A stretch of DNA of 64,000 nt from a virus. The notes beneath the pieces were generated by a model. That model had not been told where the DNA came from and did no database searches. It saw nothing but the letters and a program-made list of their open reading frames with translations. Positions within the stretch are counted from its first letter, which is position 1; each line of letters starts with the position of its first letter. The stretch covers positions 1 through 64,000 of the IMG/VR virus record IMGVR_UViG_3300022699_000217; one strand, 5' to 3'. This document shows positions 1 through 64,000 of this stretch, one piece after another. A program made the translations under genes and the position numbers.

Positions 1-73
1 ATACGACCCGACCGACATCACGGGGCTGGTCGCAGATGTAGATGAAGTGGAGCAACCGGGACGGCTGTGGTGA
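1..73 (+). CDS. C-terminal end of an upstream structural gene (partial)
   Basis: An open frame enters from the left edge (first full codon at base 2) and stops with TGA at 71-73. The 23 visible residues, ending EVEQPGRLW, are too few to identify a family. Its place just before scaffold, protease and capsid genes would suit a portal or minor head protein, but that is inference from gene order only. Confidence 0.5.
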   Translation, partial: YDPTDITGLVADVDEVEQPGRLW

Positions 74-133
74 CTGAGTGCACATTGTTTTGACGCACAC
101 CAGGCGCTCGGCTACGGTAGAAAAGAGGCAACA

Positions 134-493
134 ATGTCGATGATTGTCGTACCAAAGAACCCCATGGCTGAAGGAAAGCCGTTCGCAGACCTCGCGGAAG
201 ATCCGGAGAAGTTCCGGCGCGCCATGCGGCGCTTCGTGCTGATCCTGGAGCAATCGTTCACCGTCGATGCCCGCTTGCATGGCGAATCCTTCGCCGCGCG
301 GCACAAGACGGAGACGGAGATGAAGCGGCGGGCGAGCATCCTGGGGAAATGGTATCGCAGCCTGCGGAACCTCGGGTACGGACACATTAAGACCATGGAC
401 GAACTCCCCAAGGCCCTACGCGCCGAACTGGATGGGGAAAGCTACACACCGCCAGAGCGCAGTCGGCTCTGGGTACCTGAAGGAGTGCAATGA
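134..493 (+). CDS. hypothetical head-module protein, 119 aa
   Basis: I do not recognise this protein. It is charged, with Arg/Glu-rich helical-looking segments, no membrane segment and no cysteines. The ATG at 134 has a GAGG ribosome-binding sequence about six bases upstream. Its stop overlaps the start of the next gene, so the two are probably translationally coupled. Its position between the presumed upstream head gene and the scaffold-like gene suggests a small head-assembly or virion protein; no domain supports a more exact call. Confidence 0.7.
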   Translation: MSMIVVPKNPMAEGKPFADLAEDPEKFRRAMRRFVLILEQSFTVDARLHGESFAARHKTETEMKRRASILGKWYRSLRNLGYGHIKTMDELPKALRAELDGESYTPPERSRLWVPEGVQ

Positions 494-1431
494 TGTTTAC
501 CAAGAAGCTTACCGAAATGGTGCGACGGCAGGCAACGCTCGTGGGCAAGGGATTCGAGGCGATGACGCCGGAAGAACGTGCCGAGCTGGACAAGCTGAAT
601 GCGGCCATCGTCGCGGCCACGGAAGAGCCCAAGGTGGAGAAGGCCGAGACTCGGCTCACGACCATGACCCAGAGCGAATTCGCAAAGTACGTCGGCGAGC
701 GCGTGGATGCCGAGTTAGCGCCCGCCGAGCTGCACATCCTCAAGCGAAACATCGCAGCGGTTCGCGCGCAAAAGGACGAAGGCAAAGACGTGTTCGCCGT
801 GGAGCTCCCGGTTGAGAAGACCGAAGAGGATAAACTGGAAGCAGCGATGGCGCGCATCGAGGCTCTGGAAGCCAAGCTCACAAACAAGGACACTGATGCC
901 GCTGATGCCGCTGATGCCGCTGATGCCGCTGGGGAGCCTGGTGCCACTGACGCCACTGATGCCGCTGGGGAGCCTGGCGCAAGTGATCATGACGACGCGG
1001 TGTCCAAGGCGTTGGCTGCGGATCTCGCGAATGAGGCCATGACTGCTATCCTGACCAGGTTCAACAAGCTGAAAGAGAAAATGGACGCCGGCGAGATCTC
1101 CATGGAGGACGTCGAAAAGGCGTTCAATGGCCAGTGGGAGCTTCGGAATTTCATTGAGATGTCCGTGGCGTTGATGGAGAAGTCCGCGCAGCTTTCCTCC
1201 GTGCTTCAACCCATCGTCGACTTCGTCAAAAAGCTGGATGTTGATGCCGTAGCCGACGACAGCGCCGACGACAGCGCCGACGACAGCGCCGACGATAGCG
1301 CCGACGACAGCGCCGACGATGCCGATGCCCATGACACTGCGAAGGCGTCTATCTGGGCTGGCGATCTTGCAAAGGGACTCGTCGACGATGAGTTTAAGAT
1401 GCTGAAGGACGCCGCCGCCGGGAGAAGGTGA
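490..1431 (+). CDS. acidic scaffold-like head protein with tandem repeats, 313 aa
   Basis: A highly acidic, largely helical protein with an early coiled-coil-like segment (about residues 95-130, TEEDKLEAAMARIEALEAKL). Two low-complexity tracts follow: DAA repeats near residues 135-160 and DDSA repeats near 255-278. The last 28 residues contain the motif WAGDLAKG, also seen in modified form (WGGDLAAE) at the end of the 340-aa protein encoded at 2539. Acidic repeats and a short conserved C-terminal tail just upstream of a protease and capsid gene fit a prohead scaffold or scaffold-like factor, by inference. Two consecutive ATG codons (490, 493) follow an AAGGAG ribosome-binding site. Confidence 0.6.
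   Translation: MMFTKKLTEMVRRQATLVGKGFEAMTPEERAELDKLNAAIVAATEEPKVEKAETRLTTMTQSEFAKYVGERVDAELAPAELHILKRNIAAVRAQKDEGKDVFAVELPVEKTEEDKLEAAMARIEALEAKLTNKDTDAADAADAADAAGEPGATDATDAAGEPGASDHDDAVSKALAADLANEAMTAILTRFNKLKEKMDAGEISMEDVEKAFNGQWELRNFIEMSVALMEKSAQLSSVLQPIVDFVKKLDVDAVADDSADDSADDSADDSADDSADDADAHDTAKASIWAGDLAKGLVDDEFKMLKDAAAGRR
894..976 (+). repeat. 9-bp GATGCCGCT minisatellite plus duplicated 15-bp unit
   Basis: Four tandem GATGCCGCT units (894-929) are followed by two copies of GGGGAGCCTGGYGC separated by further GAYGCC/CACT units. All units are multiples of three, so the reading frame of the scaffold-like gene is kept. The tract encodes repeated D-A-A and G-E-P-G-A residues. Confidence 0.85.
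1252..1323 (+). repeat. 12-bp GCCGACGACAGC tandem repeat
   Basis: About six near-perfect copies of GCCGACGACAGC (one with GAT for GAC) encode a run of A-D-D-S near the C-terminus of the scaffold-like protein. Such 12-bp in-frame repeats are prone to change copy number by slippage. Confidence 0.88.
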
Positions 1432-1438
1432 GAGCACC

Positions 1439-2542
1439 ATGATGATCGGAATCTACAAGGGCGTGGACGCGGACGGGCATCCGATCTCATTCTTCGACCG
1501 CACGAACGTGGAGGTCTTCGAGGGGTTGTGCGCCATGTGCGACGTGGCGGCGGATGCGCGGCTGACGGCTGACTTGGCCAAGGTCGACACCCAGGCGCCC
1601 ATCACGCGGGTGGCCCAGGTGGAGGTCGTGCCCGTCGAGGATGAGGCCCTGTACGATCTCCAGCTCGCGGACGGATGCGCGGACGGCAGGAAGAAGCCGG
1701 TCGGCAAGCCCGATGTGGGACGCAGGCCCAGCGAAGGGCCGGGCTCGGTCGTCATCCAATCGCTGATCTTCGACAAGGAGAAGTTCTCCGCTGAGGAGGC
1801 GCGGTCGTGGATCAAATCCCACGATGGCTTCGGCGATTACGGCATGGAGGAAACGGAGAACTCGTATCGGTTCCGCCAGTACGACCCGGAACACTTCGCC
1901 CGGTTTCGCACGAGCCCGCTGGCCGATGGCATTCAAGCCGTGTTCGGGGTGGTCGGGGCGCTTGGCGAGGACGAGACGGACGACGATGACGACGATGACG
2001 ACGATGCCATGGAAGCCGCCGAGAAGGCGTGCGATGCGGCGGTTGTTGAAGCCCAGACCGGGGTCGCGATCCGAGAGTTCAACAAGCGGATCTCCGAGCG
2101 GGGCTTGCGACTGGTGAAGGCATCGGCCGAGGAGCGGCCCACCGAAGAGGGCGAGGAGCGCTTCGTCATGTCGTTGGTCCTAGAGCCGAACGACGGGCAG
2201 GACGGCGCGCCCATGAAGCCGGACACGCAGGATGACATCTACTCTGCAGAAATGGTTCGGGCCACCGCGCATAATTGGATGGAAAACTACGGGCACGTGG
2301 ACCTCCAGCATAACTGGGAGGCCCTCGGTAAGAATGACGTGGCCATCCTGGAATCGTACCTAGCCCCGTGCACGTTCAAGCTTGGCGACTACGAGGTGGT
2401 CAAGGGCACGTGGATGCTCGCGCTTCGCATCAAGAACGACACGCTGTGGCAGGCGGTCAAGGCGGGCGAGATCGGGGCGTACTCCGTGGGCGGCACCGCA
2501 CAGCGAGTGCCGGTCGATGCGGAGACGGAGGAACAAGAATGA
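1439..2542 (+). CDS. XkdF-like prohead protease, 367 aa
   Basis: The C-terminal half (about residues 240-360) matches the pattern of the XkdF/Peptidase_S78_2 family of phage prohead proteases. It has a histidine-containing strand (AHNWMENYGHVDLQHN), a run beginning LAPCTFKLGDYEV, and the ending GEIGAYSVGGTA, where the serine corresponds to the presumed nucleophile. The middle (about 105-175) carries an FDKEKFSAEEARSWIKSHDG segment seen in other phage head proteins, then a poly-Asp run (about 182-190). The family is expected to process head proteins during capsid maturation. Two ATGs (1439, 1442) are possible. The stop overlaps the next start (ATGA), implying translational coupling. Confidence 0.8.
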   Translation: MMIGIYKGVDADGHPISFFDRTNVEVFEGLCAMCDVAADARLTADLAKVDTQAPITRVAQVEVVPVEDEALYDLQLADGCADGRKKPVGKPDVGRRPSEGPGSVVIQSLIFDKEKFSAEEARSWIKSHDGFGDYGMEETENSYRFRQYDPEHFARFRTSPLADGIQAVFGVVGALGEDETDDDDDDDDDAMEAAEKACDAAVVEAQTGVAIREFNKRISERGLRLVKASAEERPTEEGEERFVMSLVLEPNDGQDGAPMKPDTQDDIYSAEMVRATAHNWMENYGHVDLQHNWEALGKNDVAILESYLAPCTFKLGDYEVVKGTWMLALRIKNDTLWQAVKAGEIGAYSVGGTAQRVPVDAETEEQE

Positions 2543-3561
2543 AGACGCGGACAAAGAAAGGCGCCATGCATCGCCTCGAGGACATGGACACGCAGTTCGT
2601 GTCGCTGGTGCGAGCCGGCGCGAACCGGCAGACGAAGTTCATGATCGTAAAACGCGCGGAAAAGCAGGTCCCCCCGGCGGACGCCTCGAACGAGGACAAG
2701 CGGGCCGCCCAGGAGGAGCGCGCGCGCAAGTACGGCATCGAGACGCTCGACGCAGCGGCCGCGCTGTCGTACCCCGCCGACGCGCCGACTACCGAGGATT
2801 TGTACGGCGATCCCGTCAACCTCAAGTACCCGCTGGGACGCACCGACGACAACCCGGACCCGCCGCGCATCCGGAATGCGCTCGCGCGGTTCGTGCAGAA
2901 TTTCGAGGTCTACGAGCAGCGGGCGTCCCATGCCAAGATCTGGGAGCGCATCGTGCGCGCCGCGCTGGCGGCAGGCATCGACGTCTCCTACGATCCCAAC
3001 GACTACCTGGACGGCTTGCTCCCGAGCGATCTCAAGGAGGAGCTGACCAAGGGCACCGAGCAACACAAGGAGCAACCGTCCGGGGCGAGCCCTGCGGATG
3101 CGAGCGACACGAGCAAGGACACCGATGCGACGGACGCCGACTTCCTCGCGATGCTGGATGCAGCCGGTGAAAAGGTGACGGGCAAGCTGGTCGATGCACA
3201 GATCGACGATGCCCTTCGCCAGCTCGAGTCAGCCCCCGCTGAGGCCCCCGCCGACGAGACGACCCAAAAGAGCGCGGAAAGCGGCACCCGGAGCGACGCG
3301 CCCTCCGATGAGGACAGTGCCAGCCTGCGGAAGCAGGTGGCCGAGCTGACTGAGAAGATGGCCGAAATGGACCGCGCCTACCGCAAGGCGCAGGATGAGG
3401 CCAAGCGGAACCAGGCCGCCGTGCGGCGCTTGCGCGCCAGCATCGGGAAGGCCAGCGCCATTTCCTACGGAGAGATCGAGGAGTCCGACTCCGCGCACCG
3501 TAGTGGACGCGCCCCGCTGTGGGGCGGCGACTTGGCCGCAGAAGCGAGCCGGGAAGAATAA
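2539..3561 (+). CDS. head scaffold-like protein with DUF6582-type region, 340 aa
   Basis: The start at 2539 overlaps the protease stop; upstream in-frame codons would run far into the protease gene. The N-terminal part contains DTQFVSLVRAGANRQTKF, typical of phage head-module proteins. Near residues 105-165 there is a KYPLGRTDDNPDPPRIRNAL segment resembling the DUF6582 pattern. An acidic linker follows, then a coiled coil (about 275-325) and a C-terminal WGGDLAAE tail like that of the 490-1431 product. A coiled coil plus acidic linker directly before the capsid gene fits a scaffold role, inferred rather than shown. Confidence 0.65.
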   Translation: MKTRTKKGAMHRLEDMDTQFVSLVRAGANRQTKFMIVKRAEKQVPPADASNEDKRAAQEERARKYGIETLDAAAALSYPADAPTTEDLYGDPVNLKYPLGRTDDNPDPPRIRNALARFVQNFEVYEQRASHAKIWERIVRAALAAGIDVSYDPNDYLDGLLPSDLKEELTKGTEQHKEQPSGASPADASDTSKDTDATDADFLAMLDAAGEKVTGKLVDAQIDDALRQLESAPAEAPADETTQKSAESGTRSDAPSDEDSASLRKQVAELTEKMAEMDRAYRKAQDEAKRNQAAVRRLRASIGKASAISYGEIEESDSAHRSGRAPLWGGDLAAEASREE

Positions 3562-3597
3562 CCCGACCGGGAGGGTCGGCATCAACGGAGTTTTACA

Positions 3598-4533
3598 ATG
3601 GAATCCAACAAGAGCATCATGGCGAAAGCCGACATCGAAGTTTCCGACCTCATCACTGATGGCGGATACCTGCTTTCCGAGCAGAGCAAGAAGTTCATCG
3701 TCGACGCAATCAAGCAGAGCGTCGTGCTCAAGCTCATCAAGGTCGAGGGCATCAAGTCCCACACCAAGCTGATCGACAAGGTCGGCTTGAACGGGCGCGT
3801 CCTCCGCCCCGGGACGAGCGGCGTTGCCCTTTCGGCGGCCGACCGTGCCCAGCCCGTGACCGATCAGGTCACGCTCACCACGAAGCTGATGAAGGGCGAA
3901 ATCCGCCTCAACGACGAGGTCCTCGAGGACCAGATCGAGAACGGCACCTTCAAGCAAACCGTCATGTCCATGATGTCCGAGCAGGTCGGCCTGGATCTCG
4001 ACGAGCTGGCCGTGAACGGCGACACCACGTCGGCCGATGCGTTCCTCGCCCAGTTCAACGGCCTCCTGGCCCTCGCGACCACCCACGTGGTCAATGCTGG
4101 GACCGTGCCGCTGGCCAAGTCGCATCTCAAAGCGGCGCTCAAGGCGCTCCCGAGCCAGTACAACCGCTTCCGGGCGCAGCAGCGCTTCCTCACGTCCGAG
4201 GACGCCGAGCTGGACTATCGGGACTACCTGGCCGACCGTGGCACCGTGCTCGGCGACAAGATGATCGAGGGCGACTCCCCCGTCAAGTACGGCGGCCGCC
4301 CCATCCTCCCCATCCCGGTGTTCCCCGACGACCTGGCGATCACCACGGACTGCACCAACGTGCTCCTGATGGACCCCAAGAACGCGTATTTCGGCTTCTG
4401 GCGGAACGTCAAGATCGAGACCGATCGCGACATCTCCACCGGCGAGTGGATCATGGTTGCGACGGTGCGCGCCGGGCTCCAGTACGTCGAGGAAGACGCC
4501 GTCGTCAAAATCATCAACGTCAAGACTCAGTAA
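3598..4533 (+). CDS. major capsid protein (HK97 fold), 311 aa
   Basis: Length, position and sequence fit an HK97-type major capsid protein. It has an N-terminal arm (DLITDGGYLLSEQSKKFI), a helical P-domain-like centre (LDLDELAVNGDTTSADAF, LKALPSQYNRFRAQQRFLTS), and the characteristic late segment VLLMDPKNAYFGFWRNVKIE followed by a beta-rich end. A strong leader, GGAGTTTTACA before ATG, closely resembles the leader of the next gene (GGAGTTTTGAC), suggesting matched high expression. It should assemble into the icosahedral shell after action of the upstream protease. Confidence 0.9.
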   Translation: MESNKSIMAKADIEVSDLITDGGYLLSEQSKKFIVDAIKQSVVLKLIKVEGIKSHTKLIDKVGLNGRVLRPGTSGVALSAADRAQPVTDQVTLTTKLMKGEIRLNDEVLEDQIENGTFKQTVMSMMSEQVGLDLDELAVNGDTTSADAFLAQFNGLLALATTHVVNAGTVPLAKSHLKAALKALPSQYNRFRAQQRFLTSEDAELDYRDYLADRGTVLGDKMIEGDSPVKYGGRPILPIPVFPDDLAITTDCTNVLLMDPKNAYFGFWRNVKIETDRDISTGEWIMVATVRAGLQYVEEDAVVKIINVKTQ

Positions 4534-4590
4534 TAGGAGCGGTTGACGGAGCGAGAAACACGGCGATAGCCGAGAACAAGGAGTTTTGAC

Positions 4591-5304
4591 ATGGCAGTAA
4601 CAGTAGTCCCCGTTGACCACTTCAGTGGAAACAGGGCAATCACCAATAATCCCAGTGGGGATGACACGCGCGACCTGCGTGGGATTCTCAACGAAGCCAT
4701 CGCGCAGGCGAACACCAACGAGACCAACATCGCCGGGCTCGGCACGCCCTTCGATTACAAGGGCGCTATCGCGGCAGCCGCGGATTTCCCGACGGCCGCG
4801 TTGGTCGAGGATGGGTGGACCTACCTCATCACCGCCGACGTCGTGGATAACGACGCCACCAAGACGAATACCGGCGACGCCTTCAAAGAGGGCGACGAGA
4901 TCGTCTGGAACGGCACCGACTGGACGCGTATCGGACGCAAGGTCACGGAGTTGGCTCACAGCGACGAGCAGGCAGCCGCCGCGACCGCTACGACCTTCGC
5001 TTTCATGGCGATGCGTGCGGGCAAGATCAACGACGTGATCGCCGTAGCGGAGACCGCAGCGGCGGCGGGCGAGGACATGGCGATCGACGTCCAGATCAAC
5101 GGCGCCACGTGCCTGACCTCGGCAATCGTGCTCGACGACTCCGCGGGCACCACGGCGCAGGTGGGCACCGTCGACACGGCGGCGAACACTTTGGCGCGCG
5201 GCGACATCGTGACCATCGTGCGGACGTACACCGCGGGCGGTGCGCCGACCCCGATGGCGAACACGCACTGTGGCATCGCGTGGGAAGAGACGCTGCCGGT
5301 CTAA
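4591..5304 (+). CDS. head decoration / minor capsid-like protein, 237 aa
   Basis: A beta-rich protein directly after the capsid gene. The middle contains a phage-structural motif, FDYKGAIAAAADFPTAALVE to IVWNGTDWTRIG (about residues 53-117), found in many virion decoration and fibre-type proteins. The C-terminal half looks like an immunoglobulin- or jelly-roll-like sandwich. The 14406-15215 product has the same order of parts (an RIYICT to WEEI region followed by a beta-rich end). A decoration or spike role on the capsid is inferred from position and composition. It shares the capsid gene's type of ribosome-binding leader. Confidence 0.6.
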   Translation: MAVTVVPVDHFSGNRAITNNPSGDDTRDLRGILNEAIAQANTNETNIAGLGTPFDYKGAIAAAADFPTAALVEDGWTYLITADVVDNDATKTNTGDAFKEGDEIVWNGTDWTRIGRKVTELAHSDEQAAAATATTFAFMAMRAGKINDVIAVAETAAAAGEDMAIDVQINGATCLTSAIVLDDSAGTTAQVGTVDTAANTLARGDIVTIVRTYTAGGAPTPMANTHCGIAWEETLPV

Positions 5305-5360
5305 TGGCGGCGCTGTAAGGACAGGGACTTTTACAGCCCCACGGGGCGAGGAGATTTGAA

Positions 5361-5723
5361 ATGGCAATCGGAGCAATGACAATCGTGAACCGTGTCGACT
5401 ACGGCAAAGGCGAGAAAAACTTCAAGGTGTCCTTCGCGGGTGACGGCGCCTACCCCACCGGCGGCACAGCGGGCGCCGACGTGCTCGCGGCCCTGCGGCT
5501 CGCCATCAAGACGGCGGCTGGGGCGGCCGGTGATGCCAATGTGCGCGGCTCTGAGGCCGTCACCATCAAGGAAATCATCGGAAGCGATTGCGGGCAGTAC
5601 GAGCCCTATTGGGTCGGCGGCAAGCTCAAGGTGCTGGACGGCGGGCACGCGACGCGCAACGAAGTCGCCAACGGGACGAACCTGGCTGGAACCACGTTCA
5701 ACGTGGATTTCATCTGCGACTGA
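5361..5723 (+). CDS. small virion-type protein, first of a tandem paralogue pair, 120 aa
   Basis: Unknown function. The protein begins AIGAMTIVNRVDYGKGEK and aligns without large gaps to the product of 5800-6180. Shared blocks include YPTGGTAGADV, VRGSEAVTIK or VRGPEAVTIK, Y/W-VGGKLKVL-GG and FNVDFICD or FNLAFICD. The pair is clearly a tandem duplication. High-copy head proteins are often encoded just after the capsid gene, so a decoration or cement role is possible. A strong ribosome-binding site (GAGGAG) precedes the ATG. Confidence 0.7.
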   Translation: MAIGAMTIVNRVDYGKGEKNFKVSFAGDGAYPTGGTAGADVLAALRLAIKTAAGAAGDANVRGSEAVTIKEIIGSDCGQYEPYWVGGKLKVLDGGHATRNEVANGTNLAGTTFNVDFICD

Positions 5724-5732
5724 CGGACCGAC

Positions 5733-5788
5733 GGGTGCGGGCTTGCCGCGTTTACTGGAGCGGCCGGCTCGCACCCATCCTTCTTTTT
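5733..5788 (+). terminator. intrinsic terminator-like nested hairpin
   Basis: A 10-bp stem (5733-5742 with 5767-5776, one G-U pair) encloses a second 5-bp GCCGC/GCGGC stem and is followed by CTTCTTTTT. This is a good rho-independent terminator shape between two paralogues, and probably reduces rather than abolishes transcription of what follows. Confidence 0.7.
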
Positions 5789-5799
5789 AAGGAGCGTGC

Positions 5800-6180
5800 A
5801 TGGTTCCCCCGGCGACCCCAGGAATCGGAGCGATCACCATTAATGAGCGCGTGGATTACGGGCGCGGGGAGAAGACGTTCATGTGCTCCTTCCAGGGCGA
5901 TGGCGTTTACCCAACAGGCGGGACGGCGGGCGCGGATGTCACAAAGGCGCTGCGGGACGCGATTGCGCTCGAAGCGCTGACTGCGCTGGATTCGTCCGTG
6001 CGCGGCCCAGAAGCCGTCACCATCAAGGATGTTATCAGCGGCGACTGCGGGCGATACGAGGCGTATTGGGTGGACGGCAAGCTCAAGGTGTTAAACGGCG
6101 GCAGTGCGACCAGGGCGGAGGTGCTGAACGGGGCTAATCTCGGCGGCGATACGTTCAACCTGGCGTTTATCTGCGATTGA
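5800..6180 (+). CDS. small virion-type protein, second of a tandem paralogue pair, 126 aa
   Basis: Paralogue of the preceding gene, with a six- to seven-residue N-terminal extension (MVPPATP). The conserved core runs from IGAITINERVDYGRGEKTF to the terminal FNLAFICD. An AAGGAG ribosome-binding site lies just after the terminator-like hairpin. After the stop there is a perfect 7-bp stem (GCACAAT at 6183 with ATTGTGC at 6200). Function unknown; a minor capsid-associated role is the simplest guess. Confidence 0.7.
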   Translation: MVPPATPGIGAITINERVDYGRGEKTFMCSFQGDGVYPTGGTAGADVTKALRDAIALEALTALDSSVRGPEAVTIKDVISGDCGRYEAYWVDGKLKVLNGGSATRAEVLNGANLGGDTFNLAFICD

Positions 6181-6226
6181 TCGCACAATGGCGATGGCGA
6201 TTGTGCCAGTGTAGTAGGAGCAAAAG

Positions 6227-6748
6227 ATGATCACAGCAGCAAGACTGAAAGCGTATAACCCTCGGATGGGGAGCAGGATGCGGTCGTACACCAGCGCTCG
6301 GGGCAACCGCTATGTCGCGGGCGACGGCGTGGTTCCCAGCCCGTGGCGGCTTGTGAAAAACCAGGCGGAAATCGCGGAGATCACGGCGATGCCGCAGTTC
6401 GAGATCCGGCAGTTTGAGGATCAGGCGCATTTCGAGGCCCATATCATCAACGAGATGGAAGCGGACGTCCGGCTGGGCCGACCAGCGGTCCGCGCATCGG
6501 TGCACCGGGACGAGGCCGTTATCCCCATGAGCCGGGAGGCGGACGAGGCGCGCAAGGCGGACGCGAAGGAAGAGGCCGTGCGGCGCGCGTCCCAGCTTCT
6601 GCGCCCGACCCCGGTCGGCGATCCGGTCGTGGCGCCCGAGCCCGAGCCGGAGCCGGAGCCCGTGTCGATGAAGGCCGAGGAGCCGGAGCCAGCGCCCGAG
6701 CCGAAGAAGAGCAAGCGGTCCCCGGCACGGCGGAAGAAGAAAGCTTGA
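6227..6748 (+). CDS. small head-module protein with basic tail, 173 aa
   Basis: The N-terminal region contains NRYVAGDGVVPSPWRLVKNQ and MPQFEIRQF, a pattern seen in small phage proteins between capsid and connector genes. A proline-glutamate run (about residues 138-160, EPEPEPEP) follows, and then a strongly basic end, KSKRSPARRKKKA, which could touch DNA or RNA. No enzyme motif is visible. A role inside the head or at the portal is possible but not shown. Confidence 0.6.
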   Translation: MITAARLKAYNPRMGSRMRSYTSARGNRYVAGDGVVPSPWRLVKNQAEIAEITAMPQFEIRQFEDQAHFEAHIINEMEADVRLGRPAVRASVHRDEAVIPMSREADEARKADAKEEAVRRASQLLRPTPVGDPVVAPEPEPEPEPVSMKAEEPEPAPEPKKSKRSPARRKKKA

Positions 6749-6800
6749 CCGAAACCCGCAGGGCAACCTGCCAGATGTAGATGCAGCAAGGAACAGGACC

Positions 6801-7064
6801 ATGGACGAAATTAAGCCGCGTGGAGCGGCCTACAAGGAAACGGCGAACCTCTCGTTCGCTGCGTTCGCGTACATGAAGGGGATGCGGATCATCCGCGCCT
6901 CGGAGCGACGCGGGCGAGGGAACGTGGAGTACTCGTTTGGGTTTGACGATGCCGAAGATCACTGGGATGCCATTCTGTTTGAATTCGCAAATAGCGAGGC
7001 GTCCCGGTTCGACAACGCCGTGCGAACCCTGAAACAACTTTGTAAGCGCAACGGCCACGGCTGA
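6801..7064 (+). CDS. DUF5659-like small protein, 87 aa
   Basis: The protein fits the DUF5659 pattern. It opens with an LSFAAFAYMKGMRIIRAS segment (an aliphatic strand after a conserved start), then SFGFDD, and a C-terminal helix that ends DNAVRTLKQLC. Family members are small phage or plasmid proteins of unknown function. The product is too short for enzymatic activity to be inferred. It sits between a structural protein and a very long structural gene. Confidence 0.6.
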   Translation: MDEIKPRGAAYKETANLSFAAFAYMKGMRIIRASERRGRGNVEYSFGFDDAEDHWDAILFEFANSEASRFDNAVRTLKQLCKRNGHG

Positions 7065-7091
7065 CGCGCTGCGTGAGCGGAGGCCCCGTCG

Positions 7092-9959
7092 ATGACTCTC
7101 CACAAAAATATCCCGCTGGGCGGGATGCACAAACCGTACAATTGGGAATATGCCAACGCGGCGGCGCGCACCGGCGCGGCTGGCCTGACCGCTGAGGACG
7201 TGGGCAAGATCGCCCGGCAGTTGGACGACAACTCGCTGTGGATGCTCATCAACCACTCGCCCGTCACGTGGGTGCAGCAGGGCGCCGGGTCCGGGACGCC
7301 TATCCTCGCCGATGGGTCGGTGCCGTTTGTCGGCGACCAGTCGATGGGTGGGAACAAGCTCATCGATCTGGATGCGGCGGCGGCGGCGGGCGACGCCGTG
7401 CGGTACGACGAGTTCAGCACCCTAGAGGGCGACGTCGCGAACAACTATGCGGGCCTTTTGGCGCTCATGGCGCGCATCGATGATGTTGAAGATTATTCCG
7501 CTGCAAACGCCCGAAGCGGCTTCAAGAACTACACGGCCGATTCGACCGTATCGTTCAACGAGGCGACGCGGCTGTTTGAGATCACCGTGAACCTGGCAGC
7601 GACGTTCGAGGTGTGGACCGAGAATACCAAGTTCGACATCGTCTCCGACAGCGTTACCATCTCGAACGTGACGGGTGAACACTGGATTTATTTCGATCTT
7701 GTGGGAAATCTGATTGAATCCGTTAACCCGACCGCGGCGACGAAAGAGGAGATCATCAAGAACCTCGGGTTGGTCACGATCATCTACTGGAACGCCACGA
7801 CCGGGCACCGCATCTGGCGGGGCGACGAGCGGCACGGGACGGCCATGGCGGGTGCGACCCACTACCATTTCCACGAAACGCTCGGGGCGTTTTTGGAGTC
7901 GGGCGGTGCGCCGACGTCCATCTCGGCGGATCAAGACGGTAGCTTGGACGCCCATGCGCAAGTGGGGATGGCGAGCGCAGTGTTACACGACGAGGATCTG
8001 GAACACACCCTCGCCGCCAAACTGTCGACGGCAGACTGGCACACCTTGTACAAGACGGGCGGAACCGGGGTATGGGCGCGCGTGGACCCGAAGGTGGCCT
8101 TTCCGGTCGCCAACGCGGGCACCGGCCGATTGGCGTGGAACGAGTTTACGGGGGCGACCTGGCAGCTAACGGAGGCGTCGAATAACAGCTTTGTGCTGAC
8201 CCATATCTTCGCCACGAACGACCCGGATGACCCGTACATGGCCGTCGTTGGTGAGGCGGAATACGGCAACATCAACGACGCTCGCACGGGCGCGGCCAAC
8301 GAGCTTGCGGAAATCAACACCGAGGGGTTGCCGACGCCCGAGTCCGCGTGGATCGCAACCATCATCTATCAAACTTCCAACTCCTACGGGAACACGGTCA
8401 AGGCGCGCATTCGCACGGTGGATGGGGGCGACTACATCGACTGGCGCACCGAGCGGCTAACGGGAGCGGCATCATCGACGAACGACCACGGGTCGCTTTC
8501 CGGACTCGACGACGCCGACCACCCAGTGGAGGCATTGTATCTGCCGGTTGGCACCGCGGGCGTGACCGATATGGTCTCCGGGCGCGACTGGTGGAACTAC
8601 TTCACCGGTTCCTGCGCCATCTCGGGTTTCGCCTTGACCGACAACGGCGACGGCACGGTTGACATCGCCGCTGGCGAAGCGCTCTTGCGGACATCGGATT
8701 CGGACACGGCAGATATGCAGGTGGTTCAGATCCCTGCGACGGCAGGGCTGGCGCTCACCGACAACTCGGTCAACTTCATCAACGTGCGGTGGAATGCGGG
8801 GTCGCCAGAGGTGCGCGTGACCACGACGTACCCCTTGTTCCTGTCGGAAGCGGTCGTGCATCTCACAGTCCGCCACGGGACGACGATCCACCACATCGAC
8901 GTATCCAGGGCCGCCGTCAACTCGATCACCAAGAACGGGATGAAGGACGTCGGCGTCTACGGGTACGAGCACGTCAAGGGCGGAACGGTCATCACGCACA
9001 CCGGCACGCGGAACATGTATGTGACGCCCGGCATCTTTTACCTAAGCACCGCGCGACTGCTTCATCCGGCATTTGATACGTCCGGAGCGGACTCGTTCAC
9101 CGCCGTTTATGAGGATGGCCTCGGAGGCTGGACGCGGGTGGCCGGGCAGACCCAAATCAGCAATACCCAATATGATGACGGGTCAGGCGCGTTGGCTACG
9201 CTTGGCACGAACAAGTATGGCATTTACTGGGTGTACCTGTGCCAGAACACGCCTCCGGCGCTAAACGTGCTATACGGGCGCGACGAGTACGATACGCTCG
9301 CCGAAGCCCAAGCGGTCGGGGAGTATGCTGATGCCACGCGTCCCCCGGAGATGCGGGACATTTCCACCGCGGAGCTGATTGGAAAGATCATCGTGCTGAA
9401 GAACGCGGCGTCATTTGCGGACATCCAGCAGCCGTGGGACGACTTTTTGGCGAGCACGACACCTTCGCCGGGCGGTTCCGGAACGGGCTTCGAAGCCGTG
9501 ACGATTACTCAATCGGTCAGCAGCGGTACCGAGGGCGGCGGCAGCACCGGGGCAGCGTGGAACAAGCGCCCGCTGAACACGCTGACCAATCCCAAAAGCT
9601 ACTCGTGGGTGACGTTTGACGACGCCAACGACCGCTTCGACCTCGCGACGGGCTTCTACCACATCTCCATCAAGGCGCAGGTGTTCGCGGCGGGCAAGCA
9701 CCAACTTCGGTTGCGCGCGGACCCGGCGGGGGCGCCGAGCACGCAGCTCACCGGCAGCTCCCAGCACTGTCCGTATTGGAACGAGGAGGCCAGCCAGGAG
9801 GGCACGCTGGAGGGCGTGTTCGAGTTGCTGGTGACCGAGACGTTCCAGGTGGAGCATTTCATCGAGCAAACGGTGGGTACCTACGGGCTGGGCAAGGCGG
9901 TATCCTCGGGCGAGGACGAGACGTACTGCACCATCCAAATCGCCAAGCTTGGGGCGTAA
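7092..9959 (+). CDS. large structural / fibre-like protein, 955 aa
   Basis: A long beta-rich protein. The N-terminus carries LTAEDVGKIARQLDDNSLWM and then ITWVQ-like residues (about residues 33-62), a motif that recurs as LTPADIGVIARQEDTDTLYV in the 33225-34622 product. Later parts contain repeated short beta segments and fibre-like sequences (GGNKLIDLDAAAAAGDAVRY, HGSLSGLDDADHPVEALYL), the latter typical of collar or tail-fibre repeats. It most likely forms a fibre, whisker or decoration on the virion. The ATG at 7092 follows GGAGG. Confidence 0.65.
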   Translation: MTLHKNIPLGGMHKPYNWEYANAAARTGAAGLTAEDVGKIARQLDDNSLWMLINHSPVTWVQQGAGSGTPILADGSVPFVGDQSMGGNKLIDLDAAAAAGDAVRYDEFSTLEGDVANNYAGLLALMARIDDVEDYSAANARSGFKNYTADSTVSFNEATRLFEITVNLAATFEVWTENTKFDIVSDSVTISNVTGEHWIYFDLVGNLIESVNPTAATKEEIIKNLGLVTIIYWNATTGHRIWRGDERHGTAMAGATHYHFHETLGAFLESGGAPTSISADQDGSLDAHAQVGMASAVLHDEDLEHTLAAKLSTADWHTLYKTGGTGVWARVDPKVAFPVANAGTGRLAWNEFTGATWQLTEASNNSFVLTHIFATNDPDDPYMAVVGEAEYGNINDARTGAANELAEINTEGLPTPESAWIATIIYQTSNSYGNTVKARIRTVDGGDYIDWRTERLTGAASSTNDHGSLSGLDDADHPVEALYLPVGTAGVTDMVSGRDWWNYFTGSCAISGFALTDNGDGTVDIAAGEALLRTSDSDTADMQVVQIPATAGLALTDNSVNFINVRWNAGSPEVRVTTTYPLFLSEAVVHLTVRHGTTIHHIDVSRAAVNSITKNGMKDVGVYGYEHVKGGTVITHTGTRNMYVTPGIFYLSTARLLHPAFDTSGADSFTAVYEDGLGGWTRVAGQTQISNTQYDDGSGALATLGTNKYGIYWVYLCQNTPPALNVLYGRDEYDTLAEAQAVGEYADATRPPEMRDISTAELIGKIIVLKNAASFADIQQPWDDFLASTTPSPGGSGTGFEAVTITQSVSSGTEGGGSTGAAWNKRPLNTLTNPKSYSWVTFDDANDRFDLATGFYHISIKAQVFAAGKHQLRLRADPAGAPSTQLTGSSQHCPYWNEEASQEGTLEGVFELLVTETFQVEHFIEQTVGTYGLGKAVSSGEDETYCTIQIAKLGA

Positions 9960-9960
9960 G

Positions 9961-11487
9961 ATGCAGAGCCACGTATCACTCTTTGACGACTTCACCGGGT
10001 ACGACATGCTCGCCGAGATCTGGAACGAAAGCTATGCGCTGGGGGCGGCGAGCGATGCGTTTATCACGGAGGAGCTGGACGCGGACGATCTGAGCGGCAC
10101 GCTCACGGTACAAACGGGGAGCTCGACGAACAATTACCAGCAAGTCGACATGCTATCCTCGAAGCAGTTTCGCCCGGCGCGCGGGCCGGTGTTCGAGGCG
10201 CGCTTCCGTCTCGGGAGCAGCACGAGCATTAAGGCCATGCTCGGGTTTACCGTCGACAACCGCGCCAATGCCTTCGGCGTGCACGCGAGCAGCGTGAATG
10301 GCGACTTCCGCATCTACTCCCGCGTGGCGTCCGTGGACGTCGTCGATGACGCCTTCACCACGCCGGTCGCGCTGGATACGGCATGGCACACCGTCAAGGT
10401 GGCCGTCGACCGGGACTCCGGCGATGCCGACGTCTACTTCGACGGGGTACTTGCGGGCACCATCGCCTTTGCGGATCTGCCGTTCGATGACGTGAGCCCA
10501 TGCGTCTACGTGCAAACGCTGACCGGCGCATCTCGGATCGTTTACGTGGACTACATCGCCGTGATTCAGCCCCGCGCGCCGATGGTGTACTACATGGGCG
10601 ACGCGGCCGATGCGAATATCAACTGCATCGGCGACGCTGGGGATTCCCTGCTCGTGGGGATGGGGAGCACCGGGACCGACGCGGGCGAGGTGGTCATCGT
10701 GTTCGATGATTACTCCGTGACCAATCTGGGGCACCCGATTGGCGCGACGATCTGCTACGCGGGGATCATGTATTACCAGGAGATTTACGCCGCGTTCAAC
10801 ACGGCGACGCCGGATCTATACCGCTGGGATGGCGGCACCTCGTGGACGGCGATGTCGCTGTCCGAGCGGGTGGAGGACCTGTGCCGCTGGGATGATTACC
10901 TGTACGTTGGTACTCGCGAGGGCAGCGGGCGGGCTACGGTGCAGCGATTCGACGTGCCGGGCTTCACGGACATCGGCGACCCGACGTGGACGACTGGAAC
11001 GGATACAGCGGTGCGGCTGTGCGTTAACAGGAACAAGCTCTACGCGTATTGCATCGCGGACAACGAGGTGTTCGAGTACGACGGGGCGGGGACGTCCTGG
11101 ACGTCGCTGGGGACGCCTGGCGGGGTGTCTACCGCGTCGTTGGGGATCGCTCGCTATTTGATCTCCCACAAGGGTAGCCTATACGCCTGCGGGGGCACGG
11201 GGAATGCAGCCCTGTACCGCTGGGACGGCGGGACCACGTGGACGCAGGTGTTCAGCGCGGCGGGCGTGATGCAGCGCCCGGTGTCGTTCGATGGCCACAT
11301 CTACGTGATGGACCGCAACGCCGGAACCGGCGACATCCTGGTTTACAAGAGCGCGGACGGGGTACGGTTCGAGCCAATCGACCTGTTCACCCCGACGACT
11401 AACGCGGATGTGATTGTCGCTCGCGCGTGGGGCGCGGTCATTGCCGGCCTGACCTCCACGGACGCCAAGCTCTGGGAGGTGCGCTGA
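9961..11487 (+). CDS. LamG-type plus beta-propeller virion protein (copy 1), 508 aa
   Basis: Residues 1-200 look like a concanavalin/LamG sandwich: the start SLFDDFTGYDMLAEIW, then FEARFRLGSS, WHTVKVAVDRDSGDADVYFDG and IVYVDYIAVIQ. Residues 205-508 carry propeller-type blades with repeated LYRWDGGTSWT, YLYVGTREGSG and KLYAY units. Such a pair of domains suits carbohydrate or surface binding. The next two genes are paralogues. The start was set at ATG 9961, with GGGGCG upstream; an in-frame TTG at 9949 is less likely. Confidence 0.7.
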   Translation: MQSHVSLFDDFTGYDMLAEIWNESYALGAASDAFITEELDADDLSGTLTVQTGSSTNNYQQVDMLSSKQFRPARGPVFEARFRLGSSTSIKAMLGFTVDNRANAFGVHASSVNGDFRIYSRVASVDVVDDAFTTPVALDTAWHTVKVAVDRDSGDADVYFDGVLAGTIAFADLPFDDVSPCVYVQTLTGASRIVYVDYIAVIQPRAPMVYYMGDAADANINCIGDAGDSLLVGMGSTGTDAGEVVIVFDDYSVTNLGHPIGATICYAGIMYYQEIYAAFNTATPDLYRWDGGTSWTAMSLSERVEDLCRWDDYLYVGTREGSGRATVQRFDVPGFTDIGDPTWTTGTDTAVRLCVNRNKLYAYCIADNEVFEYDGAGTSWTSLGTPGGVSTASLGIARYLISHKGSLYACGGTGNAALYRWDGGTTWTQVFSAAGVMQRPVSFDGHIYVMDRNAGTGDILVYKSADGVRFEPIDLFTPTTNADVIVARAWGAVIAGLTSTDAKLWEVR

Positions 11488-13013
11488 TGCGGAACAAGCA
11501 TAGCGGCTCGTTCTTCGATGATTTTCTCGGCAACGCGGTCGTCGCGGATCGCTACTCCATCGATGACACCAACGGCACCGTGGAGCTGATGCAGGACGGG
11601 CCGAACCGGGTGGACGGGGTGCTCTCGCTCGCGCCCGGCCCGGATGAGGACGACTTCGTCAGCGTGTCGACCGGCTTGGAGATGTTCACGCGTGCGAAGA
11701 ATGCCCGGTTCCTGGCGCGCTTTCGGATCCCGCAGATCGACGGCATCTATTTCGAGCTGGGGTTCTGGTACGATCTGAGCAATTACATTGTGCTCAAGGT
11801 GGACTCGGAGACGGACCGGCTGTTCCACGTCGAGGCGTCCGTGGGCGGCGTGAAGACCGAGGAGGATTTCGATCTGAACATCGACGCGGATTGGCACGAT
11901 GTGGAGATCCGCTTGCCGGGGCGCACAGCGGATGCCGAGGTGGTGTTGGACAACAACGTGGCGGACAAGGTCACGGTGGCCGATGCGGACCTGCCGGACA
12001 CGCCGTTCTGCTTGCGAGCCTACGCGCAGATGACGACAGCGGGGGTTTCGCAGGTGCGCAAGCTGTTCGTGGACTACTGGGGCGCGCACCAACCGCGCGA
12101 CCCGTCCCTGATCGTGGCTGTCACAGACCCCGGCGGCATGGACCAGATCTCCGCGATGGGGCAACACAATGATTTTCTCCATATCGGGCGGGGATCGTCG
12201 ATGGGCGGGGCGACTGCGCGACTCGTGCAACGCCGAAACATCGATGACACGTGGACCAGCCTGGGCGCGCCCAGCGCAACGGCCAACCGTGTGTCCGTGC
12301 TCTACAGTTGGAATGGCGAGCTACATGCGGGCCACGACGACGAGGACGAGATCTACGAGTGGGTATCGGGTACATCATGGACACCTATTGGGACACTGAC
12401 GGGTGCCACGGGATGCGCGTCCTTGCGGTCATGGGTCGATTCGCCGGGATCGGACTACCTGTACGCGGGCACAATCGGAAACCCAGGCGATGTGATGTAC
12501 CTCGCGGCTGGGACGTGGTACAGCATCGCGGATGCGGGGTGGCCCACGGGCATGGCGGCGGTGATGCTGGCGATCCATGACGGCGAGCTGTACGCCTATC
12601 ACGGCGGTGACGGGCGGGTGTATGTCTACGACGGCGTTGGTTCCTCCTGGACCGATTGCGGACAACCGGGCAGCAGCACACCGACGACAACGCGGGCGCG
12701 GCATCTTTTCAGCTTCAAGGGCAGCCTGTACGCCTTCGACACGATCAACAAATATCTGTACCGCTGGAACGGCGGTACGAGCTGGACGCAAGTCAGGCTG
12801 TTTACCACCGCGTGTTCCGTCGCGTCTGTAAACAACGACGGGCTGTTCCACTACGTGGACACGGGGGCGGGCGCGTTGATGCGGTCGCACGATGGGGCGA
12901 GCTGGCGCAATTTCGCCACGCTGACCGGGCTCACCGACCCGCAGCACATCGCCATCGCCGATGGTGCGGTGTTCGTCGGCGATACCGTCGGAAAAATTTT
13001 GGTTGTGAGGTGA
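11487..13013 (+). CDS. LamG-type plus beta-propeller virion protein (copy 2), 508 aa
   Basis: Same length and domain order as copy 1: FFDDFLGNAVVADRYSIDD, FLARFRIP, WHDVEIRLPGRTADAEVVLD and KLFVDYWGAHQPRDPS, then propeller blades with LYRWNGGTSWTQV and ELYAYHGGDGRVYVY. The ATG overlaps the upstream stop (TGATG). Identity between copies is moderate, so the duplication is old. A host-surface or matrix-binding role is inferred from the fold types, with no direct evidence for the ligand. Confidence 0.7.
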   Translation: MRNKHSGSFFDDFLGNAVVADRYSIDDTNGTVELMQDGPNRVDGVLSLAPGPDEDDFVSVSTGLEMFTRAKNARFLARFRIPQIDGIYFELGFWYDLSNYIVLKVDSETDRLFHVEASVGGVKTEEDFDLNIDADWHDVEIRLPGRTADAEVVLDNNVADKVTVADADLPDTPFCLRAYAQMTTAGVSQVRKLFVDYWGAHQPRDPSLIVAVTDPGGMDQISAMGQHNDFLHIGRGSSMGGATARLVQRRNIDDTWTSLGAPSATANRVSVLYSWNGELHAGHDDEDEIYEWVSGTSWTPIGTLTGATGCASLRSWVDSPGSDYLYAGTIGNPGDVMYLAAGTWYSIADAGWPTGMAAVMLAIHDGELYAYHGGDGRVYVYDGVGSSWTDCGQPGSSTPTTTRARHLFSFKGSLYAFDTINKYLYRWNGGTSWTQVRLFTTACSVASVNNDGLFHYVDTGAGALMRSHDGASWRNFATLTGLTDPQHIAIADGAVFVGDTVGKILVVR

Positions 13014-13017
13014 CTGG

Positions 13018-13650
13018 ATGAGGCCGAACAAATACGCCATTTTCGAAGATGACTTTTCCGGCAACCTGATCCAGGGCGAGCGATATGTGATCAACGATAC
13101 GTTCGGCACGGCGGAGACGCTACAGGCGGGGTTCAGCGCGGAGGGCGGGGCGCTGTATCTCGCGGGCGACAACGCGCAGGGGAATTTCGCCTCGATTCGC
13201 ACGACCAATCCGCTCCAGTTTGCGAAGAGCAAGGCAGCAGAGATGCAGTTCCGCTTCCGTCTGCTGAGCGATGATGCCGTGCGGATCCGCGTTGGTTTCT
13301 ATTACGACTCAACGAACTACTTGGTATTTGAGGCGTCGACCGAGGACGTGGGCAACGTGTTCAGCCTGCTTGCCAACCAGGCTACCACGACCAAGTGGGT
13401 GTACTCCAAGACGCCGGTCGACTGCGGTTGGCACACCGTGCGGATACGCTTTCTCGGGACAGCTATGGCTGGGGAATGTATCATTGATGACGATGAAACG
13501 AACAAGCTTGTGATGGTCAATTTAGACATGCCGACGTTCGACCAATACGGGCTTTATGCCATCGGAGAAACGCGCGGATCGAGCGGTGTAACGGCGGGCG
13601 ACCAACGCGGGTTGATCATGAGCTATTGGCGGGCAACGCAGGAGAGGTGA
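13018..13650 (+). CDS. LamG-type virion protein (copy 3, no propeller), 210 aa
   Basis: Aligns to the N-terminal 200 residues of the two preceding proteins: IFEDDFSGNLIQGERYVIND, MQFRFRLLSDDAVRIRVGFYYD, WHTVRIRF and LIMSYWRATQER. It ends where the others continue into the propeller. It therefore represents either a truncated copy or the ancestral single-domain form. There is no frameshift or leftover propeller sequence downstream, so it is probably a functional short gene rather than a broken one. Confidence 0.7.
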   Translation: MRPNKYAIFEDDFSGNLIQGERYVINDTFGTAETLQAGFSAEGGALYLAGDNAQGNFASIRTTNPLQFAKSKAAEMQFRFRLLSDDAVRIRVGFYYDSTNYLVFEASTEDVGNVFSLLANQATTTKWVYSKTPVDCGWHTVRIRFLGTAMAGECIIDDDETNKLVMVNLDMPTFDQYGLYAIGETRGSSGVTAGDQRGLIMSYWRATQER

Positions 13651-13655
13651 GGCAG

Positions 13656-14012
13656 ATGGAACGTGGGACCTTTCGAATAACGCAGCCGTGTCCGGGAACG
13701 GAGAACACCAAGGTGGAGCACTTTGTGTCCTTCCAACGGCGCGCGAAGCATAACTATGGCATCCAGTTTTTGGGAAGCACGCTGACGAATTGCGATGGGC
13801 TCGCGGTGGAATACGTTGACACGAACGGCTTTGTGCTATCGGTCAACGTGACGGGCGCCACCGGGGTGTACACCGTCGAGTGTGCCTGGGAGGCATCGAC
13901 GGCGGGCGGTGTCGGCGGCGGGGCGCTGAAGAACAAGCTCAGCGACAAGATTCGCGCAGCCATCGAGGCGCAAGCGCCCGCAAAGGAATCGCCCCTAAAG
14001 GGCGCGGTGTGA
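13656..14012 (+). CDS. hypothetical small virion-type protein, 118 aa
   Basis: Not recognised. The first 90 residues look beta-rich (FRITQPCPGTENTKVEHFVS, VTGATGVYTVECAWEAST), followed by a glycine run and a helical, basic tail (LKNKLSDKIRAAIEAQAPAK). ATG 13656 follows GAGAGGTGAGGC. It lies inside the accessory structural block and is probably a virion component. Confidence 0.55.
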   Translation: MERGTFRITQPCPGTENTKVEHFVSFQRRAKHNYGIQFLGSTLTNCDGLAVEYVDTNGFVLSVNVTGATGVYTVECAWEASTAGGVGGGALKNKLSDKIRAAIEAQAPAKESPLKGAV

Positions 14013-14013
14013 C

Positions 14014-14397
14014 ATGTATCTACGGAACCCACTGACGAAGGCCCGCGCGGACGCCTTGTACCAGGTGTTCGGGTTCACGCGCAACGATGGCTTCGACAAC
14101 GCGACGGACTACGTGCCGCTCGGGGATGCAAGCGTATACCAGGCGGTCACCGTGCAATACGCGGTGGTCCTGCCGGTCAGCGGACGCACCCAAATCGGGA
14201 CGCTGAGCATCGTGCACGATGGGGCGGCGGCCGAAGTGATTGGTCACGCGTACAGTCACGAGGAGCCTGAGATCGCCGGGCTGGACTTCGATGCGGATGT
14301 GAGCGGGGGCGCTATTCGGTTGGTTTTTACGAAAAGCGCGGTCGGTGAGAATCCGACGCTGTTTTACCGGATCGACCCTGTGCCGGTCGCTGTATAG
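14014..14397 (+). CDS. hypothetical small beta-rich virion-type protein, 127 aa
   Basis: Not recognised. It opens YLRNPLTKARADALYQVFGF and continues as alternating beta strands (AVTVQYAVVLPVSGRTQIGT, GGAIRLVFTK, LFYRIDPVPVAV). The composition fits a small jelly-roll or sandwich domain of the kind used as fibre tips or decoration. It starts one base after the upstream stop, so the genes are probably co-translated. Confidence 0.55.
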   Translation: MYLRNPLTKARADALYQVFGFTRNDGFDNATDYVPLGDASVYQAVTVQYAVVLPVSGRTQIGTLSIVHDGAAAEVIGHAYSHEEPEIAGLDFDADVSGGAIRLVFTKSAVGENPTLFYRIDPVPVAV

Positions 14398-14405
14398 GAG
14401 AAACG

Positions 14406-15215
14406 ATGACGAGCAAGAACTATGGACAGAATGGAATCGGGACCGTCGTCGAGTTCGGCAAGGGCGGCGCCAAGATGCAGAACGTGGCGGGCGTGCTCGA
14501 GTCGCGCAACAACGCCAACGATGCCTTCGCCGTGTTCCGTGCGGCAACGCCGGTCGCAGACAACGACGTGGCGACCAAGGCGTGGGTGGAGAAGCGGTAC
14601 GGCGTCGCCGTCACCGGGCAGATCGATGGAGGCGCCCCACCCGCAGCGGGCACGCCTGGGCGGATCTACATCTGCACGACCGCTGGCGGCGCGTATACGC
14701 TGAACTACCTGTACCGCGACAACGGGGCGTCCTGGGAGGAGATCATCCCCTACGAGGGGCAGGTCATGGGCGTGACCGACGCGCTTTCGGGCGGCACGGT
14801 GGAGTTCCTCGCGGACCATTCCTACATCTGGGATCTCGACAACACCGAGTGGGACGACATCGGCCCATCGTCGGGCTCGGATGCCAAAAAGATCGAACAG
14901 CGCACCGTCGACATCGCGCACACCGATGGCTCGGTTAACGTCGGCGCGGTCGTGCCGGCCGGTGCGAAGGTGCTTCGGGCGCGGGTCAACGTGACGCAGG
15001 TGTTTGATGGCGCCACGCCGACCGTGAAGATCGGCGACGCCGTCGACGATGACCGCCTCATGCTCGAGGCCGAGAACGACCTGGAGGCCACGGGACTTTA
15101 CGTGGTGGATGTGCAGTACACCTATGGGGCCTCGACGCAGATTGTCGCCACCGTGACGACCTCGGGCGCGTCGCAAGGGCTGGCGAATGTGACGGTGGAG
15201 TTCGCCAACGCATAG
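14406..15215 (+). CDS. fibre-like virion protein, 269 aa
   Basis: The N-terminal part has an NDVATKAWVEKRYG segment (about residues 52-65), typical of phage fibres that carry a 'fixed number of repeats then tip' layout. It is followed by GTPGRIYICTTAGGAYTLNY and WEEIIPYEGQVMGVTDAL, and a beta-rich C-terminus. The middle resembles the 4591-5304 protein. Likely a fibre or decoration protein; the exact location on the particle is unknown. Confidence 0.6.
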   Translation: MTSKNYGQNGIGTVVEFGKGGAKMQNVAGVLESRNNANDAFAVFRAATPVADNDVATKAWVEKRYGVAVTGQIDGGAPPAAGTPGRIYICTTAGGAYTLNYLYRDNGASWEEIIPYEGQVMGVTDALSGGTVEFLADHSYIWDLDNTEWDDIGPSSGSDAKKIEQRTVDIAHTDGSVNVGAVVPAGAKVLRARVNVTQVFDGATPTVKIGDAVDDDRLMLEAENDLEATGLYVVDVQYTYGASTQIVATVTTSGASQGLANVTVEFANA

Positions 15216-15223
15216 GGGGATAG

Positions 15224-15790
15224 ATGAGCGTTTTTGGCAATCTGCGTGGCATCCTGAATACGGCATTCTCGATTGGCAAGGCGAGCCCTGTCGAGCTCGA
15301 GAACAGCTCCGGCGATCTGCTGATGAAGACGGGGTCCACGGAGCGCGCCCGGTTCAACGCCGACGGGATGCAGGTTTCGGGCGGCATCAAGCTCGTGTCC
15401 CCCGGTGACGATTTGACGGCGAACGGCGTGATCACCACCGGACAGGTGGACGCTAACGCCACGGGCGTCGGGGCGCTGCTCGTGTTATCGAGCGACGGCC
15501 ATTGGGATGAAGCGCAGGCGGATTCTGATACGACGGTCGGCCAGCTTGGGATCGCCCTGGAATCCGGCACGGGCGCAGGCAAGAAGATTTTGCTGTACGG
15601 GCTGATGCGCAAGGATGCGTGGGGCTGGACGACGGGGAGCAAGCTGTACGTCAGCGGCGCAACAGCGGGGGCGATGACGCATACCGCACCGAGCACCGAT
15701 GGCTACCAGATCCAGGCGTGCGGCTTTGCAATCAGCGCGGACGTGGTCATGTTTGCGCCGTCGCCGGATATTGGAGAGTACGTGGCATGA
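15224..15790 (+). CDS. fibre/decoration-like virion protein, 188 aa
   Basis: Contains a phage-tail-type segment, ENSSGDLLMKTGSTERARFN to MQVSGGIKL (about residues 27-58), typical of parts of fibres that carry residues read as 'default value' beta repeats. The C-terminal part is head-decoration-like: LGIALESGTGAGKKILLYGL, GSKLYVSGATAGAMTHTAPS, YQIQACGFAISADVVMF. This latter pattern is common in short capsid-decoration proteins. The stop overlaps the next ATG. Confidence 0.6.
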   Translation: MSVFGNLRGILNTAFSIGKASPVELENSSGDLLMKTGSTERARFNADGMQVSGGIKLVSPGDDLTANGVITTGQVDANATGVGALLVLSSDGHWDEAQADSDTTVGQLGIALESGTGAGKKILLYGLMRKDAWGWTTGSKLYVSGATAGAMTHTAPSTDGYQIQACGFAISADVVMFAPSPDIGEYVA

Positions 15791-16290
15791 CGGTTGGACT
15801 TCTTTGGGGATCTTGGGATGGGTGGCACGCGGGGATGCAAGCCAGCGTGGAACACGCCCTGCGGGTCTGCGATGGCGACACGCTCCACGTGGACGTCATC
15901 GACGGCGCGACCGAGCTGGACGAGAGCGCGGAGGTGCCGCGACGGGACCTGGTTCATCGACGGAACGCCTTGAAAGATCGAGTCAACGACATCAGCAAGA
16001 CGCTCGGGGTCAAGGTCAAGATCATCTACCACGAATACCCGACGCTACCAGAGGCCATCGCGCGAACCGGAGACTTCCAGTTCGATGTGCTGTTCTGCGT
16101 CGCGAAGGACCAGATGCACTGCGGCCCGTTCCCGGATAACATTGGTCTCATGCAAACGGCGCGCGCCGCCGCTGGGTATCCGCCCGCCGCGTTGGATGTC
16201 GTGCCGACGGTGTACGAACCCGGCACGGAGTTCGTTTGTTCCTCCACGAAGGTGCGAAAGCGTGCCAAAAAGTTCAAGGACAAGGGGTGA
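15787..16290 (+). CDS. nucleotidylyltransferase-like protein (HxGH superfamily), 167 aa
   Basis: The N-terminus reads TVGLLWGSWDGWHAGMQASV, which lines up with the GxFDxxHxGH nucleotide-binding motif of cytidylyl/NMN-adenylyl transferases, with the last histidine replaced by methionine. Near the C-terminus VCSSTKVRKR matches the ISSTxxR motif of the same fold at the expected distance. Between them are beta/alpha segments (DTLHVDVIDGA, FDVLFCVAKDQMHCGPFPDN). A small-molecule nucleotidyltransferase is likely by fold; the missing second histidine makes catalysis uncertain. It is unexpected inside a block of virion genes. The ATG overlaps the upstream stop (ATGA). Confidence 0.55.
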   Translation: MTVGLLWGSWDGWHAGMQASVEHALRVCDGDTLHVDVIDGATELDESAEVPRRDLVHRRNALKDRVNDISKTLGVKVKIIYHEYPTLPEAIARTGDFQFDVLFCVAKDQMHCGPFPDNIGLMQTARAAAGYPPAALDVVPTVYEPGTEFVCSSTKVRKRAKKFKDKG

Positions 16291-16293
16291 TCG

Positions 16294-16926
16294 GTGGGAA
16301 CGACGGCGACCATCTATGCAGCAAACCAAGAGGATTCGCAGGATGTCCTGGGTTCGACGATCTCCAACCTCGAACCGAACACCACCGGCTACCCGTCCAA
16401 CAACGATTATGCCCTCGCATTCCGGGTGCAGCCGAGCCTGACGCAAGCTGGGGAGCGGGTTGTAGTGGACGCGGCGACGGCGATCATCCAGGCGCTCAAC
16501 GGAAACGGCGATGGCGCGTATACGGCACAAGCGGGCGTACACGACGGTGATTGCCCGGACCTCTCCACCACCGACATTGCGCATGGGTACACCGACATCG
16601 GGGATAGCGTGTCCCCCGTGTCTCCATCGACGCACAATGCCGACGACACATGGACAACGCCATCCCTTGTCGCTGCGGTGCAAGCGTGGTTTGAACGAGC
16701 TGGCTATGCGTCGGACGACTACCTGGGGATCTGGTGGCAGGGCGGTGACTCGGCGAAGAACGAATACTGGGATTGCTACCGCGCGGACAGCCCCACGGAT
16801 GCGACCAAGGGGCCGCGCGTTTCGCTGACCTACCACAAGGCGAGCAAGGCGAAGTGGAACGGCGTCGCGAATGCCAACATAGCGGTCAACGGCGTGGGGT
16901 CGGACAACCTGAACCCGATACAGTAG
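16294..16926 (+). CDS. virion-type protein, 210 aa
   Basis: Not recognised by function. The GTG start at 16294 is the first good start after the upstream stop. The sequence is typical of phage surface proteins: a beta sandwich (ATIYAANQEDSQDVLGSTIS, DYALAFRVQPSLTQAGERVV), a central region TTPSLVAAVQAWFERAGYAS, and an end ANANIAVNGVGSDNLNPIQ. The central pattern is common in carbohydrate-binding or DNRLRE-like domains of secreted proteins (low certainty). Confidence 0.55.
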   Translation: MGTTATIYAANQEDSQDVLGSTISNLEPNTTGYPSNNDYALAFRVQPSLTQAGERVVVDAATAIIQALNGNGDGAYTAQAGVHDGDCPDLSTTDIAHGYTDIGDSVSPVSPSTHNADDTWTTPSLVAAVQAWFERAGYASDDYLGIWWQGGDSAKNEYWDCYRADSPTDATKGPRVSLTYHKASKAKWNGVANANIAVNGVGSDNLNPIQ

Positions 16927-16935
16927 GAGCGAGCG

Positions 16936-17508
16936 ATGGCAAGGCAGATCATATTAGGGCGCGAGGTGGTCGATCACTTCCCGGTGTACGAGGCTGACGG
17001 CGTCACGAAGAAATCGGGCGAGACGGTCTTCACGGTGCGCTTTTGGCACGAGGGGGTCGTAGCGGCGCCTGCGTACACCATCGCGGAGATCGGCGTGACC
17101 GGCGAGTATGCGCTATCGTTTACGCCGTCGGCGGCCGGGGCGTGGAGCGTGGAGGTGGTTGTCGCGTATAACGATGACATCTTCGCCGCAGAATACGATG
17201 TGCGCAAACCGGCATTGTCCGTGGCGATAACGGGCGCAGACGATACGAGCGACGTCGTGTTCGGCCTGTGGGGCGAGGTGGATGGCGAGCGCGTGGATGA
17301 CATGGATGCCATGGCGGTCGTGATCCGCGACACCGCAGGCACCGAGGTGGTCGATCTGGGCACGAACAACACCCCGACCGCGGATGGCGTGTTCGCCTTT
17401 ACCACGCCCACGGCGACCCTGGCGCCCCAAACGGCGTACCTTCTCGACGTAACCGCGACACGCGGGAGCCTCACGTGGTACGCTCAGATAGGGTTTGCAA
17501 AGGCGTGA
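16936..17508 (+). CDS. beta-rich virion-type protein, 190 aa
   Basis: Two immunoglobulin-like halves can be read: residues 20-90 (TVFTVRFWHEGVVAAPAYTI, EYALSFTPSAAGAWSVEVVV) and 95-190 (DDTSDVVFGLWGEVDGERVD, TAYLLDVTATRGSLTWYAQI). Such proteins are common as tail decorations. It lies immediately before a very small gene and the connector gene. Function not determined. Confidence 0.55.
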   Translation: MARQIILGREVVDHFPVYEADGVTKKSGETVFTVRFWHEGVVAAPAYTIAEIGVTGEYALSFTPSAAGAWSVEVVVAYNDDIFAAEYDVRKPALSVAITGADDTSDVVFGLWGEVDGERVDDMDAMAVVIRDTAGTEVVDLGTNNTPTADGVFAFTTPTATLAPQTAYLLDVTATRGSLTWYAQIGFAKA

Positions 17509-17511
17509 GCG

Positions 17512-17676
17512 ATGATACTGAGCAGCAACTTGTTAATCGTAGGACAGCCGGAAGTGAGGCGTGGTGCGGGTTCCCCGGAGCGGCCCGAGCCAACCTCGGC
17601 GGTGGAGATGAAGCCCAAACCGCAGTCGGCGGTGGAGATGAAACCGCGGATCGGGTCCGTGGTCGAGGAGTCCTGA
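17512..17676 (+). CDS. very small protein with a duplicated SAVEMKP unit, 54 aa
   Basis: A 54-codon frame starting ATGATACTG four bases after the upstream stop, with GAGCG before it. The product begins ILSSNLLIVGQPEV and then carries a direct repeat, TSAVEMKPK then QSAVEMKPR, encoded by an 18-base near-identical DNA repeat. It fills an otherwise empty gap between two tightly packed genes, which supports it being real. Function unknown. Confidence 0.5.
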   Translation: MILSSNLLIVGQPEVRRGAGSPERPEPTSAVEMKPKPQSAVEMKPRIGSVVEES

Positions 17677-17677
17677 T

Positions 17678-18703
17678 ATGGCGACGGTGAAGATTCGGTG
17701 GACCGTGGGGGATCTTGCGAACGTGATGAGCCTGTACGACGTCCAGCGGGTGTGGCGGTCGCCGTCGCTGTCGCCTGCGAGCTGGACGGAGATCACCGGG
17801 CTGGCAACGCGGGTGCCGTTGGTCGTCGGGCAAACTTCGTACCTGTTCGACGACACGACGGGGGACCCGAGCTATTACTACGCCGTCAGCTACTACAACA
17901 GCGTCACCACCCTGGAGTCGAACCTCTCCGACCCGATGCGGGCGGACCTATCCGGCTATCTGACCGTCCAGGATGTGCGGGACGAGGGCTTCACGGCGGC
18001 GATGGTGAACGACGCTTCGGTTATCCGCGGCATCCAACGTGCCACGGCGATCATCGACCGAGTTACGCGGCAGTGGTTCGAGCCGCGAGTGCGCAGCTTT
18101 CGCCTCGATGGGCACCAGGGGCAGGACCTCCTCTTGCAGATGCCGATCATCGCGATGACCAGCCTTGCGCTGGTGGACTACCGTGGCGAGCTGGACCCCA
18201 TCGATTCCGATGACGTCTGGGTCTACAATCGGCATCTCACGCAAGGGCTGTTGAACCCGGATGATCGTCACAACCCGCGCATCTCATGGCGGGACTTGCT
18301 TCCGGCGGGCATCCGCAGCGCACGTCGCGCGGAACGCAAGTGGGTGAAGGGACGCGGGAACATCTACGTCTCCGGCGTGTTCGGGTACACGGAGCTCTCC
18401 TCGTTGTCGACGCCCGCCGAGACCGCGCCGGGCTCGCAGATCCCGGTGGATTACGGCGACACACCCGAGCTGATCAAGATGGCGTGCCTCCTGCTGACGA
18501 TTCGGCAGATGTATCCCCGCGCGACGGGCGATGGCGATGCCTTCATGATGCGGGCACGGGTCATTGAGGAGCGAACGCGGGATCAGTCGTACCAGCTCGG
18601 GGATGCCTCGGAGGAGGACAACGCCTTCGGCATGACCGGCGACATCGAGGTGGATAAGATCCTGTCGATGTTCATAGCGCCCATGCAAGTGGGGGTGGTC
18701 TGA
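17678..18703 (+). CDS. head-tail connector (adaptor) protein, 341 aa
   Basis: Residues 1-95 form a fibronectin-like strand region (YDVQRVWRSPSLSPASWTEI, PSYYYAVSYYNSVTTLES). Residues 95-341 look like a helical head-tail adaptor of the gp6/YqbG type: LTVQDVRDEGF, VIRGIQRATAIIDRVTRQWF, GNIYVSGVFGYTEL and ELIKMACLLLTIRQMYPRAT are typical patterns. It should bind the portal ring and open the run of tail-completion genes. Length is greater than the usual 100-200 residues because of the extra N-terminal domain. Confidence 0.7.
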   Translation: MATVKIRWTVGDLANVMSLYDVQRVWRSPSLSPASWTEITGLATRVPLVVGQTSYLFDDTTGDPSYYYAVSYYNSVTTLESNLSDPMRADLSGYLTVQDVRDEGFTAAMVNDASVIRGIQRATAIIDRVTRQWFEPRVRSFRLDGHQGQDLLLQMPIIAMTSLALVDYRGELDPIDSDDVWVYNRHLTQGLLNPDDRHNPRISWRDLLPAGIRSARRAERKWVKGRGNIYVSGVFGYTELSSLSTPAETAPGSQIPVDYGDTPELIKMACLLLTIRQMYPRATGDGDAFMMRARVIEERTRDQSYQLGDASEEDNAFGMTGDIEVDKILSMFIAPMQVGVV

Positions 18704-19188
18704 TGGCGTATCGCGGGCGGCTCATCCAGAAGTTCGTCGCCGTCATCCGGCGGTTGGATGCGGCGGCCATCCGCACGGCAGGGGACTACGATGATGACTT
18801 CCGCGTGACGGTGCCCGGTGGTCGGCAGGAGCTGGATGCGGTGCGAGTGCCGTGCCAGCTTGACCGGCGGACGTGGGGCCGGGACGAGATGACGCCGTCG
18901 GGGCATGAAATCCACGCCGACATCATCGTGACCCTTCACTGGCCCGATCTGGAGCGGCTTTCACTGATAGATTCAGATGGTAAGCCGATGATCGCCATGG
19001 GCGACCGCATCGAAGCCATCGAGACGCGGGCGGGCGCGACCGAGGTGGCATTTGAGAACCCACCCGGCATGTTCATCGTGCACCAGGAGCGCTCGGGGCA
19101 TGGGCTTGCCGCGTTTGGAACGCCTCGGACTAACCTGCTTATCCTGTACTGTGCCTTCGCGGCGTCATCGGAAAGGCGGGCGATATGA
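18703..19188 (+). CDS. putative head closure / stopper protein, 161 aa
   Basis: Gene order (after the adaptor, before the gp10/gpS-like gene) and size suggest a head-closure protein. Sequence features are a beta-barrel-like run: VRVPCQLDRRTWGRDEMTPS, HEIHADIIVTLHWPDLERLS, GDRIEAIETRAG. The LHWPDLERL segment and the late GDRIEAIE resemble stopper proteins that carry a ligand-exposed loop. The start codon overlaps the upstream TGA, and its own stop overlaps the next ATG. Confidence 0.55.
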   Translation: MAYRGRLIQKFVAVIRRLDAAAIRTAGDYDDDFRVTVPGGRQELDAVRVPCQLDRRTWGRDEMTPSGHEIHADIIVTLHWPDLERLSLIDSDGKPMIAMGDRIEAIETRAGATEVAFENPPGMFIVHQERSGHGLAAFGTPRTNLLILYCAFAASSERRAI

Positions 19189-19787
19189 GCAACCTGACAC
19201 TTGAAGTGAAACCGCAAGACTTTGGGCACGCCCGAGCGCAGCTTGATCGGCTTGGCAGGCGCTTGCCGGGCGCGGTGTCCCAAGCCATCGGGTATGAGGC
19301 GGCGGTCCTCGCTGGGGATATGCGGCGGGGCATTCGCTCCGGCGCGCCCGGCGGGCAGCGATTCCGCCCGTTGGCGGAGTCCACGAAGAAGATGAAGAAA
19401 TCGTCCAAGCCGCTGATCAACCATGGCGATTTGCTGCGGAGCATCAAGTACGAGCAGGTTTCGCGGCAGCGGTACGAGACTACCTATTTCGTCGGTGTGA
19501 ATCGGAAGGAGCGCAACCGTGATGGCAAGAGCCTTGCCAACATCGCAGAGATCCACGAGTTCGGCACGCGACCGTACAAGATCCAGGTGACGCCGAAGAT
19601 GCGAAGGTTCTGGTTTGCGATGTACCGGGCGGGGGTCTTTGTGGCTCCGTTGAGCCCGAAGAAGACGATCATCCACCACCCGGGCATTCCTGAGCGCCCA
19701 TTCTTGCGCCCCACGTTCGATGCCTGGAAGGGTGATGCGGAGGCGCGGATCGTGAAACGTATCAGCAGGATGCTTAGGCTGTCCTGA
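19185..19787 (+). CDS. tail completion protein (gpS / HK97 gp10-like), 200 aa
   Basis: Shows the layout of phage virion-morphogenesis proteins of the gpS/gp10 group: a first helix region (LPGAVSQAIGYEAAVLAGDM), a conserved RSGAPGGQRFRPLAESTKKM segment, LINHGDLLRSI, then NIAEIHEFGTRPYKI and a late IPERPFLRPTFDAW. These match known features of the family, including the HEFG and RPFL strings. It is expected to join the tail to the head or complete the tail end. Confidence 0.8.
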   Translation: MSNLTLEVKPQDFGHARAQLDRLGRRLPGAVSQAIGYEAAVLAGDMRRGIRSGAPGGQRFRPLAESTKKMKKSSKPLINHGDLLRSIKYEQVSRQRYETTYFVGVNRKERNRDGKSLANIAEIHEFGTRPYKIQVTPKMRRFWFAMYRAGVFVAPLSPKKTIIHHPGIPERPFLRPTFDAWKGDAEARIVKRISRMLRLS

Positions 19788-19798
19788 CAGGAGGCCCG

Positions 19799-20758
19799 AT
19801 GGCTGTTCCCACGTTTACCAGCATTACGCCCGCCGCAGGGAAGACCCAAGGCGGCAACGTCGTCGCTATCGCCGGGACGGGATTCCGAGTGCCGGTCGTG
19901 CCGGCCACGGGCTACCTTGGGGGCGATGCGCAGCGAACAGTCAAGGTGGAGTTCCAGGGTGTCGAGGCCCCGTGGGCGGAAGCGGCGACGACCTCGCTGT
20001 TGTATTGCCGGGTGCCCGAGTGGGTCGGGGCGCACAGCGGGTTTCCATTGGATCTGGATGTGCGCATCGCAAACCTGGATGACAGCGGCGTGGAGATTGC
20101 GGGCGAGGCCGTGACGGCGCTTGATGCGTATACCATCGACCGGCCGGACTTTACCGCAGAGTGCTACATGACGCGGGTGGTGCGCGAGCTGCTGCGCTTG
20201 CTGAAGCGGCATCTCATGTCGAACGTGGCGATTACTCTTGGGCGGGACTACGACCAGGACACGACCGATTGGGAACGCCTGCGGGCGAGCGCGCCGTGCC
20301 TGCAACTGTTCGGGCCGTTGACCCCCATCAATCGGTTCTACAGCATCAACCGGGAGGATGTGCAGGAGGATCCGCTCGACAGCGATGCCTACTACCGCCG
20401 GAACGTGCCGGTCACGGTGGATCTGGATTTCGACGTGCAGGTGTGGGCACGCACGCCGATGGAGCTCCAGGCGATTAGCCAGGCGTTCCTGCTTCTGTTC
20501 CGCGACATCGTGGAGATCTCGGTCCTGCGGGACCCGGCCCAGCCGTCGCTCGGGTCGGTGTCCTACGAAATTGAGATTCCATGGAACGGCTATCCCGGGC
20601 ACAACCTGGAACCCAACTTCAGCGACCTGTTTCGGTTCGAATCGCGGCTACTGATCCGAGGCGTGCATCTCGATGATGAAGCTGGTACGATTATTGAGCG
20701 CGGATGGAGAATCACAGCGAATGACGGCGAGCCCGTCGTCGAGTCAGAATCTGCGTGA
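19799..20758 (+). CDS. TIG domain fused to a tail-terminator-like protein, 319 aa
   Basis: Residues 1-112 form an IPT/TIG immunoglobulin-type domain (PTFTSITPAAGKTQGGNVVA, IAGTGFRVP, VKVEFQGVEAP, VRIANLDDSGVEI). Residues 118-319 form a separate alpha/beta domain (TRVVRELLRLLKRHLMSNVA, RRNVPVTVDLDFDVQVWART, LQAISQAFLLLFRDIVEISV), resembling tail-terminator or completion proteins. TIG domains are common on secreted and surface proteins, so here the domain may be displayed at the neck of the tail. The exact role is inferred from location before the sheath gene. Confidence 0.6.
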   Translation: MAVPTFTSITPAAGKTQGGNVVAIAGTGFRVPVVPATGYLGGDAQRTVKVEFQGVEAPWAEAATTSLLYCRVPEWVGAHSGFPLDLDVRIANLDDSGVEIAGEAVTALDAYTIDRPDFTAECYMTRVVRELLRLLKRHLMSNVAITLGRDYDQDTTDWERLRASAPCLQLFGPLTPINRFYSINREDVQEDPLDSDAYYRRNVPVTVDLDFDVQVWARTPMELQAISQAFLLLFRDIVEISVLRDPAQPSLGSVSYEIEIPWNGYPGHNLEPNFSDLFRFESRLLIRGVHLDDEAGTIIERGWRITANDGEPVVESESA

Positions 20759-20769
20759 TGGAGGAACTG

Positions 20770-21111
20770 ATGAAACGGATCGATATTCTCAACACCGAGA
20801 AGGTCCCGCGTCGTTACAATCTCCCGCACCAGGAGGTCTGTGTGAAGTCGGGGCGCTGCATTTGCGACCCGAAAACAGGGGCTTGTGCATCGCTACATAT
20901 CCCGGCTCGCAATCGTGCCAGGCACGTCGAGGAGGCTGTCCTGTTCGCGGAGGAAATCCGACAAGCTGTGGAAGACAACCGGCTTATCGTATACCCATCG
21001 AAGCGTGACTTTGTGCCCCCCACGGAGCAGGTGGCAGCAGAAGACAAGACGCAGAAAACATCGGCTGGGAGCCGCAAAGCAACCCGCAAGGGTAAAACTT
21101 CGAAGGAGTAA
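20770..21111 (+). CDS. small cysteine-containing, basic-tailed protein, 113 aa
   Basis: The start was set at ATG 20770 because GGAGGA lies just upstream; an in-frame GTG at 20755 is possible. Near residues 20-40 there is a cluster, CVKSGRCICDPKTGAC, that could bind a metal. The C-terminus is Lys/Ser-rich (KTSAGSRKATRKGKTSKE). The position directly before the sheath gene is typical for small assembly factors, but no family is recognised. Confidence 0.6.
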   Translation: MKRIDILNTEKVPRRYNLPHQEVCVKSGRCICDPKTGACASLHIPARNRARHVEEAVLFAEEIRQAVEDNRLIVYPSKRDFVPPTEQVAAEDKTQKTSAGSRKATRKGKTSKE

Positions 21112-21114
21112 AAC

Positions 21115-23382
21115 ATGGCATCGACGGAACTGCTTTCGAGCAAAGTCGTCATTCTTGAGGAAGAGCCGCAAATCCCCAGCGTCGCCGCACTGCCGAGCGC
21201 GGTGTTGCTTTGCCTGGGCATTTGTGAGCGCGGACCGATCTCGGATGCGCGGCTCGTGACCTCTGAGGACGAGTATGAAAAAATCTTCGGCGGCTTCACG
21301 GCCGACGCAGAATGCGCCATCGCGGCGCGCGGGTTCTTCAGTAACGGCGGCGTGTTCATGTGGGTCGTCCGCACGGTGCACTACACCGACCTGAGCGACC
21401 CGGCCTTGCACACCGCACTGAAGGGTCAGGTAAACCTACAGAACAGCGGCAGCGCGGCTACGGCTGCGGCTGTGACCGGCACAGCAACGCAGCCCTTCAA
21501 CATGCAATTCGAGGCCACGAAGACACTCGACATCACGACCGATCTGGGCGGACCGACCACCGTGACGATGACCGGCACGGCGGCGACGATTACGTCCGGC
21601 TCCGCGGAGACTTACAACCTTACCGGCGGTGAGACGCTCACGTTCAAGGTCGACCGTGGCCCGGTGCAAACGGTAACGTTCGGCGTTGGCGACATCGCTG
21701 TTCCTGGTGCTGCCACGGCTGCCGAAGTTGCCCTTCGGCTAAACCTGGACGGTGTTGGCATCGTGGCTGAAGATGATGCCGGCTCGGTCAAGATCACTTC
21801 CGACACGGAAGGAACCGGCTCGTACTTGGAAGTCACGGGCGGCACCGCAAACGTCGCTTTTTCGTTTGCGACGGCGGAAGTGGCTGGTGCGGGCAACGTA
21901 GTGGACATGTCGGCTGTTACGGGTGCGGAGATCGAAGCCGCCGTTGAGGCGCTCATCGCCGATGTAGATGTGGTTGTCAACGGCACCGGGACGCTGACGT
22001 TCCAGACGGCGCTGACCGGCTCGACGAAGACCATCCAGGTTGAAGCGTCGTCCGGCTTGGATACGCTGCTCGGTTTGGACAACGTTCTACACAGCGGGAC
22101 GGACGCCAGCCCCGTGAACACGCTCCAAGTGGATGGCAAGTGGTTCGGTGCCTACACCGACGACATCAAGATCGGCATCGAGAATGCCCCGAGCGGCGAG
22201 GCCACCGAGTTCACGCTCAAGGTGTACAAGGCGGGCGTGCTCCGCGAGGTGTTCCCGAACGTAACGATGGATGACACGCTCACGAACTACGTGGAGACCG
22301 TGGTCAACGATGAGAATTTCGGCTCGAAGTACATCGCCGTGACCGACCTCGACGTGGGTCCGGCAGCGGCGACCGAGCGTCCCGTTAACGTGCTGAGCGC
22401 CTTCATGGCGGGCGGTGACGACGGGTTGGTCGGCATCGCCGATGCGGACTACCTCGGAAACGTGGCTGGCCCGACCGGGCTGTACTGCTTTGACCGCGTC
22501 ACTTCTGGACGTATCCTCATCGTGCCGGGCGTCGCCACTGCGGCGGTGCATATCGGGATGCTGGATTACGCCGAGGTGCACCGGAACGGCTCGATGTTCT
22601 GCGTTCTGGATAGCCCCGAGGGGTACACGAAGGCGCAGATCGTCACGTACATGACCACCAACCTCTTGGAATACAGCGAGTACGGCGCCATCTACTGGCC
22701 GCGCATCAAGGTTGCGAACCCGAGCACGACCGTGTTCGGCGATTCCAACACGATCACCGTGGCACCCAGTGGGTGGATTGCCGGGCTGTACGCCCGCAAC
22801 GACCAGCAGCTCGGTGGGGTATACGAATCCCCCGCCGGAGTGGGCATCGGTCATGCCTACGGCGTGATTCGCGGGATGCTCGGCGTCGAGGACGACCCCG
22901 GCGGTGGCACGTACCATGAGGTGTTGGATGAGGCGACGCGCGACTACGTCTACCCGAAGCGCATCAACCCGATCACCAAGCTGGAAGGGCAGCCCTGGCA
23001 CATCGACGGTGGCCGGACGCTGAAATCCACCGGCAACTTCCCGAACGTCGGCGAGCGACGCGGCGTGATCTTCATCGAGCAAAGCTTGAAGGCCGCGCTG
23101 GTCGTGTTCAAGCACCGCTTCAACAACCGAGAGAACCGCAAACGCGCGAACCGCATGATCACCGCGTTCCTGATTCGCGAGATGAACAAGGGCGCGTTCC
23201 GCTCGACCGTTCCAAGCGAGGCGTTCTTCGTCGACACCAGCGACCAATTGAACCCGCTCGTCAACGTGTTCGCGGGCATCATGACCATCCGCATCGGTTT
23301 GGCGACAAACAAGCCCAACGAGTTTATCGTGGTGCTCGTCACTCAGGACACGCGGGCGCTGCAAGAAGAGCTTGCGGCATAA
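21115..23382 (+). CDS. contractile tail sheath protein with inserted domain, 755 aa
   Basis: A tail sheath by its N-terminus (VVILEEEPQIPSVAALPSAV to GICERGP), the central GVATAAVHIGMLDYAEVHRN and the conserved C-terminal domain (PWHIDGGRTLKS, NFPNVGERRGVIFIEQSLKA, EFIVVLVTQD). An inserted region of about 230 residues (105-335) separates the N-terminal part from the sheath core. It contains a repeated module with YNLTGGETLTFKVD to DIAVPGAATAAEVALRLN, also present in the gpI-like protein at 36971. Insertions usually lie on the outer surface of the sheath. It is encoded directly before the tube gene, as in other contractile tails. Confidence 0.93.
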   Translation: MASTELLSSKVVILEEEPQIPSVAALPSAVLLCLGICERGPISDARLVTSEDEYEKIFGGFTADAECAIAARGFFSNGGVFMWVVRTVHYTDLSDPALHTALKGQVNLQNSGSAATAAAVTGTATQPFNMQFEATKTLDITTDLGGPTTVTMTGTAATITSGSAETYNLTGGETLTFKVDRGPVQTVTFGVGDIAVPGAATAAEVALRLNLDGVGIVAEDDAGSVKITSDTEGTGSYLEVTGGTANVAFSFATAEVAGAGNVVDMSAVTGAEIEAAVEALIADVDVVVNGTGTLTFQTALTGSTKTIQVEASSGLDTLLGLDNVLHSGTDASPVNTLQVDGKWFGAYTDDIKIGIENAPSGEATEFTLKVYKAGVLREVFPNVTMDDTLTNYVETVVNDENFGSKYIAVTDLDVGPAAATERPVNVLSAFMAGGDDGLVGIADADYLGNVAGPTGLYCFDRVTSGRILIVPGVATAAVHIGMLDYAEVHRNGSMFCVLDSPEGYTKAQIVTYMTTNLLEYSEYGAIYWPRIKVANPSTTVFGDSNTITVAPSGWIAGLYARNDQQLGGVYESPAGVGIGHAYGVIRGMLGVEDDPGGGTYHEVLDEATRDYVYPKRINPITKLEGQPWHIDGGRTLKSTGNFPNVGERRGVIFIEQSLKAALVVFKHRFNNRENRKRANRMITAFLIREMNKGAFRSTVPSEAFFVDTSDQLNPLVNVFAGIMTIRIGLATNKPNEFIVVLVTQDTRALQEELAA

Positions 23383-23395
23383 GGAGGAAGAGTAG

Positions 23396-23851
23396 ATGGG
23401 AACGCCAGTTAACTATTTCAAGAAGTTCAAGTTCGTCGTGGAGATCGACGGCATCGCGCGAGCCGCGTTTACCACGTGTTCGGAGTTGCGCATCGCCGCC
23501 GAGACGGTCGAACACCGCGAGGGCGGGCGGCTGCACCCGCACAAGGCTCCGGGGCTGGTCACGTTTGCGCCCATCACGCTCACGCGGGGCGTGGCCGACG
23601 ACTATGACCTGTACAACTGGATGAAGGATACGGTCGACGCGGCGGCGGGCACCGGGCTCGTGACCCCCGACCTGTATCGCACCATCGAGATTGTGCAGCA
23701 GGACCGAGCCGGCAACGAGGTTCAGCGCCACATCTGCTATGATTGCTGGTGCAAAGAGTTCTCGGCGGGCGACTGGGACAACAATGCTTCCGAGGTGCGC
23801 ATGGAAGAGGTCATCTTCGAGTGCGATTATTGGGAGCAGGTCCCGAGCTGA
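23396..23851 (+). CDS. tail tube protein (T4 gp19-like family), 151 aa
   Basis: Typical features of the gp19-like tube family: a start NYFKKFKFVVEIDGIARAAF, the conserved AETVEHREGGRLHPHKAPG and a late VQQDRAGNEVQRHICYDCWC to EEVIFECDYWEQ. Length (151) is normal for the family. It should polymerise as the inner tube under the sheath. A strong ribosome-binding site (AAGGAGG) precedes it. Confidence 0.93.
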   Translation: MGTPVNYFKKFKFVVEIDGIARAAFTTCSELRIAAETVEHREGGRLHPHKAPGLVTFAPITLTRGVADDYDLYNWMKDTVDAAAGTGLVTPDLYRTIEIVQQDRAGNEVQRHICYDCWCKEFSAGDWDNNASEVRMEEVIFECDYWEQVPS

Positions 23852-23870
23852 TGGTATCCTTGTTCCGCGC

Positions 23871-23902
23871 AGCGGGGGGCAGTGGCAACGCTGTCTCCCG
23901 CT
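23871..23902 (+). other. 12-bp hairpin after the tube gene
   Basis: AGCGGGGGGCAG (23871-23882) can pair with CTGTCTCCCGCT (23891-23902) over 12 bp with two G-U pairs and an 8-base loop. There is no following U-tract, so it looks more like an mRNA-stabilising or attenuating structure between the abundant tube protein and the low-copy chaperone than a full terminator. The rest of the 96-base gap up to 23947 contains only a ribosome-binding site (AGGAGGAAG). Confidence 0.6.
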
Positions 23903-23947
23903 TGTGCGGCGATGTAGAGCAGTTTAGTTGTTGAAGCAGGAGGAAGT

Positions 23948-24766
23948 ATGCGACAGGAATCTATAAAGCTGCCGTCAGGCGCGGAAGTCACCCTACGACA
24001 ATTGTTGATGCGTGAAGAGAACATGCTGGCTCAGGCGGCCCGCGCGCGGGGACGCAGCCAGGCAAACGCGTTGAACGACGTGCTTAATGCGTGTTTGGTC
24101 GGGTGGGTCGACACCGGCCCATACAAGGCAGAGCTGGATAGCAAGCCCGACGTGAAAGATTTTTTGATGGGCGATAAGTTCGCCATGATGATCGAGCTGC
24201 GCGTCATCACCTACCGCGACGGGCATTCGTACACAATCCATGGCGCCGAGTGTCCCACCGGCGGCTGTGCGCCGTTCGACTACGAGATCGATCTACGTGC
24301 CGACCTGATACGGCGCAACCTAAGCGACGAGGACGCGGCGACCTTCGCGGCTGGCGAGCCGTTCGTCTGCGAGATCGACGGCAAGAAGGTCACGTTCCTC
24401 CTCGCGGACGGCAAGACCGAGGAGCGCCTGCAGAAGCTGATGAAGCAACACCCAGGCCGACCCATGGCGTGCACGCTGCGGTCTCGCATCGAGGACGTGG
24501 AGGGCATCGACCGGCGGGCGATCTTGGACTGGCTGGATGGTGACAACGGCGCGAGCAAGGAGTTCGACGGCCTCGGTGGGCAGGAGTGCGAAGATCTACG
24601 GGACGCCATGGATCTGCACGAGTGCGGCATTGATACCGAGGTGCTGATGGAGTGTCCCCACTGTGGGAGAGAGGCGTACATCGACGTCCCTTTCGATTCG
24701 GGCTTTTTGCTGCCATCGAAGGGGATTGTGGCGCGGAAAAAGCAGCGCCGCCTTGGGAGGGCATAA
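23948..24766 (+). CDS. tail assembly chaperone / T4-baseplate-like protein, 272 aa
   Basis: Begins RQESIKLPSGAEVTLRQLLM, typical of phage proteins between tube and tape measure. Cysteines at ECPTGGC (about residues 101-107) and CPHCG (about 238-242) may bind zinc. The last part (ECPHCGREAYIDVPFDSGFL) matches the T4_baseplate/gp51-like family, whose members help hub or tail assembly. The gene ends in a run where a -1 shift would join it to the next frame, as in the G/GT chaperones of other phages. A strong AGGAGG site precedes ATG 23948. Confidence 0.75.
   Translation: MRQESIKLPSGAEVTLRQLLMREENMLAQAARARGRSQANALNDVLNACLVGWVDTGPYKAELDSKPDVKDFLMGDKFAMMIELRVITYRDGHSYTIHGAECPTGGCAPFDYEIDLRADLIRRNLSDEDAATFAAGEPFVCEIDGKKVTFLLADGKTEERLQKLMKQHPGRPMACTLRSRIEDVEGIDRRAILDWLDGDNGASKEFDGLGGQECEDLRDAMDLHECGIDTEVLMECPHCGREAYIDVPFDSGFLLPSKGIVARKKQRRLGRA
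24736..24742 (+). other. candidate -1 ribosomal frameshift site (G AAA AAG)
   Basis: Within codons CGG AAA AAG CAG of the chaperone gene. A G AAA AAG heptamer is close to the known slippery sequence A AAA AAG. Slipping back one base moves translation into the frame that runs open to 24978, 8 codons before the 0-frame stop. No downstream pseudoknot was established by eye. Confidence 0.5.
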
Positions 24767-24978
24767 TTGGCCTGTACGATGAGGATGCCATCTTCGAGGT
24801 GCGCAAGATCCTATCGTGGCAGCCGATCCTTGGCGGCGGGTTCCGCATCGGTTGGTTCGAGACGCTTGATCTCACTCCGTGGGAAGCTCAACGCCTCGTA
24901 GAAGATTACGAGGAATCGCGCGGCGCAGAATTGCGGGCCTTTGCGAAGGCGTTCTCGGCGCGGCGCTCAGGAGGCTGA
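24742..24978 (+). CDS. -1 frame extension of the tail assembly chaperone (GT-like), 78 aa
   Basis: This frame is open to 24978, ends four bases before the tape measure ATG and reads AAPPWEGIIGLYDEDAIFEV followed by GGGFRIGWFETLDLTPWEAQ. There is no in-frame ATG between the upstream stop and this conserved-looking region; only an ATT (24766) after GGGAGGG, or a GTG far upstream (24652), could start it. Fusion through the slip site would give a 343-residue protein. Location directly before the tape measure is exactly where such GT-type extensions occur. Independent start at ATT remains possible. Confidence 0.6.
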   Translation, partial: AAPPWEGIIGLYDEDAIFEVRKILSWQPILGGGFRIGWFETLDLTPWEAQRLVEDYEESRGAELRAFAKAFSARRSGG

Positions 24979-24981
24979 CCG

Positions 24982-27474
24982 ATGGCGATGAATAATATGG
25001 GTGCCGGGTTTGTTCTGACAGGGGTTGACAAGGCATCGCCGGTCGTCAATCGCTTTCGTGGCACCCTCTCTGGGTTGAGGGCGGCCCTCGGGGGAGTCGG
25101 CATGGCCATGGCGGCCATCGGGGGCGCTTCGCTGAAGATGGGCAAGGGCATCACCGGCGGCTTAATGAAAGCCGCGGATGCGGCTGGTAACTTCGAGCAG
25201 GGCATCGCGTCGGTTGGCGCCGTCACAAAGGCCAGCACCGCAGAGGTGGAGGCGCTCCGTGACGCAGCCATCCAAGCGGGCATCGAAACGCAGTTCTCTC
25301 CAGATCAGGCGGTCGCGGGGCTCCAATCCTTGGCAACCGCTGGCCAGATGGCCACGGAAGCAACGAAGACGTTGATCCCCGTACTAGACCTCGCAGCGGG
25401 CTCCCTCGGGCAGCTCGGGGTTGCCGAGGCGGCTGAAGCGGTTGTTGGTACCCTGAATGCTTACGGCATGGAAGCTGATCGGGCCGCCGAAGTGACCGAC
25501 AAGCTGCTTCGCGTAACGCAGTTGACCAACTTTCAAGCACGGGATTTCGAGGCGGGACTCGCAAAAGCCGCTGCGACGGGCGGCATTTACGAGCAGAGCC
25601 TAAACGATGTGCTCATCACCCTGGGTATGATGCGCAACAGAAATATCGATGCGAGCAGCGCGGCGACGAACTACCGGGAAGCTCTGCGTCGGGTCGGCTC
25701 CGATGCGGGCGCGCAGAACGCCATCATGGAAGCCGGCGTCGATGTGTTCGACAAGCAGACGGGCAAGATGCGGGAGATCGTAGATGTGATGCTGGACTTC
25801 GACAACAAGACGAAGGACATGACCGCATCCCAGCGCAACATGCTGATCAACCAGGCGTTCGGTGCTCGTGGTATGCTCGCGTTTGCCGCGGTTCAAAAGT
25901 CCATGTTCACCACCATGGAGGACGGCGAAAAGGTCGTATACCGGGGCGCCGATGCCATCGACAAGCTACGTGAGCAGATGGCAAACGCGAAGGGCACGGC
26001 GAAGGAATTTCGAGAGGCACTCCTGGACACCTACAAGGGGCAAAAAACGCTCCTCGCGGGAACGTTGGACACCATCATGATCGCATTCGGCGAGCCGCTG
26101 GCCAAGCTGCTCAAGCCCGTGGTCAGCTTCATCATCGATTCGGCGAACAACTTGCTGAAAGCCTTTGAAAGCCTGCCGATGCCGGTGAAGAAGTTTTTGA
26201 CCGGCATCGCTGGCGTCGGCGGCACGCTCTTGACGGTTGTCGGTGGCTTCATCGTCCTGATCGGCGTGATGCGGATCTTCGGGGTTACGCTGTTCGGCCT
26301 GATCTCGTCCGTGGGCGCGTTCGTTGGCATCATGATTCCGCTCACGCTGTTAGTCGCCGGGCTCGGGGTTGGTTTCGTCGCGGCGTCAAAGGCGATGCGG
26401 AAGGAGACGAAGAACAACGAATCTACGTGGGAGATGATGGCGCGCAAGATCAAGTGGGCCTACCAGGGTGTCGTGCAGATTCTCAAGAACGGCGAGCTGT
26501 CTGCGGCCTTCACGAAGCAGCTTGAGAGCATGAACGAAACAGGCGTTCTCAAGTTTCTGCGGGGGTTCGAGGCGTTCACCGAGCGGATGAAACATTTCTG
26601 GGACGGGCTTGTGATGGGGTTCGAGATTGGCGTGGCGCAGCTCGGGCCGAACATCCAACGGCTCAAAGATGAGTTCGGTGGGATCTTCGATCTGTTTTCC
26701 GACGACCCAACCGGCGAGACGATGGAGAAGTGGGTGGACAACGGCATCAGCGCCGGGGAAACGCTGGCGTCCCTCGGCGGCGTCGTGATCGACATGTTCA
26801 CCAACATTGTCAAATGGGGCAAGGAGGTCTCGAAGTCGATGCGCGGCATGACCGCGACCGGCATCACGGCCTCCATAAAGGAGGCGGTGGATAACTTCAA
26901 CGACCTGATTTATGTGCTCAAAAAGGTGTGGGCATTTTTCAGGATGATCGGGCGCGCCGTCAGCGGTATTTTTAACGCCATCCAAACGGTGGGTGCTGCC
27001 ATCGGTGAGGGGCTCGGGTTCCTCGTTTCCGGTGCGGACCCCAACGATAAATCCGGATTCATACCGTGGACCGAAACCAAGAAGCAGTTCGGGGAGATGG
27101 TCAACGCCTTCGCCGGGGAGGACGTGTTCGGTGACGAGAAGCCATCCGGGCCACGGCAAACCAAGGCGGAACAGAAGCGGTTGTCCGAGGTCCGCACGAA
27201 GCAGCTCCAAACTCTGGCGGGCGATTTGCGCTTCGAGGCTGCCACGTTGGAGCAGGCCGCCGAGGACGCAAAGACAAAGAAGAAGCGCGAGCAGATCAAC
27301 GAGGAGCTGGCGCAGACCATGGCGAAGCTGAACACGGTTTTGGATCGGCTGGAGCGCAGCGGTGTCAAGGCCCAGGTGTCCTACGAGGCGGTTGCCGATG
27401 CGGCGAACCAACACGCCGCGAACGACGCCGGCAGGAATCTGAGCCCCAACCCTGAGTTGGCGATGGGATTTTAG
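24982..27474 (+). CDS. tail tape measure protein, 830 aa
   Basis: The N-terminal third contains the TP901-type tape-measure core: [60 protein letters not shown] and [13 protein letters not shown]. Hydrophobic segments follow around residues 408-470 ([39 protein letters not shown]), as is usual for tape measures that contact the host membrane. The remaining part is amphipathic and helical, ending in a coiled coil ([20 protein letters not shown]). Length would set a tail of roughly 120 nm by the usual rule (inference). Confidence 0.93.
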
Positions 27475-27488
27475 CAAGGAGCGGTAGC

Positions 27489-28157
27489 ATGGCATCCAAC
27501 GCAAGCGCACAGCCGAATTTACGAGACGTCTTCGGGCGTGCCGTCACCAAGGGAACGCAGGGCGTCAAGGGGTATGTGCAGAACACGCTTCTGTACAACG
27601 ATGAGAACCCTGTAGCGCCGGATACGCTCGAGCTGTGGTTTCGCCCGACGATGATCAATGAGCAAGTCTCCGCTGAGTACGACACGTCCACGCCCATCGG
27701 CATGTCGCACAGTTACCGCACGTTCCGCTCGACCACGTCCTTTGTGTACCGCTTCGAGATTTATTGGAACGCCCTGATGATGCTCAAGGAGATCGGGCGC
27801 GGACGCGAGGATGTCCCGCCGACGGCGGGCAACGGAACCAAGGAAGGCAGCGCGGACGACATGGAGCTGATTGGCCGCATGATCGAGGAGGACCGCCGCT
27901 GGCTGGAGGCCCTCACCCTGCCCGCGCAATCGAACGAGGGGCTTGTGGGGTCCGCGCCCCCGATTTGCATCCTAGTCATTCCGGGCATCGTGACCATGCG
28001 GTGTATGCTGTTGAACATTTCCTTCGACTTTGAGCAGAGCGACATTCGTGGCAACCACAAGATCTTGCGGGCGCTGACGACGTGGGAGGAAGCCCCGTTG
28101 TCGAGGATTACGATGCAAGATCAGGTAACAAACGGGTCATTCCGGAATTGGGGTTGA
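27489..28157 (+). CDS. baseplate / tube-associated protein, 222 aa
   Basis: The region DTLELWFRPTMINEQVSAEY to IGMSHSYRTFRSTTSFVYRF (about residues 45-100) resembles the tube-initiator or LysM-carrying proteins of contractile injection systems (Afp7/Pvc7-like N-terminus). A later beta-rich half (CILVIPGIVTMRCMLLNISF) also fits. It lies after the tape measure and before the short LysM-like gene, so in this phage the tube-initiator and LysM-type parts may be split into two genes. Confidence 0.6.
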   Translation: MASNASAQPNLRDVFGRAVTKGTQGVKGYVQNTLLYNDENPVAPDTLELWFRPTMINEQVSAEYDTSTPIGMSHSYRTFRSTTSFVYRFEIYWNALMMLKEIGRGREDVPPTAGNGTKEGSADDMELIGRMIEEDRRWLEALTLPAQSNEGLVGSAPPICILVIPGIVTMRCMLLNISFDFEQSDIRGNHKILRALTTWEEAPLSRITMQDQVTNGSFRNWG

Positions 28158-28159
28158 CG

Positions 28160-28495
28160 ATGATTTTCCCGACGAGCCGATACCGCTATTGCATTGAATA
28201 CCAGGATGACGATGGCAATGGGTACCTGGATGAGCGCGAGCCGTTCCGCTACCAGGAAATCGAGGACAATCGCTTCCACAAGGTCATCGACGGGGACACG
28301 TGGTGGGGCATTGCGGCGCTGTACTTCCAAGGCTTCCCGCGCGCCTGCGGGCTGTGGTGGTTGCTGTGCGAGTATCAGCCCGAGCCCGTCATCGACCCGA
28401 CCATCGCGCTTGCCCCCGGCACCGTGGTTGTCGTGCCGCCCATGCGGCTGGTTCGGATGGAGGTGTTCAATAGCGACCGCAGGAGATTCCACTAG
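28160..28495 (+). CDS. baseplate wedge gp53/LysM-like protein, 111 aa
   Basis: Starts at ATG 28160 just after the upstream TGA. Residues 10-95 read like a gp53/LysM-type baseplate protein: DNRFHKVIDGDTWWGIAALY, LWWLLCEYQPEPVIDPTIAL and a final APGTVVVVPP, the usual end of a LysM-like fold. It should help join wedges or bind the hub at the inner baseplate. The stop is directly followed by the next ATG. Confidence 0.75.
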   Translation: MIFPTSRYRYCIEYQDDDGNGYLDEREPFRYQEIEDNRFHKVIDGDTWWGIAALYFQGFPRACGLWWLLCEYQPEPVIDPTIALAPGTVVVVPPMRLVRMEVFNSDRRRFH

Positions 28496-29902
28496 ATGCC
28501 GTACCGCAATCCCCAGATATTTCTCCAGCCGATCAACATCGACTACGGCGACGACAACTGGGTAGACACGACGCAGCGGCTCCTGGATTACATCCGCGAC
28601 CGGATGATCATGTTCGATTTTTCAGATCACAGCGAAAAGATCGATGAGCTTAAAATCGCCTTTCACAATGCCGATCATGAACTGACGGACTTCCCGTCCT
28701 TCGTCGTTGGCCAAAAATTTCGAGTCGCGTGGGGGTGGCCGGGCAACCTATGCGAGCCGCGGCAGATGATCGTCGCGAAGCGCGAGCCGGGCGATCCCCA
28801 CGTGGTTTGGCTGCGGGACCCGATGGTCATGCTGGCGCAGCGGGCGGGTTACTACCACCGCAGCAACATCACCGATTCTGAATGGGTCCGCCAAATCGCT
28901 GAGGAGTGGGGCTATACTGGACCGCTTGCGCGCATCCAGGAGACCACTCGGCGCGGGGAAATCACGCAGCCCAAGAACCGCACCGATGCCGAGCAGCTTC
29001 ACCGACTGGCAATCCGGAACGGCTTCGAGGTGTACATCGACGGGTCCGGTCTGTACTGGGGACCGCGCCAGCTAGACGCGGAGCCCGTCGAGGAGTTCAT
29101 CTGGCGAACTGACCCCCGGTTCGGGACCATCCTGCAGGAGCCGTCCATCACGCAGAACACCGACCGTGGTGCGGCCCAGGTTATCGTCGAAGCGCGCGAC
29201 CCGCTGACCAAGGAGTCCATCACGGTCAAGGTGAGTGCCAGCACGTCGAACCTCACTGCGCTCGGGCAGGAGATCGAGCTGGATGATCCGGAGAACAGCC
29301 CTGGCTCGAAGCGCGTGAAACGGGTGTCCCGCATCAAGGTGCGTCCCGTTGGGTATATGACCGAGGACGAAGCGAAGCTATTGGCGCAAGCGTACTACCG
29401 CGATGAGATTCAGGGGATGTACAAGATCAAGTTCCCCATCATCGGCGACCCACGCATAATGGCGAAACGACTGTTTCGACTAACCGGGCATTCGAAGTCC
29501 TACGATGGGCTGTACTACATCCGGGAAGCGCGGCACGTTATCAGGCCGGGGCAATACACGGTGGAGGTGAACGGCGAGCGGGATGCGCTCACCGAGGTTC
29601 GGGTGGAGAAGAAAGCCCGGCGCCCCATCGTGAACAAGTTCCAGTCGCAGAGCACGACGGAGACGTCCAAGGACGAGAACACGGCTCGGACGCCGGAGGG
29701 CGAAGCGCCGCTCCAGCGCAGGCTAACAGTGACCATCAATGCGAGTGGGAACCCCACGGCGTCCTGGATGTTCGTAGCGGATGCCAACGATACGGTCGGG
29801 CAGACGCGGGATCTCACCCAGGAGGAGCTCGCGGCGCTTAGCGAAAAAACGCTTAGGACGCTCGCGCGGCAGGGGGTACAGACGACCCTGCCGGATGTGT
29901 AG
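28496..29902 (+). CDS. baseplate hub protein (gpD/gp27-like), 468 aa
   Basis: Residues 1-380 follow the gpD/VgrG-N hub pattern: MFDFSDHSEKIDELKIAFHN, a KFRVAWGWPG to MIVAKREPG barrel strand, an EWVRQIAEEWGYTG segment, NRTDAEQLHRLAIRNGFEVY, a Y-IDGSGLYWGPRQ strand and VEVNGERDALTEV near the end. The ring formed by three such copies accommodates the spike. A low-complexity C-terminal tail of about 90 residues has no evident homology. Confidence 0.82.
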   Translation: MPYRNPQIFLQPINIDYGDDNWVDTTQRLLDYIRDRMIMFDFSDHSEKIDELKIAFHNADHELTDFPSFVVGQKFRVAWGWPGNLCEPRQMIVAKREPGDPHVVWLRDPMVMLAQRAGYYHRSNITDSEWVRQIAEEWGYTGPLARIQETTRRGEITQPKNRTDAEQLHRLAIRNGFEVYIDGSGLYWGPRQLDAEPVEEFIWRTDPRFGTILQEPSITQNTDRGAAQVIVEARDPLTKESITVKVSASTSNLTALGQEIELDDPENSPGSKRVKRVSRIKVRPVGYMTEDEAKLLAQAYYRDEIQGMYKIKFPIIGDPRIMAKRLFRLTGHSKSYDGLYYIREARHVIRPGQYTVEVNGERDALTEVRVEKKARRPIVNKFQSQSTTETSKDENTARTPEGEAPLQRRLTVTINASGNPTASWMFVADANDTVGQTRDLTQEELAALSEKTLRTLARQGVQTTLPDV

Positions 29903-29914
29903 AAGGAGACAAGG

Positions 29915-30484
29915 ATGCCAGTCAGTGGCGGCAAATTTGCGGCAGATCAATATTGGGGCGTGTACGGCGGGACCGTGGCGAACCGGGATGACCCGGAGGG
30001 CCTCGGGCGGATCAAGGTGTCCATCCCCGGTCTCATCGACGAGGAGAGCAACTGGGCCTTGCCCCGCTCGGGCGGCAGCAAAAACTGGGGCAGCATCCAC
30101 ATCCCGCCCGTGGGCGCGGACGTGTTCGTTCAGTTCCTAAACGGCGACATCGACCACCCGATCTGGGAGCCTGGCCCGTTCGGGCTTGGCGAGGAGTTCC
30201 CGGAGCACGAGTCGGCAGATGTGTCCGTGTGGGGCGTTGGCCCGTTTCGCATGGTGATCGACAACCGCGAAGGTGTAAAAACGGCGACGTTCAAGATCGT
30301 GAAGACGGTCGCCGGAAATGAGGAATCGGTGTGCGAGCTGCTGTTTAACGCGGACACGAACAGCGTGCGGCTTTACGCCACTTCGGCGTTACAGGTGGAG
30401 GCCGGCGGCATCATCGACGTTGACGCGAGTGCCGTCCAGGTGCGTGGTCGCAAGGTGATGCCGGTCAATCGGCCGATTAACTGA
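29915..30484 (+). CDS. baseplate spike protein (gpV/gp5 OB-fold type), 189 aa
   Basis: Residues 10-90 match the gpV/gp5 OB-fold: YWGVYGGTVANRDDPEGLGR, IKVSIPGLIDEES, WALPRSGGSKNWGSIHIPPV and GADVFVQFLNGDIDHPIW are all characteristic. The remaining part (about 95-189) could form a short beta helix used as a membrane-piercing tip. No lysozyme domain is fused. It lies directly after the hub gene. Confidence 0.88.
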   Translation: MPVSGGKFAADQYWGVYGGTVANRDDPEGLGRIKVSIPGLIDEESNWALPRSGGSKNWGSIHIPPVGADVFVQFLNGDIDHPIWEPGPFGLGEEFPEHESADVSVWGVGPFRMVIDNREGVKTATFKIVKTVAGNEESVCELLFNADTNSVRLYATSALQVEAGGIIDVDASAVQVRGRKVMPVNRPIN

Positions 30485-30489
30485 GGTGG

Positions 30490-31266
30490 ATGATGGCGTT
30501 TCCCCCTGATGATTTATGCTTCCGGCTGCCAGAGGTGCCCACGGCTGACAAAATCTGCCTGCCGGGCGGGCTGTGCCTGGATTACATCTGGGACAGCATC
30601 GGCAAGGTGCCCCATGCGGCGGACATCCCGTTGGATTTCTTCTCGCAAATCGGCCCGGCGATGGCACCGTTGAAGCCGTTTTTTGACATGCTGGATACCG
30701 TGCTATCGCTGTTCAACTGCGTGAAAGCCATCCCGAATGCCATCGTCAAGCTTGATCCGACCGAGCTGCTCGAGTGCTTGCCCGCCTTGGCGAAGGCGGT
30801 GGACAATGTGCTCAAGCTGATCCCGCAGCTTTCGATCCCGAAGATGGTTATCGCCATCATCAAAAACATCGCAACGCTGCTGCGTGCCATCGCGTCCGAT
30901 TTGACCTACATCCAGAGCCAGATTCAGCGGATCAATGATATGGTGGACCGGGCTGCGGAATTGCAGGACCACAAGCTGAATGGGTTTTTGGTGTGCGCCC
31001 AGGATGATTTGGAGAAGACCACGCTCAGCACCGCCGAGGCCCTCCGCGGGATCGGGTCCATCGTGCTGGTGGTCAACATCCTTATGGGGCTCTTTGGTGG
31101 CCCGGAGATCCCGTGCTTCGGCGATTTGTTTACCGGGTCGCTTGACGCGCTGGATGGAGCCATCGATTTGCTCACCGGGCTCGCTGATTTGTTGACCGAC
31201 ATCGCCGAGGCAATACCGGACCCCGATCTGGTCCTTACCTTGGCACTAGGAGCGCAGAGGTGCTAA
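30490..31266 (+). CDS. hydrophobic helical baseplate-region protein, 258 aa
   Basis: Not recognised as a named family. It lies between the spike and gpW-like genes. It is strongly helical and leucine-rich with stretches such as DTVLSLFNCVKAIPNAIVKL and GIGSIVLVVNILMGLFGGPE, some of which could sit in or near a membrane. Cysteines are scattered (C10, C26, C33 and others). Two ATGs (30490, 30493) follow GAGGTG. A role in hub plugging or membrane contact during injection is possible but unsupported. Confidence 0.55.
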   Translation: MMAFPPDDLCFRLPEVPTADKICLPGGLCLDYIWDSIGKVPHAADIPLDFFSQIGPAMAPLKPFFDMLDTVLSLFNCVKAIPNAIVKLDPTELLECLPALAKAVDNVLKLIPQLSIPKMVIAIIKNIATLLRAIASDLTYIQSQIQRINDMVDRAAELQDHKLNGFLVCAQDDLEKTTLSTAEALRGIGSIVLVVNILMGLFGGPEIPCFGDLFTGSLDALDGAIDLLTGLADLLTDIAEAIPDPDLVLTLALGAQRC

Positions 31267-31278
31267 CCTGGAGGCATT

Positions 31279-31689
31279 GTGGCGAATGAAATCGAACAAT
31301 TTGGACGCGGCATAATCTGCCCATTTCAGCGTGATGGGAAGGGCGATTTTGCGAATGCGGGTGGTACGCGGTTGTTATCCAGCGACATCGGGGAACTGCT
31401 CGGGGTGCTCGGGCCTACGCCGACGAAGCCGGGGGAGCTACCGTGGCGCACGGAGATTGGAAGCCGGCTTCATGCGCTGCGGCATCGCAGGATGCATTCA
31501 GAGCTGGTCCGTGCGATGGCAGAACAGATGACATCCGGCCCCGTTCGTCAGTGGGAGCCGCGAGTGCGCCCTGGCCCCACGCAGGTGTCCGAGGATGGCG
31601 AGAGCACGATGCAGATCCGATTTTCGTATATCCCAGTCGGCAACCGCCAGGAGGCGACCGTCGCTCACGTGTTCACGGTGGAGGAATAA
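31279..31689 (+). CDS. baseplate wedge protein (gpW/gp25-like), 136 aa
   Basis: The GTG start at 31279 follows GGAGG. The sequence has the gp25/gpW pattern: GRGIICPFQRDGKGDFANAG, LLSSDIGELLGVLGPTPTKP, GELPWRTEIGSRLHALRHRR and then a beta-strand end. It is a conserved inner-baseplate protein that nucleates sheath assembly. Its stop is followed directly by the gpJ-like ATG. Confidence 0.88.
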   Translation: MANEIEQFGRGIICPFQRDGKGDFANAGGTRLLSSDIGELLGVLGPTPTKPGELPWRTEIGSRLHALRHRRMHSELVRAMAEQMTSGPVRQWEPRVRPGPTQVSEDGESTMQIRFSYIPVGNRQEATVAHVFTVEE

Positions 31690-33216
31690 ATGCCGATCTT
31701 GCCCGCATCAACCGATTATACCGATAAGGATTTCGATAGCCTGCGAGCGCGACTATTCAATCTGATTCAATCGGTGTTCCCAAACTGGTCTGTGACAGCC
31801 GTTGCCAACTTCGGGAACCTGCTCGTGGAATCGTTCGCGTTCATCGGAGACGTGCTCACGTTCTACCAGGACCAGCAAGCCCGCGAGGGGCGTCTGGCGA
31901 CCGTGCAACTGCGGAAGAACATGATCGCCCTGGCAAAGCTCATCGGCTACGATCTTCGCCCGGCGGCGGCGGCGTCAGCCGATGTGGTGCTCACGCTGAC
32001 CAACGCGGCGGATCTCGTCGGCACCGTGACCCCGGACCCGGCCGCGTTGTCGGTCGTCCTGCGAACCAACGAGATCACAAATCCGATTCGCGGTGAGCTG
32101 GTCGGTCCCGTCTCGTTCAACTTGGCGGCTGGGGAAACCTCGAAGACTTTTACCTGGCGACACGCTTTAACCCGTCCGACCTATGTGGTTGCGAGCACGG
32201 GCAAGCCCGACCAGGTCCTTTATGCCCCGTATACGCCGTTCCTCGCGGATGGCAGTGAGGTCGTATCGACCACTGCCGACGGCACGTTCACGCGGGTCGA
32301 GTCGTTCCTTGAATCCGGGCCGAACGATTTGCACTACGTTCGTCTGATCGATCAGAATGACCGAGCGGCCTTCCGCTTTGGCGATGGTCGCAACGGCAAG
32401 GTGCCCACCGGCGACATTCGGATCCAGTACAAGACCGGAGGCGGCATCGACGGCAACGTGGATCAGGACAGCCTCGTCTCCGTGGAGACGTCGTTCTTTG
32501 ACACGACCGGGCGACGTGCGTACCTATCGGCGACGAATCCGGCGGCGGCATCGGGCGGCGTCGCGCGCGAGGAGGTCGAGGCGGCTCGGGTCAACGCGCC
32601 GGAGAGCCTGCGGGTTCTGAACCGCACGGTTGCGCGCGAGGACTATGAGATCAACGCGCGTCGGGTCGACGGGGTGGGTAGAGCCCTCATGCTCACGAGC
32701 AACGAGGACGTCACTGTGGGCGAGAACCGTGGCAAGCTATACGTCATACCAAGCTCGGGCGGCACGCCGTCAGGAGCGCTCCTGGACGCGGTAAAGACGA
32801 TGTGCACGGTCACGTACCCGAACACGATAACGTTCCAGCTCGAGGTGCTACCAGCCGCCTACGAAACCATTGACATCGTCGCCATGGTTTGGCTGCGGGA
32901 GAACTACACCCCCTCCACTGTGAAGGCCGACATCCTCGCGGCGCTGGCGGCGTTCTTCCAACCGATGAATACGGATGGCACGGCGAACGACGCTGTGGAC
33001 TTCGGGTTTAACTACAAGGATGCCGATGGGCTGCCCGCTGGCGAGATCGCCTGGTCGGATGTGTTCAACGCGATTCGCGACCGCGCGGGTGTGCGCAAGC
33101 TTGATCAGGCGATGTTGCTTAATGGGGCGGTTGACGACGTATCGATCTCCAACTGGGAGTTTCCGGCACTGGGAACCGTGACGATCATCAATGGTGACAC
33201 CGGCACCGCATTGTAG
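31690..33216 (+). CDS. baseplate wedge protein (gpJ/gp6-like), 508 aa
   Basis: A full-length Baseplate_J-like protein: DYTDKDFDSLRARLFNLIQS to FAFIGDVLTFYQDQQAREGR at the N-terminus, FRFGDGRNGKVPTGDIRIQY in the middle and LRVLNRTVAREDYEINARRV to GVGRALMLTSN, the core motif of the family. The C-terminal part has the VFNAIRDRAGVRKLDQAML segment. It forms wedges around the hub with the gpI-like and gp25-like proteins. Confidence 0.9.
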   Translation: MPILPASTDYTDKDFDSLRARLFNLIQSVFPNWSVTAVANFGNLLVESFAFIGDVLTFYQDQQAREGRLATVQLRKNMIALAKLIGYDLRPAAAASADVVLTLTNAADLVGTVTPDPAALSVVLRTNEITNPIRGELVGPVSFNLAAGETSKTFTWRHALTRPTYVVASTGKPDQVLYAPYTPFLADGSEVVSTTADGTFTRVESFLESGPNDLHYVRLIDQNDRAAFRFGDGRNGKVPTGDIRIQYKTGGGIDGNVDQDSLVSVETSFFDTTGRRAYLSATNPAAASGGVAREEVEAARVNAPESLRVLNRTVAREDYEINARRVDGVGRALMLTSNEDVTVGENRGKLYVIPSSGGTPSGALLDAVKTMCTVTYPNTITFQLEVLPAAYETIDIVAMVWLRENYTPSTVKADILAALAAFFQPMNTDGTANDAVDFGFNYKDADGLPAGEIAWSDVFNAIRDRAGVRKLDQAMLLNGAVDDVSISNWEFPALGTVTIINGDTGTAL

Positions 33217-33224
33217 GAGGAGCC

Positions 33225-34622
33225 GTGGCAGACTTTCTAAATCCGTACTTCGCAGAGCCAGCGGCCTCGGGGGTCCCCGGGGAGGCGGAGGATTGGACCT
33301 GGTCGTCTGTCAGCGGGGCGGTCGCGTGGGCCGAGTTCAACACGGCGGCGTTCGTGGCCGCCTACCAGCGTGCACGCGAGGACTTTGAAGCCGGCTTCAG
33401 CTTGGCTTGGGATAAGAGCTACGCGAACGAGGCCGCGCGGTTGTCCGATGCCACGCTTACGCCTGCCGACATCGGCGTCATCGCTCGGCAGGAGGACACC
33501 GATACGCTGTACGTCCTCGAGCACGATTCGCCGCCCATCTGGCAAGAGGTTCCCTCGACAAACCATGAATGGGTCGATGCGCTCATCGCGGGCATCGTCA
33601 TCGCAGGCGTGTTCAACGGGGCGTCCAGCACCTTCGAGGCGACGCTGGAAACGTTCAGCGTTTGGGGCGAGCTGACGTGGCTCGTGCCGGGCCGCCCTTG
33701 GGTGGAGGTGCCGACCCTCGTGCGGCAGGATTCCAGCGGCGGGCTGACGCCCCCCTTCGACCTCGGCTTCCGGGGGTGGTATGGCACCGCGCTGCTCTCC
33801 AACGATTGGCTGCTTGGACAGGAGTCCTTCGAGGAGGGATGGGAGAACTCCCCGTTCGATGCGGCAGCGGTGCAGTGGCATCCGGGCACCGCGCCCGGCG
33901 GCATCCTGCGAAGCACCGCACTGACGTTCCCGATCACCATCCCATCCGGCAAGACCAAGTTCTTTGTCTGGCACCCGACGCTCGATGCGTTCTACCGCAT
34001 CACGCTGCCGTCCGGGGTGTACGCGACCGCCGCGGATCTCGCAGCGGAGCTCGAGACCCAATGGACCGCCGCCGTGGCACCCATCGCAACCGGGCTGGAA
34101 TGGGGGACCTGGTCGGAGAGCGACGGCACAGAGGGCATCACGTTCGGGCATAGCGGAGCGGTGTTCAACGAGGCGGCCATGTTCGGCGTGCATGTGGATG
34201 AGATCGAGGAGGATGTGCGCGGCCTGATCGGCTTGCATGGCCTCGGGCCGGGCGGCACCGGACCATCCTACGTGGTTTGCCAGGCGGATTATGCGAGCGA
34301 CTACCCGGTGGACGTCGATGGCGAAGATCGCATCCTGCTGGACCGCTGGAGCTATCTGGATTTCATCGTCGAGTGGGACGCGACTTTGTTGTTCCACGTG
34401 GTCGAATACGGCCAGGTCGGCGCGGTATTCAATGCGTTTTCTACGGGGCCGGACACGAAGCTGGAGACCTATCTGCTTGCCGATTGGTTCGGGGCAGGGG
34501 CAGTATGGAAGACGACGCCAACGCCGTCCGCAACCGCGCCGTTCTCGGGCGGGGTGGGCACGCTTGGCACGATTGAGAGTTTTGAATCCCCGGCGACCAA
34601 CTGGCCGGATGAATTGTACTAG
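33225..34622 (+). CDS. tail-associated structural protein, 465 aa
   Basis: Begins with a GTG after GGAGGAGCC. It has typical phage-surface motifs: FEAGFSLAWDKSYANEAARL (about residues 53-72) and QESFEEGWENSPFDAAAVQW (about 202-221), the latter a common 'FEEGW' unit in myophage tails. LTPADIGVIARQEDTDTLYV recalls the N-terminus of the 7092-9959 protein. Mostly beta-rich otherwise. Location amid baseplate genes suggests a role near the baseplate periphery, perhaps in fibre attachment. Confidence 0.6.
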   Translation: MADFLNPYFAEPAASGVPGEAEDWTWSSVSGAVAWAEFNTAAFVAAYQRAREDFEAGFSLAWDKSYANEAARLSDATLTPADIGVIARQEDTDTLYVLEHDSPPIWQEVPSTNHEWVDALIAGIVIAGVFNGASSTFEATLETFSVWGELTWLVPGRPWVEVPTLVRQDSSGGLTPPFDLGFRGWYGTALLSNDWLLGQESFEEGWENSPFDAAAVQWHPGTAPGGILRSTALTFPITIPSGKTKFFVWHPTLDAFYRITLPSGVYATAADLAAELETQWTAAVAPIATGLEWGTWSESDGTEGITFGHSGAVFNEAAMFGVHVDEIEEDVRGLIGLHGLGPGGTGPSYVVCQADYASDYPVDVDGEDRILLDRWSYLDFIVEWDATLLFHVVEYGQVGAVFNAFSTGPDTKLETYLLADWFGAGAVWKTTPTPSATAPFSGGVGTLGTIESFESPATNWPDELY

Positions 34623-34630
34623 GAGCAACC

Positions 34631-35380
34631 ATGGGACAGGCAGACTGGAACGACCTCGGAGGCGCGCTATCGACGGCCAGCCTCGCACGTGGCGTCACCG
34701 GCGGGATCGACCGGCCATCGGGTGGCGGCGATTTCGTCTATGGGTTTAACTCGCTGGATGGCACCGTGACGGGCGCTGCGGGGAAGTACGTTGACCTGAC
34801 CGGCTTCACCCCGACGGGCACGCTGCTCACCGCGCCGGACGGCGGCGGAAGCATCCGTGGTGCCGTCAAGCGCGTGGCGAGCCCGAACAACACCGGGTTC
34901 AGCCCGTTCTTGTTCTTCGCCGCGCAGGGCGGCCCGCCCAACGTAAACGATGACGCCTACATGCTTGGCCTGAGCGACGCCGACCCGTACAAGATCATGC
35001 TCGCCAAGGGGCCGATCATCGCTGGTCTCGTGGATGACGATTCGAGCCTGTACATCATCGGGGAATCCTCCGCACAGTACAGCATGGGCGACGGGCTGTG
35101 GCATCACCTCCGGCTGGATGTGATCGTCGAGCCGAACGGCGACGTTCTGCTCAAGGTGTTCGAGAACGACCTGTCGGCGAACCCAATCGCGAGCCCCGGC
35201 GGCCCGAGCTGGGTCAACGTGCCCGGCTTCAACGCGGGGGGCTTCGTCGATGACGTGCTCCAGGTGAACACCGGCAGCGCTCCGCTCTGGGGCGGATACT
35301 GCGGGTTTGCCTTCGCGGTGGCCCAAGCGCTTAACCGTCGGGCGGCCTTCGATGGAATCGAAGCCTATAGGATGACCTGA
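34631..35380 (+). CDS. virion-type concanavalin-like protein, 249 aa
   Basis: A beta-sandwich protein: GIDRPSGGGDFVYGFNSLDG, RGAVKRVASPNNTGFSPFLF, DGLWHHLRLDVIVEPNGDVL, LLKVFENDL and a late WGGYCGFAFAVAQALNRRAA. The WHHLRLDV to LLKVFENDL pattern is that of LamG/concanavalin folds, as in the 9961-13650 group. Likely a binding domain exposed on the tail. The stop overlaps the next ATG (TGATG). Confidence 0.6.
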   Translation: MGQADWNDLGGALSTASLARGVTGGIDRPSGGGDFVYGFNSLDGTVTGAAGKYVDLTGFTPTGTLLTAPDGGGSIRGAVKRVASPNNTGFSPFLFFAAQGGPPNVNDDAYMLGLSDADPYKIMLAKGPIIAGLVDDDSSLYIIGESSAQYSMGDGLWHHLRLDVIVEPNGDVLLKVFENDLSANPIASPGGPSWVNVPGFNAGGFVDDVLQVNTGSAPLWGGYCGFAFAVAQALNRRAAFDGIEAYRMT

Positions 35381-36519
35381 TGAGCACGTGGTTCGACAGG
35401 CTACGTGGCGAGACGCAAGGGCGCATCGTTCCACAGGTGTTGACTGCGACCGAGGGGACCCACGTGTTCGTGCTCGGTTCGGAGCAGGGCGGCGAGGCCG
35501 CTATCCTGCAGGCGAACGACTACACCGAGGTCCACCAAACCTTGGATCTCACGGGCATCGATCTCGTCGGCGCGACGATGGAAACGCTCGGTGTAGCGAT
35601 GGACCAATTCGAGCACCCCGTCGGCATGGGCGTGGATGGCTCTACGCTCGGGCTGTGGCCCATGGATGAGAACTACAAGGGCGCGGCCAACCTCGTCCAG
35701 CCGGGCGTCAACTTGTTAGGGAAGGGCGACATCGCTATCGCGACCGAGTCCTACTCGGCGGTGGCCTCGCGCTGCCGCAAGTTCCCGGTGGCATCCGCCG
35801 ACGCGCAACTGGAGGGCGTAAACACCCCGGAGATCTTGCCCGTGCCCGGCGCGTCGAATACGTACACCCTTTTGTGGTGGCTCAACTTCGATGCCGATCA
35901 ATACGTCTCATCGGACGGGGTAAACCCGGTGATTTTCAAGTGCGTCGAGGCCGGACAGAACGGGCTCGAGGTGGGGCTGCTCGGGGAAACCGGCGTCGGC
36001 CCGCCCCATCGATGGTGGATCTACGTGCGGCACCTCAACGCCGCCGCAGACCAAACCGTCGTGTTCACTGGATACCCAATAACGACGTCTGCCGGATGGA
36101 AGATGTTTGCCATCGTGTTCGACCGAGCGCTGGTCGGTACGGCGCGCCTGAAGCTGTACGTGGACGGCGTGTTCGTGACCAACGTTGCGACGATCCCGGT
36201 CAACGCCGTGGGGCACCCCGCCGCTGGCTCGCCCTTCTACATCGGGGACTCGGCGCTGACGGGGTTGATCGATCAAGTCAAGTTCCACGGCCCGGCGATG
36301 ACGCCCGTGGCAGTCAGCGATGAATATGATGCCTGCGTAGACCCGCAGGTAGTCAACGCCGCCGCGTGGAAAATGAGCGTCCGTATCGATGACGTCGTTT
36401 ATTGCGAACGAACGATTGTCGCTTCCGAGGCAAGACGGTGGCGTGACTTTTACGCCCCGGTCCGGCACCTTAACGGGAATCACAAGGTTGCTTTCCGACT
36501 CCAGATCGAAGAGGTTTAG
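35380..36519 (+). CDS. LamG-domain virion protein, 379 aa
   Basis: The central part (about residues 135-310) is a LamG sandwich: NTYTLLWWLNFDADQYVSSD, GVGPPHRWWIYVRHLNAAAD, WKMFAIVFDRALVGTARLKL, YVDGVFVTNVATIPVN and GLIDQVKFHGPAMTPVAVSD are the typical strands. The N-terminal region holds VLTATEGTHVFVLGSEQGG; the C-terminal part resembles a beta hairpin domain. This would suit surface-glycan binding during adsorption (inference). Confidence 0.65.
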   Translation: MSTWFDRLRGETQGRIVPQVLTATEGTHVFVLGSEQGGEAAILQANDYTEVHQTLDLTGIDLVGATMETLGVAMDQFEHPVGMGVDGSTLGLWPMDENYKGAANLVQPGVNLLGKGDIAIATESYSAVASRCRKFPVASADAQLEGVNTPEILPVPGASNTYTLLWWLNFDADQYVSSDGVNPVIFKCVEAGQNGLEVGLLGETGVGPPHRWWIYVRHLNAAADQTVVFTGYPITTSAGWKMFAIVFDRALVGTARLKLYVDGVFVTNVATIPVNAVGHPAAGSPFYIGDSALTGLIDQVKFHGPAMTPVAVSDEYDACVDPQVVNAAAWKMSVRIDDVVYCERTIVASEARRWRDFYAPVRHLNGNHKVAFRLQIEEV

Positions 36520-36521
36520 CG

Positions 36522-36968
36522 ATGGCTACATCGACCAGCGTTTTGAGCATCACCTATCCGAGCGAGTTCGAAGACCCGTTCCACGTCTCGCACGCGACAG
36601 GCATGGAGGAGCTTGATGAGTGGCTCCGCATCATCTGGGAGGAGGCCACGCTTATGGTGGTCGGGGGTGGCACGTTCACCCTGGTGGGCGACACCTTCTC
36701 CTGGGATGACACCATCGAGATCATTAACCCTAGAACGAACAAGCGCATCACGGTCGCTGCGGGCAGCATCACGATTCCCGATGGCCGCGTCGCATCGCTG
36801 ACCGGCGTGACACGCCCGATGGCAAATCAGGCGCTTTCCGCCTGGGAGATTAACGTTGGCGGGCCGCTGTACGACAAGACCAAGCTTGCGGTATTCCGGC
36901 GCTCCGGGTCGAACGTTTACATCTTCCGTCCGGGCATCGGGATGGAGCGCGTGACGGTTGAGGTTTAA
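36522..36968 (+). CDS. baseplate-region small structural protein, 148 aa
   Basis: Not recognised as a named family. The protein is beta-rich with an N-terminal segment SITYPSEFEDPFHVSHATGM and a middle GGTFTLVGDTFSWDDTIEII to RITVAAGSITIPDGRVASLT. Similar short proteins lie next to fibre or adsorption genes in myophages. It is two bases away from the gpI-like gene, suggesting a linked role in fibre attachment. Confidence 0.55.
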   Translation: MATSTSVLSITYPSEFEDPFHVSHATGMEELDEWLRIIWEEATLMVVGGGTFTLVGDTFSWDDTIEIINPRTNKRITVAAGSITIPDGRVASLTGVTRPMANQALSAWEINVGGPLYDKTKLAVFRRSGSNVYIFRPGIGMERVTVEV

Positions 36969-36970
36969 CG

Positions 36971-39169
36971 ATGGCGATAACGATTGACCAGCTCCTTGTC
37001 ACCCTCGGTGTTGATGCGTCCGAAGCGCTGGTCGTGGCTGGCCGGTTCGTCATCATCACCCGCGACCCGCAACCGGATGAGGTCGGCGTCCCCGCGAATA
37101 GCTCGGTCTATCTGCGCGTGGTCGATCTTGACGGCGTTCCCGCTGTGCCGTCGACGATTGACTTTCGGGTGTACATCGATCAAGGCGCGGGCGAGGTGCA
37201 GGCGTTTGACGGCACCAACCCGGTCGCGCCCTGGGATGGCCCCCTTGCGGTCGTCGGGCAATCGACGATTGCCGATCCATACTGCTTCAAGGATGTGCGG
37301 CTCGACCAAGCCCCCACGCTGTTCCCCAGCGAGCAGGATGTCACCGTGCACGTCGCGCTGGTCATCGGCGCCGGGGGCTGGGGCTATGCCTCCTGGGGGC
37401 ACTTCCCCTGGGGGCACACTGGCGGCGTGCCGACCGTCTCCGATGTTTACTACACGTTCACCGCCGCAGACACCATCGCCCCAAACATCGTGCTCGCGGA
37501 GGCCATCGATGCGGAGACCATCCGCGTCACGTTCGACGATTCGATGGCCCTCGGCGGGCTCGGCTCGGGGCTTGCGGACGATCTGGCCGCGTGGCAGCCT
37601 GCGGGCGATTCCGTGGGCATCACGCGCCTAAACGTGGACCCGGACCCCGGCGTGACGCTGAGCGTCGAGGCCGTCTCGGCCGTGCCCGGCACGAACGCCA
37701 CGCAGTTCGATCTGACCGTCAACTGGGAGATGACGCCGCTGTGCCTGTATCAGCTCGAGGTGCGCGGCACCGTGACCGATGATGCGGGCAACGCCATCAA
37801 CTTGGCGACGGCGCAATTCGTTGGCTTCCAGCCGATCATCCCGGATGGGCGACGCTTCGACTACTGGCGCATGATGATCCCGTACAAGAACCGGGTGGAG
37901 GATGCGTCCTCGGATCTGCGGCGCTTCGCCAACTGCATCGCCGAGGTGATGCGGCTGCTCCTGTCCGACATAGATCGCTTCACCGACCAATTCGACATCG
38001 ACCTGGCGACCGACGCCCAGATCGATGCCATGCTGTACGACATGGGGAACCCGTTCGACTGGGTGGACCTCGACCTGACGGCGGCTCAGCGGCGCAAGCT
38101 GCTCCGCGTCCTCGTCGAGATCTACAAGCTGAAGGGCACGGATACGGGCATCGAGTCCGTGGTCCTGTTCCTGCTCGGCGAGGTGGTCCGGGTCGTCGAG
38201 GCCATGGAGGGCGGCTGGGTTCTCGGCGTCGACGAGCTTGGCGAGGGCGCCATCGCACAGCTCACCAGCACCAACCCCGAGACGTACAACTTCGCCGCGC
38301 TTCCGATGGATCTGGAGCTGCTCATCGATGGAGCCCCGGTCACGTTCACCTTCGTCGCTGGCGACTTCGTCAACCCCGCTGCCGCTACGGCGCGCGAGGT
38401 GGCAGATGCGCTCAGTGGTCGGCGGTTCGTGCCGGCTACGGGCACGTACATCACGCGCCCGGAGGGGTCCCTGTTGGGCGGCGGGGCCTACGTCGACGTG
38501 CCCGGAACGGCGGCTGTCGCCCTCGCGGGCGTCGCCGAGCCCTATGCGCTGAATGGCGGCGACACGCTGGAGCTCACCGTCAATGGCGATGCCGTCGTCA
38601 TCACGTTCCATGCCGATGACTTTGCTGTGCCGGGGGCTGCGACTGCCGCAGAGGTGGCGACGCGCATCGAGCTTGACGCCCCCGCGTTGGATAGTTATGC
38701 GGACGGCGGTGTTCTGTACTTCAGGACCCGTCACACGGGCGCGGACGCGGAGATCGTCGCGGCGGGCGGGACCGGGCTTGCATCGCTCGCCATTCTCATC
38801 GGCACAACCTGGACCGGCACGGATCTTCCCAAGGTGACGATCTACTCGAGCACAGCGGGCGCGGATGCCTCCATCCAGGCCACCGGCGGCGGCGCGCGCA
38901 CCGTGCTCGGGTTCTCGACGGCGGTCAGCAGCGGCACGGGCGGGGCCATCCTCGCGCCGTCCGAAAGTTATACCCTGTATTCCTTCGACATCGAGACGAA
39001 CGGTCTGCTAGAATCGGATGTGATAGCAATCATCCGGCGGATTGCTGACTACATGAAACCGGCGCACACCCATTTGATCAATGTGCGCCCCGCTCTTGGG
39101 CTGCCGTGGCCTGAGGCGTGGTTGATTGGTATCGACGAGCTGGACATCGGGACGATGTTGGCAAGCTGA
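36971..39169 (+). CDS. tail protein I-like protein with duplicated inserted module, 732 aa
   Basis: Residues 295-402 match the gpI-like tail domain (FDYWRMMIPYKNRVEDASSD, AQIDAMLYDMGNPFDWVDLD, LLRVLVEIYKLKGTDTGIES), and the family's end resumes at 671-703 (FDIETNGLLESDVIAIIRRI to AHTHLIN). About 265 residues are inserted between. They hold two copies of a module: YNFAALPMDLELLIDG to AAATAREVADAL (439-481) and YALNGGDTLELTVNG to AATAAEVATRI (524-566). The insertion's ends carry a repeated W-LG-DEL motif (WVLGVDELGEG, WLIGIDELDIG). Residues 1-290 are extra beta-rich domains. The protein should connect baseplate and fibres. Confidence 0.78.
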   Translation: MAITIDQLLVTLGVDASEALVVAGRFVIITRDPQPDEVGVPANSSVYLRVVDLDGVPAVPSTIDFRVYIDQGAGEVQAFDGTNPVAPWDGPLAVVGQSTIADPYCFKDVRLDQAPTLFPSEQDVTVHVALVIGAGGWGYASWGHFPWGHTGGVPTVSDVYYTFTAADTIAPNIVLAEAIDAETIRVTFDDSMALGGLGSGLADDLAAWQPAGDSVGITRLNVDPDPGVTLSVEAVSAVPGTNATQFDLTVNWEMTPLCLYQLEVRGTVTDDAGNAINLATAQFVGFQPIIPDGRRFDYWRMMIPYKNRVEDASSDLRRFANCIAEVMRLLLSDIDRFTDQFDIDLATDAQIDAMLYDMGNPFDWVDLDLTAAQRRKLLRVLVEIYKLKGTDTGIESVVLFLLGEVVRVVEAMEGGWVLGVDELGEGAIAQLTSTNPETYNFAALPMDLELLIDGAPVTFTFVAGDFVNPAAATAREVADALSGRRFVPATGTYITRPEGSLLGGGAYVDVPGTAAVALAGVAEPYALNGGDTLELTVNGDAVVITFHADDFAVPGAATAAEVATRIELDAPALDSYADGGVLYFRTRHTGADAEIVAAGGTGLASLAILIGTTWTGTDLPKVTIYSSTAGADASIQATGGGARTVLGFSTAVSSGTGGAILAPSESYTLYSFDIETNGLLESDVIAIIRRIADYMKPAHTHLINVRPALGLPWPEAWLIGIDELDIGTMLAS

Positions 39170-39200
39170 AAAGGATAGCGATTTTATGAGTAGAAAAAAC

Positions 39201-39953
39201 CTATCGACTTCGCCTGTTCCAGGTGTCTTGAGATGCGCATTTCCTGGAGCAGTATCTTCGTTGTCGGTTGGTGTTGTTGTTCGGAACCTGGAACTCCTTC
39301 CCACAAAGCTCGCATTGTTTTTTAATTTCATAGCTGTGGTCTTTGTCCGGGAGATTGCCAATTTGATGCAAGTAACGATGACAGCGACGGCAAAGGACGA
39401 TCAAATTGGATGGCTGGAACAGAAGTCTTTCGCTTCTGTTTTTGTCCGGATCTTTGATGTGATGAACGACAAGATGTCCACTTTTTTTGCCATTGTCAAT
39501 GCCGCAATTTTCGCATCTACCTTTCGCCTCAATAAGTGCATTGCTAAATTCAATCCATCCAAGACTGTTTCTCCACTTGTTTTTTTCAACTACTCGTTCA
39601 TTGTATCTCTCAGTTCTTTTAGCCTTCCCAAAGCACTCCTGAGAACAATACTTTGCGCCATGTTGTTCATAGGACGATTTACACTTTCTAAATTGCTTGC
39701 CGCATTCCTCGCATGTAAGAAAAACGCCGAGGTTATCCGTCTTCCAGTTGCCATTGCATTGACGGCTACAAAAGACTTTGTCCTTGTTTGGTATGCGACA
39801 TGCCGCCTTGTGGAATGTTTTGCCGCATTGCATACAAGTCCACTCGTGGTCTTTGCTTGCACGGCTGTTCGCGCATTGTTTGGAACAAAATTTCCTGTTC
39901 TTGTCGTAGCTTTCAAACGCTTTTCCGCAGTTTTCGCATGTGATTGCCTTCAT
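39201..39953 (-). CDS. HNH endonuclease with zinc-finger repeats, 250 aa
   Basis: Encoded on the - strand, opposite to all neighbours, in a visibly AT-richer stretch. Four repeats of the form CxxCGKxF...CSxxC occupy residues 6-27, 40-65, 81-105 and 214-239. Between them, residues 146-196 hold an HNH motif: CENCGIDNG, then HLVVHHIKDPDKN and LIVLCRRCHRYLH. This layout is typical of free-standing homing endonucleases in phages. The start ATG (39951-39953 on the complement) follows AAGGAAGG. No intron border was seen, so it looks like an intergenic mobile endonuclease. Confidence 0.85.
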   Translation of the reverse strand: MKAITCENCGKAFESYDKNRKFCSKQCANSRASKDHEWTCMQCGKTFHKAACRIPNKDKVFCSRQCNGNWKTDNLGVFLTCEECGKQFRKCKSSYEQHGAKYCSQECFGKAKRTERYNERVVEKNKWRNSLGWIEFSNALIEAKGRCENCGIDNGKKSGHLVVHHIKDPDKNRSERLLFQPSNLIVLCRRCHRYLHQIGNLPDKDHSYEIKKQCELCGKEFQVPNNNTNRQRRYCSRKCASQDTWNRRSR

Positions 39954-40037
39954 CGTTTTTTACCTTCCTTCTTTTGTGGCACCAACTATCCGTATTGTAC
40001 ACCGATTTCGACTGCAATACAACTGAGAGGTATGTAG

Positions 40038-42524
40038 ATGGACAGGGAGAATTGGTTTTATAAGCAAATCGTAACTCAGGCCCGGATGGATGAGGCATTC
40101 GATTGGGTCGAGGACGCGGATCAGGATTTCGCCGTGGATCAGAACATGAGCGGGCTCCTAACGGAAATCGACGGCGGCTCCTCCGAGTGGGATGCGCAGC
40201 CGACCACGCCCGCATCCATGTCCATCGAGATCCAAAACGGCCCGCACCGCGCCTACGACAAGCTCGGTCAGCGGATCTACTTTGCCAGCGCCGTCGAATC
40301 CATCGACTGCTCGGTTGACGAGTACGGAGTTTCCACGACGGTGACGGGCGCAGCCAACGAGCGCATCGTTTCTGTCTTCGCCCGGTTCAAGCGGAACCTG
40401 ACGGACCCGGAGGTTGATGGCAGCTCGGTCCTGGTCTACACGAGGGAGCTGGAGGATGCGGAGCTGTTCGTGCGGCAGGGCGCGGAGGCGGCGGCGGGCG
40501 CTGCGGTCGCACCGGCACTGCTCACAAATGCCCTGCTCGTGTGCGACATCACCCTGGCGTTCGGTCAAACTAGTATTCAGTTGGTGCATATCGACCAATC
40601 CAGGACGGAGTGGTTCGGCAGCATCACGGGGCTCTCCGTCTACGGCGACGTCATCGTGCCGAACGTCAAGGCGGGGATCGCCGCCCTGTGGAATGCGCTC
40701 GACGCAGTAGCGGGCGGCGGCGGCCCGTTCACCTTCACGAGCACGTGGTTCGGCGGAGCGGCAGTCGGGGGTGGTGCCCCGGCAACGTTCTCGCAGGCGT
40801 TGGATGCCATCGTCGACGATCTCGCGGCGGCGACGGGCTCCTCGCTCATCGGGACGCCGGATGTGACCACGACCTACGTGTCCTGGGCCAGCCAATCGAT
40901 AAGCGGGGCGCTGTCTGCGCTTGCGACCGCCGTGGACGGTCACATTGGCGGTGCGGCTCCGAATCACCCGGCTACGGCTATCACGTACAACGACGCGTCG
41001 TATTCCTGGGGTACGCCCTCCACGGTGCAGGAAGCCATCGATGACATCGAAGACAAGCTGAGCGATCAAGGCGCCGGCGTCGGTGTCGATCTCATCGGCG
41101 GGAAGGCGGTCTCCGCGACCAACGGGGGCGAGGACACGCTGGTCAATGACACCCTCGGCGCTCACATCGAGGAGATGATGGGCTGGATCAATGCGTCTCC
41201 GCGGATCAACCGGAGCGAGCTGATCCCGCGCGACCATGACAGCACGAAATTTTGGCAGCTCCCCTCATCGCTGGTCGGAAATGCGCGGCCCGGGCACGGC
41301 GCGGGCACGCTGACGACCGAGATGTTTTACGGGCGAAGCGGCCCGACGGTCGGTCTGTCCAAGCAGCCGACCGGCATGATGAATTGGCATCCGGGGGTCA
41401 CGGGCGTCAACTTCACGTTTGTCTGTCCTGGGTACTTGCCGCAGGAGAACAAGATGCTCCCGTTCTTCATCGGGAACAACTTCAATGGCGTGCTCTATTT
41501 TGACCCCGAGGTATTTGTTGCGCAGACGCTGTTCTCCGGAACGTGGCCGACCATCACCGGGTTCGTACCCTACATGGTTCGCTGCGATGGCGAGAAGACG
41601 TACATCGCTTGTTATTCGACCGCCACGCAGGAGATTCGGTTGCTCCGCTTCGACACCGCGACCGAGGCGCTGGAGGAGAACAAGTATTTCGGCGCGACGG
41701 TAAAGCGCGAGCCGTTTGTCTGGATGCGGAACAATATGATCCTGACGGAAGACGCCGTTTACCTGACCATTGAATCTCCCGCAGGGGCCTCGACGCCGAT
41801 CTTGGGGGTCAAGAAGGATGACTTCGACATCTGGGCAATCGGTGGCGGCAACCTCCCGGCAGCGACAACTGGGTATACCGACGGCGGCTTGTGCGGCGTG
41901 TTCGGCACCTGCCGATACGCCTGGTGGAACGTGTCCGGGGGTGGCCTGGCAAACGATGGGTATATCTGCGAATGCCAGCTAGATTATAGCGGCGCACCGG
42001 CGATTATCGCCGTTCCTGGGTCCATCCATGCTGCCCCCTACGACATCGGCGCTCACATCTCAGACATCAAGTTCGATGGGGTTTATACGTGGTATATGAA
42101 CTATGCGGACCGCTGGCTCAAGACTTGCTACGAGATCGAAACCGCCGCGTCCATCCTGTACATCCACCGCTGGGAGGGCACGTGGCTCAACGATTTCCTC
42201 CGCTCCACGGTGCACTATCAGTACTTGGGATTCGACGGGCAAAACCTCTACTGGGTCGGCCTCGAGGACGGGCAGGACCGCATCGTGATGTCGCAGATTG
42301 ATTGTCGGCGGACCATTTACGACGCGTCGGATCCGAGCCTTACGAACATGTCGCAGACGCCGATCTTCATCTCGGAGCCCGACTTCCCATCTCGGCCGTC
42401 TGGCCGGACCACGGTCGGGCGGATTGCTTGTGCGGGGGGCATCATCGGCATCCTAACGGATGACGATCCCAACGACGAGGTCTTTTTGCTGTACGACGCC
42501 TCGGCGATCAACGCGAACATATAG
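40038..42524 (+). CDS. tail fibre / adsorption protein, 828 aa
   Basis: The N-terminus (MDRENWFYKQIVTQARMDEA and AVDQNMSG) matches the attachment region of large myophage tail-fibre or baseplate-associated proteins. A linker follows with repeated short units (GTPDVTTTYVSWASQSISGA, HIGGAAPNHPATAITYNDAS) typical of fibre shafts. The C-terminal 430 residues look propeller-like (ENKMLPFFIGNNFNGVLYFD, EIRLLRFDTATEALEENKYF). It is the last large virion gene and a good candidate receptor-binding protein. Confidence 0.7.
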   Translation: MDRENWFYKQIVTQARMDEAFDWVEDADQDFAVDQNMSGLLTEIDGGSSEWDAQPTTPASMSIEIQNGPHRAYDKLGQRIYFASAVESIDCSVDEYGVSTTVTGAANERIVSVFARFKRNLTDPEVDGSSVLVYTRELEDAELFVRQGAEAAAGAAVAPALLTNALLVCDITLAFGQTSIQLVHIDQSRTEWFGSITGLSVYGDVIVPNVKAGIAALWNALDAVAGGGGPFTFTSTWFGGAAVGGGAPATFSQALDAIVDDLAAATGSSLIGTPDVTTTYVSWASQSISGALSALATAVDGHIGGAAPNHPATAITYNDASYSWGTPSTVQEAIDDIEDKLSDQGAGVGVDLIGGKAVSATNGGEDTLVNDTLGAHIEEMMGWINASPRINRSELIPRDHDSTKFWQLPSSLVGNARPGHGAGTLTTEMFYGRSGPTVGLSKQPTGMMNWHPGVTGVNFTFVCPGYLPQENKMLPFFIGNNFNGVLYFDPEVFVAQTLFSGTWPTITGFVPYMVRCDGEKTYIACYSTATQEIRLLRFDTATEALEENKYFGATVKREPFVWMRNNMILTEDAVYLTIESPAGASTPILGVKKDDFDIWAIGGGNLPAATTGYTDGGLCGVFGTCRYAWWNVSGGGLANDGYICECQLDYSGAPAIIAVPGSIHAAPYDIGAHISDIKFDGVYTWYMNYADRWLKTCYEIETAASILYIHRWEGTWLNDFLRSTVHYQYLGFDGQNLYWVGLEDGQDRIVMSQIDCRRTIYDASDPSLTNMSQTPIFISEPDFPSRPSGRTTVGRIACAGGIIGILTDDDPNDEVFLLYDASAINANI

Positions 42525-42532
42525 GAGACGCG

Positions 42533-42955
42533 ATGAACACGTTAAAACGAAAAGCAGGTGCGGCGCCGCAGATTGCGGTCACATCTTTTCCGCCCGGGGA
42601 AACCGTTGTCGAGGTGCCGTTGTATCCCCCGTTCGTAGACGGTGCGGATGTGGTCATCCTTGCGACCGCGCAGGGCGCGTTCGGCGTGCACGTCAGCGAC
42701 GTGTCGGAGAGCGGGTTCAAGCTGCACCTTGCCGAGCCCCAGAAGGATGCGGTACGGGTCGCCTGGCAGGTCGCGGTTGCCAAGCCCCAGCTCCAGCCTC
42801 GCACCGGTGATGGCCTCCCCGTGCGGACGAAGCCGTCGAAGCCCCACCCGAAGCCCAGCGACATGGTAAGCGCAGCGGACTTGGCGAAGAAAATGTCGGA
42901 TGCACGTAAGACCGCACAGGCCGTCCACGCGATTGCCGGATTCCGTGGAGTGTGA
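42533..42955 (+). CDS. small fibre-adjacent protein, 140 aa
   Basis: Not recognised as a named family. The first 85 residues are beta-rich (APQIAVTSFPPGETVVEVPL, GADVVILATAQGAFGVHVSD), followed by a proline/lysine linker and a short amphipathic helix (DLAKKMSDARKTAQAVHAIA). Location after the fibre gene would suit a fibre chaperone or tip protein. The stop overlaps the alternative start of the next gene. Confidence 0.5.
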   Translation: MNTLKRKAGAAPQIAVTSFPPGETVVEVPLYPPFVDGADVVILATAQGAFGVHVSDVSESGFKLHLAEPQKDAVRVAWQVAVAKPQLQPRTGDGLPVRTKPSKPHPKPSDMVSAADLAKKMSDARKTAQAVHAIAGFRGV

Positions 42956-42957
42956 CG

Positions 42958-43467
42958 GTGCAGTATAAGGGCAGGCTGATGGCGATACGGCGGTCATACA
43001 AGGAGAGCTCGAGCAGTGACAGCGCCTGTGCGAATACCGAGTGCGCGCAGATGTTCGGGGTTATCGCGGAGGCGCTGGATGATCTGTCCGTTGAGGTGAA
43101 AGCATCCCGGTCAGACATAAGCGCGGTGAACGAGCGCATCGCGGCACAGGAGGCGAAGACGCATAACGCGTGGCACTCTATCTCCCGCGTGGAGGAGCGG
43201 CTAAACAATCTGCCGCGCGAGATCGCCGATTCCATCACGCGGCATGAGCAGTCGTGTCCGGGGCGAGACTATGCACGGCACAAGCTCACGGCCAGCTATC
43301 CAACCCCATCGGTGAACAAGCGGCAGGAGCGCCCGTCGGGAAAGCCGGGCACGCTGCACGATGATTCCGGGTTGTCCATCCCGAAATGGATCGCTTATCT
43401 GGGCGCGATTCTCGGCGCGGCGGGGGCGGCGGCGGGATACTTGCTGCATTCCGTCGGTGTGTTTTAA
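42958..43467 (+). CDS. XhlA-like coiled-coil membrane protein, 169 aa
   Basis: A GTG start at 42958 is chosen because GGAG lies seven bases upstream; GTG 42952 and ATG 42979 are in the same frame. The middle (about residues 35-95) is coiled coil (ALDDLSVEVKASRSDISAVN, AWHSISRVEERLNNLPREIA). Residues 143-165 form one membrane segment (WIAYLGAILGAAGAAAGYLL). This layout, short helix plus C-terminal membrane anchor, resembles XhlA-type lysis or membrane-associated phage proteins, but it is longer and carries extra charged sequence. It closes the virion gene block. Confidence 0.55.
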   Translation: MQYKGRLMAIRRSYKESSSSDSACANTECAQMFGVIAEALDDLSVEVKASRSDISAVNERIAAQEAKTHNAWHSISRVEERLNNLPREIADSITRHEQSCPGRDYARHKLTASYPTPSVNKRQERPSGKPGTLHDDSGLSIPKWIAYLGAILGAAGAAAGYLLHSVGVF

Positions 43468-43781
43468 CGCACTCACACACACATAAGCGCACACCGTTTA
43501 CAGTGTAGTTTTTATAACCACACCAGCTCTCTTGTGCTCCCATATAATGATAGTCAATATGTTTACTATATAAGGGCGCTCCCTTTGGCAGTGTTTTTTG
43601 GAGAGCCCCGGACGATTTTTGCCCGAAAAAAACTAAAAAATAACTGCCTTACACGCTGTTTTTAGTGCACCCCAGCACAAAAAACCGAACAAAAAACGCA
43701 ATGATTCCAGCAAATTGACGAATGATTGATGATTTTACTTGCGCTACCCATCCCGAAGAGCTAAAAAGTAAGTGTTCCGAG

Positions 43782-43794
43782 GCTCTTTGAAAAC
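43782..43794 (+). promoter_or_regulatory. boxA-like antitermination motif 1
   Basis: GGCTCTTTGAAAAC matches the ribosomal-RNA boxA pattern (TGCTCTTTAACA in E. coli, TGTTCTTTGAAAACT in Bacillus, as remembered). BoxA in nascent RNA is bound by NusB-S10. Followed about 25 bases later by GCCAAGCAAAGTAACGGATC. Confidence 0.5.
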
Positions 43795-43818
43795 AAAAAC
43801 AACCGCAGGGCAGAGCAA

Positions 43819-44011
43819 GCCAAGCAAAGTAACGGATCTCCTGGGTATTAAAGGGAAAGCCAACGCACTATTTACCCAGCCCGCACCAAGCAAAGCCCAA
43901 CCTGCCAGCGCCGGGCACAACCACCCCATAGTTGTTTTTGTGATCTTTGAAAATTTAACCAAGTAACAACGGATCAACGCGCTAGCTTTGGCGGGTGAAA
44001 CCAAAGTAACG
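43819..44011 (+). repeat. four imperfect copies of an ACCAAGCAAAGTAACGGATC element
   Basis: Copies read GCCAAGCAAAGTAACGGATC (43819), ACCAAGCAAAG (43885), AACCAAGTAACAACGGATC (43957) and ACCAAAGTAACG (44000). Spacing is irregular, so this is not a simple tandem array. Two of the copies each follow a boxA-like motif. They could be protein- or RNA-binding sites. Confidence 0.5.
43942..43960 (+). promoter_or_regulatory. boxA-like antitermination motif 2
   Basis: TGATCTTTGAAAATTTAACC is very close to the E. coli rrn boxA stretch as remembered (TGCTCTTTAACAATTTATC). It is the second copy in the same leader and is followed directly by AAGTAACAACGGATC, as the first copy is followed by a similar element. 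Confidence 0.55.
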
Positions 44012-44042
44012 CGCACAAAAAACAGTTTATTTTTTCAACCTC

Positions 44043-44068
44043 GGGGCGAAACACGTTTGTTTCGCCTC
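44043..44068 (+). other. leader stem-loop before the first early-type gene
   Basis: GGGGCGAAAC (44043-44052) pairs with GTTTCGCCTC (44059-44068) with one G-U pair; loop ACGTTT. It is followed by AACCCAAAA (44086-44094) and then ACGGAG before the ATG at 44114. First member of a set of hairpin leaders in this module. Confidence 0.7.
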
Positions 44069-44113
44069 GCATTGAGCAAATAAACAACCCAAAACAAACA
44101 AACGGAGAAAACA

Positions 44114-44293
44114 ATGCGCGGAGTAAAAGTAGGTGACTGGGTCGAATTCAAGTATGACATCGAGCAATCCGCTAAAGTCGAGAAGATTGCAAACGGTCGT
44201 ATCTATGTTCGTGCCTATGAAGGCGACTACGTTAACAACCAAACTGGCACAGTGATCTCGCTGCGTTTCGGCGAGTTCGAGGTCGTCGATTAG
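44114..44293 (+). CDS. small protein with an SH3/KOW-like look, 59 aa
   Basis: Starts ATGCGCGGAGTA after AACGGAGAAAACA and ends at the TAG at 44291. The product, MRGVKVGDWVEFKYDIEQSA followed by KVEKIANGRIYVRAYEGDYV, is beta-rich with VGDWVEF near the start, as in small barrel (SH3-like) domains that bind nucleic acid or protein. The stop codon lies inside a 56-bp exact repeat. No family is assigned with confidence. Confidence 0.7.
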   Translation: MRGVKVGDWVEFKYDIEQSAKVEKIANGRIYVRAYEGDYVNNQTGTVISLRFGEFEVVD

Positions 44294-44346
44294 TTATGAT
44301 CGCATCGAGCGCAAGAAACGATCTTGCGCTTCATTGTGCTCATAAC
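44291..44346 (+). repeat. 56-bp exact direct repeat with nested hairpins, copy 1
   Basis: Identical over 56 bases to 44568-44623; both copies begin with the TAG stop codon of the preceding gene. It folds as an outer 7-bp stem (GTTATGA 44293-44299 with TCATAAC 44340-44346) enclosing an inner 8-bp stem (AGCGCAAG 44308-44315 with CTTGCGCT 44323-44330). It is followed by AACCCAAA and a ribosome-binding site. Confidence 0.92.
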
Positions 44347-44378
44347 AAAAGAACCCAAAGCAAACGGAGAAAAAAACA

Positions 44379-44570
44379 ATGGAAAAAGCTATGAAAGAAA
44401 TAATCGACCTGCTCGCTGATGTACAAGACCTGGACGCACAAACAATCGGGGAATATATCCAAGATATTTTCATGGATAATGAAATAACACGTATCGAAGT
44501 TGACAAGTTAGATAGCTCCACGTTCGCACTGTTCGATGGGGAAAAGCGCATCCACGTGACGGTCAAGTAG
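44379..44570 (+). CDS. small acidic protein, 63 aa
   Basis: MEKAMKEIIDLLADVQDLDA, then a middle with QTIGEYIQDIFMDNEITRIE and a beta-strand end (STFALFDGEKRIHVTVK). It is strongly acidic with a helical first half. The ATG follows ACGGAGAAAAAACA, the same leader pattern as the gene at 44114. Small acidic early phage proteins often inhibit host enzymes, but nothing specific supports that here. Confidence 0.65.
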   Translation: MEKAMKEIIDLLADVQDLDAQTIGEYIQDIFMDNEITRIEVDKLDSSTFALFDGEKRIHVTVK

Positions 44571-44623
44571 TTATGATCGCATCGAGCGCAAGAAACGATC
44601 TTGCGCTTCATTGTGCTCATAAC
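44568..44623 (+). repeat. 56-bp exact direct repeat with nested hairpins, copy 2
   Basis: Second identical copy, again starting with the stop codon of the preceding gene. Outer stem 44570-44576 with 44617-44623; inner stem 44585-44592 with 44600-44607. It is followed by AACCCAAA (44630-44637) and a 12-base palindrome, GCCCTTAAGGGC (44640-44651), before AAGGAG. Confidence 0.92.
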
Positions 44624-44664
44624 GCACACAACCCAAACCGCCCTTAAGGGCAAGGAGAATCATC

Positions 44665-45237
44665 ATGGCAACCGCGAAAAACACCAAAAAAGCCGCTTCC
44701 AAAAACACCGCCAAGTCCGCCTCCGAGACCGCTGCCAAAGTCGCATCGGAAGCCACTCGCGTCGAGGTGACGAAGCCCGCCAACGAGAAGCCCATCGCCG
44801 AGTGCCCCTACGCTGAGAAGCTGGTCGAATCGGGCGCTACTCTGGCCGGACCGTTCAAGGGCGGCATCCAGCCCATCGAGCGCATCGCCGAGGCGGAGAC
44901 CACCGTCGGCACGATCCAGATTGTCGTCAAGCTGTACGCCGCCGAGTGGGACGGTTCCATCATCGAGTACAAAGACCGCAAGGACGCCATCGCTGCCATG
45001 CGTGAGAACCGCAGGCGGGCGCGGGCTGCTCGGGGCGGCGGCAAGGACCGCAGGCTCCACAGGCAACTAGAGCGCATCGTAGATAAGCTCTCCACGCTCC
45101 AGGGCGCGGACGAGATTGACGGAGATGCGGAGTACTCGGCCGAGTGGATCGCCGCAAAGACAGCGCTCAATGCCATCATGGGTCAAATCGAGGCGCGTGT
45201 TCCTAGCGTTATCCAGGACAAGGGACCGAGCAAGTAG
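44665..45237 (+). CDS. protein with H1-like Ala/Lys N-terminus, 190 aa
   Basis: The first 35 residues are histone-H1-like (TAKNTKKAASKNTAKSASET). The middle contains a beta-rich region (AGPFKGGIQPIERIAEAETT, TIQIVVKLYAAEWDGSIIEY), then a strongly basic stretch (ENRRRARAARGGGKDRRLHR) and a helical end. Basic N- and middle parts suggest nucleic-acid binding. No enzyme motif was seen. It could be an early nucleoid- or transcription-associated protein (inference). Confidence 0.65.
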   Translation: MATAKNTKKAASKNTAKSASETAAKVASEATRVEVTKPANEKPIAECPYAEKLVESGATLAGPFKGGIQPIERIAEAETTVGTIQIVVKLYAAEWDGSIIEYKDRKDAIAAMRENRRRARAARGGGKDRRLHRQLERIVDKLSTLQGADEIDGDAEYSAEWIAAKTALNAIMGQIEARVPSVIQDKGPSK

Positions 45238-45244
45238 TAAGGAG

Positions 45245-45300
45245 GGCCGCGCTTGCGGCCTCACCGGGGTCGGCGATTTTCGAGTCGCCCGCTCCGGTGA
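45245..45300 (+). other. double hairpin leader before the 123-aa gene
   Basis: A perfect 6-bp stem (GGCCGC/GCGGCC, 45245-45260, loop GCTT) is followed by a two-tier hairpin: outer TCACCGG (45261-45267) with CCGGTGA (45294-45300), inner GGCGA (45272-45276) with TCGCC (45285-45289). It precedes AACCAAA and AAGGAGG. Same architecture as the 56-bp repeats, different sequence. Confidence 0.75.
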
Positions 45301-45331
45301 GGGCACAAGAAACCAAACCAAGGAGGACGCC

Positions 45332-45703
45332 ATGACAGAGTTTACCGGGTTCACGCACAACCAACCCCGCGGGTTCGTCCGAGAAGAGAACACGGTCGCC
45401 ACGCTGAAAGGCGGGCGTCGCGTAAAAGTAAAGATCTATCACGCCCTATTCGGCACCGAGCGCAAGATCTGCCGCACTCAGGTGGAGGCCAATGACTGGC
45501 TCGACTCGAGGCGCGTCTCCTGGCGAGATCGGGACGGCAAGCTTAACGCCCGCAAGGGCGTCCTCGCTGCGTGCAATGTCGCGAGCAACCGCCTCGCCGC
45601 AGCGATGACCGAGGGCAGCCACGCTCTAACGGCAGAGCAGATCAAAAAAATTCAAGCTGCCATGGAAGCGCTATCCGATGCAGCCGACGCCGTCCGCCAG
45701 TAG
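45332..45703 (+). CDS. small basic unknown protein, 123 aa
   Basis: ATG 45332 follows CCAAGGAGGACGCC, an excellent ribosome-binding site; an in-frame open stretch upstream lies inside the previous gene and is discarded. The protein begins TEFTGFTHNQPRGFVREENT, has a basic middle (LKGGRRVKVKIYHALFGTER) and a helical C-terminal half. A DNA-binding or host-interaction role is possible but not shown. Confidence 0.65.
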   Translation: MTEFTGFTHNQPRGFVREENTVATLKGGRRVKVKIYHALFGTERKICRTQVEANDWLDSRRVSWRDRDGKLNARKGVLAACNVASNRLAAAMTEGSHALTAEQIKKIQAAMEALSDAADAVRQ

Positions 45704-45708
45704 GGTTG

Positions 45709-45754
45709 GGGGCTTGTGCCCCGCTGAGCTACCGATGACTCGGTGGTTGAGCGG
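45709..45754 (+). other. mutually exclusive hairpins before the 70-aa gene
   Basis: GGGGC (45709-45713) pairs with GCCCC (45718-45722). The CC at 45721-45722 is shared with a competing outer stem CCGCT (45721-45725) with AGCGG (45750-45754), enclosing ACCGA/TCGGT (45731-45744). It precedes AACCCAAAA (45761-45769) and GGAG. The overlap could allow two alternative folds. Confidence 0.6.
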
Positions 45755-45779
45755 AACACAAACCCAAAAGGAGAATCCC

Positions 45780-45992
45780 ATGGAAAAAACAAGACTACAA
45801 AAGAAGCTAGATCGTCGTCGGCAGGGGCTTGGATCCCGCGCTTGTGGCATCGGAGAGATTCGGCCGGACGGCACCGCCGACCTCGCAACGCGGCTCGGGG
45901 TGTGCGTGTCATGCGGCGAGCCGCTGCTCGGCGATGCTGGCGACAACTGCGAGGACGTTGCCGCCCACGCTGGCGAGTGGGGGATTGTATGA
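45780..45992 (+). CDS. small cysteine-containing protein, 70 aa
   Basis: ATG 45780 follows AAAAGGAGAATCCC. A DksA/TraR-like zinc-binding element is suggested by ACGIGEIRPDG and then VCVSCGEPLLGDAGDNC (C..C and a late C), but the coiled-coil part of DksA is short or absent here. The N-terminus is basic (KTRLQKKLDRRRQGLG). Function uncertain. Confidence 0.6.
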   Translation: MEKTRLQKKLDRRRQGLGSRACGIGEIRPDGTADLATRLGVCVSCGEPLLGDAGDNCEDVAAHAGEWGIV

Positions 45993-46102
45993 CGGAGTTT
46001 GAGTATGTCGTGGTTCACTTAGATCGAGACGAGTTTTTGCCAACCCAAACCGCCCTGGAGATACTCGAGGGCTTCGAGGAGAACCCCTATGACGAGCGAT
46101 AA
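45989..46102 (+). CDS. very small acidic protein, 37 aa
   Basis: MTEFEYVVVHLDRDEFLPTQ then TALEILEGFEENPYDER. The start ATG overlaps the upstream stop (ATGA), and its own end overlaps the next start by 14 bases, a typical pattern of coupled phage genes. Function unknown. Confidence 0.55.
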   Translation: MTEFEYVVVHLDRDEFLPTQTALEILEGFEENPYDER

Positions 46103-47018
46103 CATCCTATCCGCACTAACAGCTCCCAAGGAGGGCACCCATCTTGGCGACCTATGCGGCTGGTCCTTGCACGGTACGTTCGACCGGGAGACAGTCGAGC
46201 AGGCCACCGAGCAGCTCGGCCTCGAAAACGACTTTCAGTTGCCGCGCCTGACAGCGGTCAACGCCTATCGCCGCGCAGCCGTAGAGGCGTGTAAGGACGC
46301 CGCGCGCCAAGACCAGCGTGGATGGTCCGCGGAGCTTGTGCAGAACGACGAGGACTACATCGTCCACGAGCTGGTAAGGAAGCAAATAAAGAGCGGCGGT
46401 AACTCGGCGTTGACAGACAAGACAACGGAATTCGCGTCAGAGACGAGAATCCGCTTTGACAAGATCGGATACCGCGCTGGGCGGTCCCCGGAAACGCTCG
46501 TGGAGCTCGAGCACCCAAGCCACCCGATGGCAGCTCGTGCCGCTCAGTTGTTCGTCGAGTATCTCACGAAGTTCCGCGCGAACGACATTCGCTCCGGCTT
46601 CCAGCGGGCGTTTGAGACGTGGGACGGAATGCGCGTCCTCGAGCACGGTGGCTTATGGGTCATCCCATCGCCCCACGCGGAAAAGGTTCGCGCGTGGAAG
46701 GAGTGGCTGCATCGGCTTGGATGCAGTAGCATTATCATTCCGGTCTTCGACACCGAGGAGACCATCGCGTCCATGCGGGCGATGGCCGAGGATAACTTGG
46801 AGGGCCAGCTTGCGCGCATCTTGGGCGAGCTGGAGTCCTTCAGCACGAAGGAGAACACGCGAGTCAGCACGCTGGAATCGCGCCTCGAATCCTTTGATAC
46901 GCTCCGCTCGAAAACGGAGATGTATGAAAGGTTACTCGGGATGAAGATGGAAGCGCTCAAAACCCGCCTGAGCACGGCCGCTTCGTCCCTAAAGTCGTCA
47001 CTCGCCAGTCTTGGTTAG
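46089..47018 (+). CDS. DUF6744-like protein, 309 aa
   Basis: The region LEHPSHPMAARAAQLFVEYL followed by FRANDIRSGFQRAFETWDGM, VLEHGGLWVIPSPHAEKVRA and IIPVFDTEETIASMRAMAED resembles the DUF6744 pattern seen in phages, plasmids and mobile islands, often near AAA+ genes (family match from memory). A coiled coil occupies the last 70 residues (RVSTLESRLESFDTLRSKTE). Immediately followed by MoxR-type and VWA genes, it is likely part of the same functional cassette (inference). Confidence 0.6.
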   Translation: MTSDNILSALTAPKEGTHLGDLCGWSLHGTFDRETVEQATEQLGLENDFQLPRLTAVNAYRRAAVEACKDAARQDQRGWSAELVQNDEDYIVHELVRKQIKSGGNSALTDKTTEFASETRIRFDKIGYRAGRSPETLVELEHPSHPMAARAAQLFVEYLTKFRANDIRSGFQRAFETWDGMRVLEHGGLWVIPSPHAEKVRAWKEWLHRLGCSSIIIPVFDTEETIASMRAMAEDNLEGQLARILGELESFSTKENTRVSTLESRLESFDTLRSKTEMYERLLGMKMEALKTRLSTAASSLKSSLASLG

Positions 47019-47031
47019 TGTCGACCCTTCC

Positions 47032-47096
47032 CCCGCGTCCGTTCGCGGGCGCTCCTGAGTGGCTCACGCGTGGGCCGTTCAGGTGTTCTCGCGAAC
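47032..47096 (+). other. tandem hairpins before the MoxR gene
   Basis: CCCGCG/CGCGGG (47032-47049, loop TCCGTT) is followed by a two-tier hairpin: CCTGA (47054-47058) with TCAGG (47079-47083), inner GGCTCA/TGGGCC. A small GTTC/GAAC stem (47085-47096) comes next, then AAACCCACAA and TAGGAG. Same leader style as upstream genes. Confidence 0.7.
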
Positions 47097-47124
47097 AAAC
47101 AAACCCACAACATAGGAGAACGGC

Positions 47125-48333
47125 ATGAACAAGTCACAACTGAAGGCCCTGGATGATTTTATAAACAGAGATGAGATCACCGCGTTGGAAAACGCGCGGA
47201 AGCGCTTGGCTGCTGGGCGCGCCTCTTTGGAAGCCCGGTTCTTGGAGCGAGAGAAGGAGATCCGAGGGCTGCTCGTATCGGCCTTGTCCGGCACCCACCC
47301 GCTGCTCCTTGGCCCCCCGGGGACCGGCAAGTCGGCGCTCGTCAACGCCTTCGCCGAGCTGCTCGGCGCTGGCACGTTCTCGCTCCTGCTAACCAAGTAC
47401 ACCACCCCCGAGGAGGTGTTCGGCCCTGTGGACATCCAGGCGATGAAGAATGGGAGCTATCGTCGTCGCGTTAACGGGCGTGCCTGGGATAGCGAGGTCG
47501 TGTTCATGGACGAGATCTTCAAGGCGTCCAGCTCGATTCTCAACTCGCTGCTCACGCTCATGCAGGAGCGTGTCGCCGACAACGATGGCCGCGTGTCCGT
47601 GCCGCTTGAGGTGCTGGTCGGGGCGTCCAACGAGTACCCGGCGGACAGCTCGCTCGATGCGTTGTTCGACCGCTTCTCGTGCAAGTATTGGGTCGACTAC
47701 ATCGGGCAGGCCCAAAACATGCGGTCGCTCCTGCTTGCCGGCGGCGCGGGGAGCACGACCGTGACGTTGGAGCCCAACGATCTTGCCGCGCTCCGGGATG
47801 CCGTCAACGCCGTGCCGTTCGGGCCGCGTGAGGCCGAGCTGCTCCTGGGCGTGAAAGCTGCCGTCGAGGACGCCGGGTTCTATCCGAGTGATCGAACCTG
47901 GGTCAAATCGATTGCGCTGCTACGTGCAAGCGCCGTGCTCGAGGGGCGCGACACCATCGCAACCAACGACTTCCGCATGCTCGCGGATGTGCTTTGGAAT
48001 AAGCACGATGATCGCCCCAAGCTGATGGAGGTCATCGGGAACGCGGCCGACCCCTACGGTAGCCGCGCGGAAGCCATTATCGACGGCATCAAGCTTGCTC
48101 TTCGCGAGATGCCGGACTTTCAAATCGTCGAGTCTGGGCAGATGACCAAGGTCAAAGCTCAGGAGGTGCTCGTCGGCGTCAACAAGAAGCTGATGAAGGA
48201 AGTGGATAAGCTGACCCGGCTCGAGAATGAAGCCGCAGATCATCCGGACGTGCAAGCGCTCCGCGAGAAGGCGAAAGCCGCGATGAAAACATTCGACGAG
48301 TTCAACGACAAGCTGCTTTGGTTCAGAGGGTAG
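47125..48333 (+). CDS. MoxR/RavA-type AAA+ ATPase, 402 aa
   Basis: Walker A GPPGTGKS (63-70), KYTTPEEVFGP (91-101, diagnostic of the RavA/MoxR group), Walker B VVFMDE (125-130), sensor-1 GASNE (166-170) and FDRF with the arginine finger region (181-184). The C-terminal part contains a lid domain and a helical tail (MKEVDKLTRLENEAADHPDV). MoxR ATPases act as chaperones with VWA partners; the next gene encodes one. It is expected to act in the cytoplasm as a hexamer. Its presence in a phage suggests remodelling of host or virion factors. Confidence 0.88.
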   Translation: MNKSQLKALDDFINRDEITALENARKRLAAGRASLEARFLEREKEIRGLLVSALSGTHPLLLGPPGTGKSALVNAFAELLGAGTFSLLLTKYTTPEEVFGPVDIQAMKNGSYRRRVNGRAWDSEVVFMDEIFKASSSILNSLLTLMQERVADNDGRVSVPLEVLVGASNEYPADSSLDALFDRFSCKYWVDYIGQAQNMRSLLLAGGAGSTTVTLEPNDLAALRDAVNAVPFGPREAELLLGVKAAVEDAGFYPSDRTWVKSIALLRASAVLEGRDTIATNDFRMLADVLWNKHDDRPKLMEVIGNAADPYGSRAEAIIDGIKLALREMPDFQIVESGQMTKVKAQEVLVGVNKKLMKEVDKLTRLENEAADHPDVQALREKAKAAMKTFDEFNDKLLWFRG

Positions 48334-48342
48334 GAGGAAACG

Positions 48343-49800
48343 ATGCCACTATACGATGTGAGCGACTACGAAAAAAATCAGTGGCGCTATCAGCGCCGCA
48401 CGAGCGACGCCCACGCCCACGTCGTCAACGCGGGTGAGCGTCGGTACAAGGGGTTCGACCGCTTCAGCGAGGAGGTGTTCCACAAGTTCATCTCGCCGAC
48501 GCCGAGGCCGGTCGAGCACCCCGATCCCGGGCAAGAGATCTTCCAGCGATTGCACAGTGCGATGGACGCCGTCCCCGAGGTACAAGACCTCCGGGAGCGG
48601 TGCATCCATGACGAGGACACCTCCGCGCAGGCAACAAACGCTATTATCCAGGAGCTGCTCAGCAAGACGGACGCCCCAAGCGAGCAGGTCCCGAGCAGCG
48701 AGGATGACCTGGAGGCGCTCCGTGCGATGGAAAGCTTCCTGCGGCGGCGCGAGGAAGCCAACGCCCCGCAGGAGACCATCGATAAGATCCGCGAGGAGAT
48801 CGAGCGTCTTTCGATGCAAGCGGCGGAGCACGCCCATCGCGCCAAGCACATCGCCGAAGACATGGACGACACCAATATCCGAGCGGCCATTCGTGCCGGC
48901 GCGAAAGCCGCCAACGAAGCCATCGATGCCGAGGCGAATGCATTCGACGCGTTCCCAGGCGATTTGTCGCACAGTGGCAAGAAGCTGCGGCGGGCGGCCT
49001 CGGCTAGCATCGCCGATGTTTTGAAAAACAACGCCCGCCTCGCGGAGATCATCAAACGCGCCGGTCGGTTGCGTCGCATCGCCCTCGACGAACAGCGCAA
49101 AAAGCCCCGTCGGGGCGTCGACGAATACTGCGGCATTGAGCGTGGAGCAGATCTTGAGCGGCTCGTGCCATCTGAATGGGTAACAGCAGACGACCCCGAC
49201 TTGGATGTGTTGTTCTACCGCAGCATGAACGAGCGCTCGTTGGCGCAGTTCGAGATCACCGCACGGCAGAAGGAGCAGCAAGGACCTATCGTGTTCCTGC
49301 TCGATAGCTCCGGTTCCATGCGGTACAACCAAGCGGATGCGTGGGCGGCAGCGGTGTGCATGGCGTTCATGCAGGTCGCTATCCTGCAGAAGCGCTCGTT
49401 TGCCATCGTTCACTTTGGCAGCGGGGTTCTTCGAACGGACGTGTTCCCCAAAGGCGAGGCGGTTGATCATGCGAAGATCGCAGACGCGGTTTCGTTCTTC
49501 GCCTCCGATGGCGGAACCAACTTCATGGACACCATCGACGAAGCGTCCAAGATAATAGAGCAAGAAGGCTTCAAAAAAGCAGACATCGTGATGTGTACAG
49601 ACGGGCAAGCATACATCTCCGATGAGTGGCTTGGGCGGTTCCTGGAACAGAAGAAGGAGCGTGACTTTTCGATGTATAGCATCCTGGTCGGGCCGGAGGT
49701 GTCCTCGTCTGTAAACGAACGCTTCTCGGATGAGACCGTCCACCTCAGGGAGATGCTCGACGGCGATGAGGCCATGCATTCCTTCTTCCGGAAGGTCTGA
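48343..49800 (+). CDS. VWA-domain protein (ViaA-like), 485 aa
   Basis: Residues 314-485 form a VWA domain with an intact MIDAS: IVFLLDSSGSMRYN (D321-S325), a later DGGTNFMD threonine and the MCTDGQAYIS aspartate. The preceding segment LERLVPSEWVTADDPDLDVL to MNERSLAQFEITARQKEQQG is like the linker of ViaA-type proteins. The N-terminal 250 residues are helical, with coiled coils (SFLRRREEANAPQETIDKIR). Directly downstream of the MoxR-type ATPase gene, it forms the usual ATPase-VWA pair. Confidence 0.88.
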   Translation: MPLYDVSDYEKNQWRYQRRTSDAHAHVVNAGERRYKGFDRFSEEVFHKFISPTPRPVEHPDPGQEIFQRLHSAMDAVPEVQDLRERCIHDEDTSAQATNAIIQELLSKTDAPSEQVPSSEDDLEALRAMESFLRRREEANAPQETIDKIREEIERLSMQAAEHAHRAKHIAEDMDDTNIRAAIRAGAKAANEAIDAEANAFDAFPGDLSHSGKKLRRAASASIADVLKNNARLAEIIKRAGRLRRIALDEQRKKPRRGVDEYCGIERGADLERLVPSEWVTADDPDLDVLFYRSMNERSLAQFEITARQKEQQGPIVFLLDSSGSMRYNQADAWAAAVCMAFMQVAILQKRSFAIVHFGSGVLRTDVFPKGEAVDHAKIADAVSFFASDGGTNFMDTIDEASKIIEQEGFKKADIVMCTDGQAYISDEWLGRFLEQKKERDFSMYSILVGPEVSSSVNERFSDETVHLREMLDGDEAMHSFFRKV

Positions 49801-49809
49801 ATTGACAAT

Positions 49810-49841
49810 CCCTTGGCGGCTAGGCTCACGGTCGCCAAGGG
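49810..49841 (+). other. 9-bp perfect hairpin after the VWA gene
   Basis: CCCTTGGCG (49810-49818) pairs perfectly with CGCCAAGGG (49833-49841), loop of 14 bases. The bases after it (CTTGCCTTTTAG) give only a weak T-tract, so terminator strength is uncertain. A smaller TAGCGC/GCGCACTA-like palindrome follows near 49851-49865. Confidence 0.7.
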
Positions 49842-49902
49842 CTTGCCTTTTAGCGCTAAGCGCACTAAACAAAGGATAGTGACTGTTCATGAGGAGAACC
49901 CA

Positions 49903-50181
49903 ATGGGCACAGCAACAAACAAGCGCCGCGCCAACGCGCGGATAAACCACCTTTACGCGAACATCGATGTGATTCTCGCAAAAAAGGGTTGGCGGATGAT
50001 CGATCTTGCTCGAGAGATGGGCGTATCAGCCCCGACACTCCGTGGGATTCTCGTCCGTGGGCGGCCTCGTAACGGCACGCTCCTGCGCCTGGCGAAAGCG
50101 CTGGGCGTCGACATCGAAGATCTCGTGATGGCGTCATCCCCCGAGGAGTACGGCGCCGCCATGATCCCCCGTATCCACTAA
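49903..50181 (+). CDS. XRE-type helix-turn-helix regulator, 92 aa
   Basis: The core NIDVILAKKGWRMIDLAREM followed by GVSAPTLRGILVRGRPRNGT and LLRLAKALGVDIEDLV fits a Cro/CI-type (XRE) HTH domain of about 55 residues. The N-terminus is basic. ATG 49903 follows GAGGAGAACCCA. It is the only clear transcription-regulator gene in the window. Likely operator targets include the hairpin-rich leaders nearby or the 43468-44113 region, but this is a guess. Confidence 0.75.
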   Translation: MGTATNKRRANARINHLYANIDVILAKKGWRMIDLAREMGVSAPTLRGILVRGRPRNGTLLRLAKALGVDIEDLVMASSPEEYGAAMIPRIH

Positions 50182-50191
50182 GCTCCAACGC

Positions 50192-50271
50192 CTCGACCGC
50201 GCAATGGAGCCGGGCAGGTTGGCTTTTCTCCTTGGCCTGGGTTGCCTGCCCGTTTCCTTTGTGCGGTCGAG
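50192..50271 (+). other. two-tier hairpin before the recombinase gene
   Basis: Outer 9-bp perfect stem CTCGACCGC (50192-50200) with GCGGTCGAG (50263-50271); inner 8-bp perfect stem CGGGCAGG (50211-50218) with CCTGCCCG (50245-50252). It spans 80 bases of the 116-base gap. The arms are too symmetric to be chance and no terminal T-tract follows. Confidence 0.8.
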
Positions 50272-50297
50272 AGATCCAAAAACAAAGAGGTGACCAA

Positions 50298-51503
50298 ATG
50301 AGCGAACTGCAATGGCACGCCTGGCGCAAGCCAGGCATCGGCGCTAGCGAAGCGCCCGTCGTTTATCTGGGGCGCGTGTTCAACTCCACGCGGATGTCGC
50401 TGTACATCAAGAAGGTTTCGACCGAGCCCCCGCAAGTCAACACGGACGACAACCCCAACTTCCGGCGCGGCCACATGTATGAGCCGCTTGCCGCGACGCG
50501 ATTTACCGAGAAGACCGGCATCCAAGCGCACTACCCCGCAGACGACGCGGAACGATATGGGCCGCGTTATTGCTTGGAGGATCCCGACCACCCGCATCGT
50601 CATGCTTCGCTGGATGCCATCTGCGACGACGGATGGATCCTCGAGGTAAAATCGCCCAAGCAAATCACGTGCGACAAAATCAGATCGGAAGGGCTGAAGG
50701 ACTACTATCAAGTCCAAGCCGCGTATCAAGCGGCCATCGCGCAGAAGGTCGGCACGTTCGCTTGGGGTCCTGGGGAATGCAAGGGCGTCCGACTCTGCAT
50801 CTGGGAGCCAGAAAACGCCGACACCATGGTCATCGAGCTCCCTTACGACGAGGAGCTGAGTCAACTCGTAGTCGAGTCGGTCGATGACTTTTGGAATGAG
50901 CATGTTTCCAAGAACGAGCCGCCGATTGATGATCCGGCTCCTCCGTTTGTGAAGAGCAAGGGCGGCAAGTACCAGCATTGTTCCGACCCTGCGTTTATCG
51001 AGGCGTCCCAAAAGTTTGTCGTCTCCAAGGATGCCTTCGAGGCGGCCAAGATGCGGCTCGATATGGCCAAGGGGCAGCTCGTGGAGATGATGGATCAAGC
51101 CAACATGGATCGCATCCAGCTCCCGAGCGGCATCAAGTTCTTACGGAGCGAGCAGGAAGGGCGCAAGTCGCTGGATCTGGAGTTCCTCCTACACGAGCAC
51201 CCGAACATCGACATCGAGCGATACCAAAAGAAAGGACACCCGTTCAAAACGTTCCGCGTCTACGGCGTCAACAAAGTGGAGCGCGACGGCGATGACATGG
51301 AGCTATCCGGGCTCTCCATCGAGCTAGCCCAGTTTGTCAAGGAGCAGCACGACCCAGAGCTTCTTTTCGAGGCGTTCGATGACCTGCGGAGCCGCACCGA
51401 GATCTACACCCGCACGCTCGTGAACGAAGCGGAGGCCCTGGAGCAGCAACTCAAGCACGCCGCCAAGGTGTGCAAGGAAAAAGTCTTTGGAGGTTCATTG
51501 TGA
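50298..51503 (+). CDS. YqaJ/lambda-exonuclease-type recombinase, 401 aa
   Basis: N-terminal GASEAPVVYLGR (about residues 15-26), GHMYEPLAATRFTEKTGI (about 57-74), HASLDAICDDGWILEVKSPK (the D..EVK metal site, about 102-121) and YYQVQAAYQAAIAQ (about 134-147) are the motifs of the YqaJ/PD-(D/E)XK exonuclease family. The C-terminal part includes a coiled coil and an acidic region. It should degrade one strand from DNA ends and pass ssDNA to the Erf-like annealase encoded next. ATG 50298 follows AAAGAGGTGACC. Confidence 0.85.
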   Translation: MSELQWHAWRKPGIGASEAPVVYLGRVFNSTRMSLYIKKVSTEPPQVNTDDNPNFRRGHMYEPLAATRFTEKTGIQAHYPADDAERYGPRYCLEDPDHPHRHASLDAICDDGWILEVKSPKQITCDKIRSEGLKDYYQVQAAYQAAIAQKVGTFAWGPGECKGVRLCIWEPENADTMVIELPYDEELSQLVVESVDDFWNEHVSKNEPPIDDPAPPFVKSKGGKYQHCSDPAFIEASQKFVVSKDAFEAAKMRLDMAKGQLVEMMDQANMDRIQLPSGIKFLRSEQEGRKSLDLEFLLHEHPNIDIERYQKKGHPFKTFRVYGVNKVERDGDDMELSGLSIELAQFVKEQHDPELLFEAFDDLRSRTEIYTRTLVNEAEALEQQLKHAAKVCKEKVFGGSL

Positions 51504-52186
51504 AAAAGAGCGAACAGATCAACGAGCTGTCAGCAGCGCTTTCCGCCTTCCAGGGCGAGATCAAGGACGCGGTCAAATCCAACGAAGGGTATGGCTACAA
51601 CTATGCCAACCTCTCGGACATCTTGATCATCGCCAGGCCGCTTCTTGCCAAGAATGGCCTTGCGCTTATCCAGCTCGCCGCCAACGCCCCCGAGATCGAG
51701 GGGCATAACGGAACCAAGATTCAGCAGGTTGCCGTGGAGACCATCCTGACCCACAAGAGCGGGCAATGGATCTCCGAGGTCTACGCGATGCCCATTGAGC
51801 GCAAGATTAGCAACAAGGGCAAGGAGACTCTTTCGCTTGCTCAGTGTGTCGGCGTGACCATCACGTACTGTCGGCGCTACGCCGCAAGCGCCATCCTCGG
51901 GATGACGCAGACGGACAACGACGCCAGCGTGGTCGACTTCGTCACCGGCGCGGAGCTAAAGAAGCTCAAGGACATGGTTTCTAAAACCAACTCCGACATC
52001 GCCCTGGTGTGCCGGCACTGCGGCATCGATGAGATCGAGGACATCTCCCATGAGAATTTCGTCCGCGTCATGGACATGCTGTCGCGCAAGGCGTCCGTCA
52101 AAACCGATGCGCAATCTGCGACCGAAACCAAAACGGAATCACTCAAGGAGCTGGGACGCAAGGCGAAGGAATCCAAACAGGAATAG
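51500..52186 (+). CDS. erf: Erf-type single-strand annealing protein, 228 aa
   Basis: A GTG start at 51500, overlapping the upstream stop and with GGAGG upstream, is chosen over an in-frame start at 51470. The Erf signature is GYGYNYANLSDILIIARPLL at about residues 30-49 and QCVGVTITYCRRYAASAILG near 118-137, followed by TQTDNDAS. The C-terminal tail is acidic and Lys-rich (TETKTESLKELGRKAKESKQ), as in many ssDNA annealers. It pairs with the exonuclease for homologous recombination of phage DNA. Confidence 0.87.
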   Translation: MKKSEQINELSAALSAFQGEIKDAVKSNEGYGYNYANLSDILIIARPLLAKNGLALIQLAANAPEIEGHNGTKIQQVAVETILTHKSGQWISEVYAMPIERKISNKGKETLSLAQCVGVTITYCRRYAASAILGMTQTDNDASVVDFVTGAELKKLKDMVSKTNSDIALVCRHCGIDEIEDISHENFVRVMDMLSRKASVKTDAQSATETKTESLKELGRKAKESKQE

Positions 52187-52193
52187 GTGAGAC

Positions 52194-53645
52194 ATGAAGC
52201 GCAGGTTTGCCAAGGTCGAACGGTTTGTCTGGGATGACGCCCGTTTCCGAGCGCTGTCACTGGATGCCCGGCTGATGTGGCTGTACCTTCTGACGACGCC
52301 GAACGCCTCCTACTGCCCTGGTCTTGTCATCGCATCGGAGATTGCCATTGGGGAGCACCTCGGGTGGATTGATCCAGATGACATAGACTCCATTGCGACA
52401 GGCGTCGGGCGCGTTCGGGAAGCCCTCGGTATGCTTGCGAAGCCATCCGGAGACAGCGACAGCGGGTGGATCGGGTACGACCGAGCCGCTCGTGTTATAT
52501 TTATACGAAAAGCAGTCCGCCACGACCCGCCTAAAACAGTGAAGCAGGTTAAAAACTGGATCACAAAGTATCGGGAGGTTCCGTCTTGTGCGCTCAAGGC
52601 GGAGTGGCTTCATGCGGCACGAGACGTCACAGCGAGCCTATACGGGGCAGACGATCCCCGTGCGGCGGCTTTTTGCACGTTAGTTCGATCGGTCAACAGG
52701 CAAAACGACGATTCAGCGGAGCCGTCTGAGCGGGCATACAAGCTAATCGAGGATGGCCCAAGGGCTGTCAAAACAGTCGAACCGACTACAAAAAAGGAGA
52801 CGAATTCCATCACGGCTCCATCATGGGGAATCACGGGTCCATCACCAGTCACTCAAATTCCATCACCAGGAATCACGGCTCCATCAGAAAAAATTCACGG
52901 AGCACTCAAAAAAACTCACGAATCACTCATTCCAGCGCAACCTGTCGGAATTACGGAGGAAATAAATTCAGATAACATCCAAACATGCGATAGGACGAAA
53001 TGCAAAAATCCCAAAACGTCTGCGGTTGCTTCTTTTGATAGCATGAGCAGGGAGCAATTAGAATGCTTACAGCATTCTGAAGAGGGGGGCACATTGCCCG
53101 GCACCCAGCCCAACGATGACGATCAATGTATTAGTGGGGCAAGCGGCGCCGAGCGCCGCACACCCCACCCGTCTCGTGAGTCGTCTTCGTCATCGAAGAA
53201 GAAAAGGGCAGCAAGGAAGCCGCGCAAGTTCGAGGTGGAAGGCAAGCCCGAGCAACCACCGGAGGGCTTCAACGCTCGACAGCGGACGGTCTGGGAGGCC
53301 CTACGCACCGCGACGTTCTACGTCCCAGGGCAGGGGCTCATGACAGCGTGGCAGGCGGTCAGTGACCCGGTCCTCTTAGCAGCTCAGCTCGGCGGCGATG
53401 CCTATCCAGCGGTCGACGTGGGGTTGGTGCATCGGCTGGGCAACTGGACGACCCAGCACAAGCAGCGGGCGAAGCGAGAGGTGGGGCGGTTCCTGCTTAA
53501 TCGCTTCTCCACCTCCCAGGAGCGCGGCAACGGGCCTCAGGGCCGCGCAAACACCCAAACCCAGGGTGCACCAAGGGCTGGGAATCAACCCGACCTAGAG
53601 GAGCGCCTAGCTCGGTTAAACAGCGAACGAAAGGGGATGCAATGA
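52194..53645 (+). CDS. replication initiator (O-like), 483 aa
   Basis: The N-terminal 130 residues look like a winged-helix replication initiator (FVWDDARFRALSLDARLMWL, LLTTPNASYCPGLVIASEIA, VGRVREALGMLAKPSGDSDS). The middle holds a degenerate 7-residue repeat encoded by a 21-bp DNA repeat at 52809-52934, then a low-complexity linker. The C-terminal 110 residues (NARQRTVWEALRTATFYVPG) form a separate helical domain, likely helicase-loading or DnaB-binding. It is directly followed by the DnaB helicase gene, as lambda O is followed by P. Confidence 0.72.
   Translation: MKRRFAKVERFVWDDARFRALSLDARLMWLYLLTTPNASYCPGLVIASEIAIGEHLGWIDPDDIDSIATGVGRVREALGMLAKPSGDSDSGWIGYDRAARVIFIRKAVRHDPPKTVKQVKNWITKYREVPSCALKAEWLHAARDVTASLYGADDPRAAAFCTLVRSVNRQNDDSAEPSERAYKLIEDGPRAVKTVEPTTKKETNSITAPSWGITGPSPVTQIPSPGITAPSEKIHGALKKTHESLIPAQPVGITEEINSDNIQTCDRTKCKNPKTSAVASFDSMSREQLECLQHSEEGGTLPGTQPNDDDQCISGASGAERRTPHPSRESSSSSKKKRAARKPRKFEVEGKPEQPPEGFNARQRTVWEALRTATFYVPGQGLMTAWQAVSDPVLLAAQLGGDAYPAVDVGLVHRLGNWTTQHKQRAKREVGRFLLNRFSTSQERGNGPQGRANTQTQGAPRAGNQPDLEERLARLNSERKGMQ
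52809..52934 (+). repeat. intragenic 21-bp iteron array (candidate replication origin)
   Basis: Three near-identical ATCACGGSTCCATCA units begin at 52809, 52830 and 52872. Degenerate units at 52851, 52893 and 52914 keep the same 21-bp step, giving six units in phase. An AT-richer stretch with AAAAAAATTC-like and AAATAAATTCAG runs follows up to about 53000. In-gene iterons next to an AT-rich tract in an initiator gene are the layout of lambda-type origins. Confidence 0.75.
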
Positions 53646-53646
53646 G

Positions 53647-55059
53647 ATGAATAAAGTACCGCCACATGATGCGCAAGCTGAACGCGCTTTGCTCGGATCG
53701 ACACTGATGGATAACAAGGTGCTTCTTCGCGTGGGGGGCATCGTTCAGCCGGAGGATTTCTACTACGAGCAGCATCGGCGCGTTTTTGCCGCGATGAAAG
53801 CGCTTTCATCCGCGAGGGAGCCTATCGACCCGGTCACGTTGGGAACGCGACTTCTCGAGAGCGGCGATCTTGAAAAGGTCGGCGGCGCGATGGCCATCAA
53901 CGATCTTCTGGATGGGACGGCGACAGCGGTAAACGCGGAGCACTATGCACGGAAGATCGCAGAGAAGGCGGTCGTTCGGCGGCTCCTGTACGCGGCATCC
54001 GAGGTCGTCGCAACCGCGTACAATGGATACGAGGATTTCAACGCCTTCGTCGCCGCAGCGCGGGAATCCATAGTCAAGGCGGCGGTGGCAACGCAAGACA
54101 CGGCGAACGCCCCGCGCAAAATCGACGAGGACCTGAAGGAAGCCTGGCGCAACATAACTGAGGGACGCGAGATGGAGGGCGTCATCAAGACAGGCATCGA
54201 TACCGTGGACAGGACAACCGGAGGATTGTTTCCGGGCCTGCTCACGGTGCTTGCCGGGCGGCCATCGATGGGGAAAAGCTGCGTCGGGCTGAACATCGCC
54301 ATCAACGTGGCGAAGCAGGGGAAAAAGGTGCTCCTCCTCACGATGGAGGACACGCGATACTTCGTGGTTCTGCGGCTGCTCGCGCGGTTTGCGGACATCG
54401 ATCTTCAGCGCCTAACGCTCAGCATGGCTGGTCGCGAGGACTACCCGTCCATCCTAAATGCCATCACCAAGCTGACGGACTTGCCGTTCTGGGTGGATGA
54501 TACGTCCGGATTGACCGTTGACCAGATCCGATCTAGGGTAGCAGCACACCGCGAGGAACACGGGCTTGACCTGCTCGTGGTGGACCACTTGCTGGAGATC
54601 GATGCCGACGCCGAGAACGAGACGCTTAAGGTCTCCAAGGCGGCGGCGGGCTCCAGGGATATAGCGAAGGAGCTGTACATCCCCGTCCTGCTATTACATC
54701 AGCTCAACCGTGGCGTTGAGCAGCGCTCGGACAAGCGCCCGATGCTGTCCGATCTGAAGCAGACCGGCAAGGTCGAGGAGGTCGCGCGGCAGGTCTGGTT
54801 TCTTTTCCGCCCATCGTACTACGACGGCGATGGTGATGAGAGTCGCCGGGATATTCAGTTGATCATCGCAAAGTCGAACCACGGTCGCACGGGGGTCGCG
54901 AAGCTATGGGGTGACTTGTCGCGGATGTACGTTCGTGGATGGTCTCGCGATGTTGACGGTGCATTCCCGGAAATCGATGCCATGGATGACCCAGCGGAAA
55001 GTAGTGGGAGCGCTAAACCGTGGACGCCGGTGTCCGCGTCACACCTAGCCGATTATTAG
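53647..55059 (+). CDS. dnaB: replicative DNA helicase (DnaB-type), 470 aa
   Basis: N-terminal DnaB domain: PPHDAQAERALLGSTLMDNK to FYYEQHRRVFAAMKAL. C-terminal RecA-like ATPase: Walker A GRPSMGKS at about residues 209-216, Walker B LLVVDH at about 311-316, then LHQLNRGVEQRSDKRPMLSD followed by LKQTGKVEE (DnaB signature) and KSNHGRTG. All key elements are present. It unwinds phage DNA after loading by the upstream initiator or by the host loader. Confidence 0.93.
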   Translation: MNKVPPHDAQAERALLGSTLMDNKVLLRVGGIVQPEDFYYEQHRRVFAAMKALSSAREPIDPVTLGTRLLESGDLEKVGGAMAINDLLDGTATAVNAEHYARKIAEKAVVRRLLYAASEVVATAYNGYEDFNAFVAAARESIVKAAVATQDTANAPRKIDEDLKEAWRNITEGREMEGVIKTGIDTVDRTTGGLFPGLLTVLAGRPSMGKSCVGLNIAINVAKQGKKVLLLTMEDTRYFVVLRLLARFADIDLQRLTLSMAGREDYPSILNAITKLTDLPFWVDDTSGLTVDQIRSRVAAHREEHGLDLLVVDHLLEIDADAENETLKVSKAAAGSRDIAKELYIPVLLLHQLNRGVEQRSDKRPMLSDLKQTGKVEEVARQVWFLFRPSYYDGDGDESRRDIQLIIAKSNHGRTGVAKLWGDLSRMYVRGWSRDVDGAFPEIDAMDDPAESSGSAKPWTPVSASHLADY

Positions 55060-55068
55060 GAGGAACAG

Positions 55069-56289
55069 ATGGAGGATCGCCCAAAGGGGAAGCCCACCGA
55101 AAACACGACCCTGATTGTGTGCCAATGTGGCGGCGTCGCATTCGCGGAGGAGAAGCGCACCAAGACGGCTGTCGTGTTTCGGTGCATCAAATGCAACGAG
55201 CGGACGTCGGTGCAGGGGCGCGCAGCCGTTGCGCGCGTACCGCTGGACGAGGTCACGTTCGCTATCCAACACATCCTGTCGCCAGAGTACCGCACGGACG
55301 GGGAGCCGAAGCGGCCCAAGCTCGAGGTGAAGCAGGAGTGGCTGGACTTGTTTCGAGAGGACACGGAAAACATCGACATCGACGAGCGGAACAACCTGAA
55401 CGAAGAGCAAAAGGAGCTGCTTGACAACCTCTCGACCAAGGAGGTCGAAGATTTGAAGCTGGCGCTCAACAAGCGGGAGCCCATGCGGTTCGGCTTTTTG
55501 CCGCAAGACAAGTACCTGATCAATCGCTGGCTGAACGGGCTCCGCATCATGCACCACGGCGAGTCGGGCTTTGCCGAGCAAACCTGGCAGAGCAAGGCGC
55601 TCGCGCTCGCCGCCGCGGATGGCTTGGCGGGGTTCCCGCCGCAGGTCCTTGCCGTCCTCGATGCCGTCGACGAAGCCGTGGATCGATTGAGCGAGGAGGC
55701 AAAGGAGAAGGGCAAGAAGTGGAGTAAGCGCAAGGAGACGCGCATCCGTAACGACACCCGCGACGCCTTGTGCCAGCGCTATAACCTGGGCGTCTATGCC
55801 GATCAGACGAACCTTTTTGAGCCGAAGCCGGACCCGGTTGTCGAGCAGGCGAAAGCCGTCGAAGCGAAGCAGGCGGATGCACGGGCAGCCGAGCAAAAGA
55901 AAGTCGGCATCATCGACGACGGTTATCTCCATCGAGCGCTTATGGACGTCCGAGAATCGTTCGGGCTCCAGGGTGCCATGCTCGTCGGTGGGGCTGCTGA
56001 GTTCGCCATGCTCCAGAAAGCCGCAGATGACAAGGGCGGGTATCTCTTGCGAGTCGAGGGGGACTCGAGGACGACGACCAAGAAAGGCGCTCCTGTTTAC
56101 GAGTACGTTTGGCTCGAGGAGGACGACGAGGACGACCCGATTGATTTCGTGCTACCGTACCTGGAGCAGATTGACGACGTGCTCCCAGATGCCCAGATCC
56201 GAGTCGTGGAGTTGCTGCCGTCGGACTACGATGAAATGGAACCGTGGGATAAGCCCACAATCGCAGATGAAAGGGAGATTTTGAAATGA
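55069..56289 (+). CDS. zinc-ribbon-containing unknown protein, 406 aa
   Basis: Residues 18-45 contain CQCGGVAF and CIKCNERT, a probable C4 zinc ribbon. The middle (about 80-200) is helical and acidic. The C-terminal half includes DQTNLFEPKPDPVVEQAKAV and a beta-rich end (GGYLLRVEGDSRTTTKKGAP, YEYVWLEEDDEDDPIDFVLP). No catalytic motif is evident. It lies directly after the helicase, so a replication- or recombination-linked role is plausible but not shown. Confidence 0.6.
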   Translation: MEDRPKGKPTENTTLIVCQCGGVAFAEEKRTKTAVVFRCIKCNERTSVQGRAAVARVPLDEVTFAIQHILSPEYRTDGEPKRPKLEVKQEWLDLFREDTENIDIDERNNLNEEQKELLDNLSTKEVEDLKLALNKREPMRFGFLPQDKYLINRWLNGLRIMHHGESGFAEQTWQSKALALAAADGLAGFPPQVLAVLDAVDEAVDRLSEEAKEKGKKWSKRKETRIRNDTRDALCQRYNLGVYADQTNLFEPKPDPVVEQAKAVEAKQADARAAEQKKVGIIDDGYLHRALMDVRESFGLQGAMLVGGAAEFAMLQKAADDKGGYLLRVEGDSRTTTKKGAPVYEYVWLEEDDEDDPIDFVLPYLEQIDDVLPDAQIRVVELLPSDYDEMEPWDKPTIADEREILK

Positions 56290-56597
56290 CAGAGCAAAAA
56301 AACAACCAAACACCGAAGGCCCAAGACAACCCGTTCTACGCCATGGCGATGGAGGAGTGCGATTCGGAGATCTCGATCATCCGGCACATGTTCGCCAAGG
56401 CGGCCAAGGCGGAAGACACCGAAGCAGCCTGCAAAGCCGCCGAGACCATCGCGCGCATCAAGCAGTCAGCGATGATGAATGCGACAAGGATGAACGTGCT
56501 CATCGCCGAGGCGAACATGCGTGCCCGGCAGATGCCGCAGCCGCAAGCCATGCAAGACCCGGCCGCCAAGCTGTCCGCCGTTAAGGATGAGACATGA
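56286..56597 (+). CDS. small helical protein, 103 aa
   Basis: Not recognised. The sequence is mostly helical with repeated alanine-rich stretches (FAKAAKAEDTEAACKAAETI, SAMMNATRMNVLIAEANMRA). The start overlaps the upstream stop (ATGA), and its stop overlaps the amidase ATG. Function unknown. Confidence 0.55.
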   Translation: MTEQKNNQTPKAQDNPFYAMAMEECDSEISIIRHMFAKAAKAEDTEAACKAAETIARIKQSAMMNATRMNVLIAEANMRARQMPQPQAMQDPAAKLSAVKDET

Positions 56598-57472
56598 GTC
56601 GCCCGGATGTGTTCCTGGAGCATTTCCCGCTCGCGGACGGCGAGGGGTTGTCAACGAGCTTCGCGCTGGATGCGTGCACGTTCGACATCGGGGTTCCGGT
56701 CATCAAATGGTGCGACGCTGGCGGGTTCGATGGGTATGCCCGGAACGTCTCGGTGGAGACGGCGTTGAACCGCAAAACAGGGCGCACCCAGCGCAAGCGC
56801 ATTTCCGGCAAGCGATACGGGATGCGGACCAAGGGCAGCCGGTCGATCTCGCAGATCATGATCCATCACACCGGGGGCGACGGGAACGGCGCGGGGAACG
56901 TGTTCAACACGCTCCACAACCAGCGTGGCCTATCGGTGCATTTCGTCATCGATGACGACGGGACCATCTGGCAGTTTTTGGATTGCGCGGAGAAGGCGTG
57001 GCACGCAGGCGGCCACAACAATATCTCCGTTGGCATCGAGTGCAACCTGTATCCGCTTGCGGAAGAGCGCCCCGACTATTACTCGGAAGCCCGGCGCGAG
57101 CGGTTCGGGAATTTGCCGCACGAAATCGTTGAGGACGAGATCCACGGGCGCAAGATGAGGGTCTTTCAAATGCCGGAGCCGCAGCGAGAGGCGCTCGCCA
57201 AGTTATGCGCGGGCATCTGGGTCGCGCTGGGCGCGATTGCGTGCGACGAGGAGAACAAAGACCGCGGCGAAGCGTTGGGGATAGAGCCCCTGTTCCCGCG
57301 GATCCGACGAGCGATCCCGCGCACCGAAATCGCTCGTCCGAAAAAGCACATCGGGATGATCGGGCATCTGCAGGCAACGAAGCGCAAGATCGACCCAGCG
57401 GGCTTTCCGTGGGAAGATTTTGAGCGGAGGGTCGCGATGCACTTCAGCGATTACACCGCATTATGGAGGTGA
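56594..57472 (+). CDS. N-acetylmuramoyl-L-alanine amidase endolysin, 292 aa
   Basis: The catalytic domain (about residues 85-275) matches Amidase_2/PGRP: IMIHHTGGDGNG (H91-H92), GLSVHFVIDDDGTIWQFLD (H116), KAWHAGGHNNISVGIECN (H137, H141) and a late IGMIGHLQATKRKIDPAGFP segment with the second zinc histidine and the K/D pair. The N-terminal 80 residues are unusual for endolysins and could bind cell wall. No signal peptide, so it likely depends on a holin for release. Confidence 0.88.
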   Translation: MSRPDVFLEHFPLADGEGLSTSFALDACTFDIGVPVIKWCDAGGFDGYARNVSVETALNRKTGRTQRKRISGKRYGMRTKGSRSISQIMIHHTGGDGNGAGNVFNTLHNQRGLSVHFVIDDDGTIWQFLDCAEKAWHAGGHNNISVGIECNLYPLAEERPDYYSEARRERFGNLPHEIVEDEIHGRKMRVFQMPEPQREALAKLCAGIWVALGAIACDEENKDRGEALGIEPLFPRIRRAIPRTEIARPKKHIGMIGHLQATKRKIDPAGFPWEDFERRVAMHFSDYTALWR

Positions 57473-57474
57473 GT

Positions 57475-58101
57475 ATGTTTCGTTTGTTTCTTGTGTTGAT
57501 GGTGCTCCTGTGCAGCGGCGTGTCTGCCGCGGAACCGCCCGCCGAATCCAGGCAGCAGGAAGTCGCCCCGCCGATTGCACCTTCGGAGTGGAACACGGGG
57601 ACGAAGGTCCTGCTCGCGCGTTCGTGCATCGGCGAAGCCGGCTTCCGCGCGCAAGAGGAATGCGTCGCCATCGCCTATGTTTACGCGGCACGTGCGATGC
57701 AGACGGGGGCGAGCTTTCGCACGGTTATGCGGCAGTACAGCTCGGCCATCAAGAAGCACGAGCAGCATCGGCGTCCGTGGCTCTTTGAGATCACCGCAGC
57801 GGGCACGCGCCCGACAAGCTGGCCGCGACACCTAAGCTGGCCGAGGCACCGCGAGGCCCTCTTTGCCTTGATGGCGGTCTTGGATCGGTGGGCTGCTGGA
57901 GAGATCCCAAATCCTGTGCCCGGCGCCAACCACTATGGATCAACCCAAGACCTTCATCGCTCGGACTACTTTACCGAGGCCATGTTGGTGCCCGCGCCAG
58001 CACATTTCCGGAATCGGTTCTTCGATGACACGGGTGTGCGAAAGCAAATCGGGATGAGCCTGGTTCGGTGGAGGAAGAAATGCGGCCAACAGAAACGATA
58101 G
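57475..58101 (+). CDS. secreted SleB-like cell-wall hydrolase, 208 aa
   Basis: ATG 57475 follows GGAGGTGAGT. Residues 1-19 form a signal peptide (MFRLFLVLMVLLCSGVSAA). The mature part contains CIGEAGFRAQEECVAIAYVY near residues 47-66 and NPVPGANHYGSTQDLHRSDY near 147-166, resembling the E and late regions of SleB/Hydrolase_2 cell-wall hydrolases. It would act in the periplasm, separately from the cytoplasmic amidase. Domain match is moderate; lytic transglycosylase is the main alternative. Confidence 0.6.
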   Translation: MFRLFLVLMVLLCSGVSAAEPPAESRQQEVAPPIAPSEWNTGTKVLLARSCIGEAGFRAQEECVAIAYVYAARAMQTGASFRTVMRQYSSAIKKHEQHRRPWLFEITAAGTRPTSWPRHLSWPRHREALFALMAVLDRWAAGEIPNPVPGANHYGSTQDLHRSDYFTEAMLVPAPAHFRNRFFDDTGVRKQIGMSLVRWRKKCGQQKR

Positions 58102-58304
58102 AAGGACACAACTCAATCGATGACACGATTCGAAAGCTGATTGCAGTTGCGAGGCCGGAGGGGGATGTATTTAGGCGGCTGGAACGGTACGAGTACATGA
58201 TTTCGCAAAACATATTCATCGGCGAAGCAGCAATGCGGTTCATTGCGGATCTAGTGGACAAATACAACGCGGCAATCGTCGCATCAAAACAGGAGCAAAA
58301 ATGA
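58080..58304 (+). CDS. small helical unknown protein, 74 aa
   Basis: ATG 58080 follows GGAGGAAGA; a GTG at 58068 is in frame but overlaps the ribosome-binding site. MRPTETIEGHNSIDDTIRKL and a coiled-coil-like C-terminal half (NIFIGEAAMRFIADLVDKYN). It overlaps the previous gene by 22 bases. Function unknown. Confidence 0.55.
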   Translation: MRPTETIEGHNSIDDTIRKLIAVARPEGDVFRRLERYEYMISQNIFIGEAAMRFIADLVDKYNAAIVASKQEQK

Positions 58305-58660
58305 GCAAGGTGACAATCGGCATTATGGATCGCTCCATGGACCCACCCAAGTGGAAGGGCACCGTCACGATGGACGCTCCGCTTGACGAGCTGAAGCGCG
58401 GCGACAAGTTTGCGCGGGGGGCGTTCAAGGCAGCCGTCGAAGCCAAGATGAGTGAGATGGGGCTGTTCATCGAATCGCTGAACACCGTCCACTCGATGCC
58501 GGAAGGGATTCCACGATGCGACTACGTGGCGACCGTGCTCCCGAAGGAGGTGTCGCGGGCATTCGCAGCCAAGAAAACTCGGACGCGCCCTGTCATCCGT
58601 GGTGGCAAGACCATTCAACGAGGGCACGACGTGGGCGTGCCGACGAGGAAGCCGGAATGA
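58301..58660 (+). CDS. unknown protein, 119 aa
   Basis: Not recognised. The N-terminal half contains an IMDRSMDPPKWKGTVTMDAP strand region; the C-terminal 40 residues are basic (FAAKKTRTRPVIRGGKTIQR). Overlaps both neighbours by four bases (ATGA). The basic end may bind nucleic acid. Confidence 0.5.
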   Translation: MSKVTIGIMDRSMDPPKWKGTVTMDAPLDELKRGDKFARGAFKAAVEAKMSEMGLFIESLNTVHSMPEGIPRCDYVATVLPKEVSRAFAAKKTRTRPVIRGGKTIQRGHDVGVPTRKPE

Positions 58661-59085
58661 GCGACAAGGGGAAAAGCATTAGCACGTATCAAACGCTTCT
58701 GTCCGACCCGGACGCGCCGTACCCAATTGAGTGTGACATGCCGATTGGGTACAGCCTGATTGGGCGGGCGCCGTACCCGGATATAACGGTTATGGACAGC
58801 AAGATCGTTCACGTCCGACAGCTAAAATACCAAGTCCTGCTACTTGAGGCGGCGGACGAGGACCAAACCAGGGTGGAGCACGTTCGCATCGGGCGGCTGG
58901 TTGCCGAGCTGGAAGGCGACGCGGGCGACGTGGAGATTCAACGGTTCCTTTTGCCAACCGATGACGATCCAGCGCCAGTTAACCTATCCCGATGCGCGGC
59001 GTGCCTCATGCAAATCCCGGAGGGCGAGGCCGTCGTCGTCGATGGCGAAGCATTCCACAGGCATTGCTACATCGTAGAGGAGTGA
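58657..59085 (+). CDS. unknown protein with C-terminal Cys/His cluster, 142 aa
   Basis: ATG 58657 overlaps the upstream stop. Near the C-terminus (about residues 115-139) CAACLMQIPEGE followed by AFHRHCYIVEE could bind one zinc, LIM-like. The rest is beta-rich (HVRQLKYQVLLLEAADEDQT, RVEHVRIGRLVAELEGDAGD). No known enzyme motif. Confidence 0.55.
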   Translation: MSDKGKSISTYQTLLSDPDAPYPIECDMPIGYSLIGRAPYPDITVMDSKIVHVRQLKYQVLLLEAADEDQTRVEHVRIGRLVAELEGDAGDVEIQRFLLPTDDDPAPVNLSRCAACLMQIPEGEAVVVDGEAFHRHCYIVEE

Positions 59086-59087
59086 CC

Positions 59088-59321
59088 ATGGAAATCGCAT
59101 TGAATCTTTTTTTCGGCGTCGTGCTGGTTGTCGTTTGCATCGCCTTCTTGATGTTGACGATAGCCATGGCGGTAACGAGCGTGCACGACTATAAGATGGC
59201 GCTGGATGAACGGAAGCCCGGCATCGTCTTTCAAGCTGCCGTGATGGTTCTGACCATGCTGATGGCCACGGTAGTGAGCGGCGGCGCGGCCATCTCGCAG
59301 TTTATGGGGGTGTTTCAATGA
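59088..59321 (+). CDS. small two-helix membrane protein, candidate holin, 77 aa
   Basis: Two hydrophobic segments: residues 3-30 (IALNLFFGVVLVVVCIAFLM) and 50-72 (AAVMVLTMLMATVVSGGAAI), joined by a charged loop (DYKMALDERKPG). Size, topology and nearness to endolysin and spanin genes fit a class II holin. Starts two bases after the upstream stop. Confidence 0.5.
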   Translation: MEIALNLFFGVVLVVVCIAFLMLTIAMAVTSVHDYKMALDERKPGIVFQAAVMVLTMLMATVVSGGAAISQFMGVFQ

Positions 59322-59683
59322 CGACCAAGGCGGAAATCATCGCCGCAATTGAGGCCGCCGCAGATGCCTACCTGGCGGGAACGCCATCCAGCGATGAAGA
59401 TGAGATCCGGCGCAAGGTCGTGGCGACGGTGCTTGGCAGTGTCGGGAGCCGGATTGAGATCGCCGGGCAAGCGAGCGATAGCAACGCCGGGTTGAGCCCC
59501 GAGCCAACGGTCTTTGCAACCCTGATCGAAGGGTTCGCGGATTGGCTTGTGGGTGCTGGTGTGGGGAATATCGCTGCTATGCGAGCAAAGGTGAACGAGC
59601 TCATCGCCTCGCACAACCAGCTCATCGCCGACTACAACGCGGGAACCGTGCCCACGACGGCATCGACGGTCACGCTGTTATGA
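59318..59683 (+). CDS. unknown helical protein, 121 aa
   Basis: TTKAEIIAAIEAAADAYLAG at the N-terminus and a coiled coil near the end (AAMRAKVNELIASHNQLIAD) suggest an oligomeric helical protein. Overlaps both neighbours (ATGA). Function unknown. Confidence 0.5.
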   Translation: MTTKAEIIAAIEAAADAYLAGTPSSDEDEIRRKVVATVLGSVGSRIEIAGQASDSNAGLSPEPTVFATLIEGFADWLVGAGVGNIAAMRAKVNELIASHNQLIADYNAGTVPTTASTVTLL

Positions 59684-59994
59684 TCGCCAAAACCAAGCGC
59701 ATCAAGGACCGTGCCTTTCTCTCCTTCGCCAAGCAGCAAGGCGGCTTATGCTGCATCTGCCTGCGGTTGCACGGCGTATCGAGGCCAGCCGAGGAATTGC
59801 ATCATTGGGGCGAGAAGGGGATGGGCCAAAAATGCCACGACTACGAGGTGGCTCGCCTTTGTCGGGCTTGCCACCGGGAACAGCAAGGGAAAAAACGGAT
59901 GGCGTACATCCGGAGGGACGAGTTTGAAATCCTAGAAGCGATGACCAGAGACGCTTTGGATTTGATGATCTGCTACGTGCAAGAAGGGAGGTAA
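59680..59994 (+). CDS. small HNH-type nuclease-like protein, 104 aa
   Basis: A CCICLRLHGVSRPAEELHHW segment (about residues 24-43) followed by CHDYEVARLCRACHREQQGK fits a CxxC, HH, CxxCH zinc/HNH arrangement of the DUF968/recombination-nuclease type. Basic N-terminus (AKTKRIKDRAFLSF). Probably a small nuclease for recombination or packaging; distinct from the 250-aa homing-type enzyme. The start overlaps the upstream stop. Confidence 0.65.
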   Translation: MIAKTKRIKDRAFLSFAKQQGGLCCICLRLHGVSRPAEELHHWGEKGMGQKCHDYEVARLCRACHREQQGKKRMAYIRRDEFEILEAMTRDALDLMICYVQEGR

Positions 59995-59996
59995 GG

Positions 59997-60611
59997 ATGC
60001 GAGCGTGCCTGTTTGCGATCATCGCAACGATGCTGGGGTGCAGCGTGCAACCGACGCCGTGGCCGCAAACGACGGCCACAGACGATGACGACATGGAGCT
60101 GTGGGCCGATGGCGGCGCAGCTTTTATCGACAGCCAATCGACAGAAGGAAACAAGGAAACAGCGGGCGACACAGAGGAGGAAGAAAGCGAGTGGGTTGAA
60201 CATGACTCTGAAAACGACAGCCAATCGACAGCTATACAGCAACCTATCGACAGCGAAACAGAAGGAAGCGATGAGACAGACACAGGCGTGGAGCAGGATA
60301 CAGAATTTGAATGCTTAGACGATCTGGAATGCAATACAAGATCGCTGGGTATGATTTGCTGCGACAATAGGTGCATCAACCCACTTGGGAACCCGGAGCA
60401 CTGTGGTTCGTGTAAAAATGCTTGCATCGCTGAAGATGATTGCGTCATGGGTTTGTGCAGAGACGGGTTGGATGATGGGGACGATACCGCATCGACGGAC
60501 ACAGATACGTGCGAACCGTGCGAGCAGTATGACCCACCGAACGGCATCGACGATGATTGTGACGGGTGGATCGACGAGAACGAAAATGATCCGAGCTGCG
60601 AGGAGGAATAA
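59997..60611 (+). CDS. MopE/CGSC-type secreted lipoprotein, 204 aa
   Basis: Residues 1-15 form a lipoprotein signal (MRACLFAIIATMLGC), so the protein is probably tethered to the outer membrane. A long acidic linker follows (about 30-105). The cysteine cluster around residues 104-153 (GMICCDNRCINPLGNPEHCG, SCKNACIAEDDCVMGLC) and PPNGIDDDCDGWIDE near 180-194, a MopE-like acidic calcium-type repeat, are typical of secreted proteins in Myxococcota and relatives. In a phage this looks like a moron that modifies the host surface (inference). Confidence 0.7.
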   Translation: MRACLFAIIATMLGCSVQPTPWPQTTATDDDDMELWADGGAAFIDSQSTEGNKETAGDTEEEESEWVEHDSENDSQSTAIQQPIDSETEGSDETDTGVEQDTEFECLDDLECNTRSLGMICCDNRCINPLGNPEHCGSCKNACIAEDDCVMGLCRDGLDDGDDTASTDTDTCEPCEQYDPPNGIDDDCDGWIDENENDPSCEEE

Positions 60612-61195
60612 TGCGATGCGTGGTTGTTGAATCGCCATTTGCTGGCAACGTGGATCAAAATACTGACTACGCCAAGCGATGCGTGCTGGACTGCATAAGG
60701 CGTGGCGAAGCCCCGTTCGCGTCGCACCTACTTTACACTCAAGACGGGGTCCTACGTGACACCGTCGCGTTAGAACGACACAAGGGGATCGAGGTTGGCA
60801 TGGCGATTGCCGAGCGAATGGACGCGACGGTGGTTTATACCGATCTAGGAATAAGCACCGGGATGATGTGTGGGATCGGCAACGCGCAGAGACTCGGGCG
60901 GCCGGTGGAATACCGGCGTCTTGATAATGGCATCGTAAGGAGGAAACAGCCCTGTTCATTGGAGGAGCTCGAGTTATGGATGGTTGATCAAGACGTCGAC
61001 ATCACGCAACGAGAGTGGCTGCTTAAATGGGCGGTGCGCAGAGCGCGCAACGTGTTTGGGTTTCTAGCCGATACCATTTGCGAGATCGCCTCTTTGAATC
61101 ATGTCGATGGGGACACGTTGAGTTCAGCGACGTTTTTAGCGAAGCAAGCAATGAAAACAAGCGCAATTGAAGGAGATGAAGATGCAAATAACTGA
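60611..61195 (+). CDS. DUF7768-like protein (deoxyribosyltransferase-like fold), 194 aa
   Basis: Residues 1-104 read RCVVVESPFAGNVDQNTDYA, then EAPFASHLLYTQDGVLRDTV, GIEVGMAIAERMDATVVYTD and LGISTGMMCGIGNAQRLGRP, the pattern of DUF7768 phage/bacterial proteins related to nucleoside 2-deoxyribosyltransferases (family name from memory). The C-terminal 90 residues are helical and may be a separate domain. The start overlaps the upstream TAA and follows AGGAGG. A nucleotide-processing role is possible but unproven. Confidence 0.65.
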   Translation: MRCVVVESPFAGNVDQNTDYAKRCVLDCIRRGEAPFASHLLYTQDGVLRDTVALERHKGIEVGMAIAERMDATVVYTDLGISTGMMCGIGNAQRLGRPVEYRRLDNGIVRRKQPCSLEELELWMVDQDVDITQREWLLKWAVRRARNVFGFLADTICEIASLNHVDGDTLSSATFLAKQAMKTSAIEGDEDANN

Positions 61196-61502
61196 AGTTC
61201 TTTTGACGCCTCAGGTATTGATGCTCGCCGCAGCCATCATCGCCATCGTTTGGAGCGTTGGCATGATCAAGATTGGCGAAACGCAGATCAAGAAACACTG
61301 GCTTTGGCGAAACATCGTCCCCATCGTACCGCTCGTGCTCGGTGTGGCGGGCGCCTTTATGCCGGAGGTCATCTGTGATGGGTGCGCCTGGGGCACGAAG
61401 GTCGTCGCTGGGTTGTGGGCGGGCTTCATCGCCGCCCATGGGTACAAGGTGTTCAAGCGCATCGTGGTTGACAAGCTCCGCGAGCAGGCGGGGGGCGAAT
61501 GA
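61182..61502 (+). CDS. three-helix membrane protein, candidate holin, 106 aa
   Basis: ATG 61182 follows AAGGAG with proper spacing and overlaps the previous gene's end. Hydrophobic segments: residues 8-30 (LTPQVLMLAAAIIAIVWSVG), 47-66 (NIVPIVPLVLGVAGAFMPEV) and 76-96 (AWGTKVVAGLWAGFIAAHGY). Three helices and location just before spanin candidates suit a class I holin. The 77-aa protein at 59088 is the alternative holin. Confidence 0.55.
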   Translation: MQITEVLLTPQVLMLAAAIIAIVWSVGMIKIGETQIKKHWLWRNIVPIVPLVLGVAGAFMPEVICDGCAWGTKVVAGLWAGFIAAHGYKVFKRIVVDKLREQAGGE

Positions 61503-61876
61503 CTTGGCGCTACGAGCAGGAGCCGTGGTGGAAGCGGTGGCCGGTGATTGTCTGGCTGTGCGTGTCGTTGGGGATCATGCTCATCGCTCGTGCGATAACT
61601 GGATTGTTTAAAGCACCTCGTAAAGCCGAGCCAGGAGCTGCGTCAAGCGCAGCGGACGCCGCCCTTGCACACTACACACAAAGCAAGCAGGACGCCCGCC
61701 AGGAGCTGTCACAGCTCGGTCAGGATATGGATCGTGCGGACGCTGCCGCAGAGCAGGCAAGAACAGCGGCTCGCAAAGCTGCCCAAACAAGGGAGGAACA
61801 ACATGCCGCGATTGACGCCGCTACTGACGGCGATGCTGTTGATGCTGTGCTCTACGGCCATCGCACAGACGACTGA
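61499..61876 (+). CDS. inner-membrane spanin-like protein (Rz-type), 125 aa
   Basis: A single membrane segment near residues 13-35 (WPVIVWLCVSLGIMLIARAI) and a long coiled-coil-like periplasmic part (QDARQELSQLGQDMDRADAA, AEQARTAARKAAQTREEQHA) match an i-spanin. A second gene starts inside its end, as Rz1 does in Rz. The pairing with the 61803 product is likely but not certain. Confidence 0.6.
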   Translation: MTWRYEQEPWWKRWPVIVWLCVSLGIMLIARAITGLFKAPRKAEPGAASSAADAALAHYTQSKQDARQELSQLGQDMDRADAAAEQARTAARKAAQTREEQHAAIDAATDGDAVDAVLYGHRTDD

Positions 61877-62261
61877 GCCGTCCCGCCCCACGGAGCAACG
61901 AGCGTTCCCGGAGGCCGCTCGAATCATCATGGATGGCACGGAATATCGGTGCTACGAGGCCAACGGTGACGAGTGGAAGCAGGTAGCGCACATCGTTGTG
62001 GATTACCGAGCGTTCTTCGCGTGGGCGACATGGGCCGATGCCGAAATGGCGAAGTTGGCAATTCTGCATGAGAAAAATCTGGTCCTCGAGCGCTTCTCTA
62101 GGGACACCGAGCTGGCCCTAAAAATTACAACCGATGCGTACCACCAAGAACAGGAGCTGCGGCAGGCCGCCGAGCGGCAAAGGCGGCTGGTCCAGATTGT
62201 TTTTGGGAGCTGCATCGCCATCGAAGCTGCCGCAATCGTGTGGTTGGCACTAAGGAGGTGA
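61803..62261 (+). CDS. spanin-like protein with signal and C-terminal membrane segment, 152 aa
   Basis: Starts inside the preceding gene, in a different frame. Residues 1-21 form a signal sequence (MPRLTPLLTAMLLMLCSTAI); the cysteine at 16 gives a weak lipobox (LML before C). A periplasmic part follows, with a coiled-coil-like region (EMAKLAILHEKNLVLERFSR, YHQEQELRQAAERQRRLVQI), then a C-terminal membrane helix (about 130-150, QIVFGSCIAIEAAAIVWLAL). If the lipobox is used it could act as a unimolecular spanin; otherwise it is an o-spanin-like partner. Confidence 0.5.
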   Translation: MPRLTPLLTAMLLMLCSTAIAQTTEPSRPTEQRAFPEAARIIMDGTEYRCYEANGDEWKQVAHIVVDYRAFFAWATWADAEMAKLAILHEKNLVLERFSRDTELALKITTDAYHQEQELRQAAERQRRLVQIVFGSCIAIEAAAIVWLALRR

Positions 62262-62262
62262 G

Positions 62263-62778
62263 ATGAACGGTGATTTCCAAGAGGTGGAGCGCCTGCTTCA
62301 CACTAGCCAGATAATGTGCAAAACAGTCAAACTGACAATCAGCGGAAAGGACATCTACTTCAAGATCGGCTACGCGAAAGACCGCCCGGTTTACATCGAT
62401 ATAACGTTCGGCAGAGACGCCGAGTACATCAGGAAGCACGAGGTAAGATGCTCCAAGTGCAAGAACGAGTATCTAAACGCTGAGGCGAACGATCTGGCGA
62501 CCCAGCTCGTGACGAGTGCTCGTGCACACCTGGAAGTGACCGGCCGGATGGCCACGGCGATGCTCCAGTCCGGCGTTTGGGGACTGGATGACATCATTGG
62601 GATGTGGCGTGCAACCAACTTCGAGCCCGCCGGGCTGTGCCTGCAACTCCCGGCTTTCGACCTGACCAGCGGCGAGGAGATCGAGGGCAGCGCTTCGATT
62701 GTCAACTCCCCGCTGGACGCGTTCGCGCGGTACGCCGAGCGGCGGCGCAGGGATTGGGAAAAGGAGCTGTGCGAATGA
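62263..62778 (+). CDS. unknown protein, 171 aa
   Basis: The N-terminal half contains ICKTVKLTISGKDIYFKIGY-type strands (as read, MCKTVKLTISGKD then IYFKIGYAKDRPVYIDITFG) and a CSKC pair near residues 63-66, possibly metal-binding. The C-terminal half is helical. Similar short proteins occur in phage accessory regions. Starts two bases after the upstream stop. Confidence 0.5.
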   Translation: MNGDFQEVERLLHTSQIMCKTVKLTISGKDIYFKIGYAKDRPVYIDITFGRDAEYIRKHEVRCSKCKNEYLNAEANDLATQLVTSARAHLEVTGRMATAMLQSGVWGLDDIIGMWRATNFEPAGLCLQLPAFDLTSGEEIEGSASIVNSPLDAFARYAERRRRDWEKELCE

Positions 62779-62972
62779 GCTTTATTGATCCGGAGGAGGT
62801 CGAGGAAAAGCTTGCCGAGTGCCTGGAAGCCATGGATGACGATGACGATCTTTTCACCTCGTGGGAGGTATCGTTCCTCGAGAGCCTGGAGCTCTACATC
62901 GAGGAGCACGCCATCACGGCCAAGCAATGGGGCACTCTTAAACGAATCTACGAGGCCAAGGTCAATGTTTGA
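62775..62972 (+). CDS. small acidic helical protein, 65 aa
   Basis: SFIDPEEVEEKLAECLEAMD and the later SFLESLELYIEEHAITAKQW indicate two acidic helices. ATG 62775 overlaps the upstream stop and follows AAAAGGAG. Function unknown. Confidence 0.5.
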   Translation: MSFIDPEEVEEKLAECLEAMDDDDDLFTSWEVSFLESLELYIEEHAITAKQWGTLKRIYEAKVNV

Positions 62973-63384
62973 GATCACACCGAAAGATGTGTTGCGCATC
63001 CTGCAAGACACGGAGGCCGCGTTCGACATCTCGAATTGCCACGATGCCGTCTTCGCCTGCGAGGATATGCCGGTGTTCCGCATCCACGATGGGGTCGTGC
63101 ACCAGGCGTGCACCCGATCCATCCACGGCGTTCACCGACGGTATCGCCACGCGGCGAATGCACTCGAGACCATGGTCGGCAAAGTCGAGCAGGGTAAATG
63201 CCCCGACTGTGACGGGACCGGTTGGCTGCCGGCCGATAGCCCGGGGGCGGCGCGGAACCGCATTCTCTCCATCGTTTGCGGCGTGTTCCGTGGAATCAAG
63301 CTACCAGTAGACCAGGAGCGTTTGACAGGGGATGATCTTGTGGCTACATTAGGAGGGCAGTTTGGACGCTCTTTTCCCCTTTGA
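62965..63384 (+). CDS. unknown protein with DnaJ-type CxxCxGxG element, 139 aa
   Basis: ATG 62965 overlaps the previous gene. Residues 89-97 hold CPDCDGTGW, a DnaJ-like half-site that usually binds zinc together with a partner. The N-terminal half includes NCHDAVFACEDMPVFRIHDG and HQACTRSIHGVHRRYRHAAN. The last gene before the terminator at 63404. Confidence 0.5.
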   Translation: MFEITPKDVLRILQDTEAAFDISNCHDAVFACEDMPVFRIHDGVVHQACTRSIHGVHRRYRHAANALETMVGKVEQGKCPDCDGTGWLPADSPGAARNRILSIVCGVFRGIKLPVDQERLTGDDLVATLGGQFGRSFPL

Positions 63385-63403
63385 GCGCTCGTTCCTTTTC
63401 CAC

Positions 63404-63443
63404 GGCTCGGTTGGTATGGTCACGCCAACCGGGCCATTTTTTT
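63404..63443 (+). terminator. intrinsic terminator
   Basis: GGCTCGGTTGG (63404-63414) pairs with CCAACCGGGCC (63425-63435), 11 bp with one G-U pair, loop TATGGTCACG, then ATTTTTTTGC. This is the clearest rho-independent terminator in the window and closes the transcript of the lysis-region genes. Confidence 0.92.
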
Positions 63444-63488
63444 GCAAGCACTAACAAAGATGACCCGCTACGGCGGGGAGGAGGAGCG

Positions 63489-63899
63489 ATGCAGCCTAAG
63501 AATGTGAAGATCTTTTGTCAACAAGAACAGCGAGTCATCGCCACGATGCCGCTTCCGCAGGCCGGGCGGCTCATCGATGCCAACTGGGTCTGGCGCGAGT
63601 ACCGTCCGGCCGCGCAAGACTACGCCCTACCGATGAGGCGAACCAAAGATCGGGAGTACCTGCTTTGCCCGAAATGCTGCGGCAAAGTCGAGCTGGTTTC
63701 TGATGAGATCGAGCAGGTCAGCACGGAGAGCACGGAGCGCAATCTCCCCAAAGCGCCCAGCGTCTCGCGTGATGCGGTCCGGGCGAAAGTTATTTCGGAT
63801 CTAAGCGGAAGCTTCCACGAGCGTGTTGACTCGAAAGCGTACAAGCCCGAGGGGCGACCCTTTGTGCTGGGCGCGGTGCGCGTTAGGGGGGGGCGATGA
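63489..63899 (+). CDS. unknown protein with CPKCCG element, 136 aa
   Basis: ATG 63489 follows GGGGAGGAGGAGC, an exceptionally strong ribosome-binding site. The N-terminal half contains KIFCQQEQRVIATMPLPQAG and DREYLLCPKCCGKVELVSDE, the latter a possible zinc-ribbon half. The C-terminal half is charged with a final segment FVLGAVRVRGG. Function unknown. Overlaps the next start. Confidence 0.5.
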   Translation: MQPKNVKIFCQQEQRVIATMPLPQAGRLIDANWVWREYRPAAQDYALPMRRTKDREYLLCPKCCGKVELVSDEIEQVSTESTERNLPKAPSVSRDAVRAKVISDLSGSFHERVDSKAYKPEGRPFVLGAVRVRGGR

Positions 63900-64000
63900 A
63901 ACCAACCGACCATCACCTAGTGACCCCTGCCCCGTGTTCACGGTGCGGACAGATGTGCGGCCTCCAGCAAAGCCGCGACGATCTCAGCGAGCCGTTCATG
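63896..64000 (+). CDS. partial protein at right edge
   Basis: ATG 63896 overlaps the upstream TGA, and the frame runs off the window. The visible 35 residues begin KPTDHHLVTPAPCSRCGQMC, with a CSRCGQMC cysteine pair that may begin a zinc ribbon. Too short to identify. Confidence 0.5.
   Translation, partial: MKPTDHHLVTPAPCSRCGQMCGLQQSRDDLSEPFM

Follow-up and report, generated by a model that had tools for sequence, protein, structure and literature searches.

Two ribosomal-type boxA sites joined by a predicted closing helix in the leader of the early genes of a contractile-tailed phage

The leader that separates the late genes of this phage from its early/replication half (positions 43468-44113) contains two boxA sites of the ribosomal (rrn) type, and the stretch between them is closed at its ends by a predicted 10-bp helix. 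The elements follow the order of an rRNA operon, namely boxA, leader arm, RNA, trailer arm and second boxA, all within 180 bases. We think it somewhat more probable than a coin toss that this region constitutes a lineage-specific leader, dependent on the host Nus factors, which would mimic rrn operons both in antitermination and in RNA folding.

The window, i.e. the whole stretch of DNA that was analysed, is 64,000 bases long and corresponds to bases 1-64000 of a virus record of 94,753 bases. The two ends of this record share 99 identical bases, indicating that it is probably a complete circle. Family searches identified genes for the sheath (21115-23382), the tape measure and the baseplate, which mark it as a phage whose tail is contractile. 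The last late gene ends at 43467, directly before the leader, and the early/replication half on the other side encodes, among others, a MoxR-type ATPase, a vWA protein, a RecE-like exonuclease, Erf, DnaB and ThyX. It extends as far as a gene near 88 kb that is portal-like, with a weak match in Pfam and portal matches in phage records. The early genes downstream of the leader that could be assigned to families lie on the + strand, like both boxA sites; the family libraries were run on + strand ORFs only and on part of the early ORFs, and the mechanical gene list also has frames on the - strand. A 122-aa ORF at 49813-50181 of the window matches phage repressor/regulator families (best E 8e-8).

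The leader starts with an AT-rich spacer (43468-43780, + strand) between the last late gene and boxA1, which has G+C hairpins near 43574-43625 and in which no sigma-70 promoter was recognised. By direct reading of the + strand, boxA1 (GGCTCTTTGAAAAC) occupies positions 43781-43794 and boxA2 (TGATCTTTGAAAATTTAACC) positions 43941-43960; a preliminary description of this DNA had reported the two motifs at 43782 and 43942, and both are present, each one base further left. The AAGTAAC..CGGATC-type element that it described after each motif was also found, as AAAGTAACGGATC at 43826-43838, 31 nt past boxA1, and as AAGTAACAACGGATC at 43961-43975 (+ strand), directly 3' of boxA2, where its GATCA can pair with the TGATC of boxA2. 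A search of both strands of all 94,753 bases located TCTTTGAAA at 43784 and 43944 and nowhere else, the two starts being 160 bases apart, and AAAGTAACG solely at 43826 and at 44003. AAGTAAC and CCAAGYAA form short direct repeats within the leader. When the 646-base leader was shuffled 20,000 times with its dinucleotides preserved, at least one TCTTTGAAAA arose in 38 shuffles and two copies in none. A search of the window allowing one mismatch returned 3 matches against 1.82 expected, so that the weight rests on two exact adjacent copies and not on single copies. The distance to the first start codon is 333 nt, all untranslated, from the start of boxA1 and 153 nt from the end of boxA2.

In order to compare these sites with ribosomal boxA we used as a yardstick 16S loci from genomes of two phyla. 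These loci were reached via two genomes, one of Clostridia and the other filed under Deltaproteobacteria. A 16S match was obtained in 19 of 81 and in 6 of 9 genomes, the second set including a genome (G038) already matched earlier. Of 37 loci taken, several of which derive from one genome, 34 were scored; L097 and L107 were left out because the 16S start was not found, and L112 because it had too little upstream sequence. A boxA within 6 mismatches of a 21-base seed was present in 30 of the 34 usable upstream regions and missing from the other 4, yielding 18 distinct 16S-leader sequences that lie between 51 and 311 bases ahead of 16S. The seed and the weight matrix were set after viewing the 16S leaders, though they were not derived from the phage. 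The matrix built on the 18 sequences ranked boxA2 first (28.5 bits) and boxA1 second (12.4 bits) in the whole record, the next site scoring 10.9. The training sequences themselves scored 26.3-36.3, a range in which boxA2 falls and below which boxA1 remains. An 18-nt part of boxA2, TGATCTTTGAAAATTTAA, is identical in the 16S-leader boxA of loci L129-L131. For its part, boxA1 has the exact 10-base core and diverges downstream of it. As judged from sequence, boxA2 stands far above background and boxA1 does so only through its exact 10-base core, which makes it the weaker case. The description of the motifs as ribosomal in type was borne out against these 16S leaders from genomes, the sites standing here at the head of early/replication genes. 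An exact 19-mer of boxA2, TGATCTTTGAAAATTTAAC, was found in 4 stretches of genome contigs, none of them with rRNA detected by Rfam within 8 kb, which makes it less likely that the site was simply copied from a known rrn.

The end of the boxA1 core (43793) and the start of the boxA2 motif (43941) are separated by 147 bases. The 5' or leader arm CAAAAACAAC (43794-43803, + strand) is predicted to form 10 Watson-Crick pairs with the 3' or trailer arm GTTGTTTTTG (43931-43940, + strand). This helix follows the boxA1 core with 0 nt between them and stops 3 nt short of the boxA2 core, directly before the boxA2 motif. An equally good closing helix was obtained in none of 1000 dinucleotide shuffles, and a looser one (at least 8 bp, at both ends) in 8 of 1000. 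The enclosed RNA (43804-43930, + strand, 127 nt) has a predicted CUGGGUA/UACCCAG stem, holds the AAAGTAACGGATC element and contains CCAAGCAAAG twice, at 43820 and 43886, a sequence present nowhere else in the record. Its fold is no better than that of shuffles (z -0.41), and the whole leader folds mildly better than shuffles (z -1.9). Rfam assigned no family at gathering score to the enclosed RNA or to the window; matches below that score were rejected as chance, the best being RAGATH-13 with 22 bits against the 80 required (E 0.14). rRNA operons are described as carrying their cis elements at the operon head and again before 23S, together with a leader-trailer helix (PMC10250234). The same source presents boxA as necessary and sufficient for the rrn complex and proposes that tethering by boxA aids the formation of the leader-trailer helix. 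The phage leader resembles rrn leaders and spacers in the sequence and strand of its boxA, its location near the head of a transcription unit, the presence of two copies and the helix between them. It differs in heading early genes rather than rRNA, in enclosing 127 nt rather than 16S and in the weakness of boxA1 past the core. Neither the helix joining the two sites nor the phage tmRNA parallels presented below had been mentioned in the preliminary description.

We then consider what lies between boxA2 and the early genes. A hairpin of the form GCGC..CUUUGG/CCAAAG..GCGC is predicted at 43979-44014 and holds the second AAAGTAACG (44003). It is followed by a long hairpin before the first early gene (44025-44085), which has no U-tract and for which folding of 44020-44095 gave z -6.3. 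The first early ORF (44114-44293) encodes an acidic protein of 59 aa (pI 5.0) without PHROG or Pfam family. After it comes a 62-nt intergenic hairpin (44285-44346, with the strong hairpin itself at 44292-44350), again devoid of a U-tract, a second copy of which, 97% identical and 277 bases further on, follows the second early gene (44562-44623). The third early gene (44665-45237) encodes a protein of 190 aa with a pI of 9.3, a lysine/alanine-rich start and an arginine-rich middle with the stretch RENRRRARAARGGGKDRRLHRQ; it is a candidate RNA-binding protein. All these features lie on the + strand. PHROG returned no match for the first three early genes, and Pfam none for the first and the third. 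The preliminary description suggested that the boxA pair could let polymerase read through many hairpins downstream. Within 43300-48000 we counted 5 terminator-like sites on both strands (2 on the + strand) against 6.8 expected in shuffles, i.e. no more than by chance, and the strong hairpins lack U-tracts. On these two results the downstream hairpins were rejected as intrinsic terminators, which they do not resemble, and the idea that the pair serves to read through them found no support. Those between the first early genes are more likely elements of mRNA processing or stability than terminators. Folding also indicated that boxA2 can pair with a downstream GGATCA. Such pairing might hide boxA2, which could mean regulated access or be an argument against function.

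We propose that boxA2 and, more weakly, boxA1 would, once transcribed, recruit NusB-S10, NusA and NusG of the host to RNA polymerase. Thus modified, the enzyme would resist Rho over the 333-nt untranslated leader and the long early operon, and antitermination from this leader would need no phage N protein. The helix would form like the 16S leader-trailer helix, its 5' arm being tethered by boxA, and would probably have a role in processing or folding the RNA that it encloses. The Nus complex is reported to act against Rho in rrn operons (PMC4807359; PMC5725501). An untranslated leader of this length, and the long operon behind it, would lie open to Rho, and we regard protection of both from Rho as a likelier purpose of the sites than hairpin readthrough. 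Domains of NusB and NusG were looked for in the record and not found, in keeping with factors supplied by the host.

Other phage contigs carry a related layout. Viral contigs were scanned for pairs of TCTTTGAAAA with a spacing of 145-175 bases, which gave 50 stretches with 53 pairs and 42 distinct intervals. The notion that these 50 loci form one family was rejected, as both sites lie inside open frames of at least 100 codons in 40 of the 53 pairs. Closing helices of at least 8 bp at both ends were found in 4 of the 42 distinct intervals (L133, L171, L174 and L179), the L171 pair lying in an open frame of 573 codons. ARAGORN, run over the 50 loci, called a tmRNA gene in exactly three, L133, L174 and L179, and Rfam run on five loci agrees. 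In these three contigs boxA, arm, RNA, arm, boxA and tmRNA succeed one another (L133, 2010-2603; L174, 1508-2040; L179, 2815-3345), the tmRNA starting 1-34 nt after the second boxA core. Their closing helices measure 10, 8 and 26 bp, respectively, and equally good ones arose in 1, 13 and 0 of 1000 shuffles; the L174 helix is weak by itself, being matched by 13 of its own 1000 shuffles. The corresponding fold z values are -1.6, -0.95 and -6.5, so that only L179 folds far better than shuffles. By eye, the enclosed RNA of L174 resembles a tRNA with an insert, for which ARAGORN made no call. The leader described here shares with these tmRNA leaders the succession of boxA, helix arm, RNA, helix arm and boxA, and differs from them in what follows: a tmRNA gene there, hairpins and protein genes in this phage. 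The three contigs share at most three 14-base words pairwise, and this near-absence of common DNA words suggests that capture of rrn-type boxA occurred more than once. Among named phage records, that of a 735-kb uncultured phage (LR756501.1, L186) has a related GTTCTTTGAAGAT at about 801-815, just before a stretch that resembles the L133 tmRNA region by blastn and in which ARAGORN called no tmRNA gene. Inspection by eye of two further named records, L187 and L188, revealed none. The linkage of boxA to tmRNA is not general in phages, being seen in 1 of these 3 named records.

To our knowledge, the known phage antitermination systems use phage proteins (N, Q) or a self-acting RNA (put). The put element of phage HK022 is a two-hairpin RNA. 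It is reported to act by itself (PMC9378689), and the likeness would be that of an RNA from a phage leader which may work on RNA polymerase with no help from a phage protein; the difference is that put acts alone, whereas the recognisable part in this phage is a Nus-factor site. Lambda nut with N likewise has a boxA ahead of early phage genes, in their leader. Here the boxA is longer and of the rrn type, and there is no recognised N family, only an arginine-rich candidate. That candidate, where the preliminary description had seen no evident N-like gene, is the basis of an alternative in which boxA would supply just the host-factor part of a nut-type site and the third early protein (44665-45237) would bind a leader hairpin, as lambda N binds boxB. 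Its basic protein is encoded just downstream of the leader, the predicted hairpin at 43979-44014 lies downstream of boxA2, and lambda-like N systems are reported in non-lambdoid phages as well (the mEp phages; PMC11893012). However, this protein belongs to no PHROG or Pfam family, its arginine-rich stretch is internal, and the extended match to rrn boxA exceeds the shorter boxA that the preliminary description ascribed to lambda nut. We find an N-like system rather unlikely here.

The tmRNA contigs bear on another possibility, that of a small stable-RNA unit in which the product would be the enclosed RNA of 127 nt, an sRNA of the phage, and boxA would serve its transcription and folding, as may be the case for phage tmRNA genes, while the early mRNA merely follows. 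The matching layout before tmRNA in L133, L174 and L179 speaks for such a unit, as does the presence of CCAAGCAAAG twice in the enclosed RNA and nowhere else in the record, but this RNA reached no Rfam family at gathering score, folds no better than shuffles (z -0.41) and has no homologue that we found, and we give the proposal little credence. Repression is a further documented use of boxA: it is adopted outside rrn in E. coli suhB (PMC5725501), where, as in lambda nutL-N, Nus loading would loop the RNA. A translational or Rho-linked repressor of that kind would act here on the first small genes, and boxA2 does lie in the leader to small early genes. We nevertheless hold this to be improbable, as 153 nt, with strong hairpins among them, separate the end of boxA2 from the first start codon, and a signal for processivity is more sensible to expect ahead of early genes than a repressor. 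The rrn-mimicking, Nus-dependent leader that we favour also has a counterpart in the boxA found before CRISPR arrays (Stringer et al. 2020, as cited in PMC7862264): in both cases boxA would have been recruited to a long untranslated transcript that is not rRNA (PMC7862264), the difference being that this phage has an early operon, with paired boxA and a closing helix.

Conservation of the two motifs in related phages had been set as a check by the preliminary description, and its outcome speaks against a conserved role. A profile of the sheath detected 53 related loci in viral contigs; applied to genome contigs, it led to no confirmed relative. TCTTTGAMAA was searched for in 30 of the sheath-related records, many of them fragments, and its 10 matches, in 5 records, all lie in open frames of at least 124 codons. 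The ATPase that marks the matching place was found in only 7 records, whose sheaths are 49-59% identical to that of this phage. In all 7, the leader at the matching place, upstream of the ATPase, lacks boxA. These leaders are short, several have promoter-like sequences by eye, and two of them (G004 and G005) look nearly identical. The closest sheath relatives, L004-L006 (79, 69 and 63% identical), are fragments in which the marker ATPase was not found. No match to the leader DNA went below E 0.08 in the 40 of the 53 sheath-related loci that were searched, and blastn of 42900-46500 against phage records gave no match. Hits obtained by blastn with the boxA stretches (in 2 and 12 records, best E 0.8) were read as chance. 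Searches of viral contigs with the third early gene, the ATPase and DnaB confirmed no relatives, and the combination of boxA with the AAGTAAC..CGGATC element had 0 matches there. As far as visible from sequence, the module is lineage-specific; no relative is known to carry it, so that neither covariation nor conservation supports it. That the motifs are not seen in relatives, with AAGTAAC and CCAAGYAA as short direct repeats in the leader, could point to chance or to a DNA-level element such as replication-initiator repeat sites in an AT-rich spacer, but the absence of any double copy in 20,000 shuffles, the 18-nt identity to a real rrn boxA and a helix fitted between the sites argue against both, and we see only a slim prospect for this explanation.

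Taken together with the tmRNA contigs, the leader raises a wider proposition, which we put forward tentatively and with more doubt than belief: phages might carry miniature rrn-like modules that hijack the host ribosomal antitermination complex without a phage protein, for tmRNA and, here, for a whole early operon and a processed small RNA. If so, a sequence would by itself be enough to capture the rrn antitermination complex for mRNA, and such modules would offer a compact natural test of boxA and the leader-trailer helix apart from ribosome assembly. The titles and the starts of abstracts of the literature matches listed contain no report of ribosomal-type boxA pairs in phage leaders, which does not prove that there is none.

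Several other loci with boxA-like sites came up during the scans. In L162 (4423-4620), intergenic tandem boxA-like sites (TTGATCTTTGAAAATTAAATAG) precede a small phage gene, the closing helix being absent. In L183 (about 6430-6770) and L184 (about 8710-9040), which belong to one 81.9-kb contig, an element of about 330 bases is present in two copies, each with TGATCTTTGAAAATTGAACA; from its look we guess that it may be an IS200/605-type remnant, and this rrn-like boxA in two copies of one repeated element was set aside as something else. L185 was likewise set aside, as by eye it is likely a stray rrn leader. Elsewhere in the phage record itself, at 78883-82855 (L002, 14883-18852), four consecutive genes have strong G+C at third positions. 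Two of them have no Pfam family, one encodes a radical SAM protein and one a TET-associated glycosyltransferase-like protein, and this cluster is perhaps devoted to DNA hypermodification.

Follow-up and report, generated by a model that had tools for sequence, protein, structure and literature searches.

Related systems

MoxR-VWA pairs encoded by phages are already known, in tailed phages since 2007, and as far as found no client has been established for the tailed-phage pairs. Bacillus phage 0305phi8-36 encodes a MoxR protein together with a VWA-type partner (orf66/orf63), described as a two-subunit chaperonin pair (PMC2147016), and a chaperone-cochaperone pair of jumbo phages has its vWA protein fused to a metallopeptidase, with no third component named (PMC7824862). 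The ternary systems of Kaur et al. 2020 (PMC7159879) do join MoxR and vWA to a third protein, as at the locus described here; in the phage, however, the third protein is DUF6744 rather than VMAP, iSTAND, FtsH or a beta-propeller, and no effector is fused. The MIDAS modules of NorD and of Rea1/MDN1 operate with AAA+ rings (PMC13036017); NorQD and Rea1/MDN1 have other clients, Rea1 is one giant chain, and the likeness to the phage proteins is one of mechanism only. E. coli RavA-ViaA likewise has a MoxR AAA+ core and an adjacent VWA partner, but the phage pair is without a match to the C-terminal region of RavA or the N-terminal region of ViaA, and its third partner is new. In haloarchaeal Druskaviridae (HVTV-1, HCTV-5, HCTV-1) an AAA+ protein, a VWA protein and a DUF6744 homologue occur together in a virus, but the system is CobST-like, with a CobS-like rather than RavA-type AAA+ protein, and DUF6744 is non-adjacent (as checked in HVTV-1). 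The named Moorella phage MTATph1 has members of all three families, ordered as at the present locus (CDS0119-CDS0115-CDS0114, annotated as hypothetical, ATPase and hypothetical), differing in that three small ORFs separate DUF6744 from MoxR. A 218,948-base record that is presumably 0305phi8-36 also encodes a DUF6744 homologue, ~11 kb from the MoxR system. No report of this homologue, or of DUF6744 as a conserved third partner of MoxR-VWA, was found in the literature searched.

The locus and its products

The window, a stretch of 64,000 nucleotides, comprises positions 1 to 64,000 of the 94,753-base virus record IMGVR_UViG_3300022699_000217. The DUF6744, MoxR and VWA reading frames that the first-pass annotation had placed there are all present and intact on the + strand (Table 1). 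Gaps of 106 bp (DUF6744-MoxR) and 9 bp (MoxR-VWA) separate them, a ribosome-binding-like AGGAG lies upstream of both MoxR and VWA, and since a terminator-like hairpin directly follows the VWA stop the trio looks like a single transcription unit, probably one operon. For the downstream HTH gene the likelier start is ATG 49903, preceded by GAGGAG; start context favours ATG 50298 over TTG 50232 for the exonuclease.

Table 1. Coordinates of the trio, its motifs and the genes that follow it in the window
Feature	Position	Strand	Evidence
DUF6744 protein, 309 aa, third component and proposed adaptor	46089..47018	+	PF20529 E 7.8e-19
DUF6744 C-terminal helical tail, residues 266-305, common to exonuclease	46884..47003	+	BLASTP, HMM
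MoxR-family AAA+ ATPase, 402 aa	47125..48333	+	bpMoxR, AAA_5, AAA_lid_8; phrog_19600 6.7e-73
MoxR Walker A GPPGTGKS, residues 63-70	47311..47334	+	sequence; kept in relatives
MoxR Walker B segment VVFMDEIF (D129, E130)	47497..47520	+	sequence; kept in relatives
VWA protein, 485 aa; MIDAS-bearing VWA domain preceded by a helical N-terminal region (~1-255)	48343..49800	+	VWA_2; phrog_24053 2.9e-42
VWA MIDAS motif DSSGS, residues 321-325	49303..49317	+	sequence; conservation in 22 relatives
Terminator-like hairpin 3' of VWA stop	49810..49841	+	12-pair stem, T-rich tail; consensus match only
Cro/C1-type HTH gene	49903..50181	+	HTH_26 5.6e-10
YqaJ/RecE-type exonuclease, possible client	50298..51503	+	YqaJ 3.2e-18; phrog_434 2.2e-39
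Exonuclease C-terminal tail, homologous to DUF6744 tail	51366..51485	+	BLASTP, HMM
Erf-type single-strand annealing protein, GTG 51500, overlaps exonuclease stop	51500..52186	+	ERF 3.1e-18
DnaB-type replicative helicase (module context)	53647..55059	+	DnaB_C 7.6e-60

The earlier description of an intact MoxR ATPase beside a VWA protein with an intact MIDAS is borne out. Walker A and B, sensor-1, the Arg finger and a MoxR-type lid are all present in the former, which matches bpMoxR (2e-47), AAA_5 (5e-23) and AAA_lid_8 (6e-16) of Pfam, all above cut-off, and Walker A, D129/E130, the sensor-1 residue N169, R183 and R257 are conserved across relatives. The VWA protein matches VWA_2 (E 6.9e-9) and no peptidase domain of Pfam; among 22 relatives the MIDAS residues D321, S325 and T392 are invariant and S323 and D420 nearly so. 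In its model (pLDDT 89) the VWA fold reaches the C-terminus of the chain, and Foldseek matches it to the NorD VWA domain and the Rea1/MDN1 MIDAS domain; BURRH matches in a PDB sequence search were discounted as chance, repeat-driven similarity.

The proposed identity of the pair as RavA and ViaA does not hold. The closest solved AAA+ relative of the phage MoxR is indeed E. coli RavA (E 1e-46), but over the AAA+ core only (residues 27-293); the RavA alignment ends at phage residue 293-297, corresponding to RavA residue ~289-291 of 498-500, and the part of RavA beyond the lid, where the LARA domain lies, has no match in the phage protein. Scores against the equivalog models are far under the cut-offs, 190 bits against 681 for RavA (NCBIfam NF010054) and 69 against 500 for ViaA (NF008230), the latter match being limited to residues 249-426.

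The DUF6744 product matches PF20529 at 68 bits (gathering cut-off 27) over profile positions 17-300 of 314. Its AlphaFold2 model (pLDDT 87, pTM 0.77) matched no solved structure among PDB folds (best E 0.15).

Recurrence and surroundings of the trio

The suggestion that DUF6744 is a third component had come with the prediction that the same genes would be neighbours elsewhere, and the survey found that they are. Among virus records anchored on MoxR, 19 of 20 also have the VWA protein and DUF6744, and conversely MoxR and VWA adjoin DUF6744 in every uncut locus anchored on the latter. The trio is found in three gene orders, always on one strand; it recurs among phages that are only distantly related, and an Alicyclobacillus plasmid has it too. 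Two cases depart from the trio and count against the machine proposed below: CL131 has MoxR-VWA without DUF6744, and the Druskaviridae have DUF6744 without a RavA-type MoxR.

Most unrelated phages tested are without DUF6744. It was not found in T4, SPO1, phiKZ, lambda, two cyanophages, E3, HHTV-2 or HCTV-2, nor in five phages with tail-less exonucleases (see below), in G033 or in 14 control bacterial and archaeal genomes. Its absence from S-PM2 and P-SSM2 led to rejection of the idea that it accompanies CobST in cyanophages. One scan of GTDB bacterial genomes gave no match, a weak test because the DUF6744 patterns used were narrow and clade-specific. Single-sequence viral scans with DUF6744 or YqaJ also gave no match, and alignment-based queries were required.

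In the window the trio lies ~3.5 kb past the structural block and belongs to a module of DNA metabolism, not to the virion genes, in agreement with the early-type placement first assigned to it. Recognisable neighbours over 19 diverse loci are chiefly genes of DNA metabolism, recombination and replication, among them Holliday-junction resolvases, helicases, ligases, primases and dnaN; at these loci no virion gene recurs except for two endolysin matches, and ribonucleotide reductase (RNR) was not found among the recurrent neighbours.

A tail common to DUF6744 and the exonuclease

The last ~40 residues of DUF6744 resemble the C-terminal tail of the nearby YqaJ/RecE-type exonuclease, with 45% identity over 40 aa (BLASTP, E 7e-7) and HMM matches as well. 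The tail is borne by 13 of 14 related exonucleases (12 of the 13 found, plus that of the window); the single tail-less member of the clade lies on a contig, one contig only, without DUF6744, MoxR or the trio, and five further tail-less YqaJ homologues are all in trio-free phages. Among 6,842 ORFs the tail matched only DUF6744, YqaJ and, in a single case, an uncharacterised protein beside the exonuclease. A generic coiled coil was rejected as the explanation, reversed or shuffled ORFs having given no matches, and shuffles that preserved the hydrophobic pattern of the tail never reached the real scores. Similarity between DUF6744 and YqaJ tails is 39% within a genome and 32% between genomes (permutation P ~0.001, 8 related genomes). 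Only in the window's clade does YqaJ share the tail: distant trio phages mostly have no detectable YqaJ, and outside the clade DUF6744 alone carries the tail, so that the idea of the tail as a feature of every trio phage was rejected. In one distant trio phage, G020, YqaJ is 308 aa long and lacks the tail, which counts against the exonuclease as client. The short helical tail could also be a mere oligomerisation element.

Possible functions

The reading favoured here, held at somewhat under an even chance, is a three-component phage MoxR machine that remodels phage DNA-recombination or replication proteins; it is preferred because the tail is common to DUF6744 and the exonuclease and because the neighbours are mostly recombination and replication genes. 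In this reading the products of the three linked genes would form a physical complex, in which the MoxR ring would supply ATP-driven force, the VWA protein would be its MIDAS-bearing co-chaperone and DUF6744 may be a dedicated adaptor. If the helical tail of DUF6744 is a docking or co-assembly module found also on the exonuclease, the latter would be a candidate client, and the task of the machine would be to load the exonuclease-annealing complex, displace it or recycle it.

A virion-assembly chaperone that matures tail or head proteins was proposed earlier for the jumbo-phage pairs (PMC7824862) and, as cited in PMC7911831, for Acidianus two-tailed virus (ATV), and the structural block of the window is close by; such a role is nonetheless unlikely here, given the predominance of DNA-metabolism over recurrent virion genes at the 19 loci, an exonuclease as the tail partner of DUF6744 and a VWA protein with no matched peptidase domain. 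It is similarly improbable that the trio is a conflict or counter-defence system akin to those of Kaur et al. 2020, a known theme of which is ternary MoxR-vWA with a third protein that varies (PMC7159879). Although bpMoxR is the best Pfam match of the phage ATPase, 12 of the 14 control genomes have ordinary MoxR proteins that match this model too, and membership in the ternary systems on the basis of its name was rejected. Moreover, the VWA domain is not followed by an effector domain, Pfam shows no VMAP, iSTAND or FtsH partner, PADLOC gives only marginal AAA/coiled-coil matches (E 0.0018 or worse), and nearly all clade members keep the trio, unlike sporadic accessory genes.

Known MoxR-VWA pairs activate enzymes or insert metals (PMC13036017), so that a CbbQO/NorQD/CobST-like role in metal-cofactor insertion or enzyme maturation, of RNR for example, has also to be weighed: DUF6744 is near an RNR gene in MTATph1 and HVTV-1, and 0305phi8-36 has RNR plus the MoxR pair (PMC2147016). 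This is quite unlikely, since RNR does not recur beside the trio at the 19 loci and the tail common to DUF6744 and the exonuclease would be left unexplained. A RavA-ViaA-like effect on respiratory or decarboxylase complexes of the host is highly improbable; RavA is the nearest solved AAA+ relative, but the alignment is confined to the core, both proteins lack the diagnostic regions and score far below the family cut-offs, and ViaA is not known to have a DUF6744 partner. The action on respiratory complexes raised in the first-pass annotation is thus not supported.

That DUF6744 and the phage's recombination nuclease end in a common tail hints at a role of the motor in phage DNA recombination, and together the third protein and the common module make virion assembly and host respiration less likely roles. 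More tentatively, ternary MoxR-VWA machines with DUF6744 may be a class of their own, specific to viruses, in which a common C-terminal helical tail marks the clients; the recombination exonuclease would be the first clear client of such a tag-directed AAA+ remodelling system for phage DNA recombination. With a conserved third protein and a module common to a recombination exonuclease, the question of the client becomes directly testable, and DUF6744, an uncharacterised Pfam family for which no solved relative was found, gains a function-bearing context. If the favoured reading is true, a remodelling ATPase would be added to phage recombination.

The DUF6744, MoxR and VWA genes

The first-pass annotation proposed a phage cassette of a DUF6744-like gene (Pfam PF20529), a MoxR AAA+ ATPase and a VWA protein, and all three ORFs are real and intact in the window, itself a portion of a 94,753-base IMG/VR record (see table). 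The MoxR catalytic residues and the VWA metal-site (MIDAS) residues are conserved in the relatives compared. The genes are separated by 106 bp (DUF6744/MoxR) and 9 bp (MoxR/VWA), the MoxR and VWA genes are each preceded by an AGGAG-type ribosome-binding sequence, and a terminator-like hairpin with a 12-pair stem lies directly 3' of the VWA stop. Upstream is a structural block including a tape-measure protein; downstream the genes run in the order HTH, YqaJ/RecE-type exonuclease, Erf annealing protein, DnaB. A 62-nt direct repeat has two copies (97% identical), each containing an inner inverted repeat GCGCAAG...CTTGCGC and each lying 30-45 nt 5' of the start of a small early gene; the repeat may serve these genes as a common regulatory or promoter element.

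Coordinates of features in the window and in other loci (L-numbers)
Feature	Position	Strand	Remark
DUF6744 gene	46089-47018	+	intact ORF
MoxR AAA+ gene	47125-48333	+	intact ORF
VWA gene	48343-49800	+	intact ORF
Exonuclease	50298		likely true start, ATG; within 50232-51500
Erf	51500		likely true start, GTG; overlaps exonuclease stop
62-nt repeat copies	44285-44346, 44562-44623
Protein in structural half	6227-6748
240-aa protein, record G022	L053:7114-7836	minus
HVTV-1 gp25	L058:9815-10966		DUF6744 homologue
CL131 locus	L002:758-5785
Alicyclobacillus sp. ALC3 plasmid trio	L127:7869-11446		complete

The trio recurs widely. All 20 virus records retrieved with MoxR alone carry a same-strand VWA gene within about 2 kb of it; a DUF6744 homologue is present in the locus DNA examined in 17 and elsewhere in the record in two more, one of which (218,948 bases) we take to be Bacillus phage 0305phi8-36. 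With DUF6744 as query, MoxR and VWA adjoin it in 6/6 uncut loci, and with a second DUF6744 subfamily in 9/9, some loci of the DUF6744- and MoxR-anchored samples being the same records. Gene order across 35 loci is DUF6744-MoxR-VWA in 26, MoxR-VWA-DUF6744 in five, MoxR-DUF6744-VWA in one and the pair only in three; such shuffling with linkage kept argues for functional association of the three genes. Moorella phage MTATph1 has the trio (DUF6744 match E 5.6e-61), as does, by NCBI annotation, a 137-kb Alicyclobacillus sp. ALC3 plasmid, which may be a phage-plasmid and on which an SSB gene precedes the trio by about 7 kb. At 19 diverse loci, 142 neighbouring ORFs were compared; most of the recognisable ones encode RecU/Holliday-junction resolvases, helicases, ligases, primases, Sak4 or exonuclease, and a small number are sugar-nucleotide or lysis genes. 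In Alicyclobacillus, dnaN adjoins the trio.

MoxR-VWA pairs were already known in 0305phi8-36 (PMC2147016), jumbo phages (PMC7824862) and haloviruses (PMC7911831), and bacterial ternary MoxR-vWA systems have third proteins different from DUF6744 (PMC7159879). In the literature searched, DUF6744 appears by name in no paper, and neither its place as a third component nor the tail on the exonuclease (see below) was found to have been reported. The DUF6744 structure model is confident (pLDDT 87, pTM 0.77): long helices make up the C-terminal part, after a body of mixed alpha/beta type. It has no match among PDB chains (best E 0.15); its sole structural matches are uncharacterised viral models, among them an HVTV-1 protein that length and HMM identify as gp25.

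A tail shared with the exonuclease

An iterated DUF6744 profile unexpectedly matched the C-terminal end of the exonuclease encoded in the window itself, the two tails being 45% identical over 40 residues (E 7e-7) with the motif F-D-x-L-R-x-(K/R)-x-E/D-x-Y. A model built from DUF6744 tails only had just three kinds of match among 6,842 ORFs: the DUF6744 proteins themselves, exonucleases of the YqaJ type and a single protein of 240 aa; reversed and shuffled ORFs gave zero matches, and shuffles preserving the hydrophobic pattern (four tails, about 1,000 tries each) never reached the real score. The 240-aa protein, of unknown family, lies between the YqaJ and RecT genes of record G022 and bears a third form of the tail, and its body is weakly like a protein of the window's structural half (phmmer E 3.7e-4).

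The tail is present on 12 of 13 exonucleases retrieved with the exonuclease as query, and the trio is found in all nine of the 12 tail-bearing loci whose upstream side is covered. The thirteenth locus, in record G033, keeps the YqaJ-RecT-DnaB series, with an exonuclease that ends short of the tail. This 98-kb contig lacks both DUF6744 and MoxR and is the single case of a tail-less exonuclease within the clade. Five more distant exonucleases, from phages without the trio, also lack the tail. The distant trio phage G020, whose YqaJ is tail-less, limits the link between tail and trio. DUF6744 and YqaJ tails are more alike within genomes (39%) than between them (32%); a full permutation over the 8 genomes, which are related, gives P about 0.001. 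This is as expected if the two tails share a binding partner or if sequence is exchanged between them.

Proposed mechanism and exceptions

The window's VWA model matches NorD VWA and Rea1/MDN1 MIDAS domains, and the Rea1 MIDAS binds adaptor proteins on Rea1 substrates. Known MoxR-VWA machines couple an AAA+ ring to a target-engaging VWA subunit; in NorQD a VWA finger inserts into the ring pore and a linker transmits force (PMC13036017). By analogy, we infer a three-protein complex in which DUF6744 would be an adaptor offered to the VWA subunit, and the exonuclease a client that the tail would recruit or co-assemble with.

DUF6744 was found in none of 14 control bacterial and archaeal genomes, nor in the viruses T4, SPO1, phiKZ, lambda, S-PM2, P-SSM2, E3, HHTV-2 and HCTV-2, nor in the five phages with related exonucleases. 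Two exceptions to the trio stand out. Aphanizomenon phage CL131 has the MoxR-VWA pair without DUF6744; there an LPD29 protein upstream is a possible alternative third partner, and dnaN adjoins downstream. Three haloarchaeal Druskaviridae (HVTV-1, HCTV-5, HCTV-1) have a DUF6744 homologue, and a search of HVTV-1 for a RavA-type MoxR found none. Druskaviridae, which are archaeal tailed viruses, have CobS/CobT-like genes (PMC8651126), read directly in the HVTV-1 sequence; boosting of host cobalamin synthesis was the role proposed earlier, and protein remodelling would be an alternative role for CobST in these DUF6744-bearing viruses.
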